From positions 1 through 64,000 of the IMG/VR virus record IMGVR_UViG_3300036770_006434: 64,000 nucleotides of DNA. One strand, 5' to 3'. A program made the translations under genes and the position numbers. How positions within the stretch are numbered: the stretch's first letter is position 1; the number at the start of each line of letters is the position of its first letter. This DNA is from a virus. Positions 1 to 64,000 of the stretch are shown piece after piece. The notes beneath the pieces were generated by a model. It saw only the letters and a program-made list of their open reading frames with translations, was not told the origin of the DNA and did not search any database.

Positions 1-153
1 CTTATTCCGCAGATTAGCCTCCAGATTAGTCTCCAGATTAATCCACAGATTAGTCCGCAGATTAGTCCGCAGATTAGTCTCCAGCTTATTCCGCAGATTA
101 GCCTCCAGATTAGTCTCCAGATTAGTCCGCAGATTAGTCCACAGATTAGTCTC
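1..153. repeat. 12-bp tandem repeat, about 13 units
   Basis: Units of the type CAGATTAGTCYN are repeated in frame and encode the four-residue repeat of the overlapping gene. A higher-order period of 84 bp (seven units) is visible because the variant unit starting CTTATTCCG occurs at 1 and again at 85. The array continues beyond the left edge. Confidence 0.9.
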
Positions 154-405
154 CTTCAAAATATCGGTTTTCACTCCATTCTTTGGATCATTCAAAATCG
201 CTCTTACCATTGAGCCTACTGCGGGACCGTCGCACCACCAAAAACGCGGCGCAGGCTTACCAATCAGTTCATACATACGAGTCACCGCTTTTTCTGCCCT
301 TGCGCGATCCGACGGCTCGGTGGAACGACCGATTTTGAGCCATTTTCCACGGTATTCAATCAAGGCCTGCTCCTGATCGGGGGTGAGTGAGTTGATTTTT
401 TTCAT
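1..405 (-). CDS. DUF6745-like protein with 4-residue repeats (3' end off window)
   Basis: The reading frame starts at an ATG at 405 and runs off the left edge with no stop. The N-terminus (MKKINSLTPDQEQALIEYR, then KWLKIGRSTEPSDRARAEKAV and PRFWWCDGPAVGSMV) matches what I recall of DUF6745 proteins, whose function is unknown. From about residue 85 it becomes a tandem array of four-residue units of the type E/R/W-T-N-L, a feature also common in that family. A promoter with a TAGGGT inverted repeat lies directly upstream. Family assignment is from memory of motifs. Confidence 0.7.
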   Translation of the reverse strand, partial: MKKINSLTPDQEQALIEYRGKWLKIGRSTEPSDRARAEKAVTRMYELIGKPAPRFWWCDGPAVGSMVRAILNDPKNGVKTDILKETNLWTNLRTNLETNLEANLRNKLETNLRTNLRTNLWINLETNLEANLRNK

Positions 406-416
406 ACTATTTTAAA

Positions 417-463
417 ATCTTAGCGCAGTTTTTGCGGTTTGTCTAGTAGGGTAAACACCCTAC
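417..463 (-). promoter_or_regulatory. Promoter plus TAGGGT inverted repeat
   Basis: Minus strand: -35 TAGACA (440-445), 17-bp spacer, -10 TAAGAT (417-422), 11 bp before the ATG at 405. An inverted repeat GTAGGGT/ACCCTAC (446-463) abuts the -35. The same arrangement recurs at four other promoters. Confidence 0.65.
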
Positions 464-464
464 T

Positions 465-683
465 CTAGCCTCCAACCAGTTCCCACCCCGTCCCGCGCAG
501 GGAATCGGCGTTATGCCGGGTTAGGCAATCCGGGCAGATGCCGCCCCGGACGTTGCGACCCTCGGATTCCAACACATTCATGGTGGCCCTCCCCTTGTCT
601 GTTCCCTCACACCACAGACACACTTGCGCGGCGTCATAAGGCGTGCGGCCGGGGGAATAGAGACATTTCGGGCGGCGGGACAT
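465..683 (-). CDS. Small zinc-ribbon-like protein
   Basis: 72 aa. Two CxxC pairs (CLWC around residue 23 and CPDC around residue 51) suggest a structural zinc site. No family recognised. The stop codon is followed at once by the inverted repeat at 446-463. Confidence 0.65.
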   Translation of the reverse strand: MSRRPKCLYSPGRTPYDAAQVCLWCEGTDKGRATMNVLESEGRNVRGGICPDCLTRHNADSLRGTGWELVGG

Positions 684-697
684 GGGAAAATGGGGAG

Positions 698-934
698 TTA
701 ACCGGCCAAAATCTCCTCAATCGTGCGGCCTCCGGGGTTATCGCCATAAGGGATGCAGTCAGCGTCCCACAGGTCCTTCAGATCGGCCGCAGACTCGATT
801 TGCTCCGATACCACTGCGACAGGGTCGCTATCGTCTTCATGGCGCGCGATATAGGGCGCTTGCCGCTCGGCGTCACGCTTGTTTTCCGCAAGGATGACGA
901 CGTTGTAAGTGACTTCGACGTTGTAGAGTTGCAT
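698..934 (-). CDS. Hypothetical protein, 78 aa
   Basis: Start placed at ATG 934 (MQLYNVEVTYNVVILAENKRD), because the longer frame overlaps the upstream gene. It looks like a short alpha/beta domain beginning with a beta strand and then an acidic helix. Family unknown. Confidence 0.65.
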   Translation of the reverse strand: MQLYNVEVTYNVVILAENKRDAERQAPYIARHEDDSDPVAVVSEQIESAADLKDLWDADCIPYGDNPGGRTIEEILAG

Positions 935-939
935 GGGTG

Positions 940-1308
940 TTAATTTTGGGGGGTTTCGCCTTTCGCGGCTTCCGTCAGATTCTTCAATCTCCATTCCAGA
1001 ATGGCTGCATCCTCAAGCGCGTGCCTGACAGTGATTTCTGCAAAGCGGTTATCGCTATAGATAGCGTCCGTCAAAGCGGCGCGCAAGTCGGCGACTGCCA
1101 ACTCGATGGATTGATGGGCTTTAATCAGGTTTTCGGGATTCATATGTTTTGTGATTTTATCAGCGCGGGCCTCCGACTCCAGATCGCCCCGCTGCTTGGC
1201 ACCATAACCGTTCATGCGCCCGTCGGATTCCTCAACGGCTTTGAGCGCCGCAGAGACGACGGGCAGGCTACGGGAATCCAAGGGCGGGAAATGGGTATGC
1301 TGCTTCAT
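940..1308 (-). CDS. Hypothetical protein, 122 aa
   Basis: Mostly helical and charged. No motif recognised. A good promoter (1319-1347) sits 10 bp upstream of the ATG, and there is no Shine-Dalgarno sequence. Confidence 0.65.
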   Translation of the reverse strand: MKQHTHFPPLDSRSLPVVSAALKAVEESDGRMNGYGAKQRGDLESEARADKITKHMNPENLIKAHQSIELAVADLRAALTDAIYSDNRFAEITVRHALEDAAILEWRLKNLTEAAKGETPQN

Positions 1309-1318
1309 GGTGATGGGA

Positions 1319-1347
1319 AGGTAACAGCAGCTACTCCCTCAAGTCAA
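1319..1347 (-). promoter_or_regulatory. Promoter for the gene starting at 1308
   Basis: TTGACT (1342-1347), 17-bp spacer, TTACCT (1319-1324); 10 bp to the ATG, so the predicted transcript leader is only a few bases. Confidence 0.7.
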
Positions 1348-1875
1348 GCGTTTATTCGCGCGGGAAAGGACAGACTCCACGAAGTCAATCGCCTCGTCGG
1401 ACGTTTCCCGTTTGCGGCGCAAGGCAGTCAAACGGTTCTCGTATAGCATCTTCTGCGTTTGGCGCGCCCAGATGTTGAGCGCCTTTTCGGAATACTCCCA
1501 GACCATAACCTCCCAGCCGTGCTTATCGGTTTCAATGCGATAGGTGTCCGCTACACCGTAGGGAATAAGCACGGAATGGGAGCGGGACCAAGTCTCGTGC
1601 TCCATATGGGCTTCATCGGTATAGTAGCCCCCCACACTAAACTCAACGCAAAAGCCATTACTTCCGTTATAGCCGTCCTTCAGTGCGTAAGACATGGCAC
1701 AGACACTATACGTTACCTCATGCATGCGGGGCACATACAGAGTGCCATCCTTGATGCGAACCTCCAAAGCACGGGCCAGATTGGAGCGCGAAAAGAGCGC
1801 GTTCAACCGCGACTGTTCGGCGAGAAAAGTGGCGATGGAGAAGGTAGGGCTAGAGGTGGAAGAGCGCGGTTTCAT
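1339..1875 (-). CDS. Hypothetical protein, 178 aa
   Basis: Start chosen at ATG 1875 (MKPRSSTSSPTFSIATFLAEQ), which avoids the overlap made by the longer frame. Aromatic-rich beta segments in the middle (YVPRMHEVTYSV, FCVEFSVGGYYTD) and a basic helical C-terminus. No family recognised. Confidence 0.65.
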   Translation of the reverse strand: MKPRSSTSSPTFSIATFLAEQSRLNALFSRSNLARALEVRIKDGTLYVPRMHEVTYSVCAMSYALKDGYNGSNGFCVEFSVGGYYTDEAHMEHETWSRSHSVLIPYGVADTYRIETDKHGWEVMVWEYSEKALNIWARQTQKMLYENRLTALRRKRETSDEAIDFVESVLSRANKRLT

Positions 1876-1891
1876 GATGGGGCACTTCCTC

Positions 1892-2101
1892 TCAACCGTT
1901 AAAGGGTTGCAGGTTGCCGTGATGAACGCCATGCTTGCCGTCCGCGAACTTGACCAGCGGGATAGTGCGCTCAAACAGATCGTCATTGGACATCCCACCG
2001 GTATAGGCGAGGCGGACGTTATAGGTCACGCCAATGACGTGTCCGACTCTTTTGTCTTCGGTAATGACCATGCGGCCATAGGTGCATTCGTGCAGTTTCA
2101 T
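1892..2101 (-). CDS. Hypothetical protein, 69 aa
   Basis: Short protein, probably beta-rich (GRMVITEDKRVGHVIGVTYNV). Preceded by a clear promoter at 2113-2141. Function unknown. Confidence 0.6.
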   Translation of the reverse strand: MKLHECTYGRMVITEDKRVGHVIGVTYNVRLAYTGGMSNDDLFERTIPLVKFADGKHGVHHGNLQPFNG

Positions 2102-2112
2102 GATGGAACAGA

Positions 2113-2141
2113 AGGTAACACAGTGTCTGTGGTCAAGTCAA
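2113..2141 (-). promoter_or_regulatory. Promoter for the gene starting at 2101
   Basis: TTGACT (2136-2141), 17-bp spacer, TTACCT (2113-2118), 11 bp to the ATG. Confidence 0.7.
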
Positions 2142-2147
2142 GGCTCT

Positions 2148-2354
2148 TTATTCACAATCTGAAAAGGCGTGGGCATGTTTGGCGGCAAGGTCCGGTCGCT
2201 CCCGTTGCATCCGCCTAAAGCGCCGAATCGTTGGTATACAGCGCCCCTGCTTGGACTGTTGGTGCCAAAAGCGGTCTATTGGGGTTGAAAACCGAGCCCA
2301 GCAGACAGGGCAGGTTATCAGCTCTTTGTCATACCAAGGCATTGCTTGGGTCAA
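2148..2354 (-). CDS. Small zinc-finger-like protein, 68 aa
   Basis: CPVC followed by a His and a later Cys (RFWHQQSKQGRC) resembles a compact zinc finger, with a basic segment after it. The ATG overlaps the stop of the upstream gene as ATGA, suggesting translational coupling. Confidence 0.6.
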   Translation of the reverse strand: MTQAMPWYDKELITCPVCWARFSTPIDRFWHQQSKQGRCIPTIRRFRRMQRERPDLAAKHAHAFSDCE

Positions 2355-2728
2355 TGGGTTTCTGCTCCCCCTACCTCTTTCACCGCTTCGGCCAACGTCA
2401 CTTTCCGGCCGTCCGGGGATTCCAGCATCGGCGGGGTCCTATGCCCGTATGCACCCCGGAAATCAAATTCGGCATCCCAGCCGGCCACAAACAGGGCGCG
2501 CCATTGAGTCGCGCGCGTCGGGGAGAGCACATACCCGGATTGCCGTGACCAGCGTGCATTGAGGGCGTCAAGCAAACGGTGGGCGACACCTTTGAAGCCG
2601 TCGGAGTTTTCTCGGGTCAGATCAATGGACATCTTCCCCTTGGCGCGTGCCGGGGAGCACTGAAACGTAACCCCGCGCGCAGTGCCGGAGTAGGAGAGGT
2701 GGGCTAATGGGTGGGTGTAGGAGGTCAT
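2351..2728 (-). CDS. Hypothetical protein, 125 aa
   Basis: ATG at 2728 is preferred over an in-frame TTG at 2734. No recognisable domain. Coupled by overlap to the downstream zinc-finger-like gene. Confidence 0.6.
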   Translation of the reverse strand: MTSYTHPLAHLSYSGTARGVTFQCSPARAKGKMSIDLTRENSDGFKGVAHRLLDALNARWSRQSGYVLSPTRATQWRALFVAGWDAEFDFRGAYGHRTPPMLESPDGRKVTLAEAVKEVGGAETH

Positions 2729-2730
2729 GT

Positions 2731-2931
2731 TCAAGTGTCGGCCGAAAGAAATTTCGGTATTTCATCGTTTTCAGCCAAATCGTCAAGATACCCATACCCT
2801 TGGATATACCAAGTCCCTTTTCCGGGCTCAAAATATACAGCGCAGCCACCGATTTCACCATCACGAAAGCCGCATATAGACCGCACTTTATTTGAAGCCA
2901 TTTCGTAGGCACGTAATTGTCGTTTGTTCAT
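2731..2931 (-). CDS. Hypothetical protein, 66 aa
   Basis: Small, with a Gly/aromatic-rich centre (GGCAVYFEPGKGTWYIQGYGY) resembling a small beta sheet. The promoter lies 7 bp upstream, so the mRNA is predicted to be leaderless. Confidence 0.65.
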   Translation of the reverse strand: MNKRQLRAYEMASNKVRSICGFRDGEIGGCAVYFEPGKGTWYIQGYGYLDDLAENDEIPKFLSADT

Positions 2932-2938
2932 GTTTTAT

Positions 2939-2984
2939 AGCTTAGCACATCCCGGTCACTTTGTCCAGTAGGGAGAAGACCCTA
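2939..2984 (-). promoter_or_regulatory. Promoter plus TAGGGT inverted repeat
   Basis: TGGACA (2962-2967), 17-bp spacer, TAAGCT (2939-2944), 7 bp to the ATG at 2931. Inverted repeat TAGGG/CCCTA at 2969-2984 abuts the -35. Confidence 0.65.
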
Positions 2985-2996
2985 TTCTTGCGTCCT

Positions 2997-3296
2997 TCAG
3001 GCGAAAGCCTCCCCCGCCCATTTGCCACCCACCCCGTTAGCAGCCTGTTTGGTGGCCATCCATTGGTGGTAAACCTCGCGGGAGCCCCAACAGTTGGCCG
3101 GCATCTCATTGTAAACGTATTGCAGAATAGCCCCGATAGCGGCCCTATTCTCGTTATCGGCGCGGTCGTAGGTTCCGAACAGATCGTTGCACAGCACGGC
3201 GCGCAGAAAGGAGCCGGTAGGAACCCCGAAGTCTGCGTAACGGCGTAGGGATTCAAGCGTGCGGGGCGGGATGGTGATGCTGTAGTCAGTTTTCAT
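2997..3296 (-). CDS. Hypothetical protein, 99 aa
   Basis: Helical. The opening segment (MKTDYSITIPPRTLESLRRYADF) is reminiscent of a ribbon-helix-helix type N-terminus, but I cannot confirm a family. Its ATG overlaps the upstream stop. Confidence 0.6.
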   Translation of the reverse strand: MKTDYSITIPPRTLESLRRYADFGVPTGSFLRAVLCNDLFGTYDRADNENRAAIGAILQYVYNEMPANCWGSREVYHQWMATKQAANGVGGKWAGEAFA

Positions 3297-3493
3297 AGAT
3301 TCGTTGATGTGCCGGTGTCCGGCGAATGAAACGCGCTGTGCCCCGTGCAGTTCGTCCCATGATCGAAACGGGTGCGCTTATTGAAGAGCGGGCAATACCC
3401 CATGTTTGCCATGTCGGGACGGTAGTCCTTCTCTGGCTCCCATAGATTGCAGGTCTGGCAGATTTTGCCGCTATGAGGGGATTCAGATGTCAT
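3293..3493 (-). CDS. Cys-rich small protein, 66 aa
   Basis: Start at ATG 3493. Five cysteines (CQTC, then YCPLF, then NCTGH) suggest a zinc-binding miniprotein. A promoter (3503-3531) lies 9 bp upstream. Confidence 0.65.
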   Translation of the reverse strand: MTSESPHSGKICQTCNLWEPEKDYRPDMANMGYCPLFNKRTRFDHGTNCTGHSAFHSPDTGTSTNL

Positions 3494-3502
3494 GTTGGAG
3501 GG

Positions 3503-3531
3503 AGGGTAGCGGACGGCCTCACAAAAGTCAA
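3503..3531 (-). promoter_or_regulatory. Promoter for the gene starting at 3493
   Basis: TTGACT (3526-3531), 17-bp spacer, TACCCT (3503-3508), 9 bp to the ATG. Confidence 0.7.
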
Positions 3532-3740
3532 CGCTTTTCCAGCACTCTATCAATATATTTTGTCGCATCCTTCCGGTCCGGCAGGTGCATTCTACAGAAG
3601 AGAAGGCACTCCACCAGTTCGGCATTCTCCCGATTGAGTTCGTCCATATGGTCAATAGCATTGGACATGGCCTTTTCCAGCGCACGCATGGTCAGCATGT
3701 GGGCCAAGCGTGAGGGTCCTCGGCGGCGGCGGGGGCTCAT
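3528..3740 (-). CDS. Hypothetical helical protein, 70 aa
   Basis: Start at ATG 3740. Basic N-terminus (MSPRRRRGPSRL) followed by an amphipathic helix ending DELNRENAELVE, a possible short coiled coil. Confidence 0.55.
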   Translation of the reverse strand: MSPRRRRGPSRLAHMLTMRALEKAMSNAIDHMDELNRENAELVECLLFCRMHLPDRKDATKYIDRVLEKR

Positions 3741-3742
3741 TG

Positions 3743-4114
3743 TCAATCTTTTTTTGGCAGACACGGGGAGTCCTCCGGGACAATGGGTGTGCATCCCCCG
3801 TCGTTACGCTCCGGGTCAATCCACCCGCCCGCGCGCAGGGCGTTTTTGTCCCCGAACGTGGCAATGAGAGTGTAAGTGTCGGGGTCTTGTCCGTCGGGCG
3901 TGTGCCACGCGGGGTGGTAGCTAACGTGCTTTTCGAGGACGAGGGCGACCGTCTCGCCGTTATGGTCCCCGATGGAACCATAGCGCAGGGCCTCCTCTTG
4001 GGTGTCCCCGTGATGCACGTCAAACGCGTCGCCGTCCGAATTGATGTGGCGCAGCTCGTATTCGGTCAATTTCAGGGTGCCGTCTTTGAGGATTCTTTCG
4101 GTTTTGGAGGGCAT
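3743..4114 (-). CDS. Hypothetical protein, 123 aa
   Basis: Acidic, mixed alpha/beta protein. No recognised motif. Confidence 0.6.
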   Translation of the reverse strand: MPSKTERILKDGTLKLTEYELRHINSDGDAFDVHHGDTQEEALRYGSIGDHNGETVALVLEKHVSYHPAWHTPDGQDPDTYTLIATFGDKNALRAGGWIDPERNDGGCTPIVPEDSPCLPKKD

Positions 4115-4170
4115 AGTGTGGCTAGAATAGCAGGTTTAATCGGCGGTGGCAATAGGGTGTATTACCTAGG

Positions 4171-4392
4171 TCACTTGGGCCAAGCACTGTTGTCTGCCAT
4201 CCGCGCCGCTATGGCCTCGCGCACCGTGGCATACCCGCTGGTAGTGTTCCGGCAGAGGAAGACGCAGTGATTGACGTTGGGGTGGTCGGAAGGCAACTGG
4301 AGTTTCCATTCGTAGTGCGCGCCCTGTTTGTCCAGCCAGTCAAGCATGGCGGTGTCGGAGGGGGGAGTAGAAGCGGAGGTTTTGGCTTTCAT
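4171..4392 (-). CDS. Hypothetical protein, 73 aa
   Basis: Contains AMLDWLDKQ and a C-terminal TVREAIAARM helix, a pattern I associate with small phage proteins of unknown function. Promoter with inverted repeat directly upstream. Confidence 0.65.
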   Translation of the reverse strand: MKAKTSASTPPSDTAMLDWLDKQGAHYEWKLQLPSDHPNVNHCVFLCRNTTSGYATVREAIAARMADNSAWPK

Positions 4393-4402
4393 GTGTAGTT
4401 GA

Positions 4403-4447
4403 AGGATAGCACATCCCAGTGATGCGCGCCATAGGGAGTTTACCCTA
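4403..4447 (-). promoter_or_regulatory. Promoter plus TAGGGT-type inverted repeat
   Basis: Weak -35 TGGCGC (4426-4431), 17-bp spacer, -10 TATCCT (4403-4408), 10 bp to the ATG at 4392. Inverted repeat TAGGG/CCCTA spans 4432-4447. Confidence 0.6.
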
Positions 4448-4449
4448 TT

Positions 4450-4689
4450 CTAGCGAGCGCAGGGAGGTGTTGGGTGCCCCAGTTCGGAGGCCAACCGGGG
4501 GATGCGCACCTTGAGTTTGGCTATTTTACCTAGGAGGCTGCCGCAACGATGGGTCACCGAAGCCGGAACTCCACCAGTCTCGTGGTCGTATTGAATGCGC
4601 CAAAATGCATACTGGGCCTCCGCGGCGGCCAATTCCTCGGTTGCCCGGTGATAGGCGCGGGTTTTGAGATAGCGGAAGATGGGGTTCAT
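4450..4689 (-). CDS. Hypothetical basic protein, 79 aa
   Basis: Two helices with an Ala/Glu-rich centre (ATEELAAAEAQYAFWRIQYDHE). The stop codon lies beside the inverted repeat of the next promoter. Confidence 0.6.
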   Translation of the reverse strand: MNPIFRYLKTRAYHRATEELAAAEAQYAFWRIQYDHETGGVPASVTHRCGSLLGKIAKLKVRIPRLASELGHPTPPCAR

Positions 4690-4704
4690 GACTGGGTATG
4701 GTGG

Positions 4705-4995
4705 TTAAGGATTCGGCACATAGTCCCCGCGCTCTTCGTGCCCGCAGTCGGCGCAGCGCCTATAGTCGGGCCAATGCTTGGGGTAGTGAACTACGGGTTT
4801 CATCTTATGGGGCACCCCATTGAGGCACGGTGCAGGGTAGGCGGTGTAATAAAAGGATACCTGTGTGGTAAAGACGAAATGGCGCTCGCACTTGCCGCAC
4901 TGCTGCTCGTGCAGCTTGTCCTCCTCGTAACCGTAACCATCATCGTGGTTTATCTCCTGCGGCGCGCCGCAATAGGGGCAGTCTACATCGTTCAT
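4705..4995 (-). CDS. Zinc-ribbon protein, 96 aa
   Basis: Three CxxC knuckles: CPYC near the start, CGKC in the middle, CADC near the end. The arrangement is common in small phage zinc-ribbon proteins. Function unknown. Confidence 0.7.
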   Translation of the reverse strand: MNDVDCPYCGAPQEINHDDGYGYEEDKLHEQQCGKCERHFVFTTQVSFYYTAYPAPCLNGVPHKMKPVVHYPKHWPDYRRCADCGHEERGDYVPNP

Positions 4996-5420
4996 TGCGC
5001 TCCCCCATTGCTCACAGGGTTCGCAGCCCCCATGCCTCCGTCGTTACCTGCGGGAGAGCCCCCCGTTACCGTTGACACGGCGGGGATACCTTGAGAGACT
5101 GGGGGCTGCGAAAGTTTAGTGAACCAAGCTATGTCGAACGCTCCCATAGCCTGCGCCGGGGAATCCCCCGAACCGGCGACCCCGTCTTGGAGGTTATCCC
5201 CGTAGAGGGCAATCCACTTGTTGCCGTCAATGGAGAGTTTAGGCCTCATCATGACGCTGGGACGCTCGTATTCAGAGGTAGCTTGAGCGATACTGGACGC
5301 AGCTCGGGCCATGTAGTGCTCGATCCCGGCGTTGCGGAAAGCGGTAAGGACTGCCTCGCCGATGTCACCGTTGGATAGGCGACTGCGGATGGCGTCGTAG
5401 ATGGGTTGGTAGGTGTCCAT
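4992..5420 (-). CDS. Hypothetical protein, 142 aa
   Basis: Contains a conserved-looking central segment (KLSIDGNKWIALYGDNLQDGVAGSGDSPAQAM) with a low-complexity Gly/Pro-rich tail. Pattern is like other phage proteins of unknown role. Stop overlaps the next start. Confidence 0.65.
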   Translation of the reverse strand: MDTYQPIYDAIRSRLSNGDIGEAVLTAFRNAGIEHYMARAASSIAQATSEYERPSVMMRPKLSIDGNKWIALYGDNLQDGVAGSGDSPAQAMGAFDIAWFTKLSQPPVSQGIPAVSTVTGGSPAGNDGGMGAANPVSNGGAQ

Positions 5421-5434
5421 AGGGTAGGTGGTTG

Positions 5435-5683
5435 CTAGTGTTTTGCCGCAAATTTCATGCGGTCATACTCTTCCCAGTCCACAAGTGTTTCACGCTCTAA
5501 GATTTCAGTCTTCTTTACCCCTCCTCGGTATTGGGCTGTAAACGAAACAACCAGCGCGTGTTGGACTTCGTTACCCTCAAAGAAGGTGCCGTCATTGAAA
5601 TCGGTGCGGATTCTATTGATCCACTCTCGCGTCGGGTATTGCGGAGGGGGAGCGTTTGTCGCCGTGAGTTCGGACGTTTTCAT
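5435..5683 (-). CDS. Hypothetical protein, 82 aa
   Basis: Contains alternating polar and hydrophobic strands (HALVVSFTAQYRGGVKK). No family recognised. Confidence 0.6.
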   Translation of the reverse strand: MKTSELTATNAPPPQYPTREWINRIRTDFNDGTFFEGNEVQHALVVSFTAQYRGGVKKTEILERETLVDWEEYDRMKFAAKH

Positions 5684-5713
5684 GGATATGGTTTGATGGC
5701 GTAACGTGGGGGT

Positions 5714-5797
5714 CTACTCCTCACCGTTATCGTCTCTTCCGAAGATAGCGCAGATTATAACCAGAATCAAGCACAAAAACAGGGTGAAGGCGGCCAT
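5714..5797 (-). CDS. 27-aa single-TM miniprotein
   Basis: ATG at 5797, TAG at 5714. Almost entirely one hydrophobic segment (FTLFLCLILVIICAIF) with a short charged tail. It fits exactly between its neighbours, whose stop is at 5798, which supports it as real. Confidence 0.55.
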   Translation of the reverse strand: MAAFTLFLCLILVIICAIFGRDDNGEE

Positions 5798-6025
5798 TCA
5801 GGAGGTTGCTCCTTTGCAGTGCAGATACCCAGAGCGCGGCATTCCCTCGGCCATTTCCCAAAACAATGACTCGGTCAGGGTATCGGCTTCCAGTCGAAGC
5901 GCGGTCACAGTGTCCTCCACCTCATAAACGGACGGTCCCGTGCGGCGGCCGGGGGATAGCAGGTATGCAATCTGCTCTCTCAGGGCGGCAATCTTCTCGC
6001 GGGTCTCTGTGATGGGGAGGGCCAT
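5798..6025 (-). CDS. Hypothetical helical protein, 75 aa
   Basis: N-terminal helix TREKIAALREQIAYLL suggests a short coiled coil. Abuts the miniprotein gene downstream. Confidence 0.65.
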   Translation of the reverse strand: MALPITETREKIAALREQIAYLLSPGRRTGPSVYEVEDTVTALRLEADTLTESLFWEMAEGMPRSGYLHCKGATS

Positions 6026-6061
6026 AATGTGGTAGGTAGAGAGCGGAACCGCTGTTACCTG

Positions 6062-6364
6062 TCAATACAGATTTTCGCTATACAAGGTGCCCGGGCTGCT
6101 GACCTGCTCCCGGATTTGTCCCGTCGCTTCGGCGCGCGCCCACGCGGTTGTGCGGTCAAGGAAGGTGCCCCTGATGTCGATAAACCCCTGTTCGCGCACC
6201 TTGAGGTGGTAGCCATCGCCGTATATCCGATGGAGGACGGCCCGCATGTCGGGCGAAAAATGGCGGACCCCGGGGATGATAAGCCCGTCGTCCATCAACA
6301 TAGCGGCGGAGACTATGCGGTCGGGGGATTCTGGGGTGGGGCAATGCTTCATGAGCAATGTCAT
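6062..6364 (-). CDS. Hypothetical protein, 100 aa
   Basis: Start at ATG 6364, overlapping the TGA of the upstream miniprotein gene (ATGA). Contains PDRIVSAAMLMDDGLIIPGVRHFSPDM, a pattern I have seen in phage proteins of unknown function, with a regular beta-alpha alternation. Confidence 0.65.
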   Translation of the reverse strand: MTLLMKHCPTPESPDRIVSAAMLMDDGLIIPGVRHFSPDMRAVLHRIYGDGYHLKVREQGFIDIRGTFLDRTTAWARAEATGQIREQVSSPGTLYSENLY

Positions 6365-6495
6365 CCAAGTGTAACCACCTTGCCACGGAACCCTACGATA
6401 ACAGCGTTCAGCGCGACCCCGGTAGCGAGCACAAGCACGACCGTCCCGGACCAAGTCCAGAACGATGAGAAGATGAATTTTAGGATTTCAAGCAT
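6361..6495 (-). CDS. 44-aa single-TM miniprotein
   Basis: ATG 6495, TGA 6361. One membrane segment (TVVLVLATGVALNAVIVGF) after a short amphipathic N-terminus. Coupled by ATGA to the next gene. Confidence 0.55.
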   Translation of the reverse strand: MLEILKFIFSSFWTWSGTVVLVLATGVALNAVIVGFRGKVVTLG

Positions 6496-6507
6496 AAAAT
6501 AGATTGG

Positions 6508-6666
6508 TCAATCCCCGTCCCCGTCCCCATCTCCGGCCGCCCAGTAAAACAGCGGACCGTCATCGTTGTTTTCGGGACCGTCATCTTCGGAGTCCTGAGT
6601 GTAAGGGTCCATCCCAAGGAATAGACCCATACCGAAACAGAGGGATAGCACAATGGCGGCGACCAT
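6508..6666 (-). CDS. TM miniprotein with acidic tail, 52 aa
   Basis: Start at ATG 6666. N-terminal membrane helix (VAAIVLSLCFGMGLFLGM) then a highly acidic region ending GDGDGDGD. Confidence 0.6.
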   Translation of the reverse strand: MVAAIVLSLCFGMGLFLGMDPYTQDSEDDGPENNDDGPLFYWAAGDGDGDGD

Positions 6667-6667
6667 A

Positions 6668-6952
6668 TCAGGAGGCCAGCTCCTCGAAAATGTGCCAGAC
6701 CAGCGCGCCGCCATTGGCCTGAACGCTGGCAATGTAATGAAGGCAGTCATCATTTTCTATCGCGTGCCCGGTGCCGATAATGCGAATGACCCGACCCCTG
6801 CGGGCGGCAGCGGGATTGACGCGAGCCCACAGATACAGGTCTCCCGCCTGTATTTGGGCCGTCATGATTTTAGCGCCCTCCGGCATAAGGACCTGCTGAC
6901 ATTCGGTCAGGGTCAGGGGGAATTTCCAGATGGTGTGCGGTTGCAATGACAT
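6668..6952 (-). CDS. Hypothetical protein, 94 aa
   Basis: Start at ATG 6952. Beta-rich middle (ARRGRVIRIIGTGHAI) suggests a small barrel. Function unknown. Confidence 0.6.
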   Translation of the reverse strand: MSLQPHTIWKFPLTLTECQQVLMPEGAKIMTAQIQAGDLYLWARVNPAAARRGRVIRIIGTGHAIENDDCLHYIASVQANGGALVWHIFEELAS

Positions 6953-6966
6953 GGTAAAAATGGAGT

Positions 6967-7066
6967 TGGGTGAGGTGGGATTTGAACCCACATTCACGAC
7001 GACTTTTGGAGCCGCCGCTTTGCCTGACTTGGCGTTAAGGGTCCCGGGACATTCCGCCACTCACCC
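6967..7066 (-). tRNA. Isolated tRNA or tRNA-like gene, identity uncertain
   Basis: A 7-bp acceptor stem GGGTGAG/CTCACCC and a canonical T arm (GTGGG, TTCAAAT, CCCAC) are clear. The rest is unusual: a D region with an inserted GTCCC/GGGAC hairpin, then a long GCGGCGGC/GTCGTCGT stem with loop TCCAAAA. If that is the anticodon arm, the anticodon would be CAA (Leu) with C33. No CCA is encoded at the right place. It stands 38 kb from the other tRNAs. Confidence 0.5.
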
Positions 7067-7087
7067 AAAGGATGGAGTCGTAAACAG

Positions 7088-7435
7088 TTAGAGCGTCGGC
7101 TCCCCACGAAGGTCTGCTTCCCGGTCAAACTGCGCGGCGCGGCCCATGAGGTAGGAGAACATAACAGGGCTGTCAATCCGAATGGTTGCCGCAATCACGC
7201 GATTGGAGTTCGCGACGTTGCGGAATGAGGTGGCGAGCAGACCGGAGTCGGCTACATCCATCGCGTCCAGCATACCGTAGAAGTAGAAGAGCAGATTTGT
7301 GGAATTGGCCGTCACCTCAACAGGGATACTCTCCACGGTAGGAGGCGGCAGAGCGGCCGAGGTAACAGGGGCGGTCACAGTCAGGCTGCCGATCAGGGCG
7401 CCCACGAGGAGGATACGATTGAACATGGATTTCAT
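7088..7435 (-). CDS. Secreted or envelope protein, 115 aa
   Basis: Clear signal peptide: basic start, hydrophobic stretch ILLVGALIGSLTVTAPV, small residues before ALPPP. The mature part is mixed and has no recognised domain. Probably exported by the host Sec system. Confidence 0.65.
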   Translation of the reverse strand: MKSMFNRILLVGALIGSLTVTAPVTSAALPPPTVESIPVEVTANSTNLLFYFYGMLDAMDVADSGLLATSFRNVANSNRVIAATIRIDSPVMFSYLMGRAAQFDREADLRGEPTL

Positions 7436-7474
7436 GGTGTGGATATGGTTTTTGTGTTTGATTTAACGGAAAAG

Positions 7475-7503
7475 AGAGTAGCAGAACGGCTGTTGGTTGT
7501 CTA
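7475..7503 (-). promoter_or_regulatory. Promoter upstream of the secreted protein gene
   Basis: TAGACA (7498-7503), 17-bp spacer, TACTCT (7475-7480). The ATG is 39 bp away, longer than the usual gap here. Confidence 0.55.
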
Positions 7504-7536
7504 GTGGGTAGAACTACGTAGAGACTTTATAGGCAG

Positions 7537-7710
7537 TCAGGCGTCAATGAACACGGCCCATCGGACCTGACCTGTTTTCCGCGAGGTGTTGACCAGTTCA
7601 ACGGAGCAGGGAGAGGCTATGTCACCGGCCCCGTTGTAGACCTCAACGTTGACATCGCCAATGTCCGCTTTCTGCTTCTCTAACAGGGAGATAAGTTCGG
7701 ATATTTTCAT
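7537..7710 (-). CDS. Hypothetical protein, 57 aa
   Basis: Start at ATG 7710 (MKISELISLLEKQKADIGDVNVEVYNG). This resembles a family of short phage proteins that start with a Leu-rich helix followed by GD.xV.v. Function unknown. Confidence 0.65.
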   Translation of the reverse strand: MKISELISLLEKQKADIGDVNVEVYNGAGDIASPCSVELVNTSRKTGQVRWAVFIDA

Positions 7711-7715
7711 TGGGT

Positions 7716-7889
7716 TCAGCGGCGGCCTCGGACCTTGGGCCAGATGATGTGGACCACAATCAGGGTGACAAACAGGGTTGCGAGCAGACCGAATCCCCAG
7801 ACAATGACCTCCGGATTCTCGTAAAGCCATTGGTCACGGTCGCGCTCAAACTGCGAGCGATAGACGACGATTTGGTCTGAGGTTTTCAT
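7716..7889 (-). CDS. 57-aa single-TM protein
   Basis: ATG 7889, TGA 7716. Polar N-terminus, then a membrane helix (VIVWGFGLLATLFVTLIVV) and a basic tail (KVRGRR). ATGA overlap with the upstream stop at 7886. Confidence 0.6.
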   Translation of the reverse strand: MKTSDQIVVYRSQFERDRDQWLYENPEVIVWGFGLLATLFVTLIVVHIIWPKVRGRR

Positions 7890-8086
7890 GTGGTGGAAAG
7901 ATATGCCTTAGCCGTCCACTTCCCCGCCGCGCGCCCGTTGGGGAGCCGGATTTGGGTATACTCCACTTCGCCAGCACTCAAAGCGGCGGCCAGTGCGTTG
8001 CGGGTATCTGGGGATAACTGCCCTCGGTCGATAATGAAGCCGTTGAGCAGAAGGTGAGGGAGACTGAAGGGAGTGGGCATATTCAT
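7886..8086 (-). CDS. Hypothetical protein, 66 aa
   Basis: Start at ATG 8086. Amphipathic. No motif recognised. Promoter with inverted repeat upstream. Confidence 0.6.
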   Translation of the reverse strand: MNMPTPFSLPHLLLNGFIIDRGQLSPDTRNALAAALSAGEVEYTQIRLPNGRAAGKWTAKAYLSTT

Positions 8087-8100
8087 TTGAGTAGGTGAAA

Positions 8101-8145
8101 GGTGTAGCACATCAGGGGCAGCAACACAATAGGGTAAAACCCCTA
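8101..8145 (-). promoter_or_regulatory. Promoter plus TAGGGT inverted repeat
   Basis: -35 TTGTGT (8124-8129), 17-bp spacer, -10 TACACC (8101-8106), 14 bp to the ATG at 8086. Inverted repeat TAGGGT/CCCCTA at 8130-8145 overlaps the stop codon of the upstream gene. Confidence 0.55.
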
Positions 8146-8601
8146 TTTCTGCTTCTTTCCCCAGTCTACCCACCGGTCCGGTGCTTCTACCGCGATCCTC
8201 ACCGGAACCCCGTCCCAGTTGTGCGGAAACGGGTGTCCGTAAGGCGCGGCCTTGACGTGGAGGGTGCAACGCTCGAAGGCGACCGAGATACCGAGGTAAT
8301 CCGGGTGGTTGCGGTATTGGGTGGCCAACCCGTCTACAGCAGCTTCTATGCGGCCCCACGCGGCGGCGCGTTTGGCGTCCCTCTGCATGGTATCGTCCCA
8401 AGTGAAAGCGAATAACGGGGCGACAATCAGTGAGAGGAGCAACCAGACGAATGGCATCAATTGAACGGGCCAAACCCCTCGGTCGGCGCTCTCGGTGGAG
8501 AGCCAGATAACGGTGTTCCCGACAACGTTGAAGAGCACGAGGATAACCAAGAACGCGTGCAGGAAGTGGGCGCGGCGGAGGAAGGGGATGAGACGTTTCA
8601 T
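8143..8601 (-). CDS. Two-TM membrane protein, 152 aa
   Basis: Two hydrophobic helices near the N-terminus (HAFLVILVLFNVVGNTVIWL and MPFVWLLLSLIVAPLFAF) with a soluble C-terminal half of about 80 residues. Function unknown. Confidence 0.65.
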   Translation of the reverse strand: MKRLIPFLRRAHFLHAFLVILVLFNVVGNTVIWLSTESADRGVWPVQLMPFVWLLLSLIVAPLFAFTWDDTMQRDAKRAAAWGRIEAAVDGLATQYRNHPDYLGISVAFERCTLHVKAAPYGHPFPHNWDGVPVRIAVEAPDRWVDWGKKQK

Positions 8602-8612
8602 AAGGTGCCGTC

Positions 8613-8658
8613 AGGGTATCACGATGTCCCCGGCTTGTCCAGTAGGGTGTTTATCCTA
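8613..8658 (-). promoter_or_regulatory. Promoter plus TAGGGT-type inverted repeat
   Basis: TGGACA (8636-8641), 17-bp spacer, TACCCT (8613-8618), 11 bp to the ATG at 8601. Inverted repeat TAGGGT/ATCCTA at 8643-8658. Confidence 0.65.
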
Positions 8659-8986
8659 TTTTCGCGGAAGCCGTGGCCTCCCATGTGGCGAGCATTCTCG
8701 GGATCATAGATAGGACAGTGTCCACGTCCGGGGGCAGCGCATAGTTGAGTAGCTTGAACCATGTTCCATCCGGCAATTGGCCGCAGACTTCCATCTCTAC
8801 ATTGACCTTCCCGAAAAGAGTGGAAACATAAATGAAAACCTGCATCCCGGGCTTGTCGTCGTTACAGGCGCAGCGGGTAGGTGTATGGTGACGTTTATAG
8901 AACATGCGCGCGTAGTCGCGGGATGAGTCAGGGGCCTCGCGCCAGTCTAGGGACAGGAGGGTAGAACAGATTTCGGTGGCGTTCAT
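8651..8986 (-). CDS. Hypothetical protein, 111 aa
   Basis: Start at ATG 8986, overlapping the upstream TGA. Beta-rich centre (GMQVFIYVSTLFGKVNVEMEV). Unknown. Confidence 0.65.
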   Translation of the reverse strand: MNATEICSTLLSLDWREAPDSSRDYARMFYKRHHTPTRCACNDDKPGMQVFIYVSTLFGKVNVEMEVCGQLPDGTWFKLLNYALPPDVDTVLSMIPRMLATWEATASAKIG

Positions 8987-9264
8987 GATTTGTCCTCCTT
9001 GCCGCCCCAAGGACGGGTATTCTTCAGGCGAAGCGTCGTGCCGAAAAGGTGCTGGAAAGACCCGACGCCGTTGGTCAGGTGCAGGTTGCCGTCACTGTCT
9101 ATATCCAAAATCAGTGCGGGGCTCCCGTCCACTACGACAGTTACCTGCTTAGGGCGACCATTCAGGGTGGTAGCTATAGCGCCGTTGCCATAGCCAAATG
9201 CCGGCTCTTGCGTGACATCCGGGCGTTTATCCGTGACGATCTCTACTGTGAATTTGGGTTGCAT
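8983..9264 (-). CDS. Hypothetical protein, 93 aa
   Basis: Predominantly beta strands (QVTVVVDGSPALILDIDSDG). No family recognised. Confidence 0.6.
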   Translation of the reverse strand: MQPKFTVEIVTDKRPDVTQEPAFGYGNGAIATTLNGRPKQVTVVVDGSPALILDIDSDGNLHLTNGVGSFQHLFGTTLRLKNTRPWGGKEDKS

Positions 9265-9276
9265 AAGGTGGGTAAG

Positions 9277-9747
9277 TCAAGGCTTTGGGACGGTATGGGC
9301 CGCGCGAATCTCTACCGTCACCGGCACCGCGCGGAACCCGTCTTGCTCATACGCCTCGCGGCGCAAAGCGGGGTAGCAAAACCTGCGCCAAGCCCCATCG
9401 GCGGTGTAAGCCAAGGAGTCTTGGGCACGAAAGTCGTCATCCCAACCGGTCGGCGGCATAACAGCGTAGCCCAGAAAGGTAGCCACCGCTGGCGTTTTCG
9501 ACAAAGGAGGCGTAACCTTGAGTCGCGGCATCCCGGCGCAGATACGCTGTATCTCGTCCCGTAGGATGACACGGGTAGCGTTCATATTCCGAGAAAGGTC
9601 CTCTAACTCAACCAGTTCCGCGTGCAGTCTCTCAATCTCCCGTTTCGCGGTCTTCAGCATGTCACCTTCCCGGCTATTCGGGAAAGCATAGGTGCCATCG
9701 GTTTGCGCGTAGGCGTGGTGGAGGTTGGATAGGAAGGGGGATTTCAT
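9277..9747 (-). CDS. Hypothetical protein with coiled coil, 156 aa
   Basis: Heptad-like helix LKTAKREIERLHAELVELEDLSRN at residues 30-55, then a mixed C-terminal part. No recognised enzyme motif. Confidence 0.65.
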   Translation of the reverse strand: MKSPFLSNLHHAYAQTDGTYAFPNSREGDMLKTAKREIERLHAELVELEDLSRNMNATRVILRDEIQRICAGMPRLKVTPPLSKTPAVATFLGYAVMPPTGWDDDFRAQDSLAYTADGAWRRFCYPALRREAYEQDGFRAVPVTVEIRAAHTVPKP

Positions 9748-9753
9748 GGTAAC

Positions 9754-9942
9754 TCAGGTTTTGCGAAGTATAGCAAGGGCGGAGGCGATAAATCCCGCAG
9801 ACGGCTCCAGCCCGGGCTCGGTCCTACCGTTTGGGAGCGGGCGGGGTCGCCATGATTGGATGAATTCGGTGAAGCAGCAAAGGCGACGGGCAATTTCGGC
9901 GTCATTTCCGAAGGCGTCAACGATGAGGGGAAGGTCCTTCAT
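9754..9942 (-). CDS. Hypothetical protein, 62 aa
   Basis: ATG at 9942 shares its A with the upstream TGA (TGATG). Short helical protein. Confidence 0.55.
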   Translation of the reverse strand: MKDLPLIVDAFGNDAEIARRLCCFTEFIQSWRPRPLPNGRTEPGLEPSAGFIASALAILRKT

Positions 9943-10229
9943 CAGGGGTTGGCACACGGGCAGCTAGGATGATGGAGGATGGCACCCTTGGAGGGGTGCG
10001 CTTCCACAACGAACCAATGGCCGTCATGGATCACGGTGGCGAGGATATCGCTGTAATCGCCGTGTTTGGCAGCGTATTCCGCAGAGGACTTCACTGCAAT
10101 GTCAGACGATTTATCTGAGATGGTAGCGGAAGCGAATAGGGCGTCTGCGGCGGTTTGGCCAATAAATATCGCGCCCATCGTCACAGCAACAATGGCGATC
10201 CACAACAGAATAGCGATAATAGCTTTCAT
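9942..10229 (-). CDS. Membrane-anchored or exported protein, 95 aa
   Basis: Start at ATG 10229. N-terminal hydrophobic segment (AIIAILLWIAIVAVTMGAIF) works as a signal anchor. The rest is polar and ends with a Cys/Pro motif (HHPSCPCANP). Confidence 0.6.
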   Translation of the reverse strand: MKAIIAILLWIAIVAVTMGAIFIGQTAADALFASATISDKSSDIAVKSSAEYAAKHGDYSDILATVIHDGHWFVVEAHPSKGAILHHPSCPCANP

Positions 10230-10235
10230 GTCACC

Positions 10236-10265
10236 TATCCTGCCACACTCTCCCGTCCCTGTCAA
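10236..10265 (-). promoter_or_regulatory. Promoter for the gene starting at 10229
   Basis: TTGACA (10260-10265), 18-bp spacer, AGGATA (10236-10241), 6 bp to the ATG, so the mRNA is probably leaderless. Confidence 0.6.
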
Positions 10266-10317
10266 GCCCCGAAAGTGTTGGCTCCTTTCGTGGCCTCACA
10301 ATCCATTGACCCGCGCC

Positions 10318-10524
10318 TCACTTACGCCCCTTTGCGGCGATGCTCAAACATGCGTCTGCAATGGCATAAGCCTTTGCGGGTGCCCAAATCTCGGCATTAC
10401 TGGTGGGTTGCCCCGCCATGATGCCGGCGAGCGCCTGACCAGCTAGGTAGTCCCGCAAGGTAATGGGTTCCGGTCCGCGATCTGGCATTCCGGGGATAAA
10501 GGGACGAAATGAGTGTGGCTCCAT
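10318..10524 (-). CDS. Hypothetical protein, 68 aa
   Basis: Contains ITLRDYLAGQALAGIMAG and ending AKAYAIADACLSI, a pattern found widely in small phage and prophage proteins of unknown function. Confidence 0.7.
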   Translation of the reverse strand: MEPHSFRPFIPGMPDRGPEPITLRDYLAGQALAGIMAGQPTSNAEIWAPAKAYAIADACLSIAAKGRK

Positions 10525-10539
10525 ATAAAACGTGGGGTA

Positions 10540-10848
10540 TCAGTTCTTTGCGCGGCCCTTGCGCGCCTTTACCTTGCGGTCCGGTGCCACAGAGTAGACA
10601 TCCCCAAATGCCGTCCCGTGGATGACATCGAAAACATTTTCGTCCACGCATTCGATCAGCGGGTAGTGCTCGCCTTCAGCGTCACCCCATTTCCGTATCA
10701 TCTTGGCGCAATCGTGGAACCGCCCCTCTTCAAAGGTGTCATAGAGAGCAGTGAGTTTTTTGCGGTCGTTCGCGGGGAAAAGGTCCGGGGAGTTTAAGTG
10801 ATCCCGGACGGCTTTCAGGTCGATGGTAAGGTGGTGGTAGATGAGCAT
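10540..10848 (-). CDS. Hypothetical protein, 102 aa
   Basis: Start at ATG 10848. Helical N-terminus, basic C-terminal tail (DRKVKARKGRAKN). Unknown. Confidence 0.6.
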   Translation of the reverse strand: MLIYHHLTIDLKAVRDHLNSPDLFPANDRKKLTALYDTFEEGRFHDCAKMIRKWGDAEGEHYPLIECVDENVFDVIHGTAFGDVYSVAPDRKVKARKGRAKN

Positions 10849-10853
10849 GGTAA

Positions 10854-11168
10854 TCAAAAAGTCGCGGCCCTACCCGTGTCCACCAAATCCCGCCGATACC
10901 CCAGAACGTGCTCTACCACAGCGTCATACGCGTGGGACAGGTCCTCTTCGGATAGGTGGGGGACTGTCCCGTTAACCTTTTGGCCCACGGCTTTGAGACC
11001 CCGGATGTAGATGCGCCGGCAGTGAATCTCGACCTCGGCGGACACCTGTAAAGTCCGGCAGTCGGGGAGGTTAACGGACAGGGTTACTGTAGTGGAGTGG
11101 GACAAATGAAGGGTGTTTATCGAGTAATTTCTTAGTTTTCGCTCGGATGCCCGTAGCGCCTCATCCAA
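10854..11168 (-). CDS. Hypothetical protein, about 83-104 aa
   Basis: The longest frame starts at ATG 11168 and overlaps the upstream gene by 37 bp. An in-frame TTG at 11105 would avoid this, so the start is uncertain. Beta-rich core (TTVTLSVNLPDCRTLQVSAEV). Confidence 0.5.
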   Translation of the reverse strand: MDEALRASERKLRNYSINTLHLSHSTTVTLSVNLPDCRTLQVSAEVEIHCRRIYIRGLKAVGQKVNGTVPHLSEEDLSHAYDAVVEHVLGYRRDLVDTGRAATF

Positions 11169-11383
11169 TCCGGCAGGACCGCGTCACGGCGTTCCCCAAA
11201 ATGCTGTTCCAGCTCTCTGTCTACGGCGGCCCCGTAAATGGAACGTATCGCATCGCGCAGTTGACGAACGGTCAATTCTTGGTCTCCGCGCCAGAATCCA
11301 ATCACATACGCTTCCAGTGCGTGCTTGGCGTGCGGCGATAGCTTGGCTTCAAGGGGTGTGAAAATGTTTTCTGTTGGATTCAT
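11132..11383 (-). CDS. Hypothetical helical protein, 83 aa
   Basis: All-helical prediction with a Phe-Trp-rich centre. No motif recognised. Confidence 0.6.
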   Translation of the reverse strand: MNPTENIFTPLEAKLSPHAKHALEAYVIGFWRGDQELTVRQLRDAIRSIYGAAVDRELEQHFGERRDAVLPDWMRRYGHPSEN

Positions 11384-11393
11384 GTCTGTGCGA

Positions 11394-11651
11394 TTATTTT
11401 ACGTTATGGACCCGGCGCTTGACCGGGGCATGTTCCTGCTTGTCAGCGGCTATAAAGGCTTCGGCGCTGGCTAGGTCCGAAAATGCATTGCAGAAAACGC
11501 CTTCACTGGGTGTATACACATCGCTCCGCATCCAAAACGGCCAGATAGGCATACGTGATTCGGGGTAGAAAAAGGTGCGATGCCCCTCTTGGGACTCCTC
11601 TATCACTCGGTAATCAAACGGGCGGAACAGATAGGATAGCAGTGCTTTCAT
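11394..11651 (-). CDS. Hypothetical protein, 85 aa
   Basis: Aromatic-rich N-terminal half, polar C-terminal half. Its start overlaps the upstream stop (ATGA). Confidence 0.6.
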   Translation of the reverse strand: MKALLSYLFRPFDYRVIEESQEGHRTFFYPESRMPIWPFWMRSDVYTPSEGVFCNAFSDLASAEAFIAADKQEHAPVKRRVHNVK

Positions 11652-11944
11652 GGTGTAGGAGAGAGGTTAAAGGACCGGAGTATACCCTCCGCCCATTCGG
11701 CGTGCAAGCGCAAAATGTCTACCCTCGCCTGTTTGCTCTCTGCGGATTGCCGGATACAGTAGCCATACTCGATTTCGCGCTCCAGACTGTTGGCAACCCT
11801 CGTGCATTCCCCAGAGAAGCGGCGCAGCTCTTGGGCAACATCCTCAATGGTGGGCTTCGGAGCCTTGGCAGCAACCTCGGCGTCGGCAATAGCGTTGACC
11901 TCGGCGAACGTGCGCCGGGACATGGTGGTAAAGGGTTCGTTCAT
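11648..11944 (-). CDS. Hypothetical helical protein, 98 aa
   Basis: Start at ATG 11944, which overlaps the upstream TGA. Long amphipathic helices, possibly coiled coil. Unknown. Confidence 0.6.
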   Translation of the reverse strand: MNEPFTTMSRRTFAEVNAIADAEVAAKAPKPTIEDVAQELRRFSGECTRVANSLEREIEYGYCIRQSAESKQARVDILRLHAEWAEGILRSFNLSPTP

Positions 11945-12186
11945 GATGGCACATGTATATAGCAAGTCCGCCGGTAGCCTCCGCCCTTCAACGGTGTCCC
12001 GCAGGCCGCTATGTTCCAGCACCCTTTTTCGTCACACACTGGGCAGAACCTGTTGATTTCCCGACACTTCGGGCAGCCGGATACGGTGTCCTCGGGATCA
12101 AAGGGGTGGGGAGCTGTTAGAATAGAGTCCACGTTCCCGCGCCAGTTACAGGATTCGCAGAATAGACGGTTGGGGGAAAGGGACAT
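11941..12186 (-). CDS. Zinc-ribbon protein, 81 aa
   Basis: Four knuckle-like pairs (CESC, CPKC, CPVC and CGTP with further Cys) indicate two zinc sites. Probably a small nucleic-acid or protein-binding module. Confidence 0.65.
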   Translation of the reverse strand: MSLSPNRLFCESCNWRGNVDSILTAPHPFDPEDTVSGCPKCREINRFCPVCDEKGCWNIAACGTPLKGGGYRRTCYIHVPS

Positions 12187-12203
12187 GGGGAGTCAATGGG
12201 TGG

Positions 12204-12413
12204 TTAGCCAATCCGAGGAACACTCCACCCGTAGCTGCGCTTCCGTGCCTCGACCCCATTCCTGAGTCGGATGTATTCAAAGCCGACCTCTAAAGTCAGC
12301 GCGGTGACGCTACCGATAACGTTGTGCCCGTCCCATGACAGGGACCAGCCGCCCCAACTCCACGGATCGCGGTTGGAGAAAACGATAAGACGCTTGAACC
12401 TGAGGTGTTTCAT
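12204..12413 (-). CDS. Hypothetical protein, 69 aa
   Basis: Beta-rich small protein. Promoter -10 box is 7 bp upstream, so predicted leaderless. Confidence 0.6.
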   Translation of the reverse strand: MKHLRFKRLIVFSNRDPWSWGGWSLSWDGHNVIGSVTALTLEVGFEYIRLRNGVEARKRSYGWSVPRIG

Positions 12414-12420
12414 GGGGGCT

Positions 12421-12450
12421 ACTCTAGCACGTCTTGCGGCGCTTTGTCAA
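12421..12450 (-). promoter_or_regulatory. Promoter for the gene starting at 12413
   Basis: TTGACA (12445-12450), 18-bp spacer, TAGAGT (12421-12426), 7 bp to the ATG. Confidence 0.75.
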
Positions 12451-12460
12451 GCACCCATTC

Positions 12461-13465
12461 TCACTTCCGCGCGTCATAGTGCAGGTTAATCACCTTGAAC
12501 GACCCGCCGGCATGGTTGATAACGACGCCCTCAAACGGCTGCCCATCAATCGTTTCCAGTTCCTCACTGTAACGCTTGACCAGTTCCGGGGTGAGGATAA
12601 CGTCTTGCTGGATCATCGGGACGGTCGGCAACCCCAGTTGCGGCGCAAGGCGATGAATATACAAGGGGTGCCCCTTGGTGGCGTAACGTCGCTCGTCTAT
12701 CAGCCAAGTAGAGAAAAGGGCGAGCCCAACGGGTAGCTTGCTATGTGGATTGTGAGCCTTCGTCTGGATACCTTGGCCGTATTGCTCGCCGCGGACGCAG
12801 AGGGAGACGCCTTCATTGTCACGGCAAAACCGCTCCAACTTGGCAAGCACTCCATACCGCCGCTCGTTACGGATATAGTGGTTGTCGCTGGTTTCCTTGT
12901 AAAGGAACGAACGACCTCCAACTCCACGGGATACGTCCAAAACACCGGGTGAGACGTGGGATATGGCACAGAAGGCCGAAAATGACTGTCCGTCAATTTT
13001 CAGCGCCACATCCACAGACTGTCCATACGGAAGGTCGTCCACCGACTGCCACCGCTCTTCGTCAGTTTTTGGAATGCCGAATCCATACGGGCCGCTAGCG
13101 CTCAAGTCTTGCGGCGCAGGGGCTTCGTATTTGACAATGCCTAGCACGGCAGTGATGTCCAACCCCGGAGTGAGCGGGCCGGTGTAGCCCACGTTGACAG
13201 GGTCCTCAACAATGCCGAAACTGAAAACGCCGCGTAGCTTGATAGCCTTCACGCGGTTGCTGCGGGCCTTGTAGAATGTAGCCCACGGGGCGTCCGGTAA
13301 CACGCTGTCCGGCTCAATGAAGACGCAGAGGTCTCCGGCGCGCCACTTCCCGCGCGGCACAACGGCTTTGTAGCCCTTGATTTGGGCAATATCCAAAGAG
13401 TCGGCGTTAGGATGGGTGACAACCGACAGGATCGGTTGGATGGAGGCTAGGATAGAGGTGTCCAT
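12461..13465 (-). CDS. RNA ligase, DRB0094/Rnl5-like
   Basis: 334 aa. Nucleotidyltransferase motifs are in order: motif I KIDG with the nucleophile lysine near residue 156, motif III-like RGEQYG near 224, motif IV EGVVI near 311 and motif V SFKVIN near 321. The N-terminal region (HPNADSLDIAQIKGYKAVV, then VFIEPDSVLP) matches the OB-fold module found in front of the ligase domain in the Deinococcus DRB0094 family. The enzyme would seal nicks or breaks in RNA using ATP. With a tRNA block, a cyclic-phosphate receiver domain and a macro-domain protein in the same window, tRNA repair is a reasonable inferred role. Confidence 0.85.
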   Translation of the reverse strand: MDTSILASIQPILSVVTHPNADSLDIAQIKGYKAVVPRGKWRAGDLCVFIEPDSVLPDAPWATFYKARSNRVKAIKLRGVFSFGIVEDPVNVGYTGPLTPGLDITAVLGIVKYEAPAPQDLSASGPYGFGIPKTDEERWQSVDDLPYGQSVDVALKIDGQSFSAFCAISHVSPGVLDVSRGVGGRSFLYKETSDNHYIRNERRYGVLAKLERFCRDNEGVSLCVRGEQYGQGIQTKAHNPHSKLPVGLALFSTWLIDERRYATKGHPLYIHRLAPQLGLPTVPMIQQDVILTPELVKRYSEELETIDGQPFEGVVINHAGGSFKVINLHYDARK

Positions 13466-13525
13466 AAAGAGGTGTTTGGTCTATGTGGGGGGATACTGCC
13501 ATGTCTGACACCAGATGTCAAGCAC

Positions 13526-13726
13526 CTAACACACGATTCCCTGCCGATACCACCCATCCACCGTCTCGCGCGCGGCTCGGATGGTCGCCGTCGGGGTTTG
13601 CTCACCATCGAGATCGACAATGGAGTAGCCGCGCCTCTTGCCGCTCCTCCGCTTGAGGCCGAACCCTCGGTAGTGCCAATACCCTTGGCGGACCTTGACA
13701 ATGGGATAGGTTCTAATAGAGCGCAT
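13526..13726 (-). CDS. Hypothetical basic protein, 66 aa
   Basis: Basic beta-type N-terminus (KVRQGYWHYRGFGLKRRSGKRRGYSI) with a helical end. It resembles small integrase N-terminal or AP2-like folds only loosely, so no function is given. Confidence 0.6.
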   Translation of the reverse strand: MRSIRTYPIVKVRQGYWHYRGFGLKRRSGKRRGYSIVDLDGEQTPTATIRAARETVDGWYRQGIVC

Positions 13727-13744
13727 AGCAAGGGAGCGTCGTTC

Positions 13745-14110
13745 TCAGACCTTGAACCTCGCCTTTTCCACCGGCTTACCGTCCACATACAGGGTATGCG
13801 CCCGATTCAGTTGACGTGCTAGGTCGCGCACCGCCGCGCCAGAGGTGGCGCCGTTCCCCGCGACACTGCTCCAACAGAATGTGTCCTCGGGACTGGTCCA
13901 CTGACTGGTCCACCAGAGGTCCATCCCATAGGCGTAATACAGGAAGGAGCGCCAACTCTTGGGCCTTCCATAGATGTGGGTAGCCACCCAGCGGGCGTCA
14001 TCTACCGGACGCTTCACAACAATGGCTTCCGTCCCGTGGGCGCGACAAAAGGACTGGACACTGACCGGGCGCGCGGCGGGGCGGCGACTGGGGGATTTGG
14101 TGGACTTCAT
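13745..14110 (-). CDS. Hypothetical protein, 121 aa
   Basis: Basic N-terminus and a Trp-rich centre (SWRSFLYYAYGMDLWW). No recognised family. Confidence 0.6.
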   Translation of the reverse strand: MKSTKSPSRRPAARPVSVQSFCRAHGTEAIVVKRPVDDARWVATHIYGRPKSWRSFLYYAYGMDLWWTSQWTSPEDTFCWSSVAGNGATSGAAVRDLARQLNRAHTLYVDGKPVEKARFKV

Positions 14111-14127
14111 GATGATTGAATGGGGGT

Positions 14128-14156
14128 ATCGTATAGGGTAGCGCAGGATATGTCAA
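14128..14156 (-). promoter_or_regulatory. Promoter for the gene starting at 14110
   Basis: TTGACA (14151-14156), 17-bp spacer, TACGAT (14128-14133), 17 bp to the ATG. Confidence 0.65.
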
Positions 14157-14163
14157 GCGCCAT

Positions 14164-14379
14164 TCACTCGCCCCACCATTTCTTGGCCCTATCATCGGCT
14201 TCCAGCTCAATGATGCCGGCCTTGCGCAGGGCTTCCAATAGGGTAAAGCAGGCCATGGCGTCGGTCGATTCGTAGTCAATATCGTAAGCGCGCATCAGTT
14301 CGGTGTCGCCGGAACTGATAATGGCTACCTGCGTGGTAACCCCTTTGCGCTCTGACTCTACGGTGATCTTAGGTTTCAT
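14164..14379 (-). CDS. Hypothetical protein, 71 aa
   Basis: Start at ATG 14379 (ATGA with the upstream stop). Contains DAMACFTLLEALRKAGI, resembling small phage helical proteins. Confidence 0.65.
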   Translation of the reverse strand: MKPKITVESERKGVTTQVAIISSGDTELMRAYDIDYESTDAMACFTLLEALRKAGIIELEADDRAKKWWGE

Positions 14380-14663
14380 GAATTGCGGCCATAATGCAAG
14401 TTGTCGTCCCGCAGATCGGGAACGTTCGGCGAAGACTGTATGAGCACGCCTCGCGCTCCCCGTTGCCAGTGAGTGTTGTCGTCGCTTCGGTATTGGAGTG
14501 CCCCGCAACATTTGCAATTGCGTCCTCGCTGTGTTCCGGTCGGGAAGGCACACTTGTAGCTTTCCGCCATTTCAAATGTTTCCCATTGATGAAAGCCGTT
14601 TTTGCAGCTGCGGAAATATAGAATGATTTGCCAAAACCAAAGGGGTTTCTTTTCGCGGGTCAT
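14376..14663 (-). CDS. Hypothetical Cys/Trp-rich protein, 95 aa
   Basis: Start at ATG 14663. Contains C..C and KCCG pairs spaced like a zinc ribbon (SCKNGFHQW, then CKCCGALQ). Confidence 0.6.
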   Translation of the reverse strand: MTREKKPLWFWQIILYFRSCKNGFHQWETFEMAESYKCAFPTGTQRGRNCKCCGALQYRSDDNTHWQRGARGVLIQSSPNVPDLRDDNLHYGRNS

Positions 14664-14702
14664 AACAGGAGGGAGATGGGCAGTGTAAGACAAGCGATAG
14701 CG

Positions 14703-15011
14703 TCAGGCAAGCACCTTCTGGCGCTCCTCCGTAATCTTCTCTTCGTCAAGGACCTCCAGCAAAAGGAGTTTTACCCCAACTGCCGTCACCTCATCGGTCA
14801 GCACCTCCACATAAGCCCGCGCTTCAATGAGCGACGCTTCTAGGACGCGATCCCGGGGAGAACCCGCCAAGGATAGCGCCCCGAAGAGGTGGTCCTCCAT
14901 GGCGGCCAACTGGACTTGGGCACTCTCTAGGTGGCCCAACAGGTAACGGTGCTCACGGGAGAGAAGCGCTTTGCGGGCGCGGCGGATAAGGGTAGAGACG
15001 AGGTTTGGCAT
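14703..15011 (-). CDS. Hypothetical helical protein, 102 aa
   Basis: All-helical, Leu/Ala-rich (LESAQVQLAAMEDHLFGAL), probable helical bundle. Confidence 0.6.
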   Translation of the reverse strand: MPNLVSTLIRRARKALLSREHRYLLGHLESAQVQLAAMEDHLFGALSLAGSPRDRVLEASLIEARAYVEVLTDEVTAVGVKLLLLEVLDEEKITEERQKVLA

Positions 15012-15022
15012 AACGGATCAGA

Positions 15023-15051
15023 AGATAACCGATGATGGGGTGCCCTGTCAA
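15023..15051 (-). promoter_or_regulatory. Promoter for the gene starting at 15011
   Basis: TTGACA (15046-15051), 17-bp spacer, TTATCT (15023-15028), 11 bp to the ATG. Confidence 0.7.
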
Positions 15052-16094
15052 GGGGTTTCCGACAGAAAAGGCACGCACCTCTCTCGGATAAGCGGCACAT
15101 AGTCGGCATTCAGTTCGCAGACAACAGCGCTACATCCGTGCTGCAATGCTACGGCGGCGGTAGTGCCTGAGCCGCCAAAAGGGTCAAGGACGGTGTCTCC
15201 TGCGCGGGCGCAGGATTTGACGCATGGTTCGATAAGGGTAGCCGGGAAGACGGCGAAGTGCGCACCTTTGTAGGGCTTGGTATTGACGATGAACGCTAGA
15301 GGGTCACCCTCTTCGTCTTGAAGCATCCCTTGCCAGCTCTCGAAGAACCAGTCGCCGGAGCGGCGAGTGCGCTTCCCTCCCGTCTGCTCTCCGCTGGCGC
15401 GGTGACGCTGTTGGCTGTTAGGATCGTCTCTATTCGGACGCTTTGCCGCCGTGGCGGTGCTGGCAGAGTGGGAATTGTTCGAGGCGTTTACCTTGACCGC
15501 TTCGGCATCGTAGTGATACCTCTCGCTCTTGGTGAGCATGTAGAGCGTCTCGATGGTTTGGCTAGGACGGTCCTTGACGCTCTCAGGCATCCCATTACGT
15601 TTGATCCAAGGGCAAGCTGCACGCAGATACCAGCCGTCCGCTTGAAGCGCGATAGCGACCCGCGCCGGGATCATCAAGAGGTCCTTCGGTTTGAGCCCTT
15701 CCGCGTTGGCTCGGGCGGAATCTGCCCCAACCGACGAAGCGCGGTTGGTTTGCTGCTTATACCCGATGCGCGTCCCATGCCCTACGCGCCCCGCCGCATT
15801 GTAGCTATCCCCAAGGTTGAGCCAAAGCACCCCGTCTTCCTTGAGCACTCGCTTTACCTCACGAAACACCTCAACCATCGTCTTGACGTAGGCATCAGGT
15901 GTCTGTTCTGCGCCAATCTCAGCGGCCTTCGCCGGGTCATCACTCTTGAGGTATGACCGTAGCCCGTAATACGGCGGGCTGGTCACACAACACTGGACGC
16001 TATTGTCTGGCAGCGTTTTGAGTGCTTTCAGGCAATCGTCGTTGAGGATAGTCAGCGTGGGGTTGGGCTTTTCGATAGTGGATATATTGTCCAT
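15048..16094 (-). CDS. Beta-class DNA methyltransferase (N6-A or N4-C)
   Basis: 348 aa. The catalytic motif TSPPYYG sits near residues 38-44 and the AdoMet-binding motif DPFGGSGTT near 300, which is the beta-class order. It should methylate an exocyclic amino group in a specific DNA sequence. SPPY favours N4-cytosine in many enzymes, but N6-adenine is also possible. The target-recognition region would be residues 100-270. No partner restriction gene is adjacent, so protection of phage DNA from host restriction is the likely role. Confidence 0.88.
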   Translation of the reverse strand: MDNISTIEKPNPTLTILNDDCLKALKTLPDNSVQCCVTSPPYYGLRSYLKSDDPAKAAEIGAEQTPDAYVKTMVEVFREVKRVLKEDGVLWLNLGDSYNAAGRVGHGTRIGYKQQTNRASSVGADSARANAEGLKPKDLLMIPARVAIALQADGWYLRAACPWIKRNGMPESVKDRPSQTIETLYMLTKSERYHYDAEAVKVNASNNSHSASTATAAKRPNRDDPNSQQRHRASGEQTGGKRTRRSGDWFFESWQGMLQDEEGDPLAFIVNTKPYKGAHFAVFPATLIEPCVKSCARAGDTVLDPFGGSGTTAAVALQHGCSAVVCELNADYVPLIRERCVPFLSETP

Positions 16095-16112
16095 AGAGTG
16101 TTGTCTGTGATG

Positions 16113-16607
16113 TCAAAGGGTTTCCGCACTGCGCCGCGCTTTTGCCAATGCCCGCGCTGCTATGGCGCTAATCTCCATAAACTTGGCCCACACTTCAGGC
16201 CACGTCTTGATGGCTGCCGGTCCGTAGAGCGCGATACAGTGTGCTTTTGTGCTGATGTCCTTCAGAGCATCGCGCATATCATCGGTGGACGACAGGGGCA
16301 ACGGTATATCAGCTTCCTCACGCCATTGGCGTCCGTAATGACGCAAACGGATCAGTCGCTCCGTCAAATCCTCGATCTCAGCGCGCAGCCCGGTTTCCTG
16401 TTCCTCCTTGGTGATGTGCTGCACCCCATACTCCAGATAGCTAATACGCGCCTCTACTTCCATTACCCAAACGTCGGCTTCCTGTATGGACCCGAACCAT
16501 TTCGCGTGACACGGGGGTTGGTAGTAGTCCGTAGACCCATCCCCGTGCCAGACCGCCCAGCCGTCGGGGCCGCAGTCCATTATGCAAATTCGATTATCGG
16601 CGCTCAT
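16113..16607 (-). CDS. Hypothetical protein, 164 aa
   Basis: Begins MSADNRICIMDCGPDGWAVWHG, an opening I associate with a common phage family of unknown role, followed by a long helical region (residues 60-110). Stop overlaps the next start. Confidence 0.65.
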   Translation of the reverse strand: MSADNRICIMDCGPDGWAVWHGDGSTDYYQPPCHAKWFGSIQEADVWVMEVEARISYLEYGVQHITKEEQETGLRAEIEDLTERLIRLRHYGRQWREEADIPLPLSSTDDMRDALKDISTKAHCIALYGPAAIKTWPEVWAKFMEISAIAARALAKARRSAETL

Positions 16608-16855
16608 GTGGAGGTAGGTTCGGTTTCACGCCACTCTCGCGGCTTCCCTTGGGCGTCCTCCAACTCGGTTTGCGCCGAGGAAAAGTTCTTCCCACAGGTG
16701 TTGCACCTGACAGAATGAGTCACCCGATTGAGTCCACCCCCGACAGCGCGACCCTCGCGGTCATATTCCAGTGGGGACCACATGCAGGTGGACATAGTGG
16801 CTCCATGCGCAAAGCGGCAATCGGTCCGATCAGTCGGGCATTCGGGGTATTTCAT
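16604..16855 (-). CDS. Zinc-binding small protein, 83 aa
   Basis: Contains CPTDRTDC, then CNTCGKNF. Likely structural zinc site. Confidence 0.6.
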   Translation of the reverse strand: MKYPECPTDRTDCRFAHGATMSTCMWSPLEYDREGRAVGGGLNRVTHSVRCNTCGKNFSSAQTELEDAQGKPREWRETEPTST

Positions 16856-16956
16856 GGCGAGGTAACGGAATTGAGTATAGCCCCATACCCGTCAGGCCCA
16901 AGGAGGGCTACCAGCTCGGAGGCGCGGTAGGTGGTTTTGAATACTTCGTCGTTCAT
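16852..16956 (-). CDS. 34-aa miniprotein
   Basis: ATG 16956, TGA 16852. It overlaps both neighbours through ATGA junctions, which makes chance unlikely. Sequence MNDEVFKTTYRASELVALLG; function unknown. Confidence 0.55.
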   Translation of the reverse strand: MNDEVFKTTYRASELVALLGPDGYGAILNSVTSP

Positions 16957-17156
16957 TTGATGTCGGCAGTATTGAGTTGGTTCGCGATATGCTCGGCGGC
17001 TTCCCAGTCATCGCCACAGTGACAGCAGTGCAATCGGAATGGATCGCCCGCTTTCGTCGTTATCCACGGCGAGAGCACGACCCAACCTTCGGGGGTCAGA
17101 TGCACGGCGGAGAACCTTGAGCCGGCCGCGGGATGAGGGGTGTCGCTTGATGTCAT
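16953..17156 (-). CDS. Hypothetical protein, 67 aa
   Basis: C-terminal LHCCHCGDDWEAAEHIANQL suggests a half zinc ribbon. ATGA overlaps on both sides. Confidence 0.6.
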   Translation of the reverse strand: MTSSDTPHPAAGSRFSAVHLTPEGWVVLSPWITTKAGDPFRLHCCHCGDDWEAAEHIANQLNTADIK

Positions 17157-17656
17157 GGCCCCTTTCTACGCAATACCCTGACACAGTGATTGAACCGGGA
17201 TACCGAAACTTGGGTGCGCCACTTGGAGTCGGCCAACTCCACGGCTGCCGCATCGTAAGCGCGCCAAGAGAGTGCTCGCCTAAAATTGGTGAACCGATGG
17301 AAGCCAGTCCTCCCGGTGGTGAACGCCACGGAGAGTGCCACCAGTTGAATATCCTTCGGCAGATCATCAAACCGGCGAACCCCGGCGCGGCACGCGTCTA
17401 AGGCCCATGACAGGTCGGCGGCGAAATAGCGCTCAATCTGGGTGGGGCTGTATCTGGCGCGCGGGACTTCTCCATTGGCAGTCAGGGAATGGCCGATGCC
17501 TACGCTGTAGTGTCCTGCGGGACCATCACGGTAAGGTGTCGTCTTATACCCTTCCCATTGAACGAGATAGGTGCGTGCCTCGGAGTAGGTTACCGGCACG
17601 GCGCGGCAGATGGAAGTAGCCGCGAACAGGAGGGCTACGGTCAGGAAACGATGCAT
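17153..17656 (-). CDS. Endolysin, T4-lysozyme-like (GH24) with signal peptide
   Basis: 167 aa from ATG 17656. Signal peptide MHRFLTVALLFAATSICRA, then a lysozyme domain. The segment QWEGYKTTPYRDGPAGHYSV matches the GH24 catalytic stretch, with Glu35 as the acid and Asp44 in the position of T4 Asp20; the T4 Thr26 position appears to be Ser51. It would cut peptidoglycan between MurNAc and GlcNAc. The signal peptide indicates Sec-dependent or SAR-like export rather than a classical holin. An earlier ATG at 17668 falls inside the -10 box and is rejected. Confidence 0.88.
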   Translation of the reverse strand: MHRFLTVALLFAATSICRAVPVTYSEARTYLVQWEGYKTTPYRDGPAGHYSVGIGHSLTANGEVPRARYSPTQIERYFAADLSWALDACRAGVRRFDDLPKDIQLVALSVAFTTGRTGFHRFTNFRRALSWRAYDAAAVELADSKWRTQVSVSRFNHCVRVLRRKGP

Positions 17657-17663
17657 AGATACC

Positions 17664-17692
17664 AGCATAGAGCGTCTGCGCGCCGAAGTCAA
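17664..17692 (-). promoter_or_regulatory. Lysozyme promoter
   Basis: TTGACT (17687-17692), 17-bp spacer, TATGCT (17664-17669). The -10 box ends only 7 bp before the ATG at 17656, so transcription should begin at or next to the start codon. Confidence 0.8.
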
Positions 17693-18075
17693 GCGTTTTC
17701 CCGCTCTTTTCGGTCGGCATAGTCCCGCAGGGACTCTACCAGTTTTGCCGCAGCTACAACGGTGTCATATCCCTTGGTGCCGCGCGGGATGGTGATAAAC
17801 TCAGTGTAAAGCGGCTCGGACATGAGGCAAACAACGATACGAAACCGATTGATGGACACAAACCGATAGTGCTCATCCTCCCAAAGGTGGATGAGATAAC
17901 CATTGTCATCTTTCGTGGAATACGGGGCTGGTCGCGCCATAGCGGCGAGCAGGCCGCCGGGGGCCTTGGAAGTGAAGCGGAACCCGTAAACCAAGCAATG
18001 GGCTAGACAGGCCATCAGAGCGACCACGGTAAAGGAGCCGATTACCAAAGCTGGGAAGTGGAAGTATGGGGTCAC
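17689..18075 (-). CDS. Single-TM protein, 128 aa
   Basis: GTG start at 18075, overlapping the upstream TGA (GTGA). One N-terminal membrane helix (VIGSFTVVALMACLAHCLVYGF), then a soluble domain of about 90 residues with beta strands. It could be a lysis accessory protein by position; this is inference only. Confidence 0.6.
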   Translation of the reverse strand: MTPYFHFPALVIGSFTVVALMACLAHCLVYGFRFTSKAPGGLLAAMARPAPYSTKDDNGYLIHLWEDEHYRFVSINRFRIVVCLMSEPLYTEFITIPRGTKGYDTVVAAAKLVESLRDYADRKERENA

Positions 18076-18326
18076 GGTTTGTTGGCGCCGGACTTGGAGG
18101 AGTCGGCGTCGTCCTTGGGCTTGGCTTCCCAGAGGACAATATGGTCTCCACAAGTGATAAAAAAACCGATCCACGCTATGGGGCCTAACACAAAAGTAAA
18201 GAGTGACACAAAAAGAGTTTGAAGCGTTATACGCTGCTCGCCCTTGAGGACCAGAATATAAGAGGCGGTAGCTCCGAGTGTCGCCCATGAGACGACAAGT
18301 AGGAATGCAAACAGTGTGTAGGCCAT
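18072..18326 (-). CDS. Two-TM protein, 84 aa
   Basis: Two membrane helices (LFAFLLVVSWATLGATASYILV and LQTLFVSLFTFVLGPIAWIGFF) and a short charged C-terminal tail. Size and topology fit a holin-like protein and it sits beside the lysozyme. That role is unproven. Confidence 0.6.
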   Translation of the reverse strand: MAYTLFAFLLVVSWATLGATASYILVLKGEQRITLQTLFVSLFTFVLGPIAWIGFFITCGDHIVLWEAKPKDDADSSKSGANKP

Positions 18327-18340
18327 AAAGTGTGTTGCTA

Positions 18341-18550
18341 TCACTCCTCGCCGCGCCCGCGGTCGCGGTCGGCCCACGCCCACACCGCAACGCAGACCCA
18401 CCAGACGGGACCGGCCGCGAAATCGCGCCAGATCGGGACAGGCGGCATATTGACTAACGGCAGGGTCCCGATATATCGCAGTATCCACGCGAATCCGAGG
18501 ACGGACCAGACGAATATCGCCAAAACGAAAATTGCGAACGCCATGGACAT
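18341..18550 (-). CDS. Membrane protein, 69 aa
   Basis: N-terminal helix FAIFVLAIFVWSVLGFAWIL and a second Trp-rich hydrophobic segment (VWWVCVAVWAW), ending in a charged tail RDRGRGEE. Part of the small membrane cluster next to the lysozyme. Confidence 0.6.
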   Translation of the reverse strand: MSMAFAIFVLAIFVWSVLGFAWILRYIGTLPLVNMPPVPIWRDFAAGPVWWVCVAVWAWADRDRGRGEE

Positions 18551-18561
18551 AGGGGTAGACC

Positions 18562-18810
18562 TTATTCCGATTGACTCTCTCGCGTCAACAGCTCCGAAAG
18601 GTAGATGACCGCGCCCTTTTGCGCGTTCGTCACGTCCTTGCCGCCGTTAATGTAGAACATGGAGTTGTAGTCGCGGCGATATACCTTGGACTTCCGCGTG
18701 TCGCCGTGGCGGCGGGCGGGCGTGAGTTTGGGGCCACGGGTCTTTTTGTCGGCCTTGGCGGCGGTTTTGGCGGCAGTTTTGATGGAAGTCTCCTGATTCT
18801 CGGTGGTCAT
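18562..18810 (-). CDS. Basic Lys/Ala-rich protein, 82 aa
   Basis: N-terminal Lys/Thr/Ala low-complexity tail (IKTAAKTAAKADKKTRG) followed by a more ordered half. Possibly nucleic-acid binding. Confidence 0.6.
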   Translation of the reverse strand: MTTENQETSIKTAAKTAAKADKKTRGPKLTPARRHGDTRKSKVYRRDYNSMFYINGGKDVTNAQKGAVIYLSELLTRESQSE

Positions 18811-18902
18811 GGTATGGTATTCGTGATTTGCAAAAGTGTGCGGGCTATTGGGTAAACAGCCACCCGCCGGGCTGGAGCTATCCTATGTGAACTGCCGGAA
18901 GA

Positions 18903-19007
18903 TTACTGGTCCGCAGTCGGAGCGGCGGCCTCAACCTTGGCGGTCTTGGCCCGCGCCTTGGCGGGAGTCTTCTTCTTGGCGGTGGTCTTTTTGTTGTTTT
19001 TGGCCAT
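18903..19007 (-). CDS. Histone-H1-like tail miniprotein, 34 aa
   Basis: ATG 19007, TAA 18903. Lys/Ala/Pro-rich (AKKKTPAKARAKTAKVEAAAP), like bacterial H1-like DNA-binding tails. Chance for a frame of this composition is not negligible, hence moderate confidence. Confidence 0.5.
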   Translation of the reverse strand: MAKNNKKTTAKKKTPAKARAKTAKVEAAAPTADQ

Positions 19008-19032
19008 GGGAAAAGTGAATAAAATACAAAGA

Positions 19033-19488
19033 CTAGGCAGCTATCTTTGCGCGCTTCGCCATTCGGTCATAGAGCACGACATTGACGCAAGAAGCCAAAT
19101 TCATGCATACCCTTGTCGGTATCATAACGCGACGCGGACACCATGAAAGAACACGTTCGCCAAGCGTATTATCCTCCGCTCCAAAAACGTAGAATGCTCG
19201 TTCCGGGTGAACGAAATCAACCAAAGATTTGGCGTCCTCAACGAGTTCAACGGCGACCGGGATACAGTCATAGGGAACTACGTCATGAAGGTCATCCACT
19301 TGAAGCATGGGCATATGTCTCCACTGTGCCATGGTGTCGCAAGCATGTTTTTTGTAACGCATACCACTGACGGCAAGCATGGCGGCATCATAACAACCAC
19401 AGGCGCGCAAAACGCCAGCGATATTTGCGGGTGTCTTTGGGTTGTCAAGACCTATTGCGCAATAACCTCTTGAAAAATTGCTTTTCAT
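19033..19488 (-). CDS. SpoU/TrmH-type RNA 2'-O-methyltransferase
   Basis: 151 aa. SPOUT motifs are visible: PKTPANIAGVLRAC (motif 1), YVFGAEDNTLG (motif 2) and IPTRVCMNLASCVNVVLYDR (motif 3, forming the trefoil knot). The length is that of single-domain TrmL/TrmH enzymes. It would methylate a ribose 2'-OH in tRNA or rRNA with AdoMet. The many phage tRNAs in this window make tRNA the likelier substrate (inference). Confidence 0.87.
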   Translation of the reverse strand: MKSNFSRGYCAIGLDNPKTPANIAGVLRACGCYDAAMLAVSGMRYKKHACDTMAQWRHMPMLQVDDLHDVVPYDCIPVAVELVEDAKSLVDFVHPERAFYVFGAEDNTLGERVLSWCPRRVMIPTRVCMNLASCVNVVLYDRMAKRAKIAA

Positions 19489-19499
19489 TTGTAAATGGT

Positions 19500-20474
19500 T
19501 TACCGCATTTCCCCGTGCAGTATCCGGGTCCGGTAATTGCGGTCAAACAGTTTCATCAGATTCGCCGCCATAGTAGCATCTATGGAGAATCCGTCAAGCC
19601 ATTTTCGGACAATCTTTCGGGCTGTCCCTACCTTGGCCATTTCCGCCAAGTCTTTGCGCTTAATCTCGGGCTCCAACACCAGCCCGGCCGCTGCGAAGTC
19701 CGCCATCTTGCACGTCCATTTGTCCAGCAGCCATGCGACTGCCGCCAGTTCTGCGGGATTTTCCACCATTCGGATGAAACGAAACTCAAACGTGTAATAC
19801 GTGTTTTTGAGCCCGTTCATGAACCGGGGGCGGATAGAGACATTGTTATGGACAGATTCAAAGAACAGATCGTCTTTGGTCAGCTTCTTTTTCCCGATAT
19901 TCTTGGCGGTCACCAGACATTCGCTGTTATGATTGTCGGACCATTCCGCCAAGAGCCAGCGGATGTAGGGGCGATTCGCAAAGTCAATCACCATATTCCG
20001 ATGGAATAACTCCATGGCCTTATACCATTGGACGGATTCCGAGAACATGGAAGGCTGTATATGAATGTGGCAACCTCCCGTGGGATAGGTCTTTGCAATA
20101 CGCCGGCCATTTTTGACGACATTTCGGGTCACAGACGGGACCAACCCATGGGATTCCCGCAAAACCGTGAAGATTTTCTCAAGGACTGGCATGAAAATAG
20201 CGTTGGACTCGTCTTTATCGGTGAGCCAGTGCGTTTCCAACGGCCGGATGGGCTGCGTCACTTCCACGCACCAAGAATACGCACTCTTGATGTCGCCGTA
20301 GGTGGAAAGGTGGAAGGGCTCTGTCTTGGCCTCAAACAGGAAAACGGCGACATCCGAGAGGTTGCGGATAGATTCGTTCACCTCTTTGACCACGGCTTCC
20401 ACCTTTTCGAGAGAGGTAAAGCAATAGGGCGCGGTTGAAGGGATGAACGTGAGTTCTGGGGAGAAGGTGGCCAT
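19500..20474 (-). CDS. Amidoligase-like protein
   Basis: 324 aa. TGGCHIHI resembles the GxHVHI motif of phage/bacterial amidoligases of the COOH-NH2 ligase (glutamine-synthetase-like) fold. CVEVTQPI and YYTFEFRFIRM carry acidic or basic residues expected to bind metal and ATP. Members are predicted to join a carboxylate and an amine with ATP. The substrate is unknown, and no GAT-II or peptidase partner, usual in host operons, is adjacent. Confidence 0.65.
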   Translation of the reverse strand: MATFSPELTFIPSTAPYCFTSLEKVEAVVKEVNESIRNLSDVAVFLFEAKTEPFHLSTYGDIKSAYSWCVEVTQPIRPLETHWLTDKDESNAIFMPVLEKIFTVLRESHGLVPSVTRNVVKNGRRIAKTYPTGGCHIHIQPSMFSESVQWYKAMELFHRNMVIDFANRPYIRWLLAEWSDNHNSECLVTAKNIGKKKLTKDDLFFESVHNNVSIRPRFMNGLKNTYYTFEFRFIRMVENPAELAAVAWLLDKWTCKMADFAAAGLVLEPEIKRKDLAEMAKVGTARKIVRKWLDGFSIDATMAANLMKLFDRNYRTRILHGEMR

Positions 20475-20484
20475 TTCGGAACAG

Positions 20485-20513
20485 ACTATGCCCTATCACT
20501 TGACGGAAGTCAA
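20485..20513 (-). promoter_or_regulatory. Promoter of the amidoligase-like gene
   Basis: TTGACT (20508-20513), 17-bp spacer, CATAGT (20485-20490), 10 bp to the ATG. Confidence 0.7.
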
Positions 20514-20654
20514 TCAGAAATCAAGGCTATCTTCGTCCTCTTCGCTCAAAAACAGGTCCATGACGAATTCAACCGTTGTAAATACGGCAAAAGCCACGGT
20601 CAAAACGATAAGTCCGGCGCAGGTTTCGAGAAATCGGAGAGTAGATTTGACCAT
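20514..20654 (-). CDS. 46-aa single-TM miniprotein
   Basis: ATG 20654, TGA 20514. Membrane helix (CAGLIVLTVAFAVFTTVEFVM) then an acidic tail SEEDEDSLDF. Confidence 0.55.
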   Translation of the reverse strand: MVKSTLRFLETCAGLIVLTVAFAVFTTVEFVMDLFLSEEDEDSLDF

Positions 20655-20659
20655 TTTGC

Positions 20660-21160
20660 TCACTCCCCCGAGGACTCTGCCCGGCCCGGCGTGGCAACCG
20701 AGTAAATGGGTGCCATACTCTTGGCGCGCTCCATCACGAGGCCGGTCGTTTTGATGTGATTCACCATGAAGTGGTTCGCTCTTTCCTCCGCCAGTTTCGC
20801 GACCAGTTCCTCATTCCATTGGTGCGAAACCTCTTCCGTCTCGGGATCGCGGGTGACGGTAATCTCAACTTCCCGGCGGGCGACTATCTCCCAAGCCATT
20901 TGAGAAACGAGGCCCTTCAATACTTTGCCCCTGTTTTTGGGGCAAACATACGCGCGGGTTCCCTTGAATCCGTCCACCCACCCGTTTAGGATGGATGATC
21001 GGGAGATGACCGAGCGGTTGACTGACCAATTGAACCAACGCTCAATGAAGGGTTGGGGACCAGTGAAGACAAGGGCTAGACCGGCACCGTAAGGGATGAG
21101 GTGTAGCTCCCCGTTTTTGGCGTCTTCTTCAAGGGAGATAAAATCGGTGGATTGGAGCAT
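20660..21160 (-). CDS. Hypothetical protein, 166 aa
   Basis: Mixed N-terminal domain and a charged helical C-terminal half. No known motif. Confidence 0.65.
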   Translation of the reverse strand: MLQSTDFISLEEDAKNGELHLIPYGAGLALVFTGPQPFIERWFNWSVNRSVISRSSILNGWVDGFKGTRAYVCPKNRGKVLKGLVSQMAWEIVARREVEITVTRDPETEEVSHQWNEELVAKLAEERANHFMVNHIKTTGLVMERAKSMAPIYSVATPGRAESSGE

Positions 21161-21175
21161 GGTCAGGGTTTGGCG

Positions 21176-21655
21176 TTAATAGGTTTGAGTGCGTTCTAGT
21201 GTGATTGATACGTCTAGGTTTTTCGGGTAGTGCGCTTTTGTCAGAATCGAAAACATTGAGGCCGCAACTTCGCCGTCGCTGCCGTCCTTGCAAAAGGCGA
21301 TTTCCGCTCGGCGGATGATATCGCGCAGTCGTTTATTTTCGCAATATAGCATGTCTGCCAGTTCGCTGATGCTGGGCACATAGTAGCTGTCGCCCTCGAC
21401 CTCGTGCTCGGCGCGGCCAACGGCGCGGCAGAGATTTTGCAGATGCGTGTGGTCCGCAGCCCATTCCTCGCAGGCGCTGCGATTTATCGTCCGCAGTCGC
21501 TCGATTTCCGCGACCGCATTGGTCAGTAGCTCGGATGTCTTTCGGGCGCACGCATCTTCTCCGAGCGAATCCTCGACCTTTTTCCATTCGGCTGCATCCT
21601 CGCGCATCGCCGCGAGAAGGTCCGAACTCGGTTCGTGATTTGCAGCAGTTTCCAT
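21176..21655 (-). CDS. Hypothetical coiled-coil protein, 159 aa
   Basis: Long charged helices with heptad spacing (residues 15-55 and 105-125). Unknown. Confidence 0.6.
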   Translation of the reverse strand: METAANHEPSSDLLAAMREDAAEWKKVEDSLGEDACARKTSELLTNAVAEIERLRTINRSACEEWAADHTHLQNLCRAVGRAEHEVEGDSYYVPSISELADMLYCENKRLRDIIRRAEIAFCKDGSDGEVAASMFSILTKAHYPKNLDVSITLERTQTY

Positions 21656-21658
21656 TTT

Positions 21659-21892
21659 TCAAGGCTTCCGTTTTAGAAAACATTCATCCAAAGTCCGACG
21701 AAACGCTTCGCCGTTCTTCTTCCCCGAGGCCCCGGCGGTATCCTCGAACCCGTATTCCACGATATCCGTGTCCCCGCCGCTGGCTGCGTCCATCTGTCGG
21801 CCATAGAACTCTTCCGCCAGATGCGTGATTTGCCCCTCCTTGATGAGGTAGGACGGCAAATGGATTGATACCGTAAAATTGGAGGAGCCCAT
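21659..21892 (-). CDS. Hypothetical protein, 77 aa
   Basis: Begins with beta strand NFTVSIHLPSYL and ends basic. Unknown. Confidence 0.6.
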   Translation of the reverse strand: MGSSNFTVSIHLPSYLIKEGQITHLAEEFYGRQMDAASGGDTDIVEYGFEDTAGASGKKNGEAFRRTLDECFLKRKP

Positions 21893-21896
21893 GGAA

Positions 21897-22271
21897 TCAG
21901 TCCGTTTTGTCGTCGGGTTTCGCCGCTTTAACCGAGGAGATTACCGCGCCTTCAATCTCGCGGTTAAACCGCTCCCAAGTCAGGTTGTCTCTGGCTTTTT
22001 GATCCAGAACCCATTCCTCCATTTCCTCGCGCAAATCTTGTCTCACGATATAACGGCCAAAATCCCAGCGCCACAACTCGAAAACCGTATATGAAAAGGG
22101 CCATATCGCAGACAGGTCCATAGACGTTTGCTCGTCCTGATTCGTCATAATCACCCAGTATGAACCCATAATGGAATGGCGCTCTGTCTTCCAGAGAATC
22201 CAGTGGATTCGGATGGCAAAAACCAAGGCAGCTACGAATAGAACGGCTAAGAGTTGGAACGGTATGGACAT
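21897..22271 (-). CDS. Membrane-anchored protein, 124 aa
   Basis: Start at ATG 22271. N-terminal membrane helix (FQLLAVLFVAALVFAIRI) and a soluble Trp-rich helical domain. Unknown. Confidence 0.6.
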   Translation of the reverse strand: MSIPFQLLAVLFVAALVFAIRIHWILWKTERHSIMGSYWVIMTNQDEQTSMDLSAIWPFSYTVFELWRWDFGRYIVRQDLREEMEEWVLDQKARDNLTWERFNREIEGAVISSVKAAKPDDKTD

Positions 22272-22349
22272 GGTCAGTTTATGGTCGAACGGGTTTATAT
22301 CTCGGCATAGCCGAAGAGTCAATCCAAATGTCGAAAAGAGTCGCGGGAA

Positions 22350-22616
22350 TCACTCCCCGCTCTGCTCTTCTTCCATGTTCTTGCGGAATTCCCGGAAAAT
22401 GGCCGGGTTTTTATCCAGCTCCAGCTGAATCCTGTTTTGGATATTGGAAATGAGCCCGCGCGTCTTATTGGCTTCCATCTGCACGTTTTTTTTGACTTTT
22501 ATCAGTTTATGCAGGCGGTGCTGGGCCATTTTCAATTCCGAACCCAAGAACTGGACCGTTTGTTCGGCCGTCAGGTTGTCTTGGGCAGATTCCTTGGAAG
22601 AGTCGGATTTATCCAC
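22350..22616 (-). CDS. Hypothetical coiled-coil protein, 88 aa
   Basis: Almost continuous helix with charged heptads (SELKMAQHRLHKLIKVKKN). Confidence 0.6.
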   Translation of the reverse strand: MDKSDSSKESAQDNLTAEQTVQFLGSELKMAQHRLHKLIKVKKNVQMEANKTRGLISNIQNRIQLELDKNPAIFREFRKNMEEEQSGE

Positions 22617-22673
22617 GATACATGGAGTTACACTTGGCTTTTCGGGATTTCTTTGGGTCAGAGGGAAGAATTT

Positions 22674-22895
22674 TCAGTTCCGGTTTCTGGGGTTGTAAAT
22701 CTCTTCGGAAGCGCCGTCGGCGTATTCGCAAAAGGCGTTGCCACCATAAGCCTTGGCGGTGTAAAGCGCGTATTTCCGGGCATTTGCGACGCCGAGACCG
22801 GTGTTATAGCCGACTCGGGGAGAATCCCAGAATTCAACAAAAAATCGAAGCGGGGGACTGGATTGGTGATTGGAGGACATATTGGTTTGGAACAT
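22674..22895 (-). CDS. Hypothetical protein, 73 aa
   Basis: Ordered small domain (RFFVEFWDSPRVGYNTG then YALYTAKAYGGNAF) with the composition of a real protein. Spacing to neighbours is tight. Unknown. Confidence 0.55.
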   Translation of the reverse strand: MFQTNMSSNHQSSPPLRFFVEFWDSPRVGYNTGLGVANARKYALYTAKAYGGNAFCEYADGASEEIYNPRNRN

Positions 22896-22901
22896 CTTTG
22901 G

Positions 22902-23156
22902 TCAGCGGACCTTCTCTGTGATGACGGATTTCAGGTATTCGACTTCTTCCCGGTTTTTGTCGTCAAAATAGGCGGTAATCCCGATAATGGGATTGTTACG
23001 TTCGCCGCAGACGGAGACGAACAGGTCTACCGGCAGCTTCTTCTTGAAGGTCTGCAAATAGGAGGTTTCCAACATCTCAATCAGTTGGGACACCTGTTTG
23101 GTGGCGTTGTGGCCGGAAGCCTCGTGAATTAGGGCTCGGTTGGGTTTGTCGGGCAT
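22902..23156 (-). CDS. Hypothetical protein, 84 aa
   Basis: Alpha/beta (VDLFVSVCGERNNPIIGITAYFDD). Unknown. Confidence 0.65.
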   Translation of the reverse strand: MPDKPNRALIHEASGHNATKQVSQLIEMLETSYLQTFKKKLPVDLFVSVCGERNNPIIGITAYFDDKNREEVEYLKSVITEKVR

Positions 23157-23161
23157 ATAAA

Positions 23162-23620
23162 TCAGTTTTTGGGCAGTTCGTTGAAGGCGATTTCTTGGAC
23201 GAGGACCGGGGTCCGGGTTTTGACCCGAGTCACCTTGCCGGGCTCCTTGTAAAACTTGGCCGGGACATTCTCCAGAGTTTCCCCGATGGTCTTGACGGGC
23301 ACACGCTTGCCCTTCTTGGAGCCGTTAAACGCATTGGCGGCGGCCACGACACGGTCGAAGGCGACTGCGGGGCTGGCGGACTCTTCGATTTGCATGACCC
23401 AGCCGACCTGATCCTTGCCGGCGACCTGACCGGGTGCGGGCTTGGAGACAAGGACCACAAACTGGGTCTTGTTCTTCTGCTTGGGGGCGTTCGCTTTCTC
23501 GGCGGCCTCCTCGGCTTTGGCCTTTTTCAGGTCCGAGACCGTTTTTTCGATCAGTTCGGGAGTCGCGCCGTTTTCACGGAGAGACTGGACAGTGAGGGAG
23601 ATGAATTCGTCGGTAGACAT
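23162..23620 (-). CDS. Hypothetical protein, 152 aa
   Basis: Lys/Ala-rich linker at residues 30-55 joins a helical N-terminus to a beta-rich C-terminal domain (TQFVVLVSKPAPG). Unknown. Confidence 0.65.
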   Translation of the reverse strand: MSTDEFISLTVQSLRENGATPELIEKTVSDLKKAKAEEAAEKANAPKQKNKTQFVVLVSKPAPGQVAGKDQVGWVMQIEESASPAVAFDRVVAAANAFNGSKKGKRVPVKTIGETLENVPAKFYKEPGKVTRVKTRTPVLVQEIAFNELPKN

Positions 23621-23638
23621 ATGATTTGTGCAGGTTTC

Positions 23639-23878
23639 TTAGTTCGCGGTCATTGTAGATGATTCTGTTCCATTGTCAAGGGATTTGCGGGAAATCTCCT
23701 CCAGCTTGTCCAGCGCCTCAATCTGGTCTGCGGCACTCATCTTGGACAGATTCCGGGAAAATGCCTGAAACATGGAGTCCTTGACCCCGTTCATCTGGTC
23801 GCCGGGGAACTGGCGGTCAACGATGGAATGGAGTCGGGTCAGGTTTTGGCGGGTTCGCTTGGCGGTTTTGTGGGACAT
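23639..23878 (-). CDS. Hypothetical helical protein, 79 aa
   Basis: Basic N-terminus and helical body. Unknown. Confidence 0.6.
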   Translation of the reverse strand: MSHKTAKRTRQNLTRLHSIVDRQFPGDQMNGVKDSMFQAFSRNLSKMSAADQIEALDKLEEISRKSLDNGTESSTMTAN

Positions 23879-23891
23879 GGGAGAAGGTGTT

Positions 23892-24113
23892 TTACTTGCG
23901 GGAGCGCTTGAAGTAGTAGCGGATGACAGCAGGCCAGTTTGTGCTCATGTCGGGTGGGGGCTCGACAGTGCCGATAATGCCGCATAACTCCCAGCCGTCT
24001 GGCCCGAAATTCTCATGCAGTTCTTTGTAAAGGTCATCTCCACCGTAGCGGTATTCAACGCGGTAATCCCAGTGCAAGTATTTAGGCTTGGGTTTTTGTC
24101 TTGTTTTAGGCAT
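23892..24113 (-). CDS. DUF4177-like small protein
   Basis: 73 aa. LHWDYRVEYRYGG followed by LHENFGPDGWELCGII matches the DUF4177 pattern (WEYRV, then L..GWELVG). Function of the family is unknown. Confidence 0.65.
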   Translation of the reverse strand: MPKTRQKPKPKYLHWDYRVEYRYGGDDLYKELHENFGPDGWELCGIIGTVEPPPDMSTNWPAVIRYYFKRSRK

Positions 24114-24125
24114 GGTGGGAGTGGT

Positions 24126-24254
24126 TCAGAGCATCGGCAAAAACGGCCAGATGAAGTCAATTGCGATAGCCGCGCCGATCAGGATGTAGACAATCCCCAT
24201 AAGAACGGAGAAAGTGGCGAAGATCATGAAGAAGACTAGGCGGATTTTGCTCAT
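24126..24254 (-). CDS. 42-aa single-TM miniprotein
   Basis: Start at ATG 24254, overlapping the stop of the macro-domain gene (ATGA). Hydrophobic nearly throughout (FFMIFATFSVLMGIVYILIG). Confidence 0.55.
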   Translation of the reverse strand: MSKIRLVFFMIFATFSVLMGIVYILIGAAIAIDFIWPFLPML

Positions 24255-24754
24255 TTCACACCCTTTTCCCACTCCACGACAGTGCAGGGCACCGGGGACT
24301 GGTAGAAAATGTCCTCGACCATGGCCTGAATGACCAGTGCCGAGCCTCCAGCCAATCCGCCACCGATCCATTGCGGCAGGCCAAGGTGCCAGACTCGACC
24401 TTGGGAATGTGCTATGGCCAGAAGGGACTTGATATCGGACAGCCCCGAGTAAAGGGCCTCATAATCCAATTGGCGCTTGTCCGTGCCAACCTTCTCTTGG
24501 GTGACGAGCCAGATGATTCGGCGCTTGGTCTCGCCCTCGGTCACATCGGAAACGTGATAGCTGCCTAAAGCGGCCTGCCCGAGTGCTCCCGCTTTACAGA
24601 AGAGTCTATATTCCTCGGCGGCTGTCGGGTAACGCTTGGCGATTTGCGCGGCAATCCCCGCGCCATGCAGCCCCAAGGAGTTGCAGCCGTGGCAGATGAC
24701 ATTGATCCCCGCCGGCCACTGCAACAGATCGCCTTTGATGTAGGTAATGGGCAT
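24251..24754 (-). CDS. Macro-domain protein (ADP-ribose derivative hydrolase or binder)
   Basis: 167 aa, one macro domain. GDLLQWP near residue 8, then NVICHGCNSLGLHGAGIA (ribose-binding loop) and GLPQWIGGGLAGG (phosphate loop). This is most like the Appr-1''-p phosphatase and de-ADP-ribosylase branches. It may remove ADP-ribose placed by host defence ART toxins, or process the Appr>p product of tRNA splicing or repair. The fold is clear, the substrate is inferred. Confidence 0.85.
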   Translation of the reverse strand: MPITYIKGDLLQWPAGINVICHGCNSLGLHGAGIAAQIAKRYPTAAEEYRLFCKAGALGQAALGSYHVSDVTEGETKRRIIWLVTQEKVGTDKRQLDYEALYSGLSDIKSLLAIAHSQGRVWHLGLPQWIGGGLAGGSALVIQAMVEDIFYQSPVPCTVVEWEKGVK

Positions 24755-24768
24755 AAATCGGGTTGGAC

Positions 24769-25047
24769 CTATAGCGCATCACGCGTTTCGTAGGCCGCGA
24801 CAGTTTCGAGCCAGTCATTACGTTTGAGCGCGTCCTTAACCTTGCTCAGCGCCGTCTGCGCGCGTTCATTTGCTTCTCTCAGCTGTTTATTTTGATGCGA
24901 TTCTTCGGCAAAGTATCGCTCTCCAAGGTAGAAGCATCCAGACAGGTGCCACGCCCAAAAATTAAAGATCAACCGCCCCTCGCGGACGATGCTGAATCCG
25001 AGGCCACGGGCATAGAGATTTCGATGAATGTAGAGATGTGGTTTCAT
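24769..25047 (-). CDS. Hypothetical protein, 92 aa
   Basis: Begins with a beta-hairpin type segment (PHLYIHRNLYARGLGFSIVREGRLI) and ends with a coiled coil (NKQLREANERAQTALSKVKD). Confidence 0.65.
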   Translation of the reverse strand: MKPHLYIHRNLYARGLGFSIVREGRLIFNFWAWHLSGCFYLGERYFAEESHQNKQLREANERAQTALSKVKDALKRNDWLETVAAYETRDAL

Positions 25048-25112
25048 TATAAAATAGGTCTAACTAAATGCTACAGAGAGCAGTTCTGATCGGAATGTCT
25101 CTTAAGATGTTA

Positions 25113-25481
25113 TTAGATTACGAACTTAACTTCCTTCACGGTAATCTCGGACGGGACCGGGGCAACGGCACCCTTCAGTTGCAGCTTATACAGTTTCGCG
25201 ACCTCATGGGTGATATTCTCCCGCAGCTGGAACAGGACGGACTCAATGGCGGCGCCATGTTTTTGGCGGGCCTCCGCCAAGGCGAGCAGATTCAGGACGA
25301 ATTCTCGGTCAAATGGAGAGGCCAAAGTGATGGATTCGTCAAATTTAACGGAATGAATGCGGAAGCCGTAATGGATCACTCCATCATGTGACCAACTAGT
25401 CCGGTTGTATTCCAGAATGATTCTCTGAGAAACTAGGTCGTCAAGGATTTCGGAGAGTTGGGACTGTTCGGATTTGGTCAT
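25113..25481 (-). CDS. Hypothetical protein, 122 aa
   Basis: Mixed alpha/beta. No motif recognised. Confidence 0.6.
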   Translation of the reverse strand: MTKSEQSQLSEILDDLVSQRIILEYNRTSWSHDGVIHYGFRIHSVKFDESITLASPFDREFVLNLLALAEARQKHGAAIESVLFQLRENITHEVAKLYKLQLKGAVAPVPSEITVKEVKFVI

Positions 25482-25547
25482 TTTGAGTTAGCTTTTAGAC
25501 TTTTCAAGTCGTCATATCTACTGGTTGGGCGAAGAAAAATTACCATC

Positions 25548-25973
25548 ATGAATCCATTCCAGAACATTCGCAATTGGACCCGTAAGGATTTTGATGAGTC
25601 TGACGAAGAAAAGAAGGCCAGAAGAGAGCGGGCGCGTGTTGAGACCGACCACGATCTGCAAAAGCCGGTCCAGCAGCTTTTGTGCGATGTCCACGAAGAG
25701 TCGCTAGCTCCCGTTCCGACGACTAGCGAAGGCGCGGCGATTGTATTCCAGCTCCAACGTTTGATTGGAGCGCAAAAGAGAATGGTTTCGTTGCAGACCG
25801 TAAGCACATTCCAGACGGGACGCACGAATGCTTTAGTGTTTTGGCTCACAGCGATTATTGTTATCCAGACGTTTGTCCTCATCTACCTTACTCTTTACCC
25901 GAGGACCGGACCAAGTCCGGTCTGTCACTGTCACGTAGATGGCGCAGACAAGAAAAGTGCCGATAAAAAGTGA
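25548..25973 (+). CDS. Plus-strand membrane protein, 141 aa
   Basis: Start at ATG 25548. Charged helical N-terminal two-thirds, then one membrane helix (ALVFWLTAIIVIQTFVLIYLTL) and a Cys/His/Lys-rich tail. Composition is natural and unlike a shadow frame. It lies opposite to its neighbours, and its end overlaps a minus-strand gene by 141 bp. Confidence 0.6.
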   Translation: MNPFQNIRNWTRKDFDESDEEKKARRERARVETDHDLQKPVQQLLCDVHEESLAPVPTTSEGAAIVFQLQRLIGAQKRMVSLQTVSTFQTGRTNALVFWLTAIIVIQTFVLIYLTLYPRTGPSPVCHCHVDGADKKSADKK

Positions 25974-26060
25974 CCAAAGAAGCAAGGCCCAGCCCAACAA
26001 GGTGCCAGAGCCAACGGCCACAGCCGTCACGTAGGGGGTAGTTATGAGGTATTCGATCAT
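25833..26060 (-). CDS. Membrane protein, 75 aa
   Basis: Two hydrophobic stretches (YVTAVAVGSGTLLGWALLLW and SLFIGTFLVCAIYVTV) and a charged tail. Overlaps the 3' end of the plus-strand gene. One of the two could be spurious. Confidence 0.5.
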   Translation of the reverse strand: MIEYLITTPYVTAVAVGSGTLLGWALLLWSLFIGTFLVCAIYVTVTDRTWSGPRVKSKVDEDKRLDNNNRCEPKH

Positions 26061-26068
26061 GATATATG

Positions 26069-26356
26069 TTATTCTAAAGAACGTTGCCGCTGTGGTCGTG
26101 GCTCATCTTTGACGTTGGCCGAAGAGTGCTTGATGACTTCGCCGTTCCCGTCGCGGACGGACCAGAAGAGGATTTCCAGCGCGTCGAGCTGTTCCTTTTT
26201 CCACCCGATGCGGAGCATCTCAGCCATAATCTGCCCGCAGACAAGAATTCCACGCCGCGTGGGTTTCTTGGCGGCGCGGATGCGTTCCAGTGCTTGCGTA
26301 GCCTCCTCGGCCAACCCGTCGCCAGTGCCAACGCTCGGGACTTGTCCTTTGTTCAT
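26069..26356 (-). CDS. Hypothetical helical protein, 95 aa
   Basis: Helical with a basic stretch (RIRAAKKPTRRGILV). Unknown. Overlaps the upstream stop. Confidence 0.6.
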   Translation of the reverse strand: MNKGQVPSVGTGDGLAEEATQALERIRAAKKPTRRGILVCGQIMAEMLRIGWKKEQLDALEILFWSVRDGNGEVIKHSSANVKDEPRPQRQRSLE

Positions 26357-26784
26357 AAATTTTTCCTCCGCTCGCCGCCCTGGGGTTTCTCGCCCGAGCG
26401 CGGCACATCTTTTTCGTTCGGCTTCCGAACGAAACCTTCATGGCTTTCCATATCCAGCGTGAAGGGATGGTGCGGAAAGTTTTCCAAAAGAATGAGACGG
26501 CAGCGGTCGCAGATTCCCTCGTAGTTTTTCACCTCGTTGTGATGTTCCCGGCATCGGGGACATTCCACGAACGCCGGGTTTTCAACTCGGGCCGCCTTCA
26601 TCGCACGATAGTCCGCCTGAATGGCTCGGATGTTGTCGCAGGTCAGAGGCTCCGACGGGAAGGATAGGCGATGATCCCGTGTCTGTGCGGACGTAAGAAA
26701 GCCGAACGAATCGCCAAACACAAGATGCGCGCTGGCACCTTGCAGGGTTGAACTAGAATCTGGGGTGGTGTGCGTCTGTGTCAT
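26353..26784 (-). CDS. Zinc-binding protein, 143 aa
   Basis: Start at ATG 26784. A CPRC...CDRC ribbon near residues 74-95 within a helical context. The N-terminus is Ser/Thr-rich. Unknown. Confidence 0.6.
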   Translation of the reverse strand: MTQTHTTPDSSSTLQGASAHLVFGDSFGFLTSAQTRDHRLSFPSEPLTCDNIRAIQADYRAMKAARVENPAFVECPRCREHHNEVKNYEGICDRCRLILLENFPHHPFTLDMESHEGFVRKPNEKDVPRSGEKPQGGERRKNL

Positions 26785-26785
26785 A

Positions 26786-26995
26786 TCAGGTGTTGGGCAT
26801 ACCCTCATACACCAGACACCACGGTTTGTCCTGTTCAATTATACCTTGTCTCTCCCATTTTTCACGGCAATCCTTGGCGTTATGAATGAAGATAGCCCCG
26901 TTGTCACGCTCTACGGGATGACACCAGCAGGAAGAATTCGCGGAATGAATGGGTTCCGGTCTGCCAAGCGGGATGATATGGGTGTATTGATCCAT
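26786..26995 (-). CDS. Hypothetical Cys/Trp-rich protein, 69 aa
   Basis: Contains ANSSCWCHPVERDNGAIFIHNAKDCRE, a pattern I associate with small actinophage-type proteins of unknown function. Confidence 0.6.
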   Translation of the reverse strand: MDQYTHIIPLGRPEPIHSANSSCWCHPVERDNGAIFIHNAKDCREKWERQGIIEQDKPWCLVYEGMPNT

Positions 26996-26998
26996 GTA

Positions 26999-27292
26999 TT
27001 ACTCTTTCTTCCTCCAGTCCCCCACACACCAGATTTTGCCGCCCTTCCGGTCAACACAGAAATCGTGACCGGCAGGCTTGGTCCCGGGCTTCGTCTTTAC
27101 GATGGAGAAAATGATTTCGGGATATTCCCGGGCCAGATCGGCGGTCGGGATGTCCCGCATGGCGTTCTTCAGCTCGTAATCGAAATCCTTGAAATCATGC
27201 GGAATCTCTTCGCTGTCAATCTCACAGGAGTTGTCGATACGGATGTGGCGGACCGGCGGCAGGGGCTTGAATTGGGTCGGATCAGGTGGCAT
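26999..27292 (-). CDS. Hypothetical protein, 97 aa
   Basis: Acidic, with a C-terminal beta hairpin (DFCVDRKGGKIWCVGDW). Unknown. Confidence 0.6.
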   Translation of the reverse strand: MPPDPTQFKPLPPVRHIRIDNSCEIDSEEIPHDFKDFDYELKNAMRDIPTADLAREYPEIIFSIVKTKPGTKPAGHDFCVDRKGGKIWCVGDWRKKE

Positions 27293-27347
27293 GTAAAGCG
27301 GTTTTTTGAATAGTGCGCGGGGATTAGACCCCGGATTGAATCACTTG

Positions 27348-27869
27348 TCAAACAGATTTTTTGGACAGGCGGTTGAATCTTTTCATGAACTCGCGGCGGG
27401 CGCGTTCTGGGGTCCAACAGGGGAGTTTGATGTCGTAGAGGGCAACATTCATTTTGCGCCAGTCATCACCGGGCAGGAGCTGCTTCATTTCGGTCGCCAG
27501 CATACGAATGTCCACCTCTTTGACCACGGGATTGGCGGGGAATGGAAGACGCCACTTTTTGGCGAAAATCTGTTCAATCCTGAGTTCTAGGCTTTTATAC
27601 TGTGGGAGAATGCGTTTTTGCACACTATTCACATCGGCCACAACACTTTCTTGGGAGTCGTGCATTAGAACTTCTAATTCATGGCCCTGCGGAGCGAACA
27701 TGGAGCAGTGGACAGAGTGTTCTGCCACCGAATAGAAGCGGGAACATGCGCCGGTAAAACGACACAGATGCGAGAGGTTGTGCGCAACGTCTTCTATGCA
27801 GATGTCTTGTGGACGGGGATTGTGGTAGCGAAATTTTCTACCGGATTGGAGTCTGATATAGTCTTGCAT
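27348..27869 (-). CDS. HD-domain phosphohydrolase (YfbR-like)
   Basis: 173 aa. Metal ligands of the HD fold can be followed: His30 (IEDVAHNLSHLCRF), His51 (FYSVAEHSV), His70-Asp71 (LMHDSQES) and Asp120 (VKEVDIRML). The FRYHNPRPQDICIEDVAH start is typical of the phage version. Likely a 5'-nucleotidase or dNTP/dNMP phosphohydrolase in nucleotide metabolism. It is directly upstream of the dNMP kinase gene only in position, as transcription runs from the kinase towards it. Confidence 0.85.
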   Translation of the reverse strand: MQDYIRLQSGRKFRYHNPRPQDICIEDVAHNLSHLCRFTGACSRFYSVAEHSVHCSMFAPQGHELEVLMHDSQESVVADVNSVQKRILPQYKSLELRIEQIFAKKWRLPFPANPVVKEVDIRMLATEMKQLLPGDDWRKMNVALYDIKLPCWTPERARREFMKRFNRLSKKSV

Positions 27870-27875
27870 AGGTTT

Positions 27876-28442
27876 TTATTTGATATCCAGCCACTTCAGA
27901 ATCCGTCTAGCATGGTTCAGACGCTCTTCCTTCGTGTCCTTGCCCCAGTTCAAGTGATAATCCGCCATAGCGGCGACCTTGTGACAGTGCTTTTCCTCCT
28001 CTTCGGTCGGCGGCGGGGCTCCCGCTCTGGTAATGTTGATCAGGTAAAACGAGGAACCGAATCTTTCACGGAAATAGTTGACTTCATTCTCGAATCGGCA
28101 ATCGACTACGGTCTCAATTCTGGGGGTGCCAGAATCAGAGCCACGGTCCATTTCAATGTCGCGCGCCACGACTTTGACCCAATGCAACGGGTCTCTAGCC
28201 CTCTGGGCCATGCCGTAACCGATCCACAGCGGGCGGACGATTTCCTTTTGCTCAGGCGTCAGGTTGTCGGGATCAAACCCCATGTGGTCACGGACGATTC
28301 CGGCGACATCTCTTTTGAGGGCATTGGCAAAGGCCCGATGGCGGAAAGCGGGATTCAGTTCGTGGAAGCATTCAAACAGAGTATCTTTTCCAGAATTTCT
28401 GGTAGCCGTAAGCCCAACGATGATGTTGCGAGCGGTATTCAT
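27876..28442 (-). CDS. Deoxynucleoside monophosphate kinase-like
   Basis: 188 aa. P-loop GLTATRNSGKDT at residues 10-21 (NSGKDT is the dNMP-kinase variant), an internal DCRFENEV segment and a LID-like basic region. It is of the same superfamily as T4 gp1. It would supply dNDPs for phage DNA synthesis. It forms an apparent unit with the adjacent HD phosphohydrolase (6-bp gap). Confidence 0.8.
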   Translation of the reverse strand: MNTARNIIVGLTATRNSGKDTLFECFHELNPAFRHRAFANALKRDVAGIVRDHMGFDPDNLTPEQKEIVRPLWIGYGMAQRARDPLHWVKVVARDIEMDRGSDSGTPRIETVVDCRFENEVNYFRERFGSSFYLINITRAGAPPPTEEEEKHCHKVAAMADYHLNWGKDTKEERLNHARRILKWLDIK

Positions 28443-28446
28443 ATTG

Positions 28447-29670
28447 TTAAAGCGCTTCTCCAGTAACGAGTTCCGCCATATTCACCATCTGGCGCAGCAG
28501 AAAGGTCTGCATCTCGCGGGTTTCGTCCCGCAGGGAGTGTTTCAAGTGAAAATACTCCTCCAAAATCGTGTTCACCAGCTCTTTAACCCCTTGGTCAAAC
28601 GCCTGAAGGGTGAGGATAATTTTGCCGTCTTGCGCCAGTCCGAGCCACCCGCCGCCGGGTGCGTGGGAAATGACGACAACGGGATAGGTGTCCTTGATGT
28701 GGAACCCCGCCTTGTCACAGAAGTCAAGGGCACGCTTCAATTGGATTTCCTGAATGCGGTTGAGCGAAACCGGCGGCGGCAGCGGGAAGGTCTTCTCGGT
28801 TTTCAGGTAGAGGTTACTGGACCACGGAGTCAAATGTAAAATCTGACCCTCTTTGCGTAAGCGGCTATAAAGATTGATGAATGGAGAAGACGCCTCGTCC
28901 GCGTGAACCGTCATGTGGTGCTCAAACGAGTGGTTTGGCGACAGCATGAGGGCACGCATGAACGCCTCGTCCTCACAGGTTTCCAGCATCTTGGAGACAT
29001 AGTAGTCCAGATCGCTTTCACTCTTCAGGGTGCGGTCCTCGGTGAGGCCAAACAGGGAGTGAAGCAGATTGTAGGTGTAAATCGACGGGCGGCGCAGCTT
29101 GAGGACACGCACCCCACGGTAGTAGGCATAATCGGAGGGGCCGGAATGGACCTCCACATTCTGATCGGCCAAGATGGGGGCCGATGTCAGGAAGATGGTA
29201 TGGCGCTGGCCGTAGGCGGCGTCGATGGCATCACCTTTGATTACGAAGGCGGTTTGGTTCTCTACGGGGGTATACTCCTGCCGCCCGTTCAACCGGATGG
29301 TCTCGCCGCCCTCGTCAAGCACATTGCTGTGCAGTTCCCTAAACGGGGTCCAATCCGCCCAATGCTCGCCGACATGGGTGTTGAAGGGCATCTCCTCCTC
29401 GGTGCCGTCGGGGTGAGTCATGGTAATGAAATCGAACATCTTGCCGCGAATCTCCACAGGCTTTGTGCCAAAGGTGTAACGGTCCATTCCACGGTAAAGG
29501 GTGACGGAGCAGCGGAGGCGGAGAAGGATGCATACGGCGACCTTCAAACCGGAGCCGAATTTCCCAATTGGGTTGTCCGAGTTTGGTTTGGCAGAGACGC
29601 CGAAATTGCGCAGGCAACGAAGGTCGATCAGGCCGGGGTTCTTGAAGACAATGGAAGGCGTGAAGAACAT
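28447..29670 (-). CDS. GHKL (histidine-kinase-like) ATPase of unknown role
   Basis: 407 aa from ATG 29670. N-terminal Bergerat-type features: FKNPGLIDLRCLRNFGVS, then DNPIGKFGSGLKVAV, where GKFGSGLK fits the G2 box. No kinase, gyrase or MutL transducer follows. The C-terminal part has an HEXXH-like region EEYFHLKHSL, which may be only a helix. Similar stand-alone proteins occur in large phages. The start at 29670 is supported by a promoter 9 bp upstream. Confidence 0.65.
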   Translation of the reverse strand: MFFTPSIVFKNPGLIDLRCLRNFGVSAKPNSDNPIGKFGSGLKVAVCILLRLRCSVTLYRGMDRYTFGTKPVEIRGKMFDFITMTHPDGTEEEMPFNTHVGEHWADWTPFRELHSNVLDEGGETIRLNGRQEYTPVENQTAFVIKGDAIDAAYGQRHTIFLTSAPILADQNVEVHSGPSDYAYYRGVRVLKLRRPSIYTYNLLHSLFGLTEDRTLKSESDLDYYVSKMLETCEDEAFMRALMLSPNHSFEHHMTVHADEASSPFINLYSRLRKEGQILHLTPWSSNLYLKTEKTFPLPPPVSLNRIQEIQLKRALDFCDKAGFHIKDTYPVVVISHAPGGGWLGLAQDGKIILTLQAFDQGVKELVNTILEEYFHLKHSLRDETREMQTFLLRQMVNMAELVTGEAL

Positions 29671-29679
29671 AGTGCGGGC

Positions 29680-29708
29680 AGTATGGGCTACAGCTAGGGG
29701 GAAGTCAA
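29680..29708 (-). promoter_or_regulatory. Promoter of the GHKL ATPase gene
   Basis: TTGACT (29703-29708), 17-bp spacer, CATACT (29680-29685), 9 bp to the ATG. Confidence 0.75.
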
Positions 29709-29732
29709 GAGGTTTTCCCCTTGTCATCCACT

Positions 29733-30170
29733 TTATTTTCTCTCCCACGCGCGTTCCATGAGGCGATCCCCGACCTTGGAAGTAATCTTTTGGGCGATAT
29801 CCGTGATGCTACCGGCGCTGAGAGAGCGCATTTCCTCGCCGCCAACTTTGACAAGATGTTCCCACGCGGCGGCTGTCTGCGGACTCATTTCAACTCCGTT
29901 ACGAGGCTCCAGTTTGCACGCTTCCGAAACGAGGGATACAAGATAGTCTTCAAGGTCCCGAATGGCGGCCTCCAGTTCGGGATAATCCGGGTAAACAGCC
30001 TGTCGGATAGACGTTGAACCGGGGCGGACAATGACATGCCAGTGACCGTCCCGAAGTCCGTCGTAAGCCCAAGGGTCATTGACGGGAATGTATTTGCCCT
30101 TGGAATCGCGTTTGTAGAGCGTATTACTCTGGCGATATCTGATCTGGGACTTGGCGACGGAGGTTTTCAT
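29733..30170 (-). CDS. Hypothetical protein, 145 aa
   Basis: Mixed N-terminal segment with YDGLRDGHWHVIVRPG, then helices. Unknown. Stop/start overlap upstream. Confidence 0.65.
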   Translation of the reverse strand: MKTSVAKSQIRYRQSNTLYKRDSKGKYIPVNDPWAYDGLRDGHWHVIVRPGSTSIRQAVYPDYPELEAAIRDLEDYLVSLVSEACKLEPRNGVEMSPQTAAAWEHLVKVGGEEMRSLSAGSITDIAQKITSKVGDRLMERAWERK

Positions 30171-30583
30171 TCAATTGGGCTGTATTTTCCACTTTTCAAA
30201 ACCCCCTCAATGGCAGTGAGAATGGAGCCAAATGCGACAGCTTTCTTCTCCTGTTTCCGCTCGGTCACCGCCCGTTTCAGCGCGATTTCAATTCCCTTGC
30301 GGCGGTCAAACCGATCTTCCACGGAACAGGTTGCGACTCCCTTGTAACTTTTGGCATCCGGGTAAAGCAGCTCCACCGTGGTCTCGCCGCCGAACGGCTG
30401 GACTTCGGTGTCACCGCTCTTCTGTTTGCGGGAATACTCAGTCAGGCAGATATTGTAACCCCAAGCCGCCGGGACGGCACAATACCGTTTGTGGCGGATT
30501 CTGATTTTGATGCCGGCCGCGCGGAGGTGGGGGAGGACCGCCACAGTGATGGGCTGACTCTTGGTTTTGGTTGATTTACTCAT
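30167..30583 (-). CDS. Hypothetical protein, 138 aa
   Basis: Contains PFGGETTVELLYPDAKSYKGVATCSVEDRFDRRKG, resembling phage proteins with a DRF.RRKG.e.Al.RA signature of unknown function. Confidence 0.65.
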   Translation of the reverse strand: MSKSTKTKSQPITVAVLPHLRAAGIKIRIRHKRYCAVPAAWGYNICLTEYSRKQKSGDTEVQPFGGETTVELLYPDAKSYKGVATCSVEDRFDRRKGIEIALKRAVTERKQEKKAVAFGSILTAIEGVLKSGKYSPIE

Positions 30584-30779
30584 GGGAGGGATTGGGTTTA
30601 TCTTCGGGTGTCATCTTGATTTCCATAATGGAGGCAGGGTTATGGCCGCCGCTCGGCGGGACCAGAGCCTCGTTCAGTTTCTGGAAATACTCCTGCCCGT
30701 CCGGGGTCATGGCCCATAACAGGATGGAGCCGGGGTTATTGGCGATTTCCGGCGGCAGTTTCGGGAATTGGTTTTCCAT
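30576..30779 (-). CDS. Hypothetical protein, 67 aa
   Basis: Start at ATG 30779. Pro/Asn-rich, ending DKPNPSHE. Unknown. Confidence 0.55.
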   Translation of the reverse strand: MENQFPKLPPEIANNPGSILLWAMTPDGQEYFQKLNEALVPPSGGHNPASIMEIKMTPEDKPNPSHE

Positions 30780-30837
30780 GTTTTGCGTGAATTGTCTACT
30801 ATGTTTTACGGTAAAGTAGGGCAGTTTTGGGCAGAAG

Positions 30838-31068
30838 TCAAGAGGTTTCGCCGGAATCCGTGGCAAACGCGATGTTGGCACGAACCGGGGAGACAGACGA
30901 GCAACCCAAGAGTTCAAGCGCGTTGTCCGCACGGGTCAACAGCTGGTCCAGCTCCCTGATCCTCATCGCTCCTTCGGCAATAGCCGCGTTGGCGACACCG
31001 TCTTCGCTGTCTATCTGCTCCGATAGGATTTCAAGGGCGCGGGCTAGGGTGATATTGGAGGTTCTCAT
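30838..31068 (-). CDS. Hypothetical helical protein, 76 aa
   Basis: Mostly one long helical hairpin (TLARALEILSEQIDSEDGV, then RIRELDQLLTRADNALELL). ATGA overlap with the upstream gene. Confidence 0.6.
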   Translation of the reverse strand: MRTSNITLARALEILSEQIDSEDGVANAAIAEGAMRIRELDQLLTRADNALELLGCSSVSPVRANIAFATDSGETS

Positions 31069-31427
31069 GGGTTTTGGGTGGCGGCCGAAGGTGTGTCGCT
31101 CTTGGTATCAAGGTCTCGTATGATCACGGTATACATAGCTACCGGGTCTTCGCGCGGGTCAAGAGCCCAACACTCTTCAAGGGTCTTGGGAATGGGCACG
31201 CCGGGGCCAAGCGTTGACATGGGGCGTTCAGCGAAGCTGTTTGTGTAATATATGTCCCAAATACGAGATACTCCCATGCTTACATAGCCTTGATTTAACG
31301 CCATTTGGAAGGCGCGGTTTTCGCTTTCGGCGATCAGCATCGGAATAGTTTCCATGCCGATCTCCATACATCGTTTACGGGGGAAAATCGTTGTTTTTCG
31401 GACAAAATTGGTCAGAGAGTTATTCAT
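31065..31427 (-). CDS. Hypothetical protein, 120 aa
   Basis: Includes GMETIPMLIAESENRAFQMALNQGY, which resembles a segment (STIVAAESEHRAFDLALAD) of the 34704-34904 protein, so the two may be distant paralogues. Confidence 0.65.
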   Translation of the reverse strand: MNNSLTNFVRKTTIFPRKRCMEIGMETIPMLIAESENRAFQMALNQGYVSMGVSRIWDIYYTNSFAERPMSTLGPGVPIPKTLEECWALDPREDPVAMYTVIIRDLDTKSDTPSAATQNP

Positions 31428-31591
31428 CGGATAAAACGGTCTATCTGGTAGGCTAAGTCAACAGCAGCCTTCTCGTCGTATGTGTCCTTCCAGTAAAAGT
31501 GATGATTGGCTTCTCGGTCCGCGGCGTTAACCAGCAAGCGGACGAGGTCACGTATCTTCTCCACTTCCTCGGTTGACAGATTGTAGGTCAT
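31424..31591 (-). CDS. Hypothetical protein, 55 aa
   Basis: ATG 31591, TGA 31424, ATGA with the next gene. Helical: NLSTEEVEKIRDLVRLLVN. Confidence 0.6.
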   Translation of the reverse strand: MTYNLSTEEVEKIRDLVRLLVNAADREANHHFYWKDTYDEKAAVDLAYQIDRFIR

Positions 31592-31664
31592 GGGGAGCCC
31601 TGAGGGATATACGCACTGCGCGCGGATTGGGTGTCTGGGTAGGTGAGCATGGGTAAGGTAGGTG

Positions 31665-31850
31665 TCAGTGGCTATCAGGAACAGAAGGGCAATATTTCGC
31701 GTATGGGTGCGGTAAGAGTGTGACCATACTCAGCCAAATCCTCCACTTGGGCGTTTCAGTTACGGCTTTTCGATACTGCGACAGGGGCATTCCGCCCCAC
31801 ACCTCGTTCACGACGTATGGCTCGGGGAGGTCAAAGATGATTGGCTTCAT
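31665..31850 (-). CDS. Hypothetical protein, 61 aa
   Basis: Start at ATG 31850, overlapping the upstream gene by 20 bp. Unknown. Confidence 0.55.
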   Translation of the reverse strand: MKPIIFDLPEPYVVNEVWGGMPLSQYRKAVTETPKWRIWLSMVTLLPHPYAKYCPSVPDSH

Positions 31851-32061
31851 GGTCGTTATCCAAAAGCGGAAACAGCCGCTCAATTTTCTCCTCTTTGACG
31901 ATCTCCCATATCATCTGTCCGGTCCATCGACCTCCCATAAAGGACGCAGTTCCAACGGTCAAAACGTGCGCCAGTTTCGCGGCCTCAAAAGCGGTGATAT
32001 CGGAGGGAATGGATAAAATGCGTTTACCGTCCTCGGTATCAAAGGTGATGTCGTGATTCAT
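31831..32061 (-). CDS. Hypothetical protein, 76 aa
   Basis: Start at ATG 32061. Beta start (HDITFDTEDGKRILSI) then helices. Unknown. Confidence 0.6.
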   Translation of the reverse strand: MNHDITFDTEDGKRILSIPSDITAFEAAKLAHVLTVGTASFMGGRWTGQMIWEIVKEEKIERLFPLLDNDHEANHL

Positions 32062-32120
32062 GGAATGGGTAGGTGTTATCGTCCCGCCAAGGTAGCGTAA
32101 CATGGGGATGGAGTCAAGAC

Positions 32121-32312
32121 CTAATCCACCAGCATCTTGACCCCTACCGCAATAAGCCCGGTCAGCGCGATTGAAGCGGCCCACACCACGAGTGCGGTTG
32201 TGAAGCCGGCCGCCCAGACAGTCCCGCAGAAAATGAAGCCAAAAACCAGCGCCAAGATGAGCCCTCCGATGATGCGACGAATCAGGTGATTAGAACGAGG
32301 GTTCGTGTTCAT
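32121..32312 (-). CDS. Two-TM protein, 63 aa
   Basis: Start at ATG 32312 (ATGA overlap). Two membrane helices (IGGLILALVFGFIFCGTVWAA and TALVVWAASIALTGLIAVGV). Confidence 0.6.
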   Translation of the reverse strand: MNTNPRSNHLIRRIIGGLILALVFGFIFCGTVWAAGFTTALVVWAASIALTGLIAVGVKMLVD

Positions 32313-32647
32313 GTCTGTTTTGTCTCTTTCCATAACCCAAGGACCCTTAGAAAGGCTTCTGCACGCTGGGCGGCGGTTGCCGCGATGGTGTAGCCGCAGG
32401 TTTGGGTGTTTCCACACGCGCAAACTATCTCATTGAGGCGAACACAGTAGGGACCCCATTGAGCCTCTGTCAGCATCTTTTCCGCCTCGTGTATCTGATT
32501 GAGGTCCGACAGATAGTCGGGCAGCCATTCCGTTTGCCATTCCGCGTTGCCGGGGCGGACCCAGCAGGCGAATGCCTCCTTGAAAGCGGCGTTGCATTTC
32601 CAGCCGTGTGCTTCGCCTATGGCGATACGTTGTTTTTCAGGTGTCAT
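32309..32647 (-). CDS. Hypothetical protein, 112 aa
   Basis: LPDYLSDLNQIHEAEKMLTEAQWGPYCVRL and LLGLWK-type ending (AEAFLRVLGLWKE) match a widespread phage protein family with no assigned function. Confidence 0.75.
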   Translation of the reverse strand: MTPEKQRIAIGEAHGWKCNAAFKEAFACWVRPGNAEWQTEWLPDYLSDLNQIHEAEKMLTEAQWGPYCVRLNEIVCACGNTQTCGYTIAATAAQRAEAFLRVLGLWKETKQT

Positions 32648-32707
32648 AAAACGATGGTTTGGTTACATTTATTGGCCGGCGACCTTGGCGGTAGCCGTTT
32701 TTAAGGA

Positions 32708-32911
32708 TCAAAACTGATGTCCATTCCTACGAATGCGAACTATGCCGCCGTCTTTCACTGTAAAAAGCCCGAAATCGTTGTCCAATTTGGAGATACGGGC
32801 TTTTTTCATCGCTTTTTCTATGGTATCGGCGTATCCAATGTAAAGACCGAAAAGCCCCTGCTTTTGCGCCATGTATTTTGCCGGTTTCATAAAACGATAG
32901 GTGTCAATCAC
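32708..32911 (-). CDS. Hypothetical protein, 67 aa
   Basis: ATG 32911 overlaps the upstream stop. Small basic protein with GLYIGYADTIEKAMKKAR. Confidence 0.6.
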   Translation of the reverse strand: MIDTYRFMKPAKYMAQKQGLFGLYIGYADTIEKAMKKARISKLDNDFGLFTVKDGGIVRIRRNGHQF

Positions 32912-33183
32912 CCCTCCCGGTTGTCATCCTCATCCGGGCGCAACAGTTCCGTCTGCGTCACAGTGAACAGGATATTCTCGTATGCGTCAAAACGGCCCTT
33001 ATTCTCCACACGCCACTCAGGGTCACGGTCCAATCTGTTCATCAACCGTTCGTTAAGGTCCCGGAAGTGCCGCAGATACTGGATCAGTTTGCCGGTATCA
33101 ATGGGGATGGACCGCTGGTAGTCGGTGACGACTTGATCGGTCCAAACACTGGGGTCGGTATAATCGTGGAGGGGATTTTTCAT
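32908..33183 (-). CDS. Hypothetical helical protein, 91 aa
   Basis: Helical (GKLIQYLRHFRDLNERLMNRL). Unknown. Promoter upstream. Confidence 0.6.
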   Translation of the reverse strand: MKNPLHDYTDPSVWTDQVVTDYQRSIPIDTGKLIQYLRHFRDLNERLMNRLDRDPEWRVENKGRFDAYENILFTVTQTELLRPDEDDNREG

Positions 33184-33194
33184 GATGGTAGCTA

Positions 33195-33223
33195 CCCTAA
33201 CACAATACCTCCCGGGGTGTCAA
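33195..33223 (-). promoter_or_regulatory. Promoter for the gene starting at 33183
   Basis: TTGACA (33218-33223), 17-bp spacer, TTAGGG (33195-33200), 11 bp to the ATG. The -10 is weak. Confidence 0.5.
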
Positions 33224-33552
33224 GCCCCATTCGGGGCTACCTGTCTGCGGCGCACATTGGAAAACGGCTTAACCCCAAGATGGTCACACAGAAGCAGATG
33301 CCCACTGACCTTACGGTCTATGCGCTCGGCAAGCTGTTGACGCGAAGAGCCTTGAACACAAAGGTCGAACTCAACGCAGTGGGCAACGAGGATAGTTTGG
33401 TTGCCGGCCTTCGCGGCTTCGGCGGCATGTTGCTCTGTTTCCCCATGAGTGACAACGTGTTGCGCGCCGTCATAGTCAATGGCGAAGATGACGAGATGGG
33501 TGACGCCGAGGTCTTCGCGGATTGCCTTGGCTTTAGAGATGGGAATGGACAT
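33220..33552 (-). CDS. Hypothetical protein, 110 aa
   Basis: Contains HLVIFAIDYDGAQHVVTHGETEQHAAEAAKAGN, a pattern I recall from phage proteins of unknown function. Confidence 0.65.
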   Translation of the reverse strand: MSIPISKAKAIREDLGVTHLVIFAIDYDGAQHVVTHGETEQHAAEAAKAGNQTILVAHCVEFDLCVQGSSRQQLAERIDRKVSGHLLLCDHLGVKPFSNVRRRQVAPNGA

Positions 33553-33567
33553 AGATGGTGCGAGAGG

Positions 33568-33828
33568 TTAATGCCCGGCGGTGCGTGAAGCGCCACACCG
33601 AAGGAAAGCCTCTGTTGATACGGCTATTGGATCGCTAGCTCCCCCGGGACCGGTCCCGCCTTCAAGAATCCGCAATGCGATATCTTTCGCGTGCGGCGAG
33701 AATTTACCCTCATACTCCTCAAACACTTCGCGGGCTTCAGGGTGGTCAGGCTCCTGAGCTAAGAGGATCAACACTTGGACTTCCCAGCGCTTGAGCTGAA
33801 GTGGGCTTTGAGAAATGAGGGCGGACAT
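33568..33828 (-). CDS. Hypothetical helical protein, 86 aa
   Basis: Helical. No motif. Confidence 0.6.
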   Translation of the reverse strand: MSALISQSPLQLKRWEVQVLILLAQEPDHPEAREVFEEYEGKFSPHAKDIALRILEGGTGPGGASDPIAVSTEAFLRCGASRTAGH

Positions 33829-33831
33829 GGA

Positions 33832-34122
33832 TCAGTCGGACTTTTCTTTGCGGGCCATTCTCTCCTCCATAACAGAACGGTCGTAGGCGCCACACAGGTA
33901 GACGGAGCCAAAGATCAGAAACATAATCCCCGCACCGCCAAGTGCTGTGGCCCACCCCTTTTGGGCTCCAACCGCCGCGCCCAATAGGGTGCAACAGAAA
34001 AGCGGTATCATGCCGGGGTGTTCTCCGCAGTGTGGAAGCGTCCCACAGCCGCGCACAATGTGCTTGAAGAGGCCGATTTTCTGCGGAGCAGGAGCTTTTG
34101 AAGGAGTAGATTCAGTGGACAT
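33832..34122 (-). CDS. Two-TM protein, 96 aa
   Basis: Start at ATG 34122. Ser/Pro-rich N-terminus, then hydrophobic helices (IPLFCCTLLGAAVGAQ and GGAGIMFLIFGSVYLCGAY) and a charged tail. Confidence 0.6.
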   Translation of the reverse strand: MSTESTPSKAPAPQKIGLFKHIVRGCGTLPHCGEHPGMIPLFCCTLLGAAVGAQKGWATALGGAGIMFLIFGSVYLCGAYDRSVMEERMARKEKSD

Positions 34123-34199
34123 AAGCGAAAAGGTGCCGTTACCAGAGAGACATCCTCTCATATCGCGCGCCGGATGTCAAGCGCCTAGTTTGGCAAACG

Positions 34200-34682
34200 T
34201 CACCGATGCGAATAGTGAAAAGACGCAAACCTCGTTTCTCCATCGTGTTTACGGAAAATAATCAATGCTAGAGGTTGAGGCAACCCATGTTTCGCATCCC
34301 CAAAGCGAGGTCTTCCACAAACGAAACGAACCTCGGCCGCTTTCATGCAGTATTGATGCCACCAACGCGTATTTGTTCTGGCGGGAATAAATACGACTAC
34401 AGTCAAATCCTCTCTGGTCTGAGTCTCTTGCCACGCCCGTTTGATCCAGTCCACCATTTTAGACGTTTTATCACCAAATGGAGGGTTCAGCCAACACGCA
34501 CCGTTCCAAGGCTGAATCAGTCCGTTATCCTCTTTTGTGTAAAACTGCTGGCACAACGCGTTATCTTGACTGGCCGCAAGATCGGTAGTAAACGAAAACT
34601 CGGCGTTTAGCTCGTCAAAGAAGTGCTTTGGAGTAGTCCAGTCCTGTTTTGTAGACTCAAATTTCTTTTGGAATGATGACAT
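34200..34682 (-). CDS. Dam-like phage N6-adenine methyltransferase
   Basis: 160 aa. TTPKHFFDELNAEF start, a TTDLAAS segment and the catalytic motif NPPFG (residues 66-70) are the signature of the phage Dam family (PF05869). It should methylate adenine N6 in DNA, probably as protection against restriction. Confidence 0.87.
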   Translation of the reverse strand: MSSFQKKFESTKQDWTTPKHFFDELNAEFSFTTDLAASQDNALCQQFYTKEDNGLIQPWNGACWLNPPFGDKTSKMVDWIKRAWQETQTREDLTVVVFIPARTNTRWWHQYCMKAAEVRFVCGRPRFGDAKHGLPQPLALIIFRKHDGETRFASFHYSHR

Positions 34683-34703
34683 AAAATATTTAACGAAAAA
34701 GGG

Positions 34704-34904
34704 TCAGCGCAAATCCCCCAGATACCAAGGTTCGGTGCGGCAAAACCCCAGTGGAGGCAACGGTAGGTAGCCCGACTGGTAGGCTTCCTCAAGCATCAAG
34801 GTAACCATCGGAGCGATGGCGTGCTCCTGAAATTCGCGCCTGATATCGGCAAGCGCCAAGTCAAACGCCCTATGCTCGCTCTCTGCCGCGACAATTGTGC
34901 TCAT
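34704..34904 (-). CDS. Hypothetical protein, 66 aa
   Basis: Start at ATG 34904 (ATGA overlap). STIVAAESEHRAFDLALADIR resembles part of the 31065-31427 protein. Confidence 0.6.
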   Translation of the reverse strand: MSTIVAAESEHRAFDLALADIRREFQEHAIAPMVTLMLEEAYQSGYLPLPPLGFCRTEPWYLGDLR

Positions 34905-35167
34905 GTCTCCTCCCTGCATAAAGGCGGGTATCCCTCCGGCCAATCATCAAACGGGTCGGCCTCAGGGGCGTAACGACCGGCCTCGTTTACCATATCTCCA
35001 ATGTGCCGAAGCGCGCTATCATAAAGTGCGCCAAAAGCGATTTCTCCGCGCCGGTATTCGTCAAGCCTGAGAGGATCGCCAAAGTAGCCTTGAAACCGCT
35101 TTATCCACGCCTCGCGCGCGGCGTCGCGTCGAAGCATCCAACGCTCGGGACTTGAAGGGGTTTTCAT
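34901..35167 (-). CDS. Hypothetical protein, 88 aa
   Basis: Basic helical N-terminus, acidic C-terminus. Unknown. Confidence 0.6.
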   Translation of the reverse strand: MKTPSSPERWMLRRDAAREAWIKRFQGYFGDPLRLDEYRRGEIAFGALYDSALRHIGDMVNEAGRYAPEADPFDDWPEGYPPLCREET

Positions 35168-35181
35168 GGTAAAGGAGCAGT

Positions 35182-35460
35182 CTACACCGAGGTTGAGTCA
35201 CCCAGCGCGTCCTTCACCAAGGGGTGACACTCATCGCGCAGCTCCAAGGGAAGGTCCTCAATGGAATAGCCCAGTTCCCCGAAGACGCCGCGCAGAGCAG
35301 GCACAGACAGGACGGCTCCACCGCTACCGTCAAAGGGCCATGCACCCAAAAGACGGAGGTCGCCATCAAACAGGGCTTGGGTCCGGGTGAGGGATGAGGA
35401 GTAAAGGTATAGAATGGATTCCGAAGACTTGATTTTTGGTCGGATAGGCATAGACTTCAA
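35182..35460 (-). CDS. Hypothetical protein, 92 aa
   Basis: ATG could be 35460 or 35451. Mixed protein with VLSVPALRGVFGELGYSIED. Unknown. Confidence 0.6.
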   Translation of the reverse strand: MKSMPIRPKIKSSESILYLYSSSLTRTQALFDGDLRLLGAWPFDGSGGAVLSVPALRGVFGELGYSIEDLPLELRDECHPLVKDALGDSTSV

Positions 35461-35487
35461 TGAGTTGGGTGTTTTTGAAAGAAGGGA

Positions 35488-35706
35488 TCAGCGCGATCCA
35501 GATGATCCAATGATTTTCGTGATATTCAGCCCCCAGTGAATCAGAACAAGGGCGGCGGCGATTTGCCAGTTCACGGAAATGATCCAAAACAAACCGACGA
35601 GACACAGGAATACCGCGAAGACCCGAAGGAGGAATGTGGCCTTGAGAGAAGCCTCTAGCGCGGAAATGACGTTGACGGGTTGACTATCGTTTTCGATGGG
35701 ATTCAT
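35488..35706 (-). CDS. Membrane protein, 72 aa
   Basis: Two adjacent hydrophobic helices (LLRVFAVFLCLVGLFWII and IAAALVLIHWGLNI). ATG near the preceding stop. Confidence 0.6.
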   Translation of the reverse strand: MNPIENDSQPVNVISALEASLKATFLLRVFAVFLCLVGLFWIISVNWQIAAALVLIHWGLNITKIIGSSGSR

Positions 35707-35873
35707 TGGGCGAAATGGGTGACTGACTTTTGCTTGGGTTCAGACTCAATGGCGGCCAGCCGCGCTTCCAGTCCTGCGATTTTACGTTCAATCTCCCCGA
35801 TTCGGGCGACTTCCCGGGCGGTTTTGGCGGCGGATGGGCGGATGAGACGGGATTTGGTCTTTGATTTAGTCAT
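35703..35873 (-). CDS. Coiled-coil miniprotein, 56 aa
   Basis: Start at ATG 35873. Basic head (MTKSKTKSRLIR) and heptad helix (IGEIERKIAGLEARLAAIE). Stop overlaps the next ATG. Confidence 0.6.
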   Translation of the reverse strand: MTKSKTKSRLIRPSAAKTAREVARIGEIERKIAGLEARLAAIESEPKQKSVTHFAQ

Positions 35874-35904
35874 GGAATGGATGGTTAAACGGATTGGAGA
35901 TGGA

Positions 35905-36105
35905 TCAATCCCCATAGTATGGAACCTTTACCCCTCCAGTGCCCATGTCGTCTTCCAGCGCCTCTTCTGGCGTCAGTCCGGCGTCAAAGTAGGCACCCCA
36001 GAAACCGGCGTATTTAGCGGGGCCGATGTCCCATTTTTTGCCGGCGGCAAGGGAGACAAGTTCGGTATACCATTGACCGAAGTCTTCAGGAGATGGTTTT
36101 TTCAT
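35905..36105 (-). CDS. Hypothetical protein, 66 aa
   Basis: Aromatic small protein (PAKYAGFWGAYFDAGLTPEEALEDD). Its promoter lies inside the 3' end of the upstream gene. Confidence 0.6.
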   Translation of the reverse strand: MKKPSPEDFGQWYTELVSLAAGKKWDIGPAKYAGFWGAYFDAGLTPEEALEDDMGTGGVKVPYYGD

Positions 36106-36428
36106 TACGGGGCAGATTCTACGCTGTCTTGCGGGGTTTTGTCAAGGGCATATTCCAGCCGATACTCGGAATTGGCGGTTTCAAAGTGGACGACACCCCT
36201 TTCGGACCAGTGGGCAGTCGCCGTTACCGGGGAGGTTTGGAAGACTCCGTTCACCTTGACTCCATTGCGCTCGGACCGCGCGATGATCAGGGGGTGTCCA
36301 GCTTCCGGGAGCCCGTTCAAGGTAACGCCCTTGATCGTATATCCTTGAAAGATAGCGTGTTCGGGGATCGTCCCCTTGTCGGCGACCTTGGTGAGAGTGA
36401 TGGCGTAATCAGCGCGTGATTGGTTCAT
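36105..36428 (-). CDS. Hypothetical protein, 107 aa
   Basis: Beta-rich. No motif recognised. Confidence 0.6.
   Translation of the reverse strand: MNQSRADYAITLTKVADKGTIPEHAIFQGYTIKGVTLNGLPEAGHPLIIARSERNGVKVNGVFQTSPVTATAHWSERGVVHFETANSEYRLEYALDKTPQDSVESAP
36116..36145 (-). promoter_or_regulatory. Internal promoter for the gene starting at 36105
   Basis: TTGACA (36140-36145), 18-bp spacer, TAGAAT (36116-36121), 10 bp to the ATG; lies within the end of the preceding gene. Confidence 0.7.
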
Positions 36429-36703
36429 ACGGTATTATCTGGTGTTTGCGAGCGCGTATCAAACTGCCGCGCGATATGGTTGGCGCGATCACGGTAAAAT
36501 CCCCACGGCAGCATTGCCAGTGCCGTCTCGCGCTCGTTGAGCATCCGCACTTGATGCGTTGCCGCGAGGTAAAACGTATTGGCGACCATCTGTCGGACGC
36601 TTCCGCGATCAGCAGTCTCCACTTCCTTGAGAAGCAGCTTTTCTTGTGAGCGCCAAAATTCGGCGTAAATCGGATGCAAAGTAAGAGTTGAATTTGTTGG
36701 CAT
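36425..36703 (-). CDS. Hypothetical protein, 92 aa
   Basis: Start at ATG 36703. Helical (FWRSQEKLLLKEVETADRGS). Unknown. Confidence 0.6.
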   Translation of the reverse strand: MPTNSTLTLHPIYAEFWRSQEKLLLKEVETADRGSVRQMVANTFYLAATHQVRMLNERETALAMLPWGFYRDRANHIARQFDTRSQTPDNTV

Positions 36704-36705
36704 TG

Positions 36706-36933
36706 TCAATGTTGTTTGTCTGGCTGGCCAAGCACGGGAATCTCATAGGTATCGCCTTCGGTGGAGACCACGTATTCGGCGAGCCTAATCATGTGGTCCG
36801 GTCCGGTATCGCGCTTTACCATGGCCACGTCTCCGTTGGGTAATGTGTAATCGTAGTCCAGTCCCATGACGCTCTTGGCGCGCTCGTAGGCTTGGGCTTG
36901 TGCGGGAGTGCGGAAGGGGAAGTGGTCTAGCAT
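36706..36933 (-). CDS. Hypothetical protein, 75 aa
   Basis: Start at ATG 36933. Contains RTPAQAQAYERAKSVMGLDYDYTLPNGDVAMVKR. Unknown. Confidence 0.6.
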   Translation of the reverse strand: MLDHFPFRTPAQAQAYERAKSVMGLDYDYTLPNGDVAMVKRDTGPDHMIRLAEYVVSTEGDTYEIPVLGQPDKQH

Positions 36934-36937
36934 ATGT

Positions 36938-37489
36938 TTACACTTCTCCAGCCGCCTTAATCCGCGCGATGAGCTGCGTCGTAGAGAAGCCCGGCAGAAA
37001 CGGCAGAAACTCGATGCGCGCGCCCACGTCCTCCAGCGCCGCACGCTCGCCGGGATCGAGTTTCCCGACCGTGTAGTCACCGGCCTTGCAATACACGTCG
37101 GGGCTCAGCGCACGGACCTCCGCGTCGAGCCGCGGCGTGCGGAAAATCACCACGCCCGTCACGAACCACAGCGCGGCGAGCGCGTAGGCGCGCTGCTCTT
37201 CCGTCTGCACGGGACGCGCCGGGCCTTTGAGCGCGCGCACGCTGGCGTCGGCATTCAGCGCGATGAAGAGCGCGTCGCCGAGGCGCCGCGCTTCTTTCAG
37301 ATAATACAGATGCCCCGTGTGCAGCAGATCGAAGACGCCGTTGGTCAGCACCAACTTCTTGCCCTGCGCGCGGAGTTTGTCGCGCACGGTCACGGCGTCC
37401 TCCAGCGTCAACAGTTTGGGATTTTTGAGTTTCACGCTCCCGCCGGCAGGATGGTAGTGAGAACCGCAGAACAGGGAGTATCGCTTCAT
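36938..37489 (-). CDS. Heptose-1-phosphate adenylyltransferase-like (HldE C-domain)
   Basis: 183 aa, cytidylyltransferase-fold. LVLTNGVFDLLHTGHLYYL carries the HxGH motif, followed by LNADASVRALKGPARPV, LSPDVYCKAGDY and FLPFLPGFSTTQLI. All match the HldE/RfaE2 adenylyltransferase domain that makes ADP-heptose for LPS or related glycans. The gene is strikingly richer in GC than its neighbours, suggesting recent acquisition from a bacterium. The partner kinase domain is absent. It could alter host glycan or ADP-heptose signalling (inference). Confidence 0.83.
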   Translation of the reverse strand: MKRYSLFCGSHYHPAGGSVKLKNPKLLTLEDAVTVRDKLRAQGKKLVLTNGVFDLLHTGHLYYLKEARRLGDALFIALNADASVRALKGPARPVQTEEQRAYALAALWFVTGVVIFRTPRLDAEVRALSPDVYCKAGDYTVGKLDPGERAALEDVGARIEFLPFLPGFSTTQLIARIKAAGEV

Positions 37490-37740
37490 GACACAGCTTC
37501 CCGGTCTTCCCCGCCTCCGGCAGCGGTAATCAGTTCCTCAATATCCGAGATACATTGCTCCAGTCCGTCGGCCCCGAAGTCAATGGCCGCCGCAAGGACG
37601 CCCTGACCGTGGATCAGAGCGGATTCATGTTTGTCTCGGTTCATCTCCGCGATAGCGCGCCAAAGGGCGAGGCGTTCCTCTAAATCGGCGGACGAGATGA
37701 GGACGGGCGGATGATAGGCGGCTGGGTGGGTGGATTCCAT
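37486..37740 (-). CDS. Hypothetical helical protein, 84 aa
   Basis: Helical. Ends acidic. Stop overlaps the next ATG. Confidence 0.6.
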   Translation of the reverse strand: MESTHPAAYHPPVLISSADLEERLALWRAIAEMNRDKHESALIHGQGVLAAAIDFGADGLEQCISDIEELITAAGGGEDREAVS

Positions 37741-37769
37741 GGAAAGGCAAGGATAATGATTGGGCGGGG

Positions 37770-38360
37770 TCAGAGAGTGTATAACGTGCTGTCCGTCAGA
37801 TTGTAGTGAAAGGCTTTGAGATCAGGCCGGGTCTTGCGGCGGCGCAGGAAGGTTGCCATCGTGTCTGAGCTACCGCCCCGTTTCAGCGCAGGTGAATTTG
37901 GTTCCCCGAACGTGAATGCCAACAGAATGTCCGCACTGGCCGCTACCTTGGCGTTGCGGGCGAACATGGAAGAGTAACTTTCGATTGGGCCGTCCTCTAT
38001 GGTAACCTCGGCTCCACGATTCAATGCTTCCACAATGTCGTCAAGAGAGTCGCGCCCTGTCTTTTCCTTAAAAAGAAAATGATAGTGATTGCAAACGCGC
38101 CCCGCTCTATGGGTCTCGTGATAGAAGCCACCTGTAAATGGCGCTGGGAGGTGCAATAACAGGCCCTTCACCTGACCGCGCAGAAACAGGTGGACAGCAA
38201 GGTGATCGGCGTAGGCTGACCCGCCCGACACCAGTTTGGTAGCCCCCAAGGTGATAGCGGCTGTCTGGGCAACTGCTCCCATGCGCGCCAAAACGATGGG
38301 AGTCAGCTTGGCTGCGTCCTCATTCCGGCCGGCTGTTCCGATGATGCCTAGACAGGTCAT
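37770..38360 (-). CDS. SLOG/DprA-like nucleotide-binding protein
   Basis: 196 aa. CLGIIGTAGR at the start and KLVSGGSAYADHLAVHLFL fit the Rossmann-like SLOG fold (G-ATAG-R loop, then GGSxxxDxxA). No effector domain is attached. SLOG proteins bind or cleave nucleotides, some act in defence signalling. Specific role unknown. Confidence 0.6.
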   Translation of the reverse strand: MTCLGIIGTAGRNEDAAKLTPIVLARMGAVAQTAAITLGATKLVSGGSAYADHLAVHLFLRGQVKGLLLHLPAPFTGGFYHETHRAGRVCNHYHFLFKEKTGRDSLDDIVEALNRGAEVTIEDGPIESYSSMFARNAKVAASADILLAFTFGEPNSPALKRGGSSDTMATFLRRRKTRPDLKAFHYNLTDSTLYTL

Positions 38361-38596
38361 AGCACGGATTGATCGGTGTCCTTAAACCACGCGCCAACGT
38401 ATTTGCGCAACGTCCTCAGATTGCACTCCTGCGGCGTGTGCCCCGCAGTCAAGGCGATTAGTGAGCGACCGCGCTTGATGACACGTGCCTTCACGGCTAC
38501 CGGCGGGATTCCGTAAATGAACCTTACAGTGTCCCCGGCGCTGGTCGGGCGAAAGTCGTCGTCCAGAAGGACGAGGCGTGAACGTTTGGTGGCCAT
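38357..38596 (-). CDS. Hypothetical protein, 79 aa
   Basis: Beta-rich, basic (PPVAVKARVIKRGRSLIALT). Unknown. ATGA overlap. Confidence 0.6.
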   Translation of the reverse strand: MATKRSRLVLLDDDFRPTSAGDTVRFIYGIPPVAVKARVIKRGRSLIALTAGHTPQECNLRTLRKYVGAWFKDTDQSVL

Positions 38597-38604
38597 GGTA
38601 GGGT

Positions 38605-38910
38605 CTATTCCCCAGACTTTAGCCCAACTAGGGCGCTGAAGTCAAGCACATCCGAACAGAGAGCGCGCATTTCTTCGGTGCTGAGCCAGCCGTCAAGGCC
38701 GTCTCCGTGGTTTATGTCCTTGAGCGTCTTTGACTTGGAGTAATCTGCCCAGAACTCCTCCTCCGAATGGCCGATCTCTACGGTGAGCCCACCCCAACGG
38801 TAGCGTATATACACATAGCCGCCACCTTCCAACCCACCCTCCCACTGGCTAGGACAGGCGGTGCAGGTTTGCTCTAGGGTGATGACGCGGGGCAGTGGAA
38901 TGGCACTCAT
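38605..38910 (-). CDS. Conserved phage protein with CPSQWEG motif, 101 aa
   Basis: Start at ATG 38910. TACPSQWEGGLEGGGYVYIRYRWG is a recognisable motif of small phage proteins of unknown function. Confidence 0.75.
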   Translation of the reverse strand: MSAIPLPRVITLEQTCTACPSQWEGGLEGGGYVYIRYRWGGLTVEIGHSEEEFWADYSKSKTLKDINHGDGLDGWLSTEEMRALCSDVLDFSALVGLKSGE

Positions 38911-38917
38911 GATCAGT

Positions 38918-39394
38918 TTACTCCTGAAACATCTCTCTGACAGTGTTTTGCATGATCTGCGCCAGCTGCGGAGACAGCGAGTAGCGCGCAGTGTTCTTCT
39001 CAATGGATGTGCGAATATTCCCGTTCTTATTGCGCTCGGTCGCGGCTTTCCAGTCGCACAGCATCTCAACCATATCGCACAACGTCATGTCCTCGACGCC
39101 GCGAGCCCAGTGCTCTGGGTGGTGTCTATTCTTGGCGTAGTGGTGCTCAATGGCTGGCTTAACCTTTTCAAGCAAAGCCTTATACTCCGGGGAGTCATAT
39201 TCTACCTTGGCCAATTCGGGCGTCCACTCGCCAAAGACCTCGGCCTCGGGCGACACCAGTTTAGACTGGTCATGTTCCCGCGCCCGCCGGTCCAGCTCCT
39301 CGATCATGAGGTAGAGGAAGTGGCGGACGCGCTGGATGTGCTTGATGGTTTCCATCTTGCCGAGAACGGTCTTGTCTGTGTCGTGGGTGCTCAT
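38918..39394 (-). CDS. DUF5662 family protein
   Basis: 158 aa from ATG 39394 (an ATG 12 bp upstream is possible). METIKHIQRVRHFLYLMI, then EHDQSKLVSPE and HHYAKNRHHPEH and DMVEMLCDWKAAT are the DUF5662 signature. His/Asp placement hints at an HD-like metal site, but the function is unknown. Confidence 0.85.
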   Translation of the reverse strand: MSTHDTDKTVLGKMETIKHIQRVRHFLYLMIEELDRRAREHDQSKLVSPEAEVFGEWTPELAKVEYDSPEYKALLEKVKPAIEHHYAKNRHHPEHWARGVEDMTLCDMVEMLCDWKAATERNKNGNIRTSIEKNTARYSLSPQLAQIMQNTVREMFQE

Positions 39395-39414
39395 ATAGAT
39401 ATGCAACCCAACGT

Positions 39415-40059
39415 TCAGAGCGGCACCGGGGTGAACTCATGGAACACCACTCGGACGACGCCGCCCTCATTGCCGGCCGCCGGGCGCTGGACGTTACAGA
39501 TTGGCAGGGTATTGACCTGATCCGGCTGCTGCCCCACGCAATCGGGCGGGTTATCGGATGAAACACAATTGTCACAACCGTAGGGATAGACTCCCACCAA
39601 CCCGGTGTTCTGGAATCGGGTAGCGTTCGCGATAACCTGAACCGGGATAGCCCCGCCATTCGAGGTCCAGTCTTCGGCGCTCAACTCGAAACCGAGAAAC
39701 GCGTTGGCCCCGCACACACAGGAAATGTCCACCGTCTCTTGGCCGCCGGGTTGGAACCCATTATTGATGATAAACTCGGCGAGGCACACGCCCTCGGGCC
39801 ACTCCGGGCATGGGCAATTCAGCGGCGGGGTCCCGAAGGAGAAGTTCCCATTGAGACCGAGACCCTCCGGCGCGATCATCCGCGTAGTCGTGCGCGCGGG
39901 CACGACGAAAGTGCCCATCAGCGGGAACAGGGGGTTGATAACGAGGCCGTCACTCAGGGTGAGCAGCCCCACGTCTTGGACGCATCCCGGGGTGGCCCCA
40001 AGGGTAATGTAGGTCAGGACGGAGTGATACGAGCGGTTGCTGATTTCTAGGTGGGTCAT
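39415..40059 (-). CDS. Cys-rich secreted-type protein, possibly thaumatin-like
   Basis: 214 aa from ATG 40059. Ten or more cysteines with disulphide-type spacing, Gly/Asn-rich beta segments (APEGLGLNGNFSFGT, CLAEFIINNGF, GFELSAEDW, GVYPYGCDNC). The order is loosely like the thaumatin/PR5 fold. No signal peptide is seen. It may instead be a virion decoration protein. Weak evidence. Confidence 0.4.
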   Translation of the reverse strand: MTHLEISNRSYHSVLTYITLGATPGCVQDVGLLTLSDGLVINPLFPLMGTFVVPARTTTRMIAPEGLGLNGNFSFGTPPLNCPCPEWPEGVCLAEFIINNGFQPGGQETVDISCVCGANAFLGFELSAEDWTSNGGAIPVQVIANATRFQNTGLVGVYPYGCDNCVSSDNPPDCVGQQPDQVNTLPICNVQRPAAGNEGGVVRVVFHEFTPVPL

Positions 40060-40087
40060 AAAATAGATTGGGTAAACGAAAGCGTCC

Positions 40088-40801
40088 TTACTGCTCTCCC
40101 TCAGGAACCTTGAGGAGCACCGCAATACTGCGGTCCTCATGATAGCTCACGACATCGGCGTTGGCCTTCTCGAATGCCTCAAGCGCGGCGCGCAGTTGGG
40201 GAATACCATTCAGGTCGAACAGGTCCATGTCCTCCCACCCCCAAGCGTCCAGACAGTGCTCTACGACGCTCTCTGCGTCCAGCCCCTGAATGACCCGCTG
40301 TTTGCGCGTGGCCCAACAGTAGGTGGGATAATCCTCACGAGCAACCCCATCGCACGCCAAGCGGTCGTGCAGGTCCTCTACCGAGGGAAAGTAGTCATCA
40401 CCGTAGCACACCCAGCCGTCCCACTCCTCTTCGGCCACCTTCTGCGCGCGATCAAAGGCTCTGGCCTCGTTTGTGGCGCGCTGGGCGGTAAAGGCGTTGT
40501 CGTTCAGTAGCTTACGTTCGTCCTCAGTAAGGAGCGCGGTCATGATCTGCCCCTTGGCGTAAGCCCACTCTTCCGCGCCAGTCTCGTGGTCCATTTTTGG
40601 ATAGAGGAAACGGCCATAGGGCGAAAGGTCTGCGCAACGGGTGTTCAGAATGACCCGCCCTTCGCTGTCAAACACATTGGTCAGTCGGCGGCTAATTTCG
40701 GCATCAATCTCGGCGAGACGTTCGGCGGACAATAGCCCTGAGTCGCGGACCTGTTGGAGGCTTAGATAAAAACAAGGGATTTTTAGAGTGGTATCGGGCA
40801 T
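40088..40801 (-). CDS. Hypothetical acidic protein, 237 aa
   Basis: Start at ATG 40801. Acidic and helical with Trp-rich stretches (EEEWDGWVCYGDDYFPSVEDL). No enzyme motif. Confidence 0.65.
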   Translation of the reverse strand: MPDTTLKIPCFYLSLQQVRDSGLLSAERLAEIDAEISRRLTNVFDSEGRVILNTRCADLSPYGRFLYPKMDHETGAEEWAYAKGQIMTALLTEDERKLLNDNAFTAQRATNEARAFDRAQKVAEEEWDGWVCYGDDYFPSVEDLHDRLACDGVAREDYPTYCWATRKQRVIQGLDAESVVEHCLDAWGWEDMDLFDLNGIPQLRAALEAFEKANADVVSYHEDRSIAVLLKVPEGEQ

Positions 40802-40836
40802 GGTGCGGGATAGAATGGACCAAAATGGTCGAAAAG

Positions 40837-41130
40837 TCAATCACTTTTCTCTGGCCGCAAGACTTGAACGGTGACAAAAGTCCCGTCATCCGGGTTCCAT
40901 ATCTCTAGTCCTACAGGCTCTCCATCGCAAATGGAAAACATCCAGCGTTTATCGTTTTTCGGGCTAACCCCCAGTCCCACCAGTATTTTATGGGCGCGGG
41001 CCACGGTGTCAAGTCCGAGACCGCAGTCACGCATCAGCTCTCTAAGTCTGGCCGCGCGGCCGGGTGAAAAGTGTCGGTCTAGGGCGGCGTCTGTGAGGGC
41101 GGGTAAATCAATGGGAGTTGGTCCTTTCAT
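40837..41130 (-). CDS. Hypothetical protein, 97 aa
   Basis: Start at ATG 41130. Helical N-terminus, beta C-terminus (PVGLEIWNPDDGTFVTVQVL). Unknown. Confidence 0.6.
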   Translation of the reverse strand: MKGPTPIDLPALTDAALDRHFSPGRAARLRELMRDCGLGLDTVARAHKILVGLGVSPKNDKRWMFSICDGEPVGLEIWNPDDGTFVTVQVLRPEKSD

Positions 41131-41139
41131 GTGGACCAC

Positions 41140-41167
41140 ATCCTACCCTCATACGGATGTAAGTCAA
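41140..41167 (-). promoter_or_regulatory. Promoter for the gene starting at 41130
   Basis: TTGACT (41162-41167), 16-bp spacer, TAGGAT (41140-41145), 9 bp to the ATG. Confidence 0.7.
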
Positions 41168-41185
41168 GCGGATTTTGCGGCAACG

Positions 41186-41719
41186 CTACAGATCAGACGC
41201 TTTCACCCAAGTCTTGTCCCGCCATTTGGCCCGCCTCCGACCAAGTGGCAGCAATCCCTTTTTCTTCCTTTTCCTGTTCTCCTTGTCCCTCTTTTTCTTA
41301 GGCATCGGACGCACCCAGACCGCGATCCAGTTCTTGCCTGATTTCTTCTCTGGCTCCCATTCGTCATCCGGTTTTGCCATCAACTTGCGGTTATACTTTT
41401 CTGCCTTCTTCAGTCTTTCCCAATCCTTAGCGGTCACCCGACGGCCAGTAGAGTCCAACCATTTTGCGATCTCATAGAATCTTGTCCCTGTTTTTTGACA
41501 GAACTCGTGGAATTCATGATGCAAATCGGTGGCAAGTGGGATTACGTCCAGCCATATAACCTCACGGCCCAATCTACGATAGTTCAGGTGATGAAGATCA
41601 AACACGGGATTTCCCGTTACAACACAACGTCCAAATTGTAACCTCGCGGAAGAACGAAAAGAAAGCCAATGAGGTGATTCAAGATAGTCTGAATACTTTT
41701 CAAAACGACGAATAGACAT
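41186..41719 (-). CDS. HNH-type nuclease-like protein
   Basis: 177 aa. YLESPHWLSFRSSARL, CVVTGNPVFDLHHLNYRRLGRE and LATDLHHEFHEF give the HNH/Cas9-like ββα pattern (LHHxxY, then DLHHxxH). The second zinc Cys pair of typical members is missing. The C-terminus is a highly basic tail (KKKRDKENRKRKKKG). Possibly a free-standing homing nuclease. Confidence 0.6.
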   Translation of the reverse strand: MSIRRFEKYSDYLESPHWLSFRSSARLQFGRCVVTGNPVFDLHHLNYRRLGREVIWLDVIPLATDLHHEFHEFCQKTGTRFYEIAKWLDSTGRRVTAKDWERLKKAEKYNRKLMAKPDDEWEPEKKSGKNWIAVWVRPMPKKKRDKENRKRKKKGLLPLGRRRAKWRDKTWVKASDL

Positions 41720-41850
41720 GGAGTAAAATACGTTACACAGTATATCTATCTATAATGTATATGTATCTAATGTCAACCCTATTCTAATGCCAAAACCCAA
41801 TTAAAGGGGCTTAACAGCGATGGGTGAACACAGTTGTCCTACACTTTTTA

Positions 41851-42025
41851 GCCGCACCTTCACCGCTTTCGCGCTGTCGCTGCGACCCATTGCCGGGCCG
41901 CAAACGTCCTCCAAGGGCTGCCGCATCTTCACCGCTTTCGCGAAGTCGCTGCGACGCCTCGTCTAAACTGACAAGGTTCCGTTGCGTTAGCCGCACTTTC
42001 ACCGCTTTCGCGAAGTCGCAGCGAC
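41851..42025. CRISPR. Three-copy 36-bp repeat, CRISPR-like mini-array
   Basis: Repeats at 41851-41886, 41920-41955 and 41990-42025, each 36 bp, separated by unrelated 33-bp and 34-bp segments. The shared core is TTCACCGCTTTCGCG, and copies start GCCGCA and end GCGAC. Copies differ at two to five positions. The 3' part can pair (GTCG/CGAC) and, in copies 2 and 3, CTTC/GAAG or similar. The array starts 14 bp after the stop of the TnpB-like gene. Two spacers only; no Cas1/Cas2. Confidence 0.45.
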
Positions 42026-42039
42026 TTCGTTGTCACAAC

Positions 42040-43866
42040 TCACTTCGCTTCAGCATGTTCCATCCCATTCCGCGAGCGCCACTCGTTTCCGAGGTGCAGG
42101 ACTGGCTCCGCTTGGAGGATCGGTTTCCCAACCCATTCTACGGCAGATACCTGTGTGGCGCGAGCGCCTACGGGCAACTGTTCCTGCATTGCCGCGCTCG
42201 CGGCAGATGAAACACTGTTTTCACAATGAATAGACTGAGTCGCCTCAATCCGTTTCTGGTTCACGGGGACACCGCGTGACGAAAGATTTGATTCTTTCGT
42301 CACACACCTGCGTTTGCGGCCTCTCGTGAGTTTCCCCACGACAGACGTTGAACCAGACTTGCTGACCGGGTGCGTCCCGGCCGTTTCCTTATCCGTTTTG
42401 GCGGATTCCGAAATTTGTCGCTCAGTTTTTTGAGCAATTGCCTGCGCGGCCATGTAGTCGCGACCCCAAACGGACCCGCAGCAGGAGCACGTCCACTCTC
42501 GGACCGATGTATCCTTGGGGCCAGTTACGTTCTCGCACTTGATACAGGTGCGGGTCGTATAGGCTTCGTTTACTTGGACCACTGACTTTGGCGTAACACT
42601 GCGTTTGGCAAAATCCTTGAGAATACCCTCGAAGTTGGACACCGCGTTGTCGGCGTCCTTCCTGCGGGCTGCCGCGATTTCGCGCGCAGTCTTTCCGTCG
42701 CGATTCTTTTCGTGTATGGCCGCAAGTTCGCGCCCCTTGCAGTGACCGATTCCAACCGTATCAAACTGGGAAAGGATGCTCCGCGCGGACAGACGGTAAT
42801 GTTCCGTCCTGACGTTGGTCAGCCGACGGGTCATGTCGTTCATTTTACGTCGGGTCTCAATCATGCCCTTCGTCTTTTTCCAGATCAGTTTGACGCCGCG
42901 TTTGATAGACCCTTTTTCGTCGTAATTGGCGGGGTTGTTCTGCCGCATCTGTCGATCCAATTTGCGCTGTAACCGCGCTTGGCGGCGCATAAAGGCGGCG
43001 TTCCTGCAAATCGGTGGCGTCACATTGCCCTGAATCTCGCCGTCTGCCGAGCTGATGGTGATGGCGCTCGTCCGTCCGGGGTCTATGCCGGCGACCGCAC
43101 CGTTGGCGGAAGCGAAATTCTTTTGAGCCACCTCTTCCGGAACGTCCAAAAACAGGGATACGTGATAAACATCGTCCTGAACCGTGACGCCGACCTGCTT
43201 GACAACGGCTTCCTTGGGAACTTCTCGGTGCAATTTGATATCAACTCGGGAGCATGAATCTCCGAACAGGGCCGACAGATTCACTTTGTCCCCACGGATC
43301 AAGTCCAAAGCGTCCAGTCGATTGGCGGCCTGAAGGGTGCAAGAATCGCCAAAACGCTTGAATCGCGGCGCGCCCTTTTTGTTGGATGGATATTGGTCGG
43401 TAGAATCTGCAAACTTCGCCAAGATGGACTGCAAAAACGCGGACCCACCCGAAAAATCTCCCCGTTTGATACCGTTGGAAACCGTCTCCTTGGCATATGT
43501 GAGAGCCAGAGTGCGGATGGAGGCCCGCTTAGCCTTGGTCCCGTCCTTGCGCAAAATGGTATCGGCCTTTTTAAGAATCTTGCCGTTTAATTCCAGAATC
43601 GCTTCTTGGCGACTCTTGCCGGCGGCCAACATGTCGTTCAATATCTTGGCGCGGGCACCGGTATTTTTCTTCTCGGCCAGAATGGATTCAAGGTTTTTGA
43701 CGACTTCGGCCTTGCGACCGTGCGAGCATTCGGATTCCACCCATTTCATTGCGCCGACCAAAGCGTTCCAGACCTTGCGGGATTGGCGCTGGGCATCTCT
43801 GATAGCCGGAATTTGCCCATCATTTGGGTAAATCCTGTATTTGTAGATCAGCGTGGTAAGAGTCAC
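42040..43866 (-). CDS. tnpB: TnpB-like RNA-guided nuclease (Cas12 ancestor family)
   Basis: 608 aa from GTG 43866. N-terminal YKYRIYPNDGQ is the TnpB start. RuvC-I is AGIDPGR (Asp262). The zinc finger is CIKC...CSCC (Cys441, 444, 460, 463) with VNEAYTTRTC before it, and RuvC-III is WGRDYMAAQAI (Asp470). The canonical RuvC-II Glu seems replaced by Gly in VGIGHCKG (about 372-378), as in TnpB/Fanzor clades with a rearranged active site; Glu434 of VNEAYTT is the best substitute. A tail of about 120 residues follows. No TnpA is present. It has the best promoter in the window and a repeat array just downstream. Confidence 0.85.
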   Translation of the reverse strand: MTLTTLIYKYRIYPNDGQIPAIRDAQRQSRKVWNALVGAMKWVESECSHGRKAEVVKNLESILAEKKNTGARAKILNDMLAAGKSRQEAILELNGKILKKADTILRKDGTKAKRASIRTLALTYAKETVSNGIKRGDFSGGSAFLQSILAKFADSTDQYPSNKKGAPRFKRFGDSCTLQAANRLDALDLIRGDKVNLSALFGDSCSRVDIKLHREVPKEAVVKQVGVTVQDDVYHVSLFLDVPEEVAQKNFASANGAVAGIDPGRTSAITISSADGEIQGNVTPPICRNAAFMRRQARLQRKLDRQMRQNNPANYDEKGSIKRGVKLIWKKTKGMIETRRKMNDMTRRLTNVRTEHYRLSARSILSQFDTVGIGHCKGRELAAIHEKNRDGKTAREIAAARRKDADNAVSNFEGILKDFAKRSVTPKSVVQVNEAYTTRTCIKCENVTGPKDTSVREWTCSCCGSVWGRDYMAAQAIAQKTERQISESAKTDKETAGTHPVSKSGSTSVVGKLTRGRKRRCVTKESNLSSRGVPVNQKRIEATQSIHCENSVSSAASAAMQEQLPVGARATQVSAVEWVGKPILQAEPVLHLGNEWRSRNGMEHAEAK

Positions 43867-43874
43867 TTCCCACC

Positions 43875-43902
43875 ATTATACAAGAATTGTCCTTGGCGTC
43901 AA
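43875..43902 (-). promoter_or_regulatory. Promoter of the TnpB-like gene
   Basis: TTGACG (43897-43902), 16-bp spacer, perfect TATAAT (43875-43880), 8 bp to the GTG start. Confidence 0.8.
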
Positions 43903-43991
43903 GGGGTTTTTAAGCAGACTCAGGTCACTTTGGTCGGCTCACTTTGGAGTCGCGCCGCCTGCCAGAGCGCAAAATGATGGTGTGTAAACCC

Positions 43992-44126
43992 TTAAAACAG
44001 GAACCCGCCAATGACGAGACCCGCCAGTCCAACTGCCAACACGATCTTGCCGGAATACGACTTGCCAAGAAACGCTTGGAAATGGGAGAAAGCGGCGGTA
44101 AGGAAGGATTTCAGTTTTTCGTTCAT
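43992..44126 (-). CDS. 44-aa single-TM miniprotein
   Basis: ATG 44126, TAA 43992. Amphipathic N-terminus (NEKLKSFLTAAFSHFQAFL) and a C-terminal membrane helix (IVLAVGLAGLVIGGFLF). Topology resembles small phage membrane or toxin-like peptides. Confidence 0.55.
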   Translation of the reverse strand: MNEKLKSFLTAAFSHFQAFLGKSYSGKIVLAVGLAGLVIGGFLF

Positions 44127-44189
44127 GGTATCCTGAGTTACACAGAAATCCCATTGGTTTCAGCCACTATTAGCTGATCTAATGGTATG

Positions 44190-44798
44190 TTACACCAACA
44201 GGAATGGCCGCCAGTCAGGGTGTCTAACCTCCCGAATGGTGACGGAGGCCGGCAGAGCCGGAGGCGCGACTGGTTTGCGAATAAGGGCGAGGCCGACTTC
44301 GTGGTTTAACCTGTTACTCTTCATGGAGTTCAGCTTTTTGTCCGCTACCACCATGTTGCTCCATTCATCCTTGCCGCCTCGGTCCTTGGGAATGACATGG
44401 TCAATATTCAACTGGTGACGCGGCAGTTTACGGCCGGTATACTGACATACGGAATTATCCCGTGCAAATATGGCCCCGGCTGACAGGCGCGGCCTTTTCA
44501 TAGGCATTTCCCCGTAGTTTTTGCTCACGACCACGGTCGGCACCCTGATCATTCTGGTCGCAGTCCTGACGTGAAGGTCTCCCGCGCGGACCGGGAGTTC
44601 GATCCACTCATCCCAACCCACGGGATTCGCGTAAATCAATTCGCCGTTTTCCATCTGGATGTCCAGCGCCAAAACCGGGGGCTCGCCGCCGGACTCGGAG
44701 CACAGAGAGGTGATGGCGGATTTCACGGTTTTTACGGAAATCGGCTGCCACTTGGAGTTCAGGCAGAGGGTTAGATGGGAGTCTAGGATGTGTGACAC
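44190..44798 (-). CDS. HNH endonuclease
   Basis: 202 aa from GTG 44798. LTLCLNSKWQPISVKTVKSAI start, FARDNSVCQYTGRKL, then NIDHVIPKDRGGKDEWSNMV, the HNH core of the RHH/HNH family common in cyanobacterial and phage genomes. The zinc cysteines are partly lost (CQYTG and KLNSMKSNR). Likely a free-standing homing or DNA-processing nuclease. Confidence 0.82.
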   Translation of the reverse strand: MSHILDSHLTLCLNSKWQPISVKTVKSAITSLCSESGGEPPVLALDIQMENGELIYANPVGWDEWIELPVRAGDLHVRTATRMIRVPTVVVSKNYGEMPMKRPRLSAGAIFARDNSVCQYTGRKLPRHQLNIDHVIPKDRGGKDEWSNMVVADKKLNSMKSNRLNHEVGLALIRKPVAPPALPASVTIREVRHPDWRPFLLV

Positions 44799-44816
44799 GG
44801 TCTATGATTTTGCGGT

Positions 44817-44844
44817 ATTCTATGGAATCGGGGTAAGAGGTCAA
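44817..44844 (-). promoter_or_regulatory. Promoter of the HNH gene
   Basis: TTGACC (44839-44844), 16-bp spacer, TAGAAT (44817-44822), 18 bp to the GTG. Confidence 0.7.
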
Positions 44845-44859
44845 GCAGAAAAGAGAATG

Positions 44860-44949
44860 CGGTGAGCTAAGGTATCGCGCCCTAGGGCCAGAGTTACTGT
44901 CCCCCACGAAGGTTCAAACTTCGGTCAATGCTTCATTGATTAACTCACC
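44860..44949 (-). tRNA. tRNA-Ser (UGA)
   Basis: Acceptor GGTGAGT/GCTCACC with discriminator G. Anticodon arm CGAAG/CTTCG with loop TTTGAAC. Long variable arm as expected for Ser. T loop CGCGATA, not TTC. D arm TCAATG/CATTGA with a 3-nt loop and no GG. CCA not encoded. Confidence 0.75.
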
Positions 44950-44955
44950 ATAAAA

Positions 44956-45035
44956 TGGCGCAAGCGAGAGGGAATGATCCTCCATGTATCCAGTTACCCT
45001 TTCTGCGGTTTAGGAAACCGAGGGGATACGCCTGC
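44956..45035 (-). tRNA. tRNA-Arg-like (CCU), D arm atypical
   Basis: Acceptor GCAGGCG/CGCTTGC, then GCCA. CGGT/ACCG stem with loop TTCCTAA gives CCU. T arm GGAGG/CCTCT with loop ATCATTC. There is no room for a normal D arm, and an alternative GTATCC/GGATAC pairing encloses the middle. Confidence 0.5.
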
Positions 45036-45045
45036 GTAAGATTGT

Positions 45046-45546
45046 CTACCGATGTGCCGCGAACCAAGCATCTCTCTCCGGCGCTCGTCGCCCGGTTTCG
45101 GCGCTCACGAAGGTTTCCATCTCCCCGTCGCGCCCCATGATGGCGTCTGCATGTTTGATCATCAGCTGGTTGGGGCACACGAACGGGCCGCGCACAGAGA
45201 CGATTAACTGATAGGCATCGGCATACGATATACCATGCCAAACTAGCCAGATAAAGGCGGCGGCGCTGGAGCGGGAAACGCCGGCAAAGCAATGGAAGAG
45301 GATACGATGATTGAGCGCAGTCTGGGCGTAGATTCCCAGTAGCCGGCGCATGGTATCCTCCGTGACCGCCTGTTTATTCGCGGGGTCTCCGGTATCGTCA
45401 AATACGAAGCTGTGCAAAGCGAAGTCCCCTTTGAAAGCGCGAATATCCGGCGCGGGCTGCCGAGAGTCGCGGATAGAGATGATGTGGTCTAGGGGAGTGG
45501 CAGCGAAGGATGGGACCTCGTGGACGCCGCAGATGAAAAGGGGCAT
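45046..45546 (-). CDS. Dual-specificity phosphatase-like protein
   Basis: 166 aa. Signature HCFAGVSRSSAAAF with catalytic Cys86 and Arg92 in the CX5R loop. The preceding Asp-bearing loop (FDDTGDPANKQ) may supply the general acid. The length fits a minimal DSP or tyrosine-phosphatase domain. It may dephosphorylate host proteins or RNA 5' ends (RNA triphosphatase-type activity occurs in this family). Confidence 0.82.
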   Translation of the reverse strand: MPLFICGVHEVPSFAATPLDHIISIRDSRQPAPDIRAFKGDFALHSFVFDDTGDPANKQAVTEDTMRRLLGIYAQTALNHRILFHCFAGVSRSSAAAFIWLVWHGISYADAYQLIVSVRGPFVCPNQLMIKHADAIMGRDGEMETFVSAETGRRAPERDAWFAAHR

Positions 45547-45549
45547 GTT

Positions 45550-45774
45550 TTAAGGCTTTTTCTTGCGAAAAGGTCTCCAACCAAAACTTATACCAAAGTT
45601 GCGATATTGACGGCCAAAAATGTCATATTTGCTTCTGACAAAAGAAAATTCGGGTTTATACCAAAGAAAATATAGCCATTTTTGTCTAACCCAATCAGAA
45701 AATTGGCGTTTATATCCGGGTGGATAGACCGAAAGCCAAATTTGAATACGTGTTTTTAACGATAATTTTTTCAT
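45550..45774 (-). CDS. Small basic aromatic protein, 74 aa
   Basis: Rich in Tyr, Trp, Phe, Lys, Arg (WVRQKWLYFLWYKPEF). Starts 6 bp after the tRNA-Arg gene. Lower GC than neighbours. Unknown. Confidence 0.5.
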   Translation of the reverse strand: MKKLSLKTRIQIWLSVYPPGYKRQFSDWVRQKWLYFLWYKPEFSFVRSKYDIFGRQYRNFGISFGWRPFRKKKP

Positions 45775-45779
45775 AAAAT

Positions 45780-45867
45780 TGGCACGAGCGGAGGGATGTG
45801 CGCCCCCGAGGCAGCTTACGCTGCGGCACGTTAGAACCGTGGTTGGCCTTCTGACGCCGACGCTCGC
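45780..45867 (-). tRNA. tRNA-Arg (UCU) with long variable arm
   Basis: Acceptor GCGAGCG/CGCTCGT plus GCCA. Anticodon stem CACG/CGTG with loop GTTCTAA (UCU). Variable arm CAGC-GTAA-GCTG, a GNRA-capped hairpin, although Arg tRNAs normally have a short variable loop. T stem GGGGG/CCCTC, loop CGCACAT. Confidence 0.7.
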
Positions 45868-45872
45868 AAAAA

Positions 45873-45952
45873 TGGCACGCCCGGGAGGACTCGGACCTCC
45901 GACCTTCTGATCCGTATTCAGACGCTCTGGAATCCAACTGAGCTACGGGCGC
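45873..45952 (-). tRNA. tRNA-Arg (ACG)
   Basis: Acceptor GCGCCCG/CGGGCGT plus GCCA. D arm GCTC/GAGC. Anticodon arm TCTGA/TCAGA, loop ATACGGA. T arm GGAGG/CCTCC, loop TCCGAGT. Confidence 0.88.
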
Positions 45953-46058
45953 GTAAAGTGAAAATTTCCAACGAGATACCAGAGCCAACGCCGGGACGGC
46001 GCGGCTCATCATAACTGATCGGCAAAACCTCCAAACCCAAGAAGGAGAGGAGGTCTTC

Positions 46059-46433
46059 ATGTCTACGCCGCCCGGTATGGAATACGTAAAACTGTGGATG
46101 CAGCAGAGTGCGCTATTCTGGTCTCGGCTTCAAAGTGCCACACTACTGCATACGGGGGTTCTCGCCGCGTGGTATCAAATGGGGCCGACTCACCCGCAAT
46201 TGCGTCTTGGTGTGCTATGCATGGGTGTCGCCATATCGGGGCTTCTCATAGCTATTATGGTTCGTGACGGGCAATATATGGATGCTATGAGAGATAAGGC
46301 TACCTCGGACCATTTCCCCGCGACCGGAAAGGACGCTCCGAGTGGCAGGATGTGCGGATATTTTATCGTGGCGATACCGATGTTGGCCGAGATGACGCTG
46401 GCTTTTAATCAGGTTTGCACATGTCTGAAATGA
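46059..46433 (+). CDS. Plus-strand membrane protein with strong SD, 124 aa
   Basis: ATG 46059, preceded by AAGGAGAGGAGG, the only obvious Shine-Dalgarno I found. Membrane segments: LGVLCMGVAISGLLIAIMV and GYFIVAIPMLAEMTLAF, with an aromatic amphipathic N-terminus. Opposite strand to almost all other genes. Possibly of separate origin. Confidence 0.7.
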   Translation: MSTPPGMEYVKLWMQQSALFWSRLQSATLLHTGVLAAWYQMGPTHPQLRLGVLCMGVAISGLLIAIMVRDGQYMDAMRDKATSDHFPATGKDAPSGRMCGYFIVAIPMLAEMTLAFNQVCTCLK

Positions 46434-46668
46434 TACCCCTCCATCCAGACGGTGGTCCAAAAGCTATTCGTGTCAGAAGAAGCGATCCCGCCACGAACAG
46501 CATAAGAAAAGAAAAGCAGCCGATCCAGCCGCCAGAGCCAACGCTGGGATTTGCCGTTTTCGCGACTTCACAGGCACAGGTGACGGGTTCGGCAATTTGC
46601 CCAGCGTGGCTCATCTGGGACGTTGTGAGAAAGCAGAAAAGAGCTGCGAAGATAATGGTTTTGATCAT
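46405..46668 (-). CDS. Signal-peptide TM protein, 87 aa
   Basis: Start ATG 46668 (MIKTIIFAALFCFLTTSQMSH, a signal peptide), then Cys-containing linker and a C-terminal membrane helix (FSFLMLFVAGSLLLTRI). Its promoter ends 7 bp upstream. Its end overlaps the plus-strand gene by 29 bp. Could be a spanin-like or envelope protein; unproven. Confidence 0.65.
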   Translation of the reverse strand: MIKTIIFAALFCFLTTSQMSHAGQIAEPVTCACEVAKTANPSVGSGGWIGCFSFLMLFVAGSLLLTRIAFGPPSGWRGIISDMCKPD

Positions 46669-46675
46669 GAGAAGC

Positions 46676-46704
46676 AGTATGGTCAGGTTTGCCCACTTTG
46701 TCAA
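46676..46704 (-). promoter_or_regulatory. Promoter for the gene starting at 46668
   Basis: TTGACA (46699-46704), 17-bp spacer, CATACT (46676-46681), 7 bp to the ATG. Confidence 0.75.
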
Positions 46705-46716
46705 GCGCAAATCAAA

Positions 46717-46743
46717 GGTGCAGCTACACATCAAAGCTGCACC
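46717..46743. other. Perfect 9-bp hairpin
   Basis: GGTGCAGCT/AGCTGCACC with a 9-nt loop, between the tRNA-like block and the 46668 gene promoter. Only short T runs flank it, so it is a weak terminator or a processing element. Confidence 0.5.
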
Positions 46744-46864
46744 TAAAGTCTTCGGCCGGTGTGGAGATTCTGCGCCAAAAAGAGTCTATTCCCATTTAGC
46801 TGCACACTCCGTTTGAGGCCCATTACCCTCCCCGCGTCCCGCTGCGGTCTGCTCCTGCCGAAAG

Positions 46865-46972
46865 TGGAGCCACCGACAGGGGTTAACCCTGTCTCGCAAG
46901 AACACGCGACGGTGTCTGGACGAGGATTCGAGAAACGTGAGACACAAACGAGGTGTCGGGTTTTTCAGTGGC
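46865..46972 (-). ncRNA. CCA-ended tRNA-like RNA, 108 nt
   Basis: Acceptor GCCACTG/CGGTGGC followed by TCCA. T-arm-like stem ACAGG/CCTGT with loop GTTAACC adjoins it. GACAC/GTGTC with a 7-nt loop CTCGTTT could be an anticodon arm (CGU, Thr), leaving only AAAAACCC for the D arm and a very large variable region with its own TCGC/GCGA hairpin. Confidence 0.5.
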
Positions 46973-46978
46973 ATAAAG

Positions 46979-47142
46979 TGGAGCCCCTAGGTCGGATTCG
47001 GCACCGACGACCTCGCTTGTCGCGCGTCTTCATCGCAGACCCTCAATTGATGAGTCCACTAAGAGACGCACGCTTGGGTGACCAACTGAGAAGCGCGCTC
47101 TCCTGATGACCGATATTTGGTAGGTCCTGAGCTACTGGGGGC
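46979..47142 (-). ncRNA. CCA-ended tRNA-like RNA, 164 nt
   Basis: Begins GCCCCCAGTAGCTCAGG like a tRNA and ends with TAGGGGC plus TCCA. T-arm-like stem GTCGG/CCGAC. The D loop region carries GACC/GGTC, and the middle a strong GCGCG-CTTC / GAAG-A-CGCGC helix. About twice the size of a tRNA. Confidence 0.5.
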
Positions 47143-47148
47143 GTAAAG

Positions 47149-47344
47149 TGGATGTCAGCTCTAGGCGTGCCCCTGATGGCCAGTTATTCCCCGACTTGGG
47201 CCATTCCGCGCGACCGGATTGGAGCCGGTTTCGGTGTTCACCTCTTCAGGTGCAGAACGATATAGTGTCGGGCAAGATGTCTACTGCACAGGGCACAAGG
47301 TTGGATTTCTCCGTCCAGTTGTAGACCCACGCATAGAGCTGACA
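47149..47344 (-). ncRNA. CCA-ended structured RNA, 196 nt
   Basis: A perfect 11-bp terminal helix TGTCAGCTCTA/TAGAGCTGACA followed by TCCA, extended by GCGTG/CACGC. Internal helices include GTCTAC/GTAGAC, CACCT/AGGTG, ACCGG/CCGGT (7-nt loop CTCCAAT, like a Trp anticodon arm) and ATGGCC/GGCCAT. Placed in line between tRNA-like genes with the same short spacers. Confidence 0.55.
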
Positions 47345-47347
47345 AAA

Positions 47348-47423
47348 TGGAGGTCCGTGTCGGATTTTAACCGACGAATAACGCATTACAAAGGCGTTCC
47401 TGTAAACACTGAGGCAACGGACC
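47348..47423 (-). tRNA. tRNA-Thr (UGU)
   Basis: Acceptor GGTCCGT/ACGGACC plus TCCA. Anticodon loop TTTGTAA. T arm GTCGG/CCGAC with loop TTAAAAT. D loop lacks GG. Confidence 0.85.
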
Positions 47424-47861
47424 GAAAACTGGCAGGCCCGTTCACTTGCCAGACACTTTGGAGGTGCCGGCGTCACTGTTTCGCTTCTAGTCGCACACGG
47501 GCCAAGGTGCGTGGCGATTGACAGTAATCTTACATTTAATCTTTACAATGAGACGGCTCAGGTGGTGCCTGCCTTATCAATGCAGTCCATTCCAGCTTTC
47601 ACGCTGGGCAATCCCTTGTCGGGGCCTTGTGCGTGCGTCTCAAATTGGTGGGGCCTGCCGCACCGGTAGGGTGCAACTATCGGAGGGTCCCACTCCGTGA
47701 TGCTGTTTCAGGTCGCTTATCCATTCCCTAACGATGGCCTAGCCAAAACTATACTTCGCTATCTCGGCTCTGGTTCAGGATACCCTCAATGACAGTAAAA
47801 GTGAATAAAGCGGAACTGCACGGTAAATGCGCGCTGTGTATCGTGCTTGACGTGTGTAGAA
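47424..47861. other. Gene-free stretch within the tRNA block
   Basis: Holds no convincing CDS. A tRNA-like unit may span 47430-47503 (GGCCCGT/ACGGGCC ends and a terminal TGG on the plus strand), and a 46-nt CCA-ended minihelix-like element lies near 47625-47690 (GTGGG/CCCAC, GCACC/GGTGC). Neither folds into a standard tRNA. Confidence 0.4.
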
Positions 47862-47939
47862 TGGTGCCCACGGTGTTGGTTGCAAACACACTGTGCGGAT
47901 TTTGAATCGTCGCCGCCTCTCCTCTTGGGCTACGTGGGC
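47862..47939 (-). tRNA. tRNA-Leu (CAA), short variable loop
   Basis: Acceptor GCCCACG/CGTGGGC plus ACCA. Anticodon loop TTCAAAA on a stem with a 2-nt bulge. Variable loop ACAGT only, where Leu tRNAs normally have a long arm. T arm GTGTT/AACAC, loop TGCAACC. Confidence 0.75.
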
Positions 47940-47944
47940 AAAAA

Positions 47945-48018
47945 TCGCGATGAGGGTGGTTGCAACCCTACTGACAGAATGTTTAAGATTCCGGCCTCTA
48001 CTCTTGGGCTACATCGCG
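47945..48018 (-). tRNA. tRNA-Leu (UAA), short variable loop
   Basis: Acceptor CGCGATG/CATCGCG, discriminator A, no CCA. Anticodon arm GGAAT/ATTCT, loop CTTAAAC. T arm AGGGT/ACCCT, loop TGCAACC. Six-base variable loop. Confidence 0.75.
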
Positions 48019-48025
48019 GAAAGAT

Positions 48026-48099
48026 TGCCCTCGGCTGTGGTTGCAACAGCACTGTTATCCTCCTAAGGGATACGTCTCCTACTCTTGGACTACGAGGGC
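48026..48099 (-). tRNA. tRNA-Leu (UAG), short variable loop
   Basis: Acceptor GCCCTCG/CGAGGGC, discriminator A, no CCA. Anticodon arm TATCC/GGATA, loop CTTAGGA. Variable loop ACAGT. T arm GCTGT/ACAGC, loop TGCAACC. Confidence 0.78.
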
Positions 48100-48104
48100 G
48101 AAAT

Positions 48105-48180
48105 TGGGGGCTCAGGCGGGATTTTCACCCGCAACCTTCTCCGTATGATGGAGCCGCGCTGGACATTGCGCCACTGAGCC
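48105..48180 (-). tRNA. tRNA-Met/Ile (CAU)
   Basis: Acceptor GGCTCAG/CTGAGCC, then CCCA. D arm GCGC/GCGC. Anticodon loop ATCATAC. T arm GCGGG/CCCGC, loop TGAAAAT. CAU could be Met or, if modified, Ile. Confidence 0.8.
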
Positions 48181-48198
48181 GTGAAAGGAAATTGTCCT

Positions 48199-48438
48199 TC
48201 AATTATATAGCCACACATGGTCCTTAACCTCCCGTGGCATGGGCGCGCTGTCCGGGTCCTCCACCACTGCGCCCAGAGCCCGACGGACCTTGGCTTTGCG
48301 CCCCTTAGAGAGATACTCTTTGGCCGCGCGGCTGGGTTTGTGGTGGGGTTTGCCGTCCATGCGCGCTTCTTGCACCTCTTTGGCGGTTGGCTTGTAGCGA
48401 GAGACATCGAGAGGATCGCGGCGGCGGGTGTTGCTCAT
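48199..48438 (-). CDS. Basic hypothetical protein, 79 aa
   Basis: Very basic (KPHHKPSRAAKEYLSKGRKAKVRRALG) and set within the tRNA block. Possibly RNA binding. Unknown. Confidence 0.65.
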   Translation of the reverse strand: MSNTRRRDPLDVSRYKPTAKEVQEARMDGKPHHKPSRAAKEYLSKGRKAKVRRALGAVVEDPDSAPMPREVKDHVWLYN

Positions 48439-48475
48439 AGGAGTGGGTGATAGGTTTCGGTTAGAGTATAGAGCG

Positions 48476-48751
48476 CTAAAACCTGTTTAGTGCGGCCATC
48501 ATTCTCTGGCGCCCCACCGGGTTAGCCGAATGCACGGTAACGCGCGGCGGCGCAAAACCCCTTGTGAGCACCGCTTCCTCCAACCACAGGACAACATCAT
48601 AACCGTCTCCATTACATTCGTCGCCCAGATCGTGGTCGAGGCTCAGGTCGGTAACCTCACCGGTTTGCAACAGGGCGATGGTCTGCTCTGGGGTGTAGGT
48701 TCGGGTCCAGCCGGAAGGGGTGGGGCGGAGGTCATCTAGGTAGACTTTCAT
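48476..48751 (-). CDS. Cyclic-phosphate processing receiver domain (cPRD)
   Basis: 91 aa from ATG 48751. MKVYLDDLRPTPSGW, then TDLSLDHDLGDECNGDGYDV and VTVHSANPVGRQRMM are the signature of the cPRD receiver-like family, predicted to act on cyclic phosphate ends of RNA or nucleotides and found with RNA ligases and repair kinases. It sits between tRNA genes, consistent with end-healing of cleaved tRNAs (inference). Confidence 0.8.
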   Translation of the reverse strand: MKVYLDDLRPTPSGWTRTYTPEQTIALLQTGEVTDLSLDHDLGDECNGDGYDVVLWLEEAVLTRGFAPPRVTVHSANPVGRQRMMAALNRF

Positions 48752-48764
48752 TGAGGTGGAGTAG

Positions 48765-48793
48765 GTTAAAGGCTGGCCGCGCCAGTGTGTCAA
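48765..48793 (-). promoter_or_regulatory. Promoter of the cPRD gene
   Basis: TTGACA (48788-48793), 17-bp spacer, TTTAAC (48765-48770), 13 bp to the ATG. Confidence 0.65.
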
Positions 48794-48841
48794 GCACTGA
48801 CGGGGCCGAAAACTCACTGTGCGCGTGGAACAGGAGCTAAG

Positions 48842-48928
48842 TGGCTGGGGCGGCAGGATTTTAACCTGCAAGTCTTTTCAGACGGTAGGTTCAAAGCCTA
48901 CTGCGTTTAACGGTTCCGCCACGCCCCA
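48842..48928 (-). tRNA. tRNA-Gln (UUG) with long variable arm
   Basis: Acceptor TGGGGCG/CGCCCCA plus GCCA, with the U1-A72 and G73 features of Gln. Anticodon arm GTAGG/CCTAC, loop CTTTGAA. Variable arm GTCT-GAAA-AGAC, a GNRA hairpin not expected in Gln. T arm GCAGG/CCTGC, loop TTAAAAT. Confidence 0.82.
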
Positions 48929-49080
48929 GTGAATTTACCACAAATCCCTTTAGCTCGGTTTCGCACTTGGACGCGAGACTAGACCGACTCGCCCTTACGC
49001 GCCACGGGAGGGGATCAACATAGCGGGGTTAGCCGCTGTGGTAAAGATGGCCAAGGCCCAGTCCATCAGTATTGCGCTAT

Positions 49081-49154
49081 GCGCGAGCGGGAGTCGAACC
49101 CGTCCGCTAGGGGACTTGCACCCCGCTGCATGATGGAACGAGACCGTCTCGTCC
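49081..49154 (-). tRNA. tRNA-Cys-like (GCA), degenerate acceptor
   Basis: Anticodon region GCGGG-GTGCAAG-TCCCC resembles tRNA-Cys, T loop TTCGACT is canonical. The acceptor GGACGAG/CTCGCGC has two mismatches and no CCA. Probably a decaying gene, as a better tRNA-Cys lies at 51941. Confidence 0.45.
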
Positions 49155-49161
49155 TTGAAAT

Positions 49162-49254
49162 TGGCTGCTCCGGCAGGGAACGATCCTGCAATATCCTTGT
49201 AAGGGTCTTCTGCTTAACGGGCAGTGGCTTTACGCAGTTTTAAGCTACAGAGCA
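49162..49254 (-). tRNA. tRNA-Asn (GUU) with long variable arm
   Basis: Acceptor TGCTCTG/CGGAGCA plus GCCA. D stem GCTT/AAGC. Anticodon stem CTGC/GCAG, loop CCGTTAA (C33). Variable arm of about 19 nt with CCT/AGG pairing. T arm GCAGG/CCTGC, loop ATCGTTC. Confidence 0.68.
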
Positions 49255-49260
49255 ATGAAA

Positions 49261-49338
49261 TGGTGCGCGCTAGAGGACTCGAACCTCTGATGATGCCGAC
49301 GTGTAGGGTCGGAGCAGTCGCCGCTGTGCCAAGCGCGC
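49261..49338 (-). tRNA. tRNA-Val (UAC)
   Basis: Acceptor GCGCGCT/AGCGCGC plus ACCA. Anticodon arm CCGAC/GTCGG, loop CCTACAC. Canonical T loop TTCGAGT and a D loop with GG. Confidence 0.88.
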
Positions 49339-49387
49339 AAATGAGATTGATTCCGTATCAGGGAGAATCGGCTGTCGTTCTACAAAG

Positions 49388-49468
49388 TGGCGATTACGAC
49401 GGGGCTCGCACCCGCTACATAACGCACGCGTGACAGGCGTGGGCCTCGGCTTCTTCGGCTTCGTAATC
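49388..49468 (-). tRNA. tRNA-Asp (GUC)
   Basis: Acceptor GATTACG/CGTAATC plus GCCA. Anticodon arm CACGC/GCGTG, loop CTGTCAC. T arm GCGGG/CCCGT, loop TGCGAGC. D stem GCC/GGC without GG in the loop. Confidence 0.85.
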
Positions 49469-49477
49469 GTGAAAATA

Positions 49478-49580
49478 AACAGGCGTCCTATCCGTTATGC
49501 CAACGGCCCCAGCTTGCCGTCCCACATGTAGGGTGGCGCGCCTTAATGATGGACTCTGACTGGACTGAGCTAACGCGCCG
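49478..49580 (-). other. tRNA fragments
   Basis: A 5' half-like segment (GGGCCGTTGGCATAACGG) near 49480-49510 and a 44-nt element with GGCGCGT/GCGCGCC ends and only a D-arm-like hairpin near 49537-49580. They look like remnants or minihelices, with no complete cloverleaf. Confidence 0.4.
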
Positions 49581-49591
49581 GAAAACCAAAT

Positions 49592-49822
49592 TTAGCGCCA
49601 ACTCAGTTTGCGCTTTCCGTTTAGCGACGTGATATACAATCGTCCGAACAATCGAACTACCCAACATTCACCTTCTCTGATGTATATCCAATTTTTTAGC
49701 CCCCGTATTACGACCGAATCTCCATCTCGAAGACAGAGCCAGTGACTGAAAAGCATAACAAGGAGGGTATCGTTTTGGGTAAGCCAACAATGGCCGCGTG
49801 GGATGGGAGTATGTATAGACAT
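49592..49822 (-). CDS. Hypothetical aromatic protein, 76 aa
   Basis: Trp/Leu-rich beta-type repeats (CWLTQNDTLLVMLFSHWLCL, then CWVVRLFGRLYITSL). A TATAAT lies 13 bp before the ATG. Sits inside the tRNA block. Unknown. Confidence 0.55.
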   Translation of the reverse strand: MSIHTPIPRGHCWLTQNDTLLVMLFSHWLCLRDGDSVVIRGLKNWIYIREGECWVVRLFGRLYITSLNGKRKLSWR

Positions 49823-49847
49823 AAAATAAATGTGTATTATATTAAGA

Positions 49848-49923
49848 TGGTCAGTCCGGCTGGTATCGCGCCAGCTTAAATCCTAGTCCCAAACTAGGTG
49901 CCTCACTTTTCGGCCACGGACTG
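49848..49923 (-). tRNA. tRNA-Pro (UGG)
   Basis: Acceptor CAGTCCG/CGGACTG plus ACCA, with the C1-G72 pair typical of bacterial Pro. Anticodon arm CCTAG/CTAGG, loop TTTGGGA. T arm GCTGG/CCAGC, loop CGCGATA. D loop without GG. Confidence 0.88.
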
Positions 49924-50047
49924 TAAAGATTGCCCACCCCGTTGCGCGCGAGGTGGGCTTCTCAAACGCCGCCCAAGGACGAGGAAACAAGATCGTCCTA
50001 CATGGGTTTGTCTCTTGATGACTGGGTGCGTTATATCGAAAGATTGC

Positions 50048-50118
50048 AAGCAGGTTGTGGTATCGCGCCACACGAGCCGCGACCTTATGAGAGTCCGGCG
50101 CACCTTGTGCTACCTGCC
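50048..50118 (-). tRNA. tRNA-Met-like (CAU), second copy
   Basis: Acceptor GGCAGGT/ACCTGCT, no CCA. Compact D arm GCAC/GTGC. Anticodon loop CTCATAA. T arm TGTGG/CCACA, loop CGCGATA. Confidence 0.65.
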
Positions 50119-50399
50119 ATGTAAATTTAGAGGGGAGAGCAGCCCTCGGCATCCCGCGTCCGGTCCGCGCGCCGCTCTCCCCGTTATTGTCTATCTGATG
50201 TTACCGATCCTTGCGGTAGTCATTGTCGAAAATCACGACAATTCCTAGGCAAGCGAACAGGGCTACGAATGCGAGCATTGGTAAGCGCCTTTCTGTCCTT
50301 CGTCTGCGGTCCCGTGGGAGCGCGCAGGGGTTTGCTATATTCCTGATTCCGCACGCTTCAACGGGTGAAACCACCGGCCAAAGTGAGTGTGGGAGGAAA

Positions 50400-50533
50400 T
50401 GGATTTGAGCGGGCTGGGCGCTAAACCAGCTGGGCAGGCCCCACATGCATGGCGACATCGTCTAATGCTGCCGGTTCGATTCGTTCGCCACGCTTCAGGA
50501 CTGTGTGTCTGCTTTCCACACCGCCGCTCAAAT
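50400..50533 (-). ncRNA. Cloverleaf-like RNA, about 134 nt, CCA-ended
   Basis: Terminal helix TTTGAGC-GG/CC-GCTCAAA followed by TCCA. Three arms: GTGTG/CACAC, an extended TGGCGA/TCGCCA arm, and GCTGG/CCAGC next to the terminal helix like a T arm, plus a GGG/CCC hairpin. Same terminal helix as the element at 50924. Confidence 0.5.
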
Positions 50534-50538
50534 TGATC

Positions 50539-50697
50539 CCGGGTTCGTTCGGAGGTTAGAAGACCGTGTTAGCGAAGTTTTTTAACTCTTTCTGTAGCTC
50601 AAGGGACAGAGGATAGTGAGTTAAAGAACAGACTGACTGGTCGGCCGGGGTCGTAACCCGTTTTTATCGCCGACCATTTACCTACGAACGAACCCGG
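50539..50697. ncRNA. Branched RNA closed by a 13-bp perfect helix
   Basis: CCGGGTTCGTTCG (50539-50551) pairs with 50685-50697, extended by AGGT/ACCT. Inside: GGTCGGC/GCCGACC arm enclosing a CGGG/CCCG hairpin, and TTTAACTC/GAGTTAAA enclosing TCTGT/ACAGA. Strand unknown, minus assumed from context. Confidence 0.55.
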
Positions 50698-50923
50698 AAA
50701 AATGTTTTGCCAACCGGGCGGATTGTAGCACTCGGGCACTAGACCCCGGGCCACCTTGAACCGCCTAGTCTATTCGGATCGCGGCCTGATCAGGACTGCC
50801 ACGGCTTCGGGCCGAAGCATCGGACCCACGGAGACTTACTAACGTTGCCAAATGGGGCGTGCCACTGTTGGCGGCACACCTTGTAGCCGGCTGTTATCCC
50901 ACCCGGCGGCGGTTGACAAAAGG

Positions 50924-51078
50924 TTTTGAGCGGTCCCTAAGTTCGGCAAGGGGTCTATGGGTAAGCCCCAGACTTCGACTCCGGTTTGCTACATCCTGCG
51001 TCTTGTGGCCACGCCACGCAGTGTCTCGCCTCTCGGTGGGAATCCTCGGCCGGTCGCTGTGAAAAGCGCCGCTCAAAA
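50924..51078. ncRNA. Structured RNA, 155 nt, same terminal helix as 50400 unit
   Basis: TTTTGAGCGG (50924-50933) pairs perfectly with CCGCTCAAAA (51069-51078), nearly the same 10-bp helix as in the 50400-50533 element. Interior has several GC-rich hairpins. Confidence 0.45.
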
Positions 51079-51139
51079 TGGTGCCCCCTTTTCTCCCTAG
51101 TAACGAGCAGCTGTTCTCGCTGGGAAGAGGGCAAAAATA

Positions 51140-51229
51140 TGGCTAGGACGGTGGGTATCGCGCCCACATCGCGGGTTGCCCCGCTTGCCGGATTTGGAGT
51201 TCGGTGCATTTCTTGTCTGCCACGTCCTA
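51140..51229 (-). tRNA. tRNA-Trp (CCA) with long variable arm
   Basis: Acceptor TAGGACG/CGTCCTA plus GCCA. Anticodon loop CTCCAAA with CCG/CGG stem. Variable arm GCGGG-GCAA-CCCGC, a GNRA hairpin foreign to Trp tRNAs. T arm GTGGG/CCCAC, loop CGCGATA. D loop lacks GG. Confidence 0.82.
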
Positions 51230-51398
51230 ATGAAAATTGATCCCCGCAGCAAGTGTCGCCCAACGGGCTATCCTGCACCGAAGATATCCTACTTTGCAAA
51301 CCTCGGATAAATGGGAGGTTGATTTCGGGCCGTCTTACAGGGAACGGCTGGCTTTGTGTCCGGCATCGTCCTGTAAACGCGCCGTAGTTTGTCCAAGA

Positions 51399-51473
51399 TG
51401 GTGGTCCCAGCAGGATTTTCGCCTGCAACCTGACAGAAATCAACTGTCTACTCTGGATTTGAGCTATGGGACC
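51399..51473 (-). tRNA. tRNA-Ile (GAU)
   Basis: Acceptor GGTCCCA/TGGGACC plus ACCA. Anticodon arm GACAG/CTGTC, loop TTGATTT. T arm GCAGG/CCTGC, loop CGAAAAT. Confidence 0.87.
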
Positions 51474-51544
51474 GTAAATGGCTGGATGGTTCTTTATTCC
51501 TTACGCCTTCCAGTGTGCGGTCCATTTGGAGTAATGGACAAAGT

Positions 51545-51630
51545 GGTGGGCTAGACAGGACTCGCACCTGTGGAGGACCGAAGTCCGGGGCGTTTACAGC
51601 GCCCTGCAATAGCTGCTATGCGACTAACCC
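51545..51630 (-). tRNA. tRNA-Tyr (GUA)
   Basis: Acceptor GGGTTAG/CTAGCCC plus ACCA. Anticodon arm GGGCG/CGCCC, loop CTGTAAA. Normal long variable arm GGAC-TTCG-GTCC. T arm ACAGG/CCTGT, loop TGCGAGT. Confidence 0.88.
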
Positions 51631-51635
51631 GAAGA

Positions 51636-51710
51636 TGGAGCAGTGCAAGGGGGTCGAACCCTCGTGATTCTGATTGGAAATCAGATGCATAACCGTTCTG
51701 CCAACACTGC
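51636..51710 (-). tRNA. tRNA-Gly (UCC)
   Basis: Acceptor GCAGTGT/GCACTGC plus TCCA (U73 as in Gly). Anticodon arm TCTGA/TCAGA, loop TTTCCAA. Canonical T loop TTCGACC and D loop with GG. Confidence 0.9.
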
Positions 51711-51715
51711 GAAAT

Positions 51716-51789
51716 TGGTGGACCGCCACGGTTACTCTCCGTGGACTGTGAGATGCAAACTCACCGTGATGATATTTCACCAGCGGCCC
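51716..51789 (-). tRNA. tRNA-Ala (UGC)
   Basis: Acceptor GGGCCGC/GCGGTCC plus ACCA. Anticodon arm GTGAG/CTCAC, loop TTTGCAT. T arm CACGG/CCGTG, loop AGAGTAA. Confidence 0.85.
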
Positions 51790-51793
51790 AAAA

Positions 51794-51853
51794 TGGCACC
51801 GAGTAGGGTTCTTAACCCGTTCAGCCATGTGCTTTAGACTGTTAGGACTCGGT
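51794..51853 (-). tRNA. Truncated tRNA-like, 60 nt, no D arm
   Basis: Perfect acceptor ACCGAGT/ACTCGGT plus GCCA. A CAGTC/GGCTG stem with a 10-nt loop and a GGG/CCC T-like hairpin follow a 5-nt connector in place of the D arm. Identity unknown. Confidence 0.45.
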
Positions 51854-51940
51854 TTCCTCACGTCCCTTGCGCTTTGCCTTGTCGGCACGCTACCCCGATA
51901 GACGCCTGCTGAGGCACTAAAATCCGGGAGGGGGAAAGGA

Positions 51941-52015
51941 TGGAGACGCGTAGAGGATTTTCGCCTCTGTGGAACAGGATTGCAATCTGTCGCTTAGATA
52001 CTCAGCCAACGCGTC
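51941..52015 (-). tRNA. tRNA-Cys (GCA)
   Basis: Acceptor GACGCGT/ACGCGTC plus TCCA (U73, a Cys identity element). Anticodon loop TTGCAAT. T arm AGAGG/CCTCT, loop CGAAAAT. D loop without GG. Confidence 0.82.
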
Positions 52016-52021
52016 GTAAAG

Positions 52022-52096
52022 TGGTAGTCCCGTCGGGTATCCAGCCCGCTTCATCGGCTTAAAAGGCCGCTGCTCATGCGCTAAAGCTTCGGGACT
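52022..52096 (-). tRNA. tRNA-Lys (UUU)
   Basis: Acceptor AGTCCCG/CGGGACT plus ACCA. Anticodon stem CGGC/GCCG, loop CTTTTAA. T stem CGGG/CCCG, loop CTGGATA. Confidence 0.82.
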
Positions 52097-52102
52097 ATAG
52101 AA

Positions 52103-52200
52103 TGGCGGCTGTGACTCTCCAGCGTTGTCAAGCCTACCCTCCCCAGTTGGAACCGGTTGCGGACTTCAATCCGAGAGCGACTCGGCGTGCGGGCTTTCGC
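52103..52200 (-). ncRNA. CCA-ended tRNA-like segment, possibly Phe (GAA)
   Basis: A CGGA/TCCG stem with loop containing GAA and a 3' GCCA suggest tRNA-Phe, but the acceptor 5' strand cannot be placed. CCGGTT/AACTGG and GGCTTGA/TCA-C-AGCC pairings compete. Kept as uncertain. Confidence 0.3.
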
Positions 52201-52205
52201 AAAAA

Positions 52206-52280
52206 TGGTAGCCTAGGAGGGTGCTACCCCCTCTACTGAAACTTGAAAGGTTTCCGAGATAGTTGATTCTCCACTAGGCC
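52206..52280 (-). tRNA. tRNA-Glu (UUC), first tRNA of the block
   Basis: Acceptor GGCCTAG/CTAGGCT plus ACCA. Anticodon arm GAAAC/GTTTC, loop CTTTCAA. T arm GAGGG/CCCTC, loop GGTAGCA. D stem GAGA/TCTC. Its 5' end lies about 250 bp from a strong promoter. Confidence 0.85.
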
Positions 52281-52534
52281 GTAAAATGAAAGCTGGAAAC
52301 CGGGAATATCTTATACCCCACGGATTTCCAGCCGTTTTTCTTACCCCGATGCCTCACCGCGTGTCCCAGCGGCCTATTGGCTGTTGCGTCCGTTCGGGTA
52401 AACGGGCTTTTAATGATTCAATGATCGTGTTCAAGAAACTGGCCGCCGGGTCGGCGGGAAACGCCCTTAACCGGAGGCTTAATCTCTTGGAAATCTGGTA
52501 ATGAACGAACTGACCTGATCCTTATCTGCTGCCT

Positions 52535-52562
52535 ATCTTACTCCTTTTGCGGCCCCAGTCAA
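52535..52562 (-). promoter_or_regulatory. Promoter of the tRNA block
   Basis: TTGACT (52557-52562), 16-bp spacer, TAAGAT (52535-52540), pointing into the tRNA genes just after the upstream terminator. Confidence 0.7.
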
Positions 52563-52572
52563 TGACTTTCTT

Positions 52573-52614
52573 CAAAAAACTGAACCCCGGTGCTTTTTAC
52601 GGCTTCCGGGGTTC
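52573..52614 (-). terminator. Rho-independent terminator of the replication block
   Basis: GAACCCCGG/CCGGGGTTC (52582-52614), followed on the minus strand by AGTTTTTT. A textbook intrinsic terminator. Confidence 0.85.
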
Positions 52615-52908
52615 TTGGGGGAGACTTTGCTATCCTATCTCTGTCGGTTGAATTTCTATGGCTTCTGCTCTTTTGCTCCCCCTACTAACCCCGATACCCG
52701 TCTTCCGGGCGATTACCGGGAAACGAATTGGCGCATGCCCACAATGGACTTGTGGTAATACGCTCTCTTTTGGACTGTTGTGATTTGAGGGGCACTTGGA
52801 AATGGTGTCTGCAAATATGCGTTACACAGGAATCTGGGTGAGTTATGAAAATATTTTCAGAATCCCGCCGCATTCACGGATTCAAAGCATTGGGCGCACA
52901 TGTTTCTA

Positions 52909-53331
52909 TCATGCCATGGTCAATTCCGGGTTTTCATGGATATTGCCGATAACCTCGGTGGTTTCTTTTGTGGAGTAGTCTCCCCCGACGCGAAAACCGG
53001 ATACGCCGCCAAATCCGTCAAAACTCTGTTCCCATTCAACGGCCATCGTGTCGTAATGCGCTTCTCCCAATCCCGGAGTTTCTCTGGGATAGCGGACGAT
53101 ATCCCCTTCATACACTTCAACTCCGTTCTTATCCAGAACGCCGGTAAACTGTTCCACCACATACTTGGATTCAGGCGAGTATATGGCAACCATCAGGAAT
53201 GGCACATACGGCGGCTGGCCCGGAATCATTTCTTGCGAAAGGCCGACCACGGACCACATCACGGTGGGCTCCAGATATTTTGCGGCTTGGGTATCCCAAA
53301 CGCGGAATTTGATAGGTCTTTTCGTGTTCAT
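52909..53331 (-). CDS. YopX-family protein
   Basis: 140 aa. IKFRVWDTQAAKYLEP, then FTGVLDKNGVEVYEGDIVRYP and TTEVIGNIHENPEL are the YopX signature. The family is common in phages of many hosts, function unknown. Confidence 0.9.
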   Translation of the reverse strand: MNTKRPIKFRVWDTQAAKYLEPTVMWSVVGLSQEMIPGQPPYVPFLMVAIYSPESKYVVEQFTGVLDKNGVEVYEGDIVRYPRETPGLGEAHYDTMAVEWEQSFDGFGGVSGFRVGGDYSTKETTEVIGNIHENPELTMA

Positions 53332-53831
53332 GTGTTATTCATCGGTTCCCAACTCTGCCCCTTTGTAAAAGAAGCGTCTCGCGGCAAAACACGGTCTATC
53401 GTGATAAGTTTTCCTCTTTCATCCCGAAAAGACAAAGATACGGTGGGCTTATCCGAGTCCAGATGCCACGGATTATCTGGAACATCCGTGATTGTGGCGG
53501 CATATTTTTTACACGAATGCGAGTAATACAGGACATCTTCGCCTATCCAGTTGGACGACCCCTTCTTGTTGATCGGTTTGTCGCCTTTGTAATTCAAAGC
53601 CCTGTCTATGGCGGAGATAGCGGACATCAGGAATCCCTCCCGCTCGTTTACCTCAAAGGAACCGTCTCCATGCGGTCTGGCCTCATACACGGTTTTGCCG
53701 CCAAACGGGGTTTCGGCTGTAAAACGACCGTGGCGTAGGCGCAAATAGCCCACCTCCTTATCGCCCAGATACACGTTATACTGCTCCGGGCATGAGCCGC
53801 CGCCTTCCAGTCTGTAGTTACCGATTTGCAT
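53328..53831 (-). CDS. Hypothetical protein, 167 aa
   Basis: Beta-rich (YNVYLGDKEVGYLRLRHGRFTAE) with a helical middle. Unknown. Stop overlaps the start region of the YopX gene. Confidence 0.65.
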   Translation of the reverse strand: MQIGNYRLEGGGSCPEQYNVYLGDKEVGYLRLRHGRFTAETPFGGKTVYEARPHGDGSFEVNEREGFLMSAISAIDRALNYKGDKPINKKGSSNWIGEDVLYYSHSCKKYAATITDVPDNPWHLDSDKPTVSLSFRDERGKLITIDRVLPRDASFTKGQSWEPMNNT

Positions 53832-53842
53832 GAAATGGAATC

Positions 53843-54166
53843 TTAAAACCCCGCAGCCTTCAAGTCCATCACTGCTTCCGGCAATCTCTCAATCGGCAGG
53901 TCCACAATGACTTGCGCATCTTCCTTGAATGGATACCAGCTCAAGGTAAAAGTCTTTTTGTCTGCCGGCACAATGATCATCGCACAATAACGGGCAATCT
54001 TCGGGTCATTGACCAAGGATTTGACGTAGCCCGGCTTGCTGGCTATCTTGATAAACCAGTAAACCGTAGAAAGGTCGGTCTGGATAATCTTCTCGGGCGT
54101 CAGTTTGGCTAGAGCGGCGGTCGGCGTAATAGCCGTGGGGGCGGCTTGGACTAGAGACTCGGTCAT
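53843..54166 (-). CDS. Hypothetical protein, 107 aa
   Basis: N-terminal Ala/Thr-rich segment, then mixed domain with TFTLSWYPFKEDAQVIVDLP. Unknown. Confidence 0.6.
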   Translation of the reverse strand: MTESLVQAAPTAITPTAALAKLTPEKIIQTDLSTVYWFIKIASKPGYVKSLVNDPKIARYCAMIIVPADKKTFTLSWYPFKEDAQVIVDLPIERLPEAVMDLKAAGF

Positions 54167-54555
54167 TTTAGTTTTGCGATCCTAGCCACTAGCTCGTCCT
54201 GCATAAGTTTTCCTTCTGGGTCCCCAGCGGCAACTCGAATTTCGGCCAAAAGGGAAAGGAGGGAGAAAACAGTATCCTGCTCTTCCTTCAGTTCCTTCTC
54301 CAGTTCCTCGGCTCTATCCTGCCAAGTCTCGGCACAGCCGCCGTGGTCCCAGCCATCGTCCCGTCGCCAGACTAGGCGATTGATGGACAATGGTGCTTCC
54401 GGTCCCGTGTATATGATGCCGGCCGCAGCGCAGGCGTATCTCTCGATTTCGATACGAATTTTCTCTTCCAACTCTGGCCCGACAAACTCGGGGTTACGTG
54501 CAAATCCCACCAGTTCAGCGGCGACGGCGGCGGAGGTGTGCGGGTAAATAGGCAT
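54163..54555 (-). CDS. Hypothetical protein, 130 aa
   Basis: Helical, coiled-coil C-terminus (DRAEELEKELKEEQDTVFSLL). Unknown. Confidence 0.6.
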   Translation of the reverse strand: MPIYPHTSAAVAAELVGFARNPEFVGPELEEKIRIEIERYACAAAGIIYTGPEAPLSINRLVWRRDDGWDHGGCAETWQDRAEELEKELKEEQDTVFSLLSLLAEIRVAAGDPEGKLMQDELVARIAKLK

Positions 54556-54563
54556 AGCAGCAG

Positions 54564-54938
54564 TTACGCTTCAATCCCTCTCTCCTTGGATACAATCTTG
54601 CGCACTTCCCCGTTCAAAAACATGACCATGAGTTCGGCACTGTCCGGGCTCCAAAAACACTTGGAGTCATCCTCCGAGACATCTTCCCGTTCGTCGTGAT
54701 TGCCACGGACCGGATCGTAGGCAGCGTAGCCGACAGAGTTCTGTTCCCGATTCCAGCCGATAATGCCGAAATTCTCGTAGCCCTGAGAGTCCTTGGAGAA
54801 AACAAAAAAGGCGTCGGGGTTTTGATCATCCTGCTCGATAGCGTGCATAACCCCTTGGGAGTCAAGGCTATCCTCGATATACCGGATGACGTTCTGGACC
54901 TCTTCGCGGCAGGGGAGGTAATTCCATTCCCGGCTCAT
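54564..54938 (-). CDS. Hypothetical acidic protein, 124 aa
   Basis: Mixed alpha/beta, Asp/Glu-rich. Unknown. ATGA with the upstream gene. Confidence 0.6.
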   Translation of the reverse strand: MSREWNYLPCREEVQNVIRYIEDSLDSQGVMHAIEQDDQNPDAFFVFSKDSQGYENFGIIGWNREQNSVGYAAYDPVRGNHDEREDVSEDDSKCFWSPDSAELMVMFLNGEVRKIVSKERGIEA

Positions 54939-55177
54939 TTGGACTGCCCTCCGATTGACTCGGCTTTGAGGGACGCCAGAATATTGGCCTGCAAGTTCGC
55001 GCCGAACTCCCCGGCCCGATGCCAGAACACTTCCTTGACCACGTCTTTGGTGACCGCGTCTACGAGTTGGACTGATTTTGAGGTAAACCTCGCGCCGTAA
55101 GGGCCGGACTGGTCGGCTTTATCCAAGAGTTCGGCGACATCGGCTGGAATTTGCAGGTCTTCGGTTGATTGTGTCAT
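54935..55177 (-). CDS. Hypothetical protein, 80 aa
   Basis: Start placed at ATG 55177 because the promoter at 55195-55222 would be inside a longer version. Contains DKADQSGPYGARFTSKSVQL. Unknown. Confidence 0.6.
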   Translation of the reverse strand: MTQSTEDLQIPADVAELLDKADQSGPYGARFTSKSVQLVDAVTKDVVKEVFWHRAGEFGANLQANILASLKAESIGGQSK

Positions 55178-55190
55178 ATTTTGCGGTGGT

Positions 55191-58100
55191 TCAGATTGTA
55201 GCGGTTTTACCCGATTGGTCAAGTGTTTTTGCTTCCTTCTCCTCTTTTTCTTTGGCGTCCTTCAGTTCGGACAGCTTCATAAATATCTTGGCGGATTGGA
55301 TGCCAAGTCCCACTCCATCATAACCGGACTGAATGAAGACCATGTCCGAGGACATTTTCTTGCCGTTCACGACCACTAGGTCACCCTCAATCGGGTCGCG
55401 GCCATTCTGCTCTTTGATCAGGTCGATATTGTCGTTAAACGCTTTGATCGTGAGACTTCCGGTCTCATCGGATACCGTGAACTTCAGGGAGTTATTCCCC
55501 TTCTTGGTCTTGCTCTTATACGGCTCATCCGAAATGAACCCGATAATGCGACAGAAGGAATTGTCAGACATCTGTTTGACATTTGACACGGTGGTCAGGC
55601 CGTCCACGTATTCGGAGAAGATATCGGAAATGGTCTCGGAATAGGAGTAGCCTAGGATATGGCGCTCATACCAGTAATTGGCCAGTCTCTCGTTTTGGCT
55701 GTTCTTCGTGTAGATTTCCTTGAAGGACTCATACTTCTTTTTGATGGTATTGAAGCGGCGCTCCGGGATAACGGGCTTGCCCTTCTCCGTTTTCGCGACT
55801 TCCGCCAGATGCTTGACGGCCCGTAGAACGTCCCAGCCGATTTCCGGCGAACCGCCGATTCCCAGACAGTGCCCCTTTTCAACGTCCGTCAAGAGATTCC
55901 ATGTGCAGACTTCAAGGACCAGCCGGCTGCGGGAGTGATAGAGTTCACCGTTTGGCCGCCGATATTGGTCATAGCCGGACAGGCAGCCGGCTTGGATCAG
56001 TGCGGAGACCAGACCGATGTGCAACCCGGCGTTTTTCGCGGCTTGGAAGACCTCGAATTTGGTGGCGGCAGATTCCGCTTTGGTGCGGAAGGTATCCAGT
56101 TTCTCGGCGTTTTTCTCGGAGATACCGCGAATGATACCGAGGGCGAAGCGGATGGAGTTGTCTCCTTCCATCTCGAAGTCTAGCCGGCTCTTGATGAAAT
56201 GCGGCGGCAACAGGGAGAAATTCTTCAATCTCATCTCCTGCTCGATTTGGCGGATAACCTCGTGGGGCGCGGACTCGTGGCGGGCCATGCGGAGGAGGGA
56301 GAGGTAGAATTGGAGGGGGTGGTTGGCCTTGAGGTATAGTGTCCACGCCGTGATCATGGCGTAGCTGGAACTGTGACTGTTGGATACCACGACGCCGCCA
56401 GCGTAAAAATTGTGGTCAGGGTGGGATACTTCCAAATCAACGGTGGGTTGCACGCCCTGCTCGGAAATTGACTCAATATAGAGAACCCCCTCCTCCGTTT
56501 GAACGCCAAGTTTTCTGTCCCAGACTTGAGAAAGTTTTCTCATCCACCCCTCTTCGGTTAGCAGTTTGTGCTCCAACGAGCAGGTTAGCTCCAGTTTTGA
56601 ACCGACGAATTGAACGCGATACAGGTTGGCCTCACTCCAGTGGACGCCTTTAACCTCTACATAGTGGTCTGATTTACTGTCCACATCGTATGCACGGACA
56701 CAGTCGCCAACCCTTACGTCTCCGACCATGCAGAGCGGATCACGCTTGGTATCGACAGTGGTGCAGGGGTCAAGACACTTGTTAAACGAATATCCACCGC
56801 TATCTTCCGCGATTTTCAACAAAAGATCAGCCACATTGGTCGGGTGGTTATTAGCTTTGCACCGCTCCACAATCTGTGCTTTGACAATCGGCACCTCTTC
56901 AATCTTTTTCTTACCCAGCACCCTTCTGGCGTTCTCGGCCTCCTCGTCCGACAGCCCCACGCGTTTAAGCATGGAGAGATAGGTTTCTTGGAACAAGCAG
57001 AGCCCCCCGGTTGGCTTCAGGATATCGTCAACCAGCGGGTGAACCGATGTGAATTTACCGTCATTCAGATAATCGCAATACTGTTGCAAATAGTCAATAG
57101 CGCCCGGTCGCGCGATAGCCAGAACTGCGCTGAGTTGCTCGAAATTCTTGGGCTTCACTTTGGCGGCGGCATTGCCTTGTGCAAAGGTTTCCAGCTGGAA
57201 TATGCCGTAGCGTGAAGAGAAGTTCTGGAGATAGGCGTAAATTGAGGGGTGATGGATATCAATGTCTCCCCGCTTGATTCCAAGCAGCTTGCAGCATTCC
57301 TGCACCACATCCGTGGTCCTCAGGCCCAAGATGTCCATTTTGAGGCTCAGTTCCTGCGCCGACTGCATGTCGAAGCCGGAGACAGGCTCTTTGTCCGAAG
57401 ACAGTTGAATGGGCATCAGTTTTTGAATATTCTTGTGCGCAATCAGAACAGCGGAAGCGTGCTGCCCCTCCCCTCGATTCAGGTCGGCCAAGGACATGGC
57501 GATTTTTACCGTTTCTTCGTGGGCTTGCGCCCATTTGGCGAACCTTTCATTCGGTGGGCGCCCCTTTTCCTTGTCTCCATCCCGCCACTTTTTGTCGCCG
57601 AAAGCCGCGATTTCAATGTCCTCCGGGATGCCGGCCTCTTTTTCGATCATGGACGACACTTCATTGGCCTCCTCCTCGGAACCACCCTCATATACTTTGA
57701 GGACATCCTTGATCAGAATCTTGGAACTGAAAGTGGTGGTGGTCAACAACTTGGAAGTCTGACCGGGATAACGACGATTGATATAGTCAATAATCTCCCC
57801 GCGCCGGTAGAAGGAGAAGTCCAGATCAATGTCCGGCACAAGGGAACCTTCAATATACCGGATTCCGTTCACTGTCTTGGACTTGGCGCGAGCCTTGGAA
57901 AGGAATCGGGTAAAGAACAGAGAATGTTCAATGGGGTCAATCTCCGTAATGCCGACGAGATATGCGACCAGACAGCCGCCGACCGAGCCGCGACCGGGGC
58001 CGCGAGGTATTCCCTGTTGGTCCGCGAACCAGCAAATGTCCCAGACTGCCAGAATGTAGTCTACGAAACCGAGTTCCGAAATGACGGCCAACTCCTCCTT

Positions 58101-58316
58101 GACTCGGTCCGCATACAGCTTGTGGTTCTCCTTTTTGACCCGCTTCGCGACCCGCTCTCGGAATCCATTGCGGCAAAGCTGGGTGATGAACTCCAGATTG
58201 TTACAATCGTCTTTTGCGCCGGCCGCTTTCCTCTGTTCATCCGTGATGACGAGGACCGGCATGATAACGCCATTATATGGGAGCGCAGAATAAGGTTTAA
58301 TTTCGCGTAGATTCAT
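55191..58316 (-). CDS. dnaE: DNA polymerase III alpha (DnaE) core with mini-intein, lacking PHP domain
   Basis: 1041 aa. C-family polymerase core: GPGRGSVGGCLVAYLVGITEIDP (106-128), catalytic PDIDLDF (Asp162, Asp164), LKMDILGLRT (Asp328) and GYSFNK joined to SHSSSYAMITAW after splicing. An OB-fold region (about 895-945) and a charged tail follow. The N-terminal PHP domain of bacterial DnaE is absent; a PHP-like protein is encoded at 61589-62389. The proofreading exonuclease gene is immediately upstream (1-bp gap). It should be the replicative polymerase of the phage. Confidence 0.93.
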   Translation of the reverse strand: MNLREIKPYSALPYNGVIMPVLVITDEQRKAAGAKDDCNNLEFITQLCRNGFRERVAKRVKKENHKLYADRVKEELAVISELGFVDYILAVWDICWFADQQGIPRGPGRGSVGGCLVAYLVGITEIDPIEHSLFFTRFLSKARAKSKTVNGIRYIEGSLVPDIDLDFSFYRRGEIIDYINRRYPGQTSKLLTTTTFSSKILIKDVLKVYEGGSEEEANEVSSMIEKEAGIPEDIEIAAFGDKKWRDGDKEKGRPPNERFAKWAQAHEETVKIAMSLADLNRGEGQHASAVLIAHKNIQKLMPIQLSSDKEPVSGFDMQSAQELSLKMDILGLRTTDVVQECCKLLGIKRGDIDIHHPSIYAYLQNFSSRYGIFQLETFAQGNAAAKVKPKNFEQLSAVLAIARPGAIDYLQQYCDYLNDGKFTSVHPLVDDILKPTGGLCLFQETYLSMLKRVGLSDEEAENARRVLGKKKIEEVPIVKAQIVERCKANNHPTNVADLLLKIAEDSGGYSFNKCLDPCTTVDTKRDPLCMVGDVRVGDCVRAYDVDSKSDHYVEVKGVHWSEANLYRVQFVGSKLELTCSLEHKLLTEEGWMRKLSQVWDRKLGVQTEEGVLYIESISEQGVQPTVDLEVSHPDHNFYAGGVVVSNSHSSSYAMITAWTLYLKANHPLQFYLSLLRMARHESAPHEVIRQIEQEMRLKNFSLLPPHFIKSRLDFEMEGDNSIRFALGIIRGISEKNAEKLDTFRTKAESAATKFEVFQAAKNAGLHIGLVSALIQAGCLSGYDQYRRPNGELYHSRSRLVLEVCTWNLLTDVEKGHCLGIGGSPEIGWDVLRAVKHLAEVAKTEKGKPVIPERRFNTIKKKYESFKEIYTKNSQNERLANYWYERHILGYSYSETISDIFSEYVDGLTTVSNVKQMSDNSFCRIIGFISDEPYKSKTKKGNNSLKFTVSDETGSLTIKAFNDNIDLIKEQNGRDPIEGDLVVVNGKKMSSDMVFIQSGYDGVGLGIQSAKIFMKLSELKDAKEKEEKEAKTLDQSGKTATI
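55195..55222 (-). promoter_or_regulatory. Promoter for the gene starting at 55177
   Basis: TTGACC (55217-55222), 16-bp spacer, TACAAT (55195-55200), 17 bp to the ATG; overlaps the 3' end of dnaE. Confidence 0.7.
56379..56777 (-). other. Mini-intein in DnaE (133 aa)
   Basis: Residues Cys514 to Asn646 interrupt the conserved FNK/SH junction. Block A starts CLDPCTTVD, block B is CSLEHKLL with His583, block F is DHNFYAGGVVVSN, and the +1 residue is Ser. No endonuclease domain, so it can no longer home by itself. The penultimate residue is Ser instead of the usual His. Confidence 0.92.
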
Positions 58317-58317
58317 A

Positions 58318-58962
58318 TCAGATTTCCATCAGATTGACCAGCTTCCAGTAGACCTGCAAATTGATGTATAGATCGTAAGCGGCGGAATGGGTCTTTGTCT
58401 CGTCCACTTCCACTCCAAGGTCTTTGCACATCTGGGTCAGATTCGTTTTAACCCCTTTTACCGGGGTGTTTTGCACGGAATACTGCCAAGCCAGAAAGGC
58501 TTCGGGGCTGGACCTGTCCGGCTTCCAGTTCATTTTGTAAGCCCTTGCCAAGACGTTGGTGTCTATGATTCGCGGCAGGAACTCCCAAGTGACCGGCCGC
58601 CCGACGGCTTTGCGCCAAAGATTCCAGATATAGGAATCGAAGCCGAGAATGGAGTGACCGACCAGCAAAACGTCCGGCTTCAGCGCGTATCCCTCCCATG
58701 CGTCCAGCACGAATTCGGGGTCATGTCCGTTTTCTACCCAAGACTGTTGGAAGCGGGTAATCCTCGCGGCATCCGGGCTCATCTTGAAATCCGGCCAGCG
58801 CAGGTAGTATTGGTGGGTATTGATGACCTTGTTCTTGACCGCTTCCATAAACGCCCATTCAAACGGGAGGTTGTCACGCAAGAGATTGAGACGCTGGGTC
58901 TCCGCGTCGAATAAGAGCAGCTTATGGTCGGAGAAACGGAGGAGGTTGGAACCGATGCTCAT
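58318..58962 (-). CDS. DEDDh 3'-5' exonuclease (DnaQ-like proofreader)
   Basis: 214 aa. ExoI LLLFDAETQ (Asp and Glu near 19-21), ExoII VLLVGHSILGFDSYIW, ExoIII THSAAYDLYI with His and Asp. Located next to the polymerase, it is the likely proofreading subunit. An extended insert lies between ExoI and ExoII. Confidence 0.88.
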   Translation of the reverse strand: MSIGSNLLRFSDHKLLLFDAETQRLNLLRDNLPFEWAFMEAVKNKVINTHQYYLRWPDFKMSPDAARITRFQQSWVENGHDPEFVLDAWEGYALKPDVLLVGHSILGFDSYIWNLWRKAVGRPVTWEFLPRIIDTNVLARAYKMNWKPDRSSPEAFLAWQYSVQNTPVKGVKTNLTQMCKDLGVEVDETKTHSAAYDLYINLQVYWKLVNLMEI

Positions 58963-58967
58963 AGAAT

Positions 58968-59198
58968 CTAGCTGACGATAGCCCTCTTCGGTATCTTGTC
59001 AAGCCTCTCGGGCAAGGAAAGCACCTTTTCGCCCAGCCATTGGCGCGATACGTCCTTCCGCTCATACTCAAGGCCAAGGGCTTCAGCCAAATTGTAAGGA
59101 CGAATAAAGTGATCCTCACAGAAGAGGGCCCCGTCAATGTAGAGTCCCTCCCAGTCGTCGCCGTTGGAGACTATTGTGATTTTGGGTGTCGGGTTCAT
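58968..59198 (-). CDS. Hypothetical protein, 76 aa
   Basis: Begins ITIVSNGDDWEGLYIDGALFCEDHFI, a pattern seen in small phage proteins of unknown role. Overlaps the exonuclease promoter region. Confidence 0.7.
   Translation of the reverse strand: MNPTPKITIVSNGDDWEGLYIDGALFCEDHFIRPYNLAEALGLEYERKDVSRQWLGEKVLSLPERLDKIPKRAIVS
58975..59002 (-). promoter_or_regulatory. Promoter of the exonuclease-dnaE pair
   Basis: TTGACA (58997-59002), 16-bp spacer, TATCGT (58975-58980), 12 bp to the ATG at 58962. Confidence 0.65.
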
Positions 59199-59542
59199 GG
59201 GGTTTCGTCAAAAACAATTTCTCTGGCCTTCCACTTCATGACCTGAATCTTTTGCTCCAGTCTATGGATTTCGGAAAGCGCGGTTTCCAAGATGTCAATA
59301 GCCGCCGCGTTGTCAATCAAAAGCGGTTTACGGATACCTTGAAGGCTGTGGTCAATATTTGAAAACGCAATTACATTGCACTTTGGGTTCAGCGTTTTGA
59401 TGAAATCTGCTCCCACTTGATTGTTGGCCAAGACAATGCAGTCAGATTCATTGGCACCGTTCATCATGGCGGTAGTATGCCCGGATTGACGACTGTCTCT
59501 GAAGTAGCGGTCAAGGATCAGCAGTTTTTGTGTCGGCGTCAT
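59195..59542 (-). CDS. P-loop-like protein lacking a clear Walker A, 115 aa
   Basis: Start at ATG 59542 (overlaps upstream stop). RQSGHTTAMMNGANESDCIVLANNQ resembles a degenerate GHTTAM nucleotide-binding loop of small phage NTPase-like proteins, and PLLIDNAAAIDIL a Walker-B-like strand. Activity uncertain. Confidence 0.55.
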   Translation of the reverse strand: MTPTQKLLILDRYFRDSRQSGHTTAMMNGANESDCIVLANNQVGADFIKTLNPKCNVIAFSNIDHSLQGIRKPLLIDNAAAIDILETALSEIHRLEQKIQVMKWKAREIVFDETP

Positions 59543-59829
59543 TTGTCTTGATGGTAGATATCCAGATAGGTTACGTGATCGCACTTGTGTGAATAGACAT
59601 AACCAGAGTTATTGCTGTTTGCCCAAGAGTGGGGCTCATGTCGTATATTCTCATCATTACTGTAAACGATATGCTTGTAGACTTTTTGGGATAGATTCTC
59701 CGGACGCTCGGACCACTCAACGATAACATCCATGGTGGATGCGCTGTCTTGCCAAAACGGGATGCCCGTATGCCCCACGCAAGCAGTGGTATCCTTGATG
59801 CGGTGCAGTTCAATGGTGGTTTTTTTCAT
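59539..59829 (-). CDS. Hypothetical protein, 96 aa
   Basis: Start at ATG 59829 (MKKTTIELHRIKDTTACVGH). Beta-rich with several His. Unknown. Confidence 0.6.
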   Translation of the reverse strand: MKKTTIELHRIKDTTACVGHTGIPFWQDSASTMDVIVEWSERPENLSQKVYKHIVYSNDENIRHEPHSWANSNNSGYVYSHKCDHVTYLDIYHQDK

Positions 59830-59848
59830 TGTATGATAAAGGTCTGCC

Positions 59849-60343
59849 CTAAATCTGACTTGGTTCTTTGGCGCGTTTTGCCTCACATTCCTCCAAATAC
59901 TTGGAGAACTCTTCCCTCTCCATAAAGCCCAGTTCCTTGGCGGCGGCGGGATTCAGTGTGCGGACCCAGCCGGCGGGGCTACAGTAGGGCCGCCCCCAGT
60001 CACCGGTCACCTCACAGGTGTCCAGAGAGTCTTGTTCCGCTTTCGAGATGATGGCGTCAATGATGCCGCCCCATACCTCATCTGCGCCGTTCAAGTCAAT
60101 GACGCCGCGATATGCTCTAAGCCCCCCGAACTTTGATTTTATTTGCTGGAAAGTAAAGTCCAAGCCGGGCAGGACCCGTTGAATGGCGTCAATTCTGGCG
60201 CACATGGCGTCGATCAGGTTAAACCAGCCGTCACCCTGAACGTCTATGCCATAGCACATGAGAGTTTGGGTATTGGGAAGCATCCGCTCTCGGAAGAGTG
60301 CGGGGTAACGGTCAAAGAGGATTTGCTGTTTTTCAGGTGACAT
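59849..60343 (-). CDS. Conserved phage protein of unknown function, 164 aa
   Basis: QQILFDRYPALFRERMLPNTQT, then CYGIDVQGDGWFNLIDAMC and QQIKSKFGGLRAYRG, then TCEVTGDWGRP are hallmark segments of a widespread phage family without a known role. Promoter 9 bp upstream. Confidence 0.85.
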   Translation of the reverse strand: MSPEKQQILFDRYPALFRERMLPNTQTLMCYGIDVQGDGWFNLIDAMCARIDAIQRVLPGLDFTFQQIKSKFGGLRAYRGVIDLNGADEVWGGIIDAIISKAEQDSLDTCEVTGDWGRPYCSPAGWVRTLNPAAAKELGFMEREEFSKYLEECEAKRAKEPSQI

Positions 60344-60352
60344 AGAATGGAA

Positions 60353-60380
60353 GATATACCAATTTCGGGCGATTAGTCAA
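60353..60380 (-). promoter_or_regulatory. Promoter for the gene starting at 60343
   Basis: TTGACT (60375-60380), 16-bp spacer, TATATC (60353-60358), 9 bp to the ATG. Confidence 0.7.
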
Positions 60381-60389
60381 TTCCCTTTT

Positions 60390-61574
60390 TCAACTCTTTC
60401 CCACCGGCATCCCGAATCCCATGGTCTTGACCGGCGGCGGGACGTATCCCGTGTTGTCATCGGCGTTGTAAATGTCTGCCAGAGAAGCGGGTTCCGTGAT
60501 GGCCTCGGGGTCGCCCCTGCCCAAGTGACGGGCCAGACGTTTGGCGTCCGGGACAGAGAGCTTGCCGAACGTGTAATCGAAGGAGAGGCGGCCCTTGCGC
60601 AGCAGAGCCTTGTCAATCGTTTGTTTGTCGGAATTATAAGAACAAATAATACTAATCTGGAGGACCGATCCAAGCAAACCATCTGACAAATTAAGAAGCG
60701 TGGCCACGGTTGAGCTGTTATGGTGATCGGCTTCGCGGGAGGTCAGCGCCTGTTCGGCATCCTCCAACACAAGGACAGCGTTCTTATGCCCGAGTAGCAG
60801 GGAGAGAAAATCGGGAGACGCCAGTTCCCCGGCAAGCCCCACCGGGACAAAGATAAATTCTCGTTTTACCAAAGTGGTTAAGTGCTTGATGAATGTAGTT
60901 TTGCCTACCCCTGCTGTGCCATGAAACATCATAAGCCCCGCTCGCGGCTCCTTCAGTTTGTCCACAATCTGCGCGCTGATTTTGGAGAACCCAGTCCCAT
61001 AGCTCATGTCAAGATCGTCAATAACCGGCGGCGCGAAGTCCACGCTTTGGGTGGCAAGACCGTAATCGGTTTTGAGAAGGATGGACACTTCGGCCTCGCT
61101 CTTGGCGATAAGGTGGGGGAGAAGCAGCGGGTGGATGGATTCATAGGACGGGGCATTCTCGTCATATTGCGCGTCCTTGTTGGTGCGCGCCGGCCAGTGA
61201 AGAGACACCCTGCACTTTGCGCCGTCTGACGCTATGGATAGGGTGACAAAATTGTGCTTGCAGAAGAAGGTTTTGGTCGCGTTTGAAGCGCCGGCAAACA
61301 TTGGTTCGGGATTGCTCGTGGGATAGCCGGACGGGCGGCGGTCAACGTATTTGGTAGCCGAATCAATGATTTGCGCCCCATTTTTCACCAAGACCTCCAT
61401 AACCTTGTCAGTATCGTAGTATCGCTCGTCATCTATGGAGTGAGACGCGCAGCCGTAGAGTCTGTGAATGAACAGCGCGGGGTTAACCGAACTGTCCCAG
61501 ACGGAATACAGCTCGGAATTGGAGAACATACTGGCCGCCGTAGTGCCGATAAAGTGTGGAATTTTTTTGTCCAT
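60390..61574 (-). CDS. AAA ATPase, BCS1-like
   Basis: 394 aa from ATG 61574. Walker A GTAGVGKTT (about 219-227), Walker B VLVLEDAE (267-274), a sensor-1-like ICSYNSDKQTI and an arginine-finger-like RKGR. The N-terminal 200 residues are unrelated to clamp loaders. Similar AAA proteins occur in large phages near replication genes. Its partner is unknown; a role in remodelling the replisome is inference. Confidence 0.8.
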   Translation of the reverse strand: MDKKIPHFIGTTAASMFSNSELYSVWDSSVNPALFIHRLYGCASHSIDDERYYDTDKVMEVLVKNGAQIIDSATKYVDRRPSGYPTSNPEPMFAGASNATKTFFCKHNFVTLSIASDGAKCRVSLHWPARTNKDAQYDENAPSYESIHPLLLPHLIAKSEAEVSILLKTDYGLATQSVDFAPPVIDDLDMSYGTGFSKISAQIVDKLKEPRAGLMMFHGTAGVGKTTFIKHLTTLVKREFIFVPVGLAGELASPDFLSLLLGHKNAVLVLEDAEQALTSREADHHNSSTVATLLNLSDGLLGSVLQISIICSYNSDKQTIDKALLRKGRLSFDYTFGKLSVPDAKRLARHLGRGDPEAITEPASLADIYNADDNTGYVPPPVKTMGFGMPVGKS

Positions 61575-61588
61575 TGTCAGAATGTTTT

Positions 61589-62389
61589 TCAAGATTTGAC
61601 CGCTTCCTTGTAAGCCTCCCAGCAGAACTCCTCGGAACACATCCCATCATTGGGTTTGTCAAAGGTTTTGTGGTCCAAAATGCAGCGTAAAATCTGGAAC
61701 TGACGGGAATCTTTACGGTCCTTGTAGTAAATGCTTTTCACGTCTTGGGCGGGGCACGGATTCCTCTCCGTATACCGGGAAATCGCCCCGTTTATCAGTC
61801 CGTCAAACGGCATCAGATTCCCGACTTCCCGCAGGATGATGGGAGCGACAGGAAGAGAGGGGACAATAGAGCCCATATTCAGTGTGTTTTTGGCGATAAA
61901 CGAGGAATAGAACGGCAGGGACAGCAGGAAATCCGGCTGCCACAGATCGCAGAGTCGCTTCCAGTCGATTCTCGGCACGTAATAGAAGCCGTCCTGCGCG
62001 GCCAGACTGTAGATGTTGATGATTCCTTCATAGTCCGTGCTGCCGTCGCCGGCCATCCAGATGATTACGTTGGACTGGTTTTTGAGACTGGCCTCGGATT
62101 TGTCCTCCATTTTGTCGCAAACCGCCAACTTGAGGCCGAACACCATCTGGCACCCGACATCTTTCAGGTTTTTCTGCGCGGTCATGAAATCCGCGAACTT
62201 GGAAGCGACGAAATGGAGTTGGGTCAATCCCTCGGATTTGGCCAAATCACAGAGAGAGACGGAGCCGTAGTCCTTGCCGGATTTCGCGGCAGCGCCTGCC
62301 TTGTCAAAGGTGAAGATGCCGCCCTCTTTCAGGGAGCTGGATGAGTAGAAAAGGGGGAGGATATCCTTCATGTAAGTGCTTAAATCCAT
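61589..62389 (-). CDS. Separate, degenerate PHP domain of DNA polymerase III
   Basis: 266 aa. Segments follow the N-terminal PHP domain of DnaE in order: LFYSSSSLKEGGIFTFDKA in place of H.HSxYSLLDG, TQLHFVASKFADFMTAQKN in place of LTDHGNxxGAVEFY, GCQMVFGLKLAV, IINIYSLAAQDGFYYVPRIDW and LLSLPFYSS. The metal-binding His and Asp residues are gone, so it is probably structural. It likely binds the polymerase core encoded 3 kb downstream and may hold the exonuclease. Confidence 0.75.
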   Translation of the reverse strand: MDLSTYMKDILPLFYSSSSLKEGGIFTFDKAGAAAKSGKDYGSVSLCDLAKSEGLTQLHFVASKFADFMTAQKNLKDVGCQMVFGLKLAVCDKMEDKSEASLKNQSNVIIWMAGDGSTDYEGIINIYSLAAQDGFYYVPRIDWKRLCDLWQPDFLLSLPFYSSFIAKNTLNMGSIVPSLPVAPIILREVGNLMPFDGLINGAISRYTERNPCPAQDVKSIYYKDRKDSRQFQILRCILDHKTFDKPNDGMCSEEFCWEAYKEAVKS

Positions 62390-62532
62390 AGTTTACCGCC
62401 GGTCCAACATATTCGGATTCGTTCCATATGTCCGGGCCAGCGGCACGTATACCATGCTGTCGCATCCAAATACTTCAAGATATTCCTCAATCGGTCTATA
62501 ACTACCTTCCGTTCATGTGTAACCCCCACAAC

Positions 62533-63465
62533 ATGAGACGTGTATTCACCACAGAAATGACGGAATGGTTTGTAGTTAACTACCCTCACCTTGGTTCTGC
62601 CAGATGTGCCAAGCATCTTGGTATAACGATGAGACAGGCCAAGTCGAAGGCAAGAGAAATGAAACTTCAAATGACAGAGGACGGCAAACGACTGGCTGCC
62701 TCTGACGGGTGGAAGGGCCGCGTCCGTAATTATCGCGTGGCCCCCGAGCAGTTTCTCTGCGTCAGCACGCCTGAAGTCGCTTATCTCTTGGGTTTCCTTT
62801 GGGCTGACGGGTATTTGTCGCGCTCTTGCGCTCATCCAATTGGCTTTGAGATAGCTACGGTGGACTTTGAGGAGATATGGCCCATTTTTCTCCGCACCGG
62901 CTCGTGGTGTCGGCATGATCGCACACGAGAGGGGCGTGGCCGTCAATCCATGGGGAGAACCAACAATCGCCCTATCTATGAGTTTCTCATTGGAAAAGGG
63001 TATGCGGCTAAGTCGAGTGTCTCGGCTTGCGCCATTGTGGAGCACGTGCCTGCTCACTTGCGCCGATATTGGTTTCGCGGTCTTGTTGACGGTGATGGGC
63101 ACATTGCGAAGAGCACGGTTGAAATTGCCTCCTCTTACAAACAAGATTGGACGTATATGATCGCTATATGCAACGAGTTTAATTTGGCCTATCGAATTCG
63201 ACATTACATCTCTAAAAAAGGCCACAAAGGGTCTACCTTCACTATCAGTCGAAAAGCTGGCGCTCGTATTTTCCTTGATTGGATATATGAAGGATTTGAA
63301 ACAGACAGGATTGGATTTAGTCGTAAACATTTAGCGTATAAGGTCTTATGTGAGGTAAAAACTACGGGAAGGTGGCAGTTACCGGCGGGGTATCATCCCG
63401 CACCGGCGCAGCCACCGGTTCCCAATGCCATTTTCCCGAAGAGTTTAGTTGTTGCAAAGACTTAA
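62533..63465 (+). CDS. LAGLIDADG homing endonuclease
   Basis: 310 aa from ATG 62533 (an upstream ATG at 62515 is possible). An N-terminal helix-turn-helix-like segment (GSARCAKHLGITMRQAKSKA), then two LAGLIDADG helices: YLLGFLWADGYLS and FRGLVDGDGHIA. Lower GC than the genes around it and on the opposite strand, which suggests invasion of the gap between two minus-strand genes. Its end overlaps the metallophosphoesterase gene by 104 bp. Confidence 0.85.
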   Translation: MRRVFTTEMTEWFVVNYPHLGSARCAKHLGITMRQAKSKAREMKLQMTEDGKRLAASDGWKGRVRNYRVAPEQFLCVSTPEVAYLLGFLWADGYLSRSCAHPIGFEIATVDFEEIWPIFLRTGSWCRHDRTREGRGRQSMGRTNNRPIYEFLIGKGYAAKSSVSACAIVEHVPAHLRRYWFRGLVDGDGHIAKSTVEIASSYKQDWTYMIAICNEFNLAYRIRHYISKKGHKGSTFTISRKAGARIFLDWIYEGFETDRIGFSRKHLAYKVLCEVKTTGRWQLPAGYHPAPAQPPVPNAIFPKSLVVAKT

Positions 63466-64000
63466 TCTGTATCGAGCCTTTTTGTTCAAGAAGCGCATAC
63501 GTTGTTCCGGTGTCTATACAGTAAGACCTGCCCTTTCGACGCGGTAATTCGTCGCTCGAATGGCCGACGATTTGTGGATACGGCAGATTATCCTCGAATT
63601 CTGTGTCCCAGTCAAGCCATAAAGGGCCACCGTTATCGTAGGAGCCGCCCCGCGAGAAACCAACTGCAAAAAGGTGGTCCGGGCGATACGGTGCCATTTC
63701 CAGCGCGGCTTCCGCTTTCTGGTTCAGGTTCGCCAAATTTTCCACGTCCGTCAAATGGTTCCACCAGTAATTCTCCCTGATTCCGGCGTGGGACAGAAGC
63801 CACCCATTGGCAAGCACAAATAACCGGACTTTTTGCCAGATGACCCACTCCATCTCCTTCGCGATTTCCAGAGACTTGCCGTTGGAATAACCTGCACAGG
63901 AATTTAGCAGCGGGATTTTTTTCTTGAACTGCTTGCTGCTGAAATGGGATTCAAGGTATGGGAGTTCGTGATTCCCGGCCAGCACCGTAACATCCTTGCG
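63362..64000 (-). CDS. Calcineurin-like metallophosphoesterase (5' end off window)
   Basis: The frame enters from the right edge. VTVLAGNHEL (GNHE motif), WLLSHAGIRE and QIVGHSSDE give the metal ligands of the metallophosphoesterase fold. Could be a protein or nucleotide phosphatase of the lambda-phosphatase type. The C-terminal tail shares 104 bp with the endonuclease gene end. Confidence 0.82.
   Translation of the reverse strand, partial: RKDVTVLAGNHELPYLESHFSSKQFKKKIPLLNSCAGYSNGKSLEIAKEMEWVIWQKVRLFVLANGWLLSHAGIRENYWWNHLTDVENLANLNQKAEAALEMAPYRPDHLFAVGFSRGGSYDNGGPLWLDWDTEFEDNLPYPQIVGHSSDELPRRKGRSYCIDTGTTYALLEQKGSIQIKSLQQLNSSGKWHWEPVAAPVRDDTPPVTATFP

Follow-up and report, generated by a model that had tools for sequence, protein, structure and literature searches.

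The G18G19 dinucleotide of the D loop and the T-Psi-C sequence of the T loop are regarded as near-universal marks of tRNAs, and are built into gene finders. The sequence studied here, positions 1-64,000 of the IMG/VR record IMGVR_UViG_3300036770_006434 (the window), belongs to a large phage and carries at 44860-52280 an array of tRNA genes, the majority of which have neither TTC in the T loop nor GG in the D loop. What has become of the contact between the two loops, the tRNA elbow, in such molecules, and what could a phage gain from changing it?

Detection and content of the array

Candidate tRNAs were scored with a scanner that considers the stems only and disregards T-loop and D-loop sequence. 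On the minus strand, it returned 18 clear tRNAs (score of at least 19.5), all with a 7-bp acceptor, a 5-bp anticodon and a 5-bp T stem; no match above 16.5 was found on the plus strand, and no score above 16.7 in five Markov-shuffled 8 kb sequences. Adding Leu-CAA and two or three weaker genes (Ser, Arg-TCT and possibly one at 44960) gives 21-23 genes, not far from the 24 or so proposed in a first-pass annotation of this DNA. The array thus holds at least 20 tRNA genes and encodes a nearly complete set (Table 1), of which ARAGORN detected 9 in the window and Rfam, at its gathering score, 8. The altered T loops listed by that annotation (CGCGATA, CGAAAAT, TGCAACC, TGAAAAT, AGAGTAA and GGTAGCA) were all recovered, on intact T stems. 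A DNA search of the array against a phage collection gave no close match except for the near-canonical tRNA-Arg.

Table 1. tRNA genes of the array, with their loops and the contacts possible at the elbow
Gene	Coordinates	Strand	D loop	T loop	Elbow and other features
tRNA-Glu(TTC)	52206..52280	-	AATCAACTAT	GGTAGCA	A18:G55, A19-U56, 54:58 G.G
tRNA-Lys(TTT)	52022..52096	-	TTAGCGCATG	CTGGATA	G18:U55, C19-G56
tRNA-Cys(GCA)	51941..52015	-	GAGTATCTA	CGAAAAT	A18:G55, U19-A56; U73 retained
tRNA-Ala(TGC)	51716..51789	-	AAATATCAT	AGAGTAA	A18:G55, U19-A56, 54:58 A-U; G3:U70 retained
tRNA-Gly(TCC)	51636..51710	-	with GG	with TTC	canonical elbow
tRNA-Tyr(GTA)	51544..51630	-	TAGCAGCTAT	TGCGAGT	A18:G55, G19-C56; long variable arm
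tRNA-Ile(GAT)	51399..51473	-	CAAATCCAG	CGAAAAT	A18:G55, U19-A56 only if D loop 1 base shorter
tRNA-Trp(CCA)	51140..51229	-	GACAAGAAA	CGCGATA	A18:G55, G19-C56
tRNA-Pro(TGG)	49848..49923	-	GAAAAGTGA	CGCGATA	A18:G55, G19-C56; C1:G72 retained
tRNA-Asp(GTC)	49388..49468	-	GAAGAAGCCGA	TGCGAGC	A18:G55, G19-C56
tRNA-Val(TAC)	49261..49338	-	with GG	with TTC	canonical elbow
tRNA-Asn(GTT)	49162..49254	-	TAAAACTGCGTAA	ATCGTTC	without GG; G19-C56 possible; 54:58 A-U
tRNA-Gln(TTG)	48842..48928	-	GAACCGTTAAA	TTAAAAT	G18:U55, U19-A56; U1:A72 retained
tRNA-Met/Ile2(CAT)	48105..48180	-	CAATGTCCAG	TGAAAAT	U19-A56, 18:55 G.G
tRNA-Leu(TAG)	48026..48099	-	CAAGAGTAGGA	TGCAACC	A18:G55, G19-C56; CCA not encoded
tRNA-Leu(TAA)	47945..48018	-	CAAGAGTAGA	TGCAACC	A18:G55, G19-C56; CCA not encoded
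tRNA-Leu(CAA)	47862..47939	-	CAAGAGGAGA	TGCAACC	A18:G55, G19-C56; anticodon stem imperfect
tRNA-Thr(TGT)	47348..47423	-	CAGTGTTTAC	TTAAAAT	G18:U55, U19-A56
tRNA-Arg(ACG)	45873..45952	-	with GG	TCCGAGT	nearly canonical
probable tRNA-Arg(TCT)	45780..45867	-	GTCAGAAGG	CGCACAT	low score; AG vs GC only in shifted register
probable tRNA-Ser(TGA)	44860..44949	-	AATGAAGCAT	CGCGATA	low score; A18:G55, G19-C56

Pairing across the elbow

As read from the sequences, the elbow of the array is re-paired and the contact kept, the D and T loops changing in step. A Watson-Crick pair 19:56 is possible in 17 of the 18 clear tRNAs, and all four pairs (G-C, U-A, A-U and C-G) occur within this single array. At 18:55, the rule allows either the customary G:U or A:G, a new and putative contact to which covariation points, and this rule is also satisfied in 14 of the 18; 54:58 is altered too (A-U, G.G or C.A). 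In a single fixed register, 19:56 is paired in 13/18 tRNAs versus 1-7/18 at other offsets (permutation p 0.0016; p < 1e-5 for the joint rule). Some tRNAs, namely, Ile and several in the related phage G689 described below, fit the rule only in a shifted D-loop register, or fail. Among the clear genes, only Gly and Val combine G18G19 with U55C56, as first noted, and the Arg-ACG elbow is one letter off canonical. Leu-CAA, which had been set apart as an altered T loop facing an unaltered D loop, is no exception, since its D loop places A18 G19 opposite G55 C56.

The first-pass annotation had interpreted the array as a coupled loss of both halves of the contact, under selection and not decay. The coupling stands, with an association far beyond chance, and so does the constraint, paired changes retaining 19:56 on intact stems. 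The loss itself was abandoned because 19:56 complementarity appeared: where GG and TTC are absent, matched partners stand in for them (a Watson-Crick 19:56 pair plus an 18:55 contact). With the 19:56 contact kept via matched swaps, the elbow would be disguised, not lost.

With regard to relatives, DnaE as lone query against IMG/VR retrieved none, and the contigs that carry terminase relatives (51-59% identity) are short, with no tRNA found on them. Phage G689, whose DnaE is 45% identical, has at least 39 tRNAs, of which almost all are re-paired; the full rule holds for 30 of 39, and the same anticodon often has a different elbow solution than in the array. Random decay in related phages had been named as the outcome that would speak against selection, and the changes in G689 are compensated. 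Among the cousins at about 40% identity that have tRNAs, G005 and G004 were scanned and are canonical in both loops; the others, assessed by model match, gave strong hits to the canonical tRNA model.

The same rule was found in other viral contigs, the first independent A18:G55 cases being in contig L181 and in two tRNAs of contig L156. The latter contains lone re-paired tRNAs amid otherwise canonical arrays. A search pattern built on Trp only yielded these first cases, yet most of its matches (40 of 41) were due to chance. In pattern-matched tRNAs from other contigs, U19-A56 and A18:G55 are the dominant state; U55A56 T loops accompany G18U19 D loops, and G55C56 accompany A18G19. Two predictions set in advance were confirmed, with C19 opposite G56 in 48/56 tRNAs and A19 opposite U56 in 68/71. 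Among 285 distinct non-canonical viral tRNAs, 276 have a Watson-Crick 19:56 pair (permutation mean 167, maximum 190) and 259 follow the joint 18:55 and 19:56 rule (permutation mean 112), while a non-canonical T loop opposite an unchanged GG occurs in only 10; as the contigs were fetched by T-arm patterns, class frequencies in this survey are not population frequencies. In a gap-free alignment of 67 tRNAs, 19:56 is paired in 97% (GC 54, AU 8, CG 2, UA 1) and 97.4% of cells are paired; no row remains paired despite a one-sided change at 19 or 56, and none of 500 shuffles matched the observed 19:56 pairing. RNA ligase was considered as a common marker of re-paired phages and rejected, being present in only 8 of 25 records, many of which are fragments.

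Signs of retained function, and known tRNAs

In the array, acceptor and anticodon stems are good and CCA ends are mostly encoded. Across re-paired viral tRNAs, synthetase identity elements are retained (Ala G3:U70 16/16, Cys U73 16/16, Asp G73 18/18, Ile A73 21/21, Pro C1:G72 13/14), and surveyed viral tRNAs keep U33 (0.92), G53:C61 (0.96) and purine 57 (0.99). Re-paired tRNAs therefore look functional, and the array probably encodes working tRNAs, in a nearly complete set. With canonical elongator tRNAs of classes I and II (RF00005), they share cloverleaf stems, a 7-nt T loop, purine 57, G53:C61, U33, identity elements, the CCA end and the Watson-Crick 19:56 pair, but G18G19 and U54U55C56 are replaced by matched partners, 18:55 is often A:G and 54:58 can also be A-U, G.G or C.A.

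Bilaterian mitochondrial type II tRNAs likewise have no GG and T-Psi-C motifs, and the array had first been likened to animal mitochondrial tRNAs. The comparison does not hold because the phage motifs are replaced by matched partners: the mitochondrial tRNAs have no D/T contact (PMC7609411), whereas the phage elbows keep it by paired changes, and absence of D/T complementarity was not found in the phage tRNAs. Furthermore, mitochondrial tRNA-Ala lost G3:U70 (PMC7033119), while phage tRNAs keep synthetase identity. Archaeal and bacterial tRNA-Pyl, also without GG and T-Psi-C, uses another D/T contact (PMC7609411), but it is one isolated oddity whose D loop is very small, whereas in phages many isotypes are involved and their D loops have normal lengths. 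Phage tRNAs escaping anticodon nucleases (van den Berg et al. 2023, PMC10264068) are, similarly, altered where host tRNases may read them, but in the anticodon loop; here the elbow is altered, and both of its sides carry compensating changes. In cells, re-paired elbows appear rare, except for a tRNA-Arg of Clostridia and Bacteroidota with the same G18U19 and U55A56 solution, so that U19-A56 is not phage-only; the cellular case is one isotype in an ordinary tRNA set, whereas phages show many isotypes and several solutions. Cellular matches to the G55 pattern were mostly tmRNA ends or chance, not tRNAs. In agreement with the first-pass annotation, which knew of no phage precedent, literature searches brought up no description of phage elbows with compensated changes; they covered subscription papers and bioRxiv preprints thinly, so an earlier description is possible.

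Disguise, drift and other explanations

Why phages re-pair is best explained, in our favoured though unproven reading, by evasion of enzymes that recognise the elbow by its sequence and not its shape, neutral drift being the main rival. With the flat terminal pair at 19:56 preserved and a purine retained at 57, readers of shape and stacking, i.e., RNase P, the ribosomal A-site finger and the L1 stalk, should still accept these tRNAs. Less certainly, the gain could be that host enzymes reading the elbow by sequence no longer recognise them. Candidates would be TruB, which needs GUUYRANYC (PMC7912444), TrmA acting at U54, and tRNA nucleases cutting or docking at T-Psi. CdiA-CT E479, which cleaves T loops between T and Psi (PMC9086364), is a toxin of contact-dependent inhibition, not a phage defence. 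Against defences that cut tRNAs, phages are rescued by tRNAs of their own (PMC11555353), and a re-paired set could let phage translation continue even as those of the host are cut or depleted. In its widest form, which we advance tentatively, the proposal is of an elbow-disguised, near-complete translation set missed by all sequence-reading host enzymes, including a hypothetical elbow-directed anti-phage nuclease, yet used by shape-reading machinery; a small pairing code, with any Watson-Crick pair at 19:56, G:U or A:G at 18:55, and U-A, A-U, G.G or C.A at 54:58, would cover all working elbows. A blanket disguise would not predict that Gly, Val and nearly Arg-ACG are canonical in the same array.

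Neutral compensatory drift is a serious, if somewhat doubtful, alternative: if phage tRNAs need elbow shape only, linked double changes would pile up without any gain from hiding. Consistent with it, when search patterns are discounted, tRNAs with U55 have most often changed 19:56 to A-U, a swap accessible via a G.U step (35 A-U versus 12 U-A and 5 C-G), re-paired tRNAs occur in isolation, as in L156, and the G55 class also shows a looser 15:48 pair. However, change is confined mainly to the elbow (54-56, 58, 60 and 18-19), with U33, G53:C61, R57 and synthetase identity retained, the commonest form, A18:G55, requires a transversion plus a second change, and nearly all G689 tRNAs are affected.

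An elbow made stable without modification, in infections that disturb Psi55 and m5U54 formation or in hosts without it, seems unlikely. G55 cannot become pseudouridine, nor non-U54 ribothymidine, and the motif that TruB requires is gone (PMC7912444); the presence at 19033-19488 of a SpoU-type methylase gene also suggests that the phage itself acts on RNA modification, but the SpoU protein is only weakly TrmL-like, and the U55 classes (U19-A56, A19-U56 and C19-G56) do not fit since they keep U54 and U55. It is very improbable that the tRNAs work without D/T contact, like bilaterian mitochondrial ones: GG and TTC are missing from most of the array, but 19:56 complementarity is far above chance and the predictions drawn from it held. 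Decaying pseudogenes or assembly noise, which would accord with more than half of the genes being missed by standard finders, can be dismissed given intact stems, encoded CCA, identity elements, compensated changes and recurrence in unrelated contigs.

Phage tRNA sets are under-counted, as the ARAGORN result for the window illustrates. The re-paired elbows hint at possible enzymes or defences that read elbow sequence, and, with hundreds of natural compensated elbows, whether the elbow depends on its letters or just on its shape becomes testable with existing molecules.

The tRNA array and the letters of its elbows

The window represents bases 1-64000 of a virus record of 190,671 bases, and its genes for a DnaE-type polymerase, a terminase large subunit and a phage tail-tip protein identify a tailed phage. 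ARAGORN and Rfam found nine and eight tRNAs in it, respectively. A custom scanner, which takes its score from stems, U33, U8 and the CCA terminus, plus minor contributions from positions 32 and 37 and from loop lengths, and which is blind to T-loop and D-loop letters save for one optional D-stem pair, retrieved 18 clear tRNAs (scores 19.5-23.5 versus a top score of 16.7 in a shuffled-sequence control) together with weaker candidates, and none scoring >16.5 on the plus strand. The array serves 18 amino acids, a low-score Ser included; tRNAs for Phe and His were not found in it. The first-pass annotation had described odd T loops without TTC and a concomitant loss of the D-loop GG; every odd T loop that it named is present in the array. 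The RNA ligase and methylase listed in the table may serve the phage in repairing and modifying RNA.

Features of the virus record, of contig L009 and of the relative phage G689
Feature	Position	Strand	Remarks
DRB0094/Rnl5-like RNA ligase gene	window 12461-13465		
SpoU-family methylase gene	window 19033-19488		151 aa; TrmL-likeness weak
TnpB-family RNA-guided nuclease gene	window 42040-43866		adjoins left end of tRNA array
HNH endonuclease gene	window 44190-44798		adjoins left end of tRNA array
Weaker tRNA candidates	extend to window 44861	minus	custom scanner
18 clear tRNAs	window 45877-52280	minus	custom scanner
Possible Ser-like tRNA	window 46865-46972	minus	108 nt; T loop GTTAACC; long insertions
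tRNA Leu-CAA	window 47862-47939	minus	entered by hand
Nested inverted repeats	window 50400-51080		ATTTGAGCGG, GGTTCGTTCGGAGG; between tRNA genes; ends tRNA-like
Lone tRNA (L001)	record 187778-187877		far from array; probable anticodon TAT; canonical GG and TTC; unusually long from anticodon to T arm
Thymidylate synthase gene	L009 12415-14166	minus	split by HNH-endonuclease segment, intein-like
T loops ending in CAA or CAG (L605, L604)	G689 122839, 123235, 124220, 125568, 126190		mostly C58

The canonical tRNA elbow consists of G18:U55 and G19-C56. In the window, the D loop carries G18U19 in Thr and Gln (T loop TTAAAAT), G18C19 in Lys (CTGGATA), A18G19 in Pro, Trp, Tyr, Asp and three Leu (all G55C56), A18U19 in Cys and Ala (both G55A56) and A18A19 in Glu (GGTAGCA). 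This comparison indicates that 19:56 stays Watson-Crick, with all four pairs seen, and that 18:55 is G:U or A:G. The letters of the two loops do not match at random. With the register kept constant, 13 of the 18 tRNAs pair at 19:56, as against 1-7 at other offsets. When the T loops were permuted among the tRNAs, Watson-Crick pairing at 19:56 had p = 0.0016 and the joint rule p < 1e-5; the 18:55 part of that rule derives from these very data, so that outside tests were needed.

Re-paired elbows in other viral contigs

Contigs for the viral survey were chosen by T-arm patterns. A Trp-tRNA pattern with G55 matched 41 stretches, among them one further tRNA whose loops had changed together (re-paired; contig L181), and also reached, by chance, L156, a 161-kb viral contig whose 20 tRNA-like genes include two with G55C56; all three new cases (one in L181, two in L156) carry A18G19. 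T-arm patterns yielded 22 tRNAs for G55C56 and 94 for U55A56, the dominant D-loop letters being AG and GT, respectively, as expected. As predicted beforehand, G56 occurs with C19 in 48/56 tRNAs and, in a companion prediction, U56 with A19 in 68/71, a few such cases being known from an earlier survey, so that the predictions concern new contigs, not unseen classes. Several of the eight G56 misses have G18U19, i.e. a U19.G56 wobble.

Among 285 non-canonical viral tRNAs, collapsed by anticodon and loops, the joint rule holds in 259 (permutation mean 112, maximum 134) and the 19:56 pair in 276 (mean 167, maximum 190); excluding search-pattern T arms, the values are 198/219 and 214/219. The D-loop register is partly free, which was controlled by permutation and by a 9-nt single-register subset (n = 75), where AG stands opposite GC in 53 and GA opposite UU in 14. 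Half-changed elbows are rare: GG is missing in 9/588 U55C56 tRNAs, and an unchanged GG faces a non-canonical T loop in 10/285. An alignment of 67 equal-length tRNAs, with 19:56 paired in 97%, contains no one-sided 19:56 change that still pairs; 54:58 varies as well (U-A 36, A-U 22, other 9). Across the survey, position 60 is usually A, not a pyrimidine, when 54:58 is other than U-A, suggesting that the fold of the T loop changes in step.

Synthetase identity elements are kept about equally in re-paired and canonical viral tRNAs, and U33, Y32, R37, G53:C61 and R57 are nearly equal. In the re-paired tRNAs, U54 falls to 0.69 and A58 to 0.73, and the 15:48 pair to 0.35 in the G55 class. What has changed is the elbow.

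A relative phage and cellular genomes

The relative phage G689 (202,882 bases; DnaE 45% identical) carries 39 or more tRNAs: 30 follow the full rule, four more keep 19:56 alone and very few are canonical. Between the two phages, tRNAs with the same anticodon share only 52-68% identity, and their elbow solutions often differ: Gly-TCC is canonical in the window and A18:G55 in G689, and Pro-TGG combines A18:G55 with G19-C56 in the window and G18:U55 with U19-A56 in one of two G689 copies. We read these differences, from sequence comparison, as probable repeated compensated change, to which acquired tRNA genes replacing old ones could contribute. G689 also harbours a second odd T-loop class (CTCCCAA, CAGTCAA, TCCCCAA, TCGTCAA, GTGCCAG), which occurs in tRNAs for Ile, Lys, Gln and Phe; CAAATG..AAG exemplifies the accompanying D loops, and most members keep 19:56 pairing.

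Among the matches listed for bacterial and archaeal genomes, the 119 loci with the U55A56 pattern contained 49 tRNAs, most of them tRNA-Arg carrying G18U19; among those listed for viral contigs, a tRNA was present at 93/120 loci, with many isotypes. Among the matches listed for the G55 pattern in ~600 genomes of two phyla, most were tmRNA ends or arose by chance, and a handful were tRNAs. Re-paired elbows are thus not exclusive to phages, which appear, among the matches listed, to hold far more varied ones than cells. In Clostridia and Bacteroidota genomes, tRNA-Arg (TCG, CCG, CCT) repeatedly shows U19-A56 (loci L425, L432, L434, L454 and similar). Some tmRNA-like 3' ends from Bacillota and Pseudomonadota genomes (loci L545-L551, L559, L560, L564-L571), have T loops (TGCAAGT, TGCAAAT, TGCGATT) with the same G55 as re-paired phage tRNAs.

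Elbow shape and elbow sequence

The 19:56 pair is flat and exposed and serves as a stacking surface for RNase P and the L1 stalk, and position 18 is intercalated into the T loop (PMC4810234); any Watson-Crick 19:56 pair would preserve this flat face. TruB requires GUUYRANYC (PMC7912444), a motif absent from G55 loops. CdiA-CT E479 cleaves tRNA in the T loop, between T and Psi (PMC9086364), and rescue from tRNA-cutting defences by phage tRNAs is known (PMC11555353). Together, the kept 19:56 face, the lost TruB motif and these precedents lead us to favour the view that the shape is kept and the sequence hidden. Neutral compensatory drift of the elbow letters is a serious rival. If the shape is indeed kept while the sequence is hidden, we infer that the hidden elbow sequence may benefit the phage.
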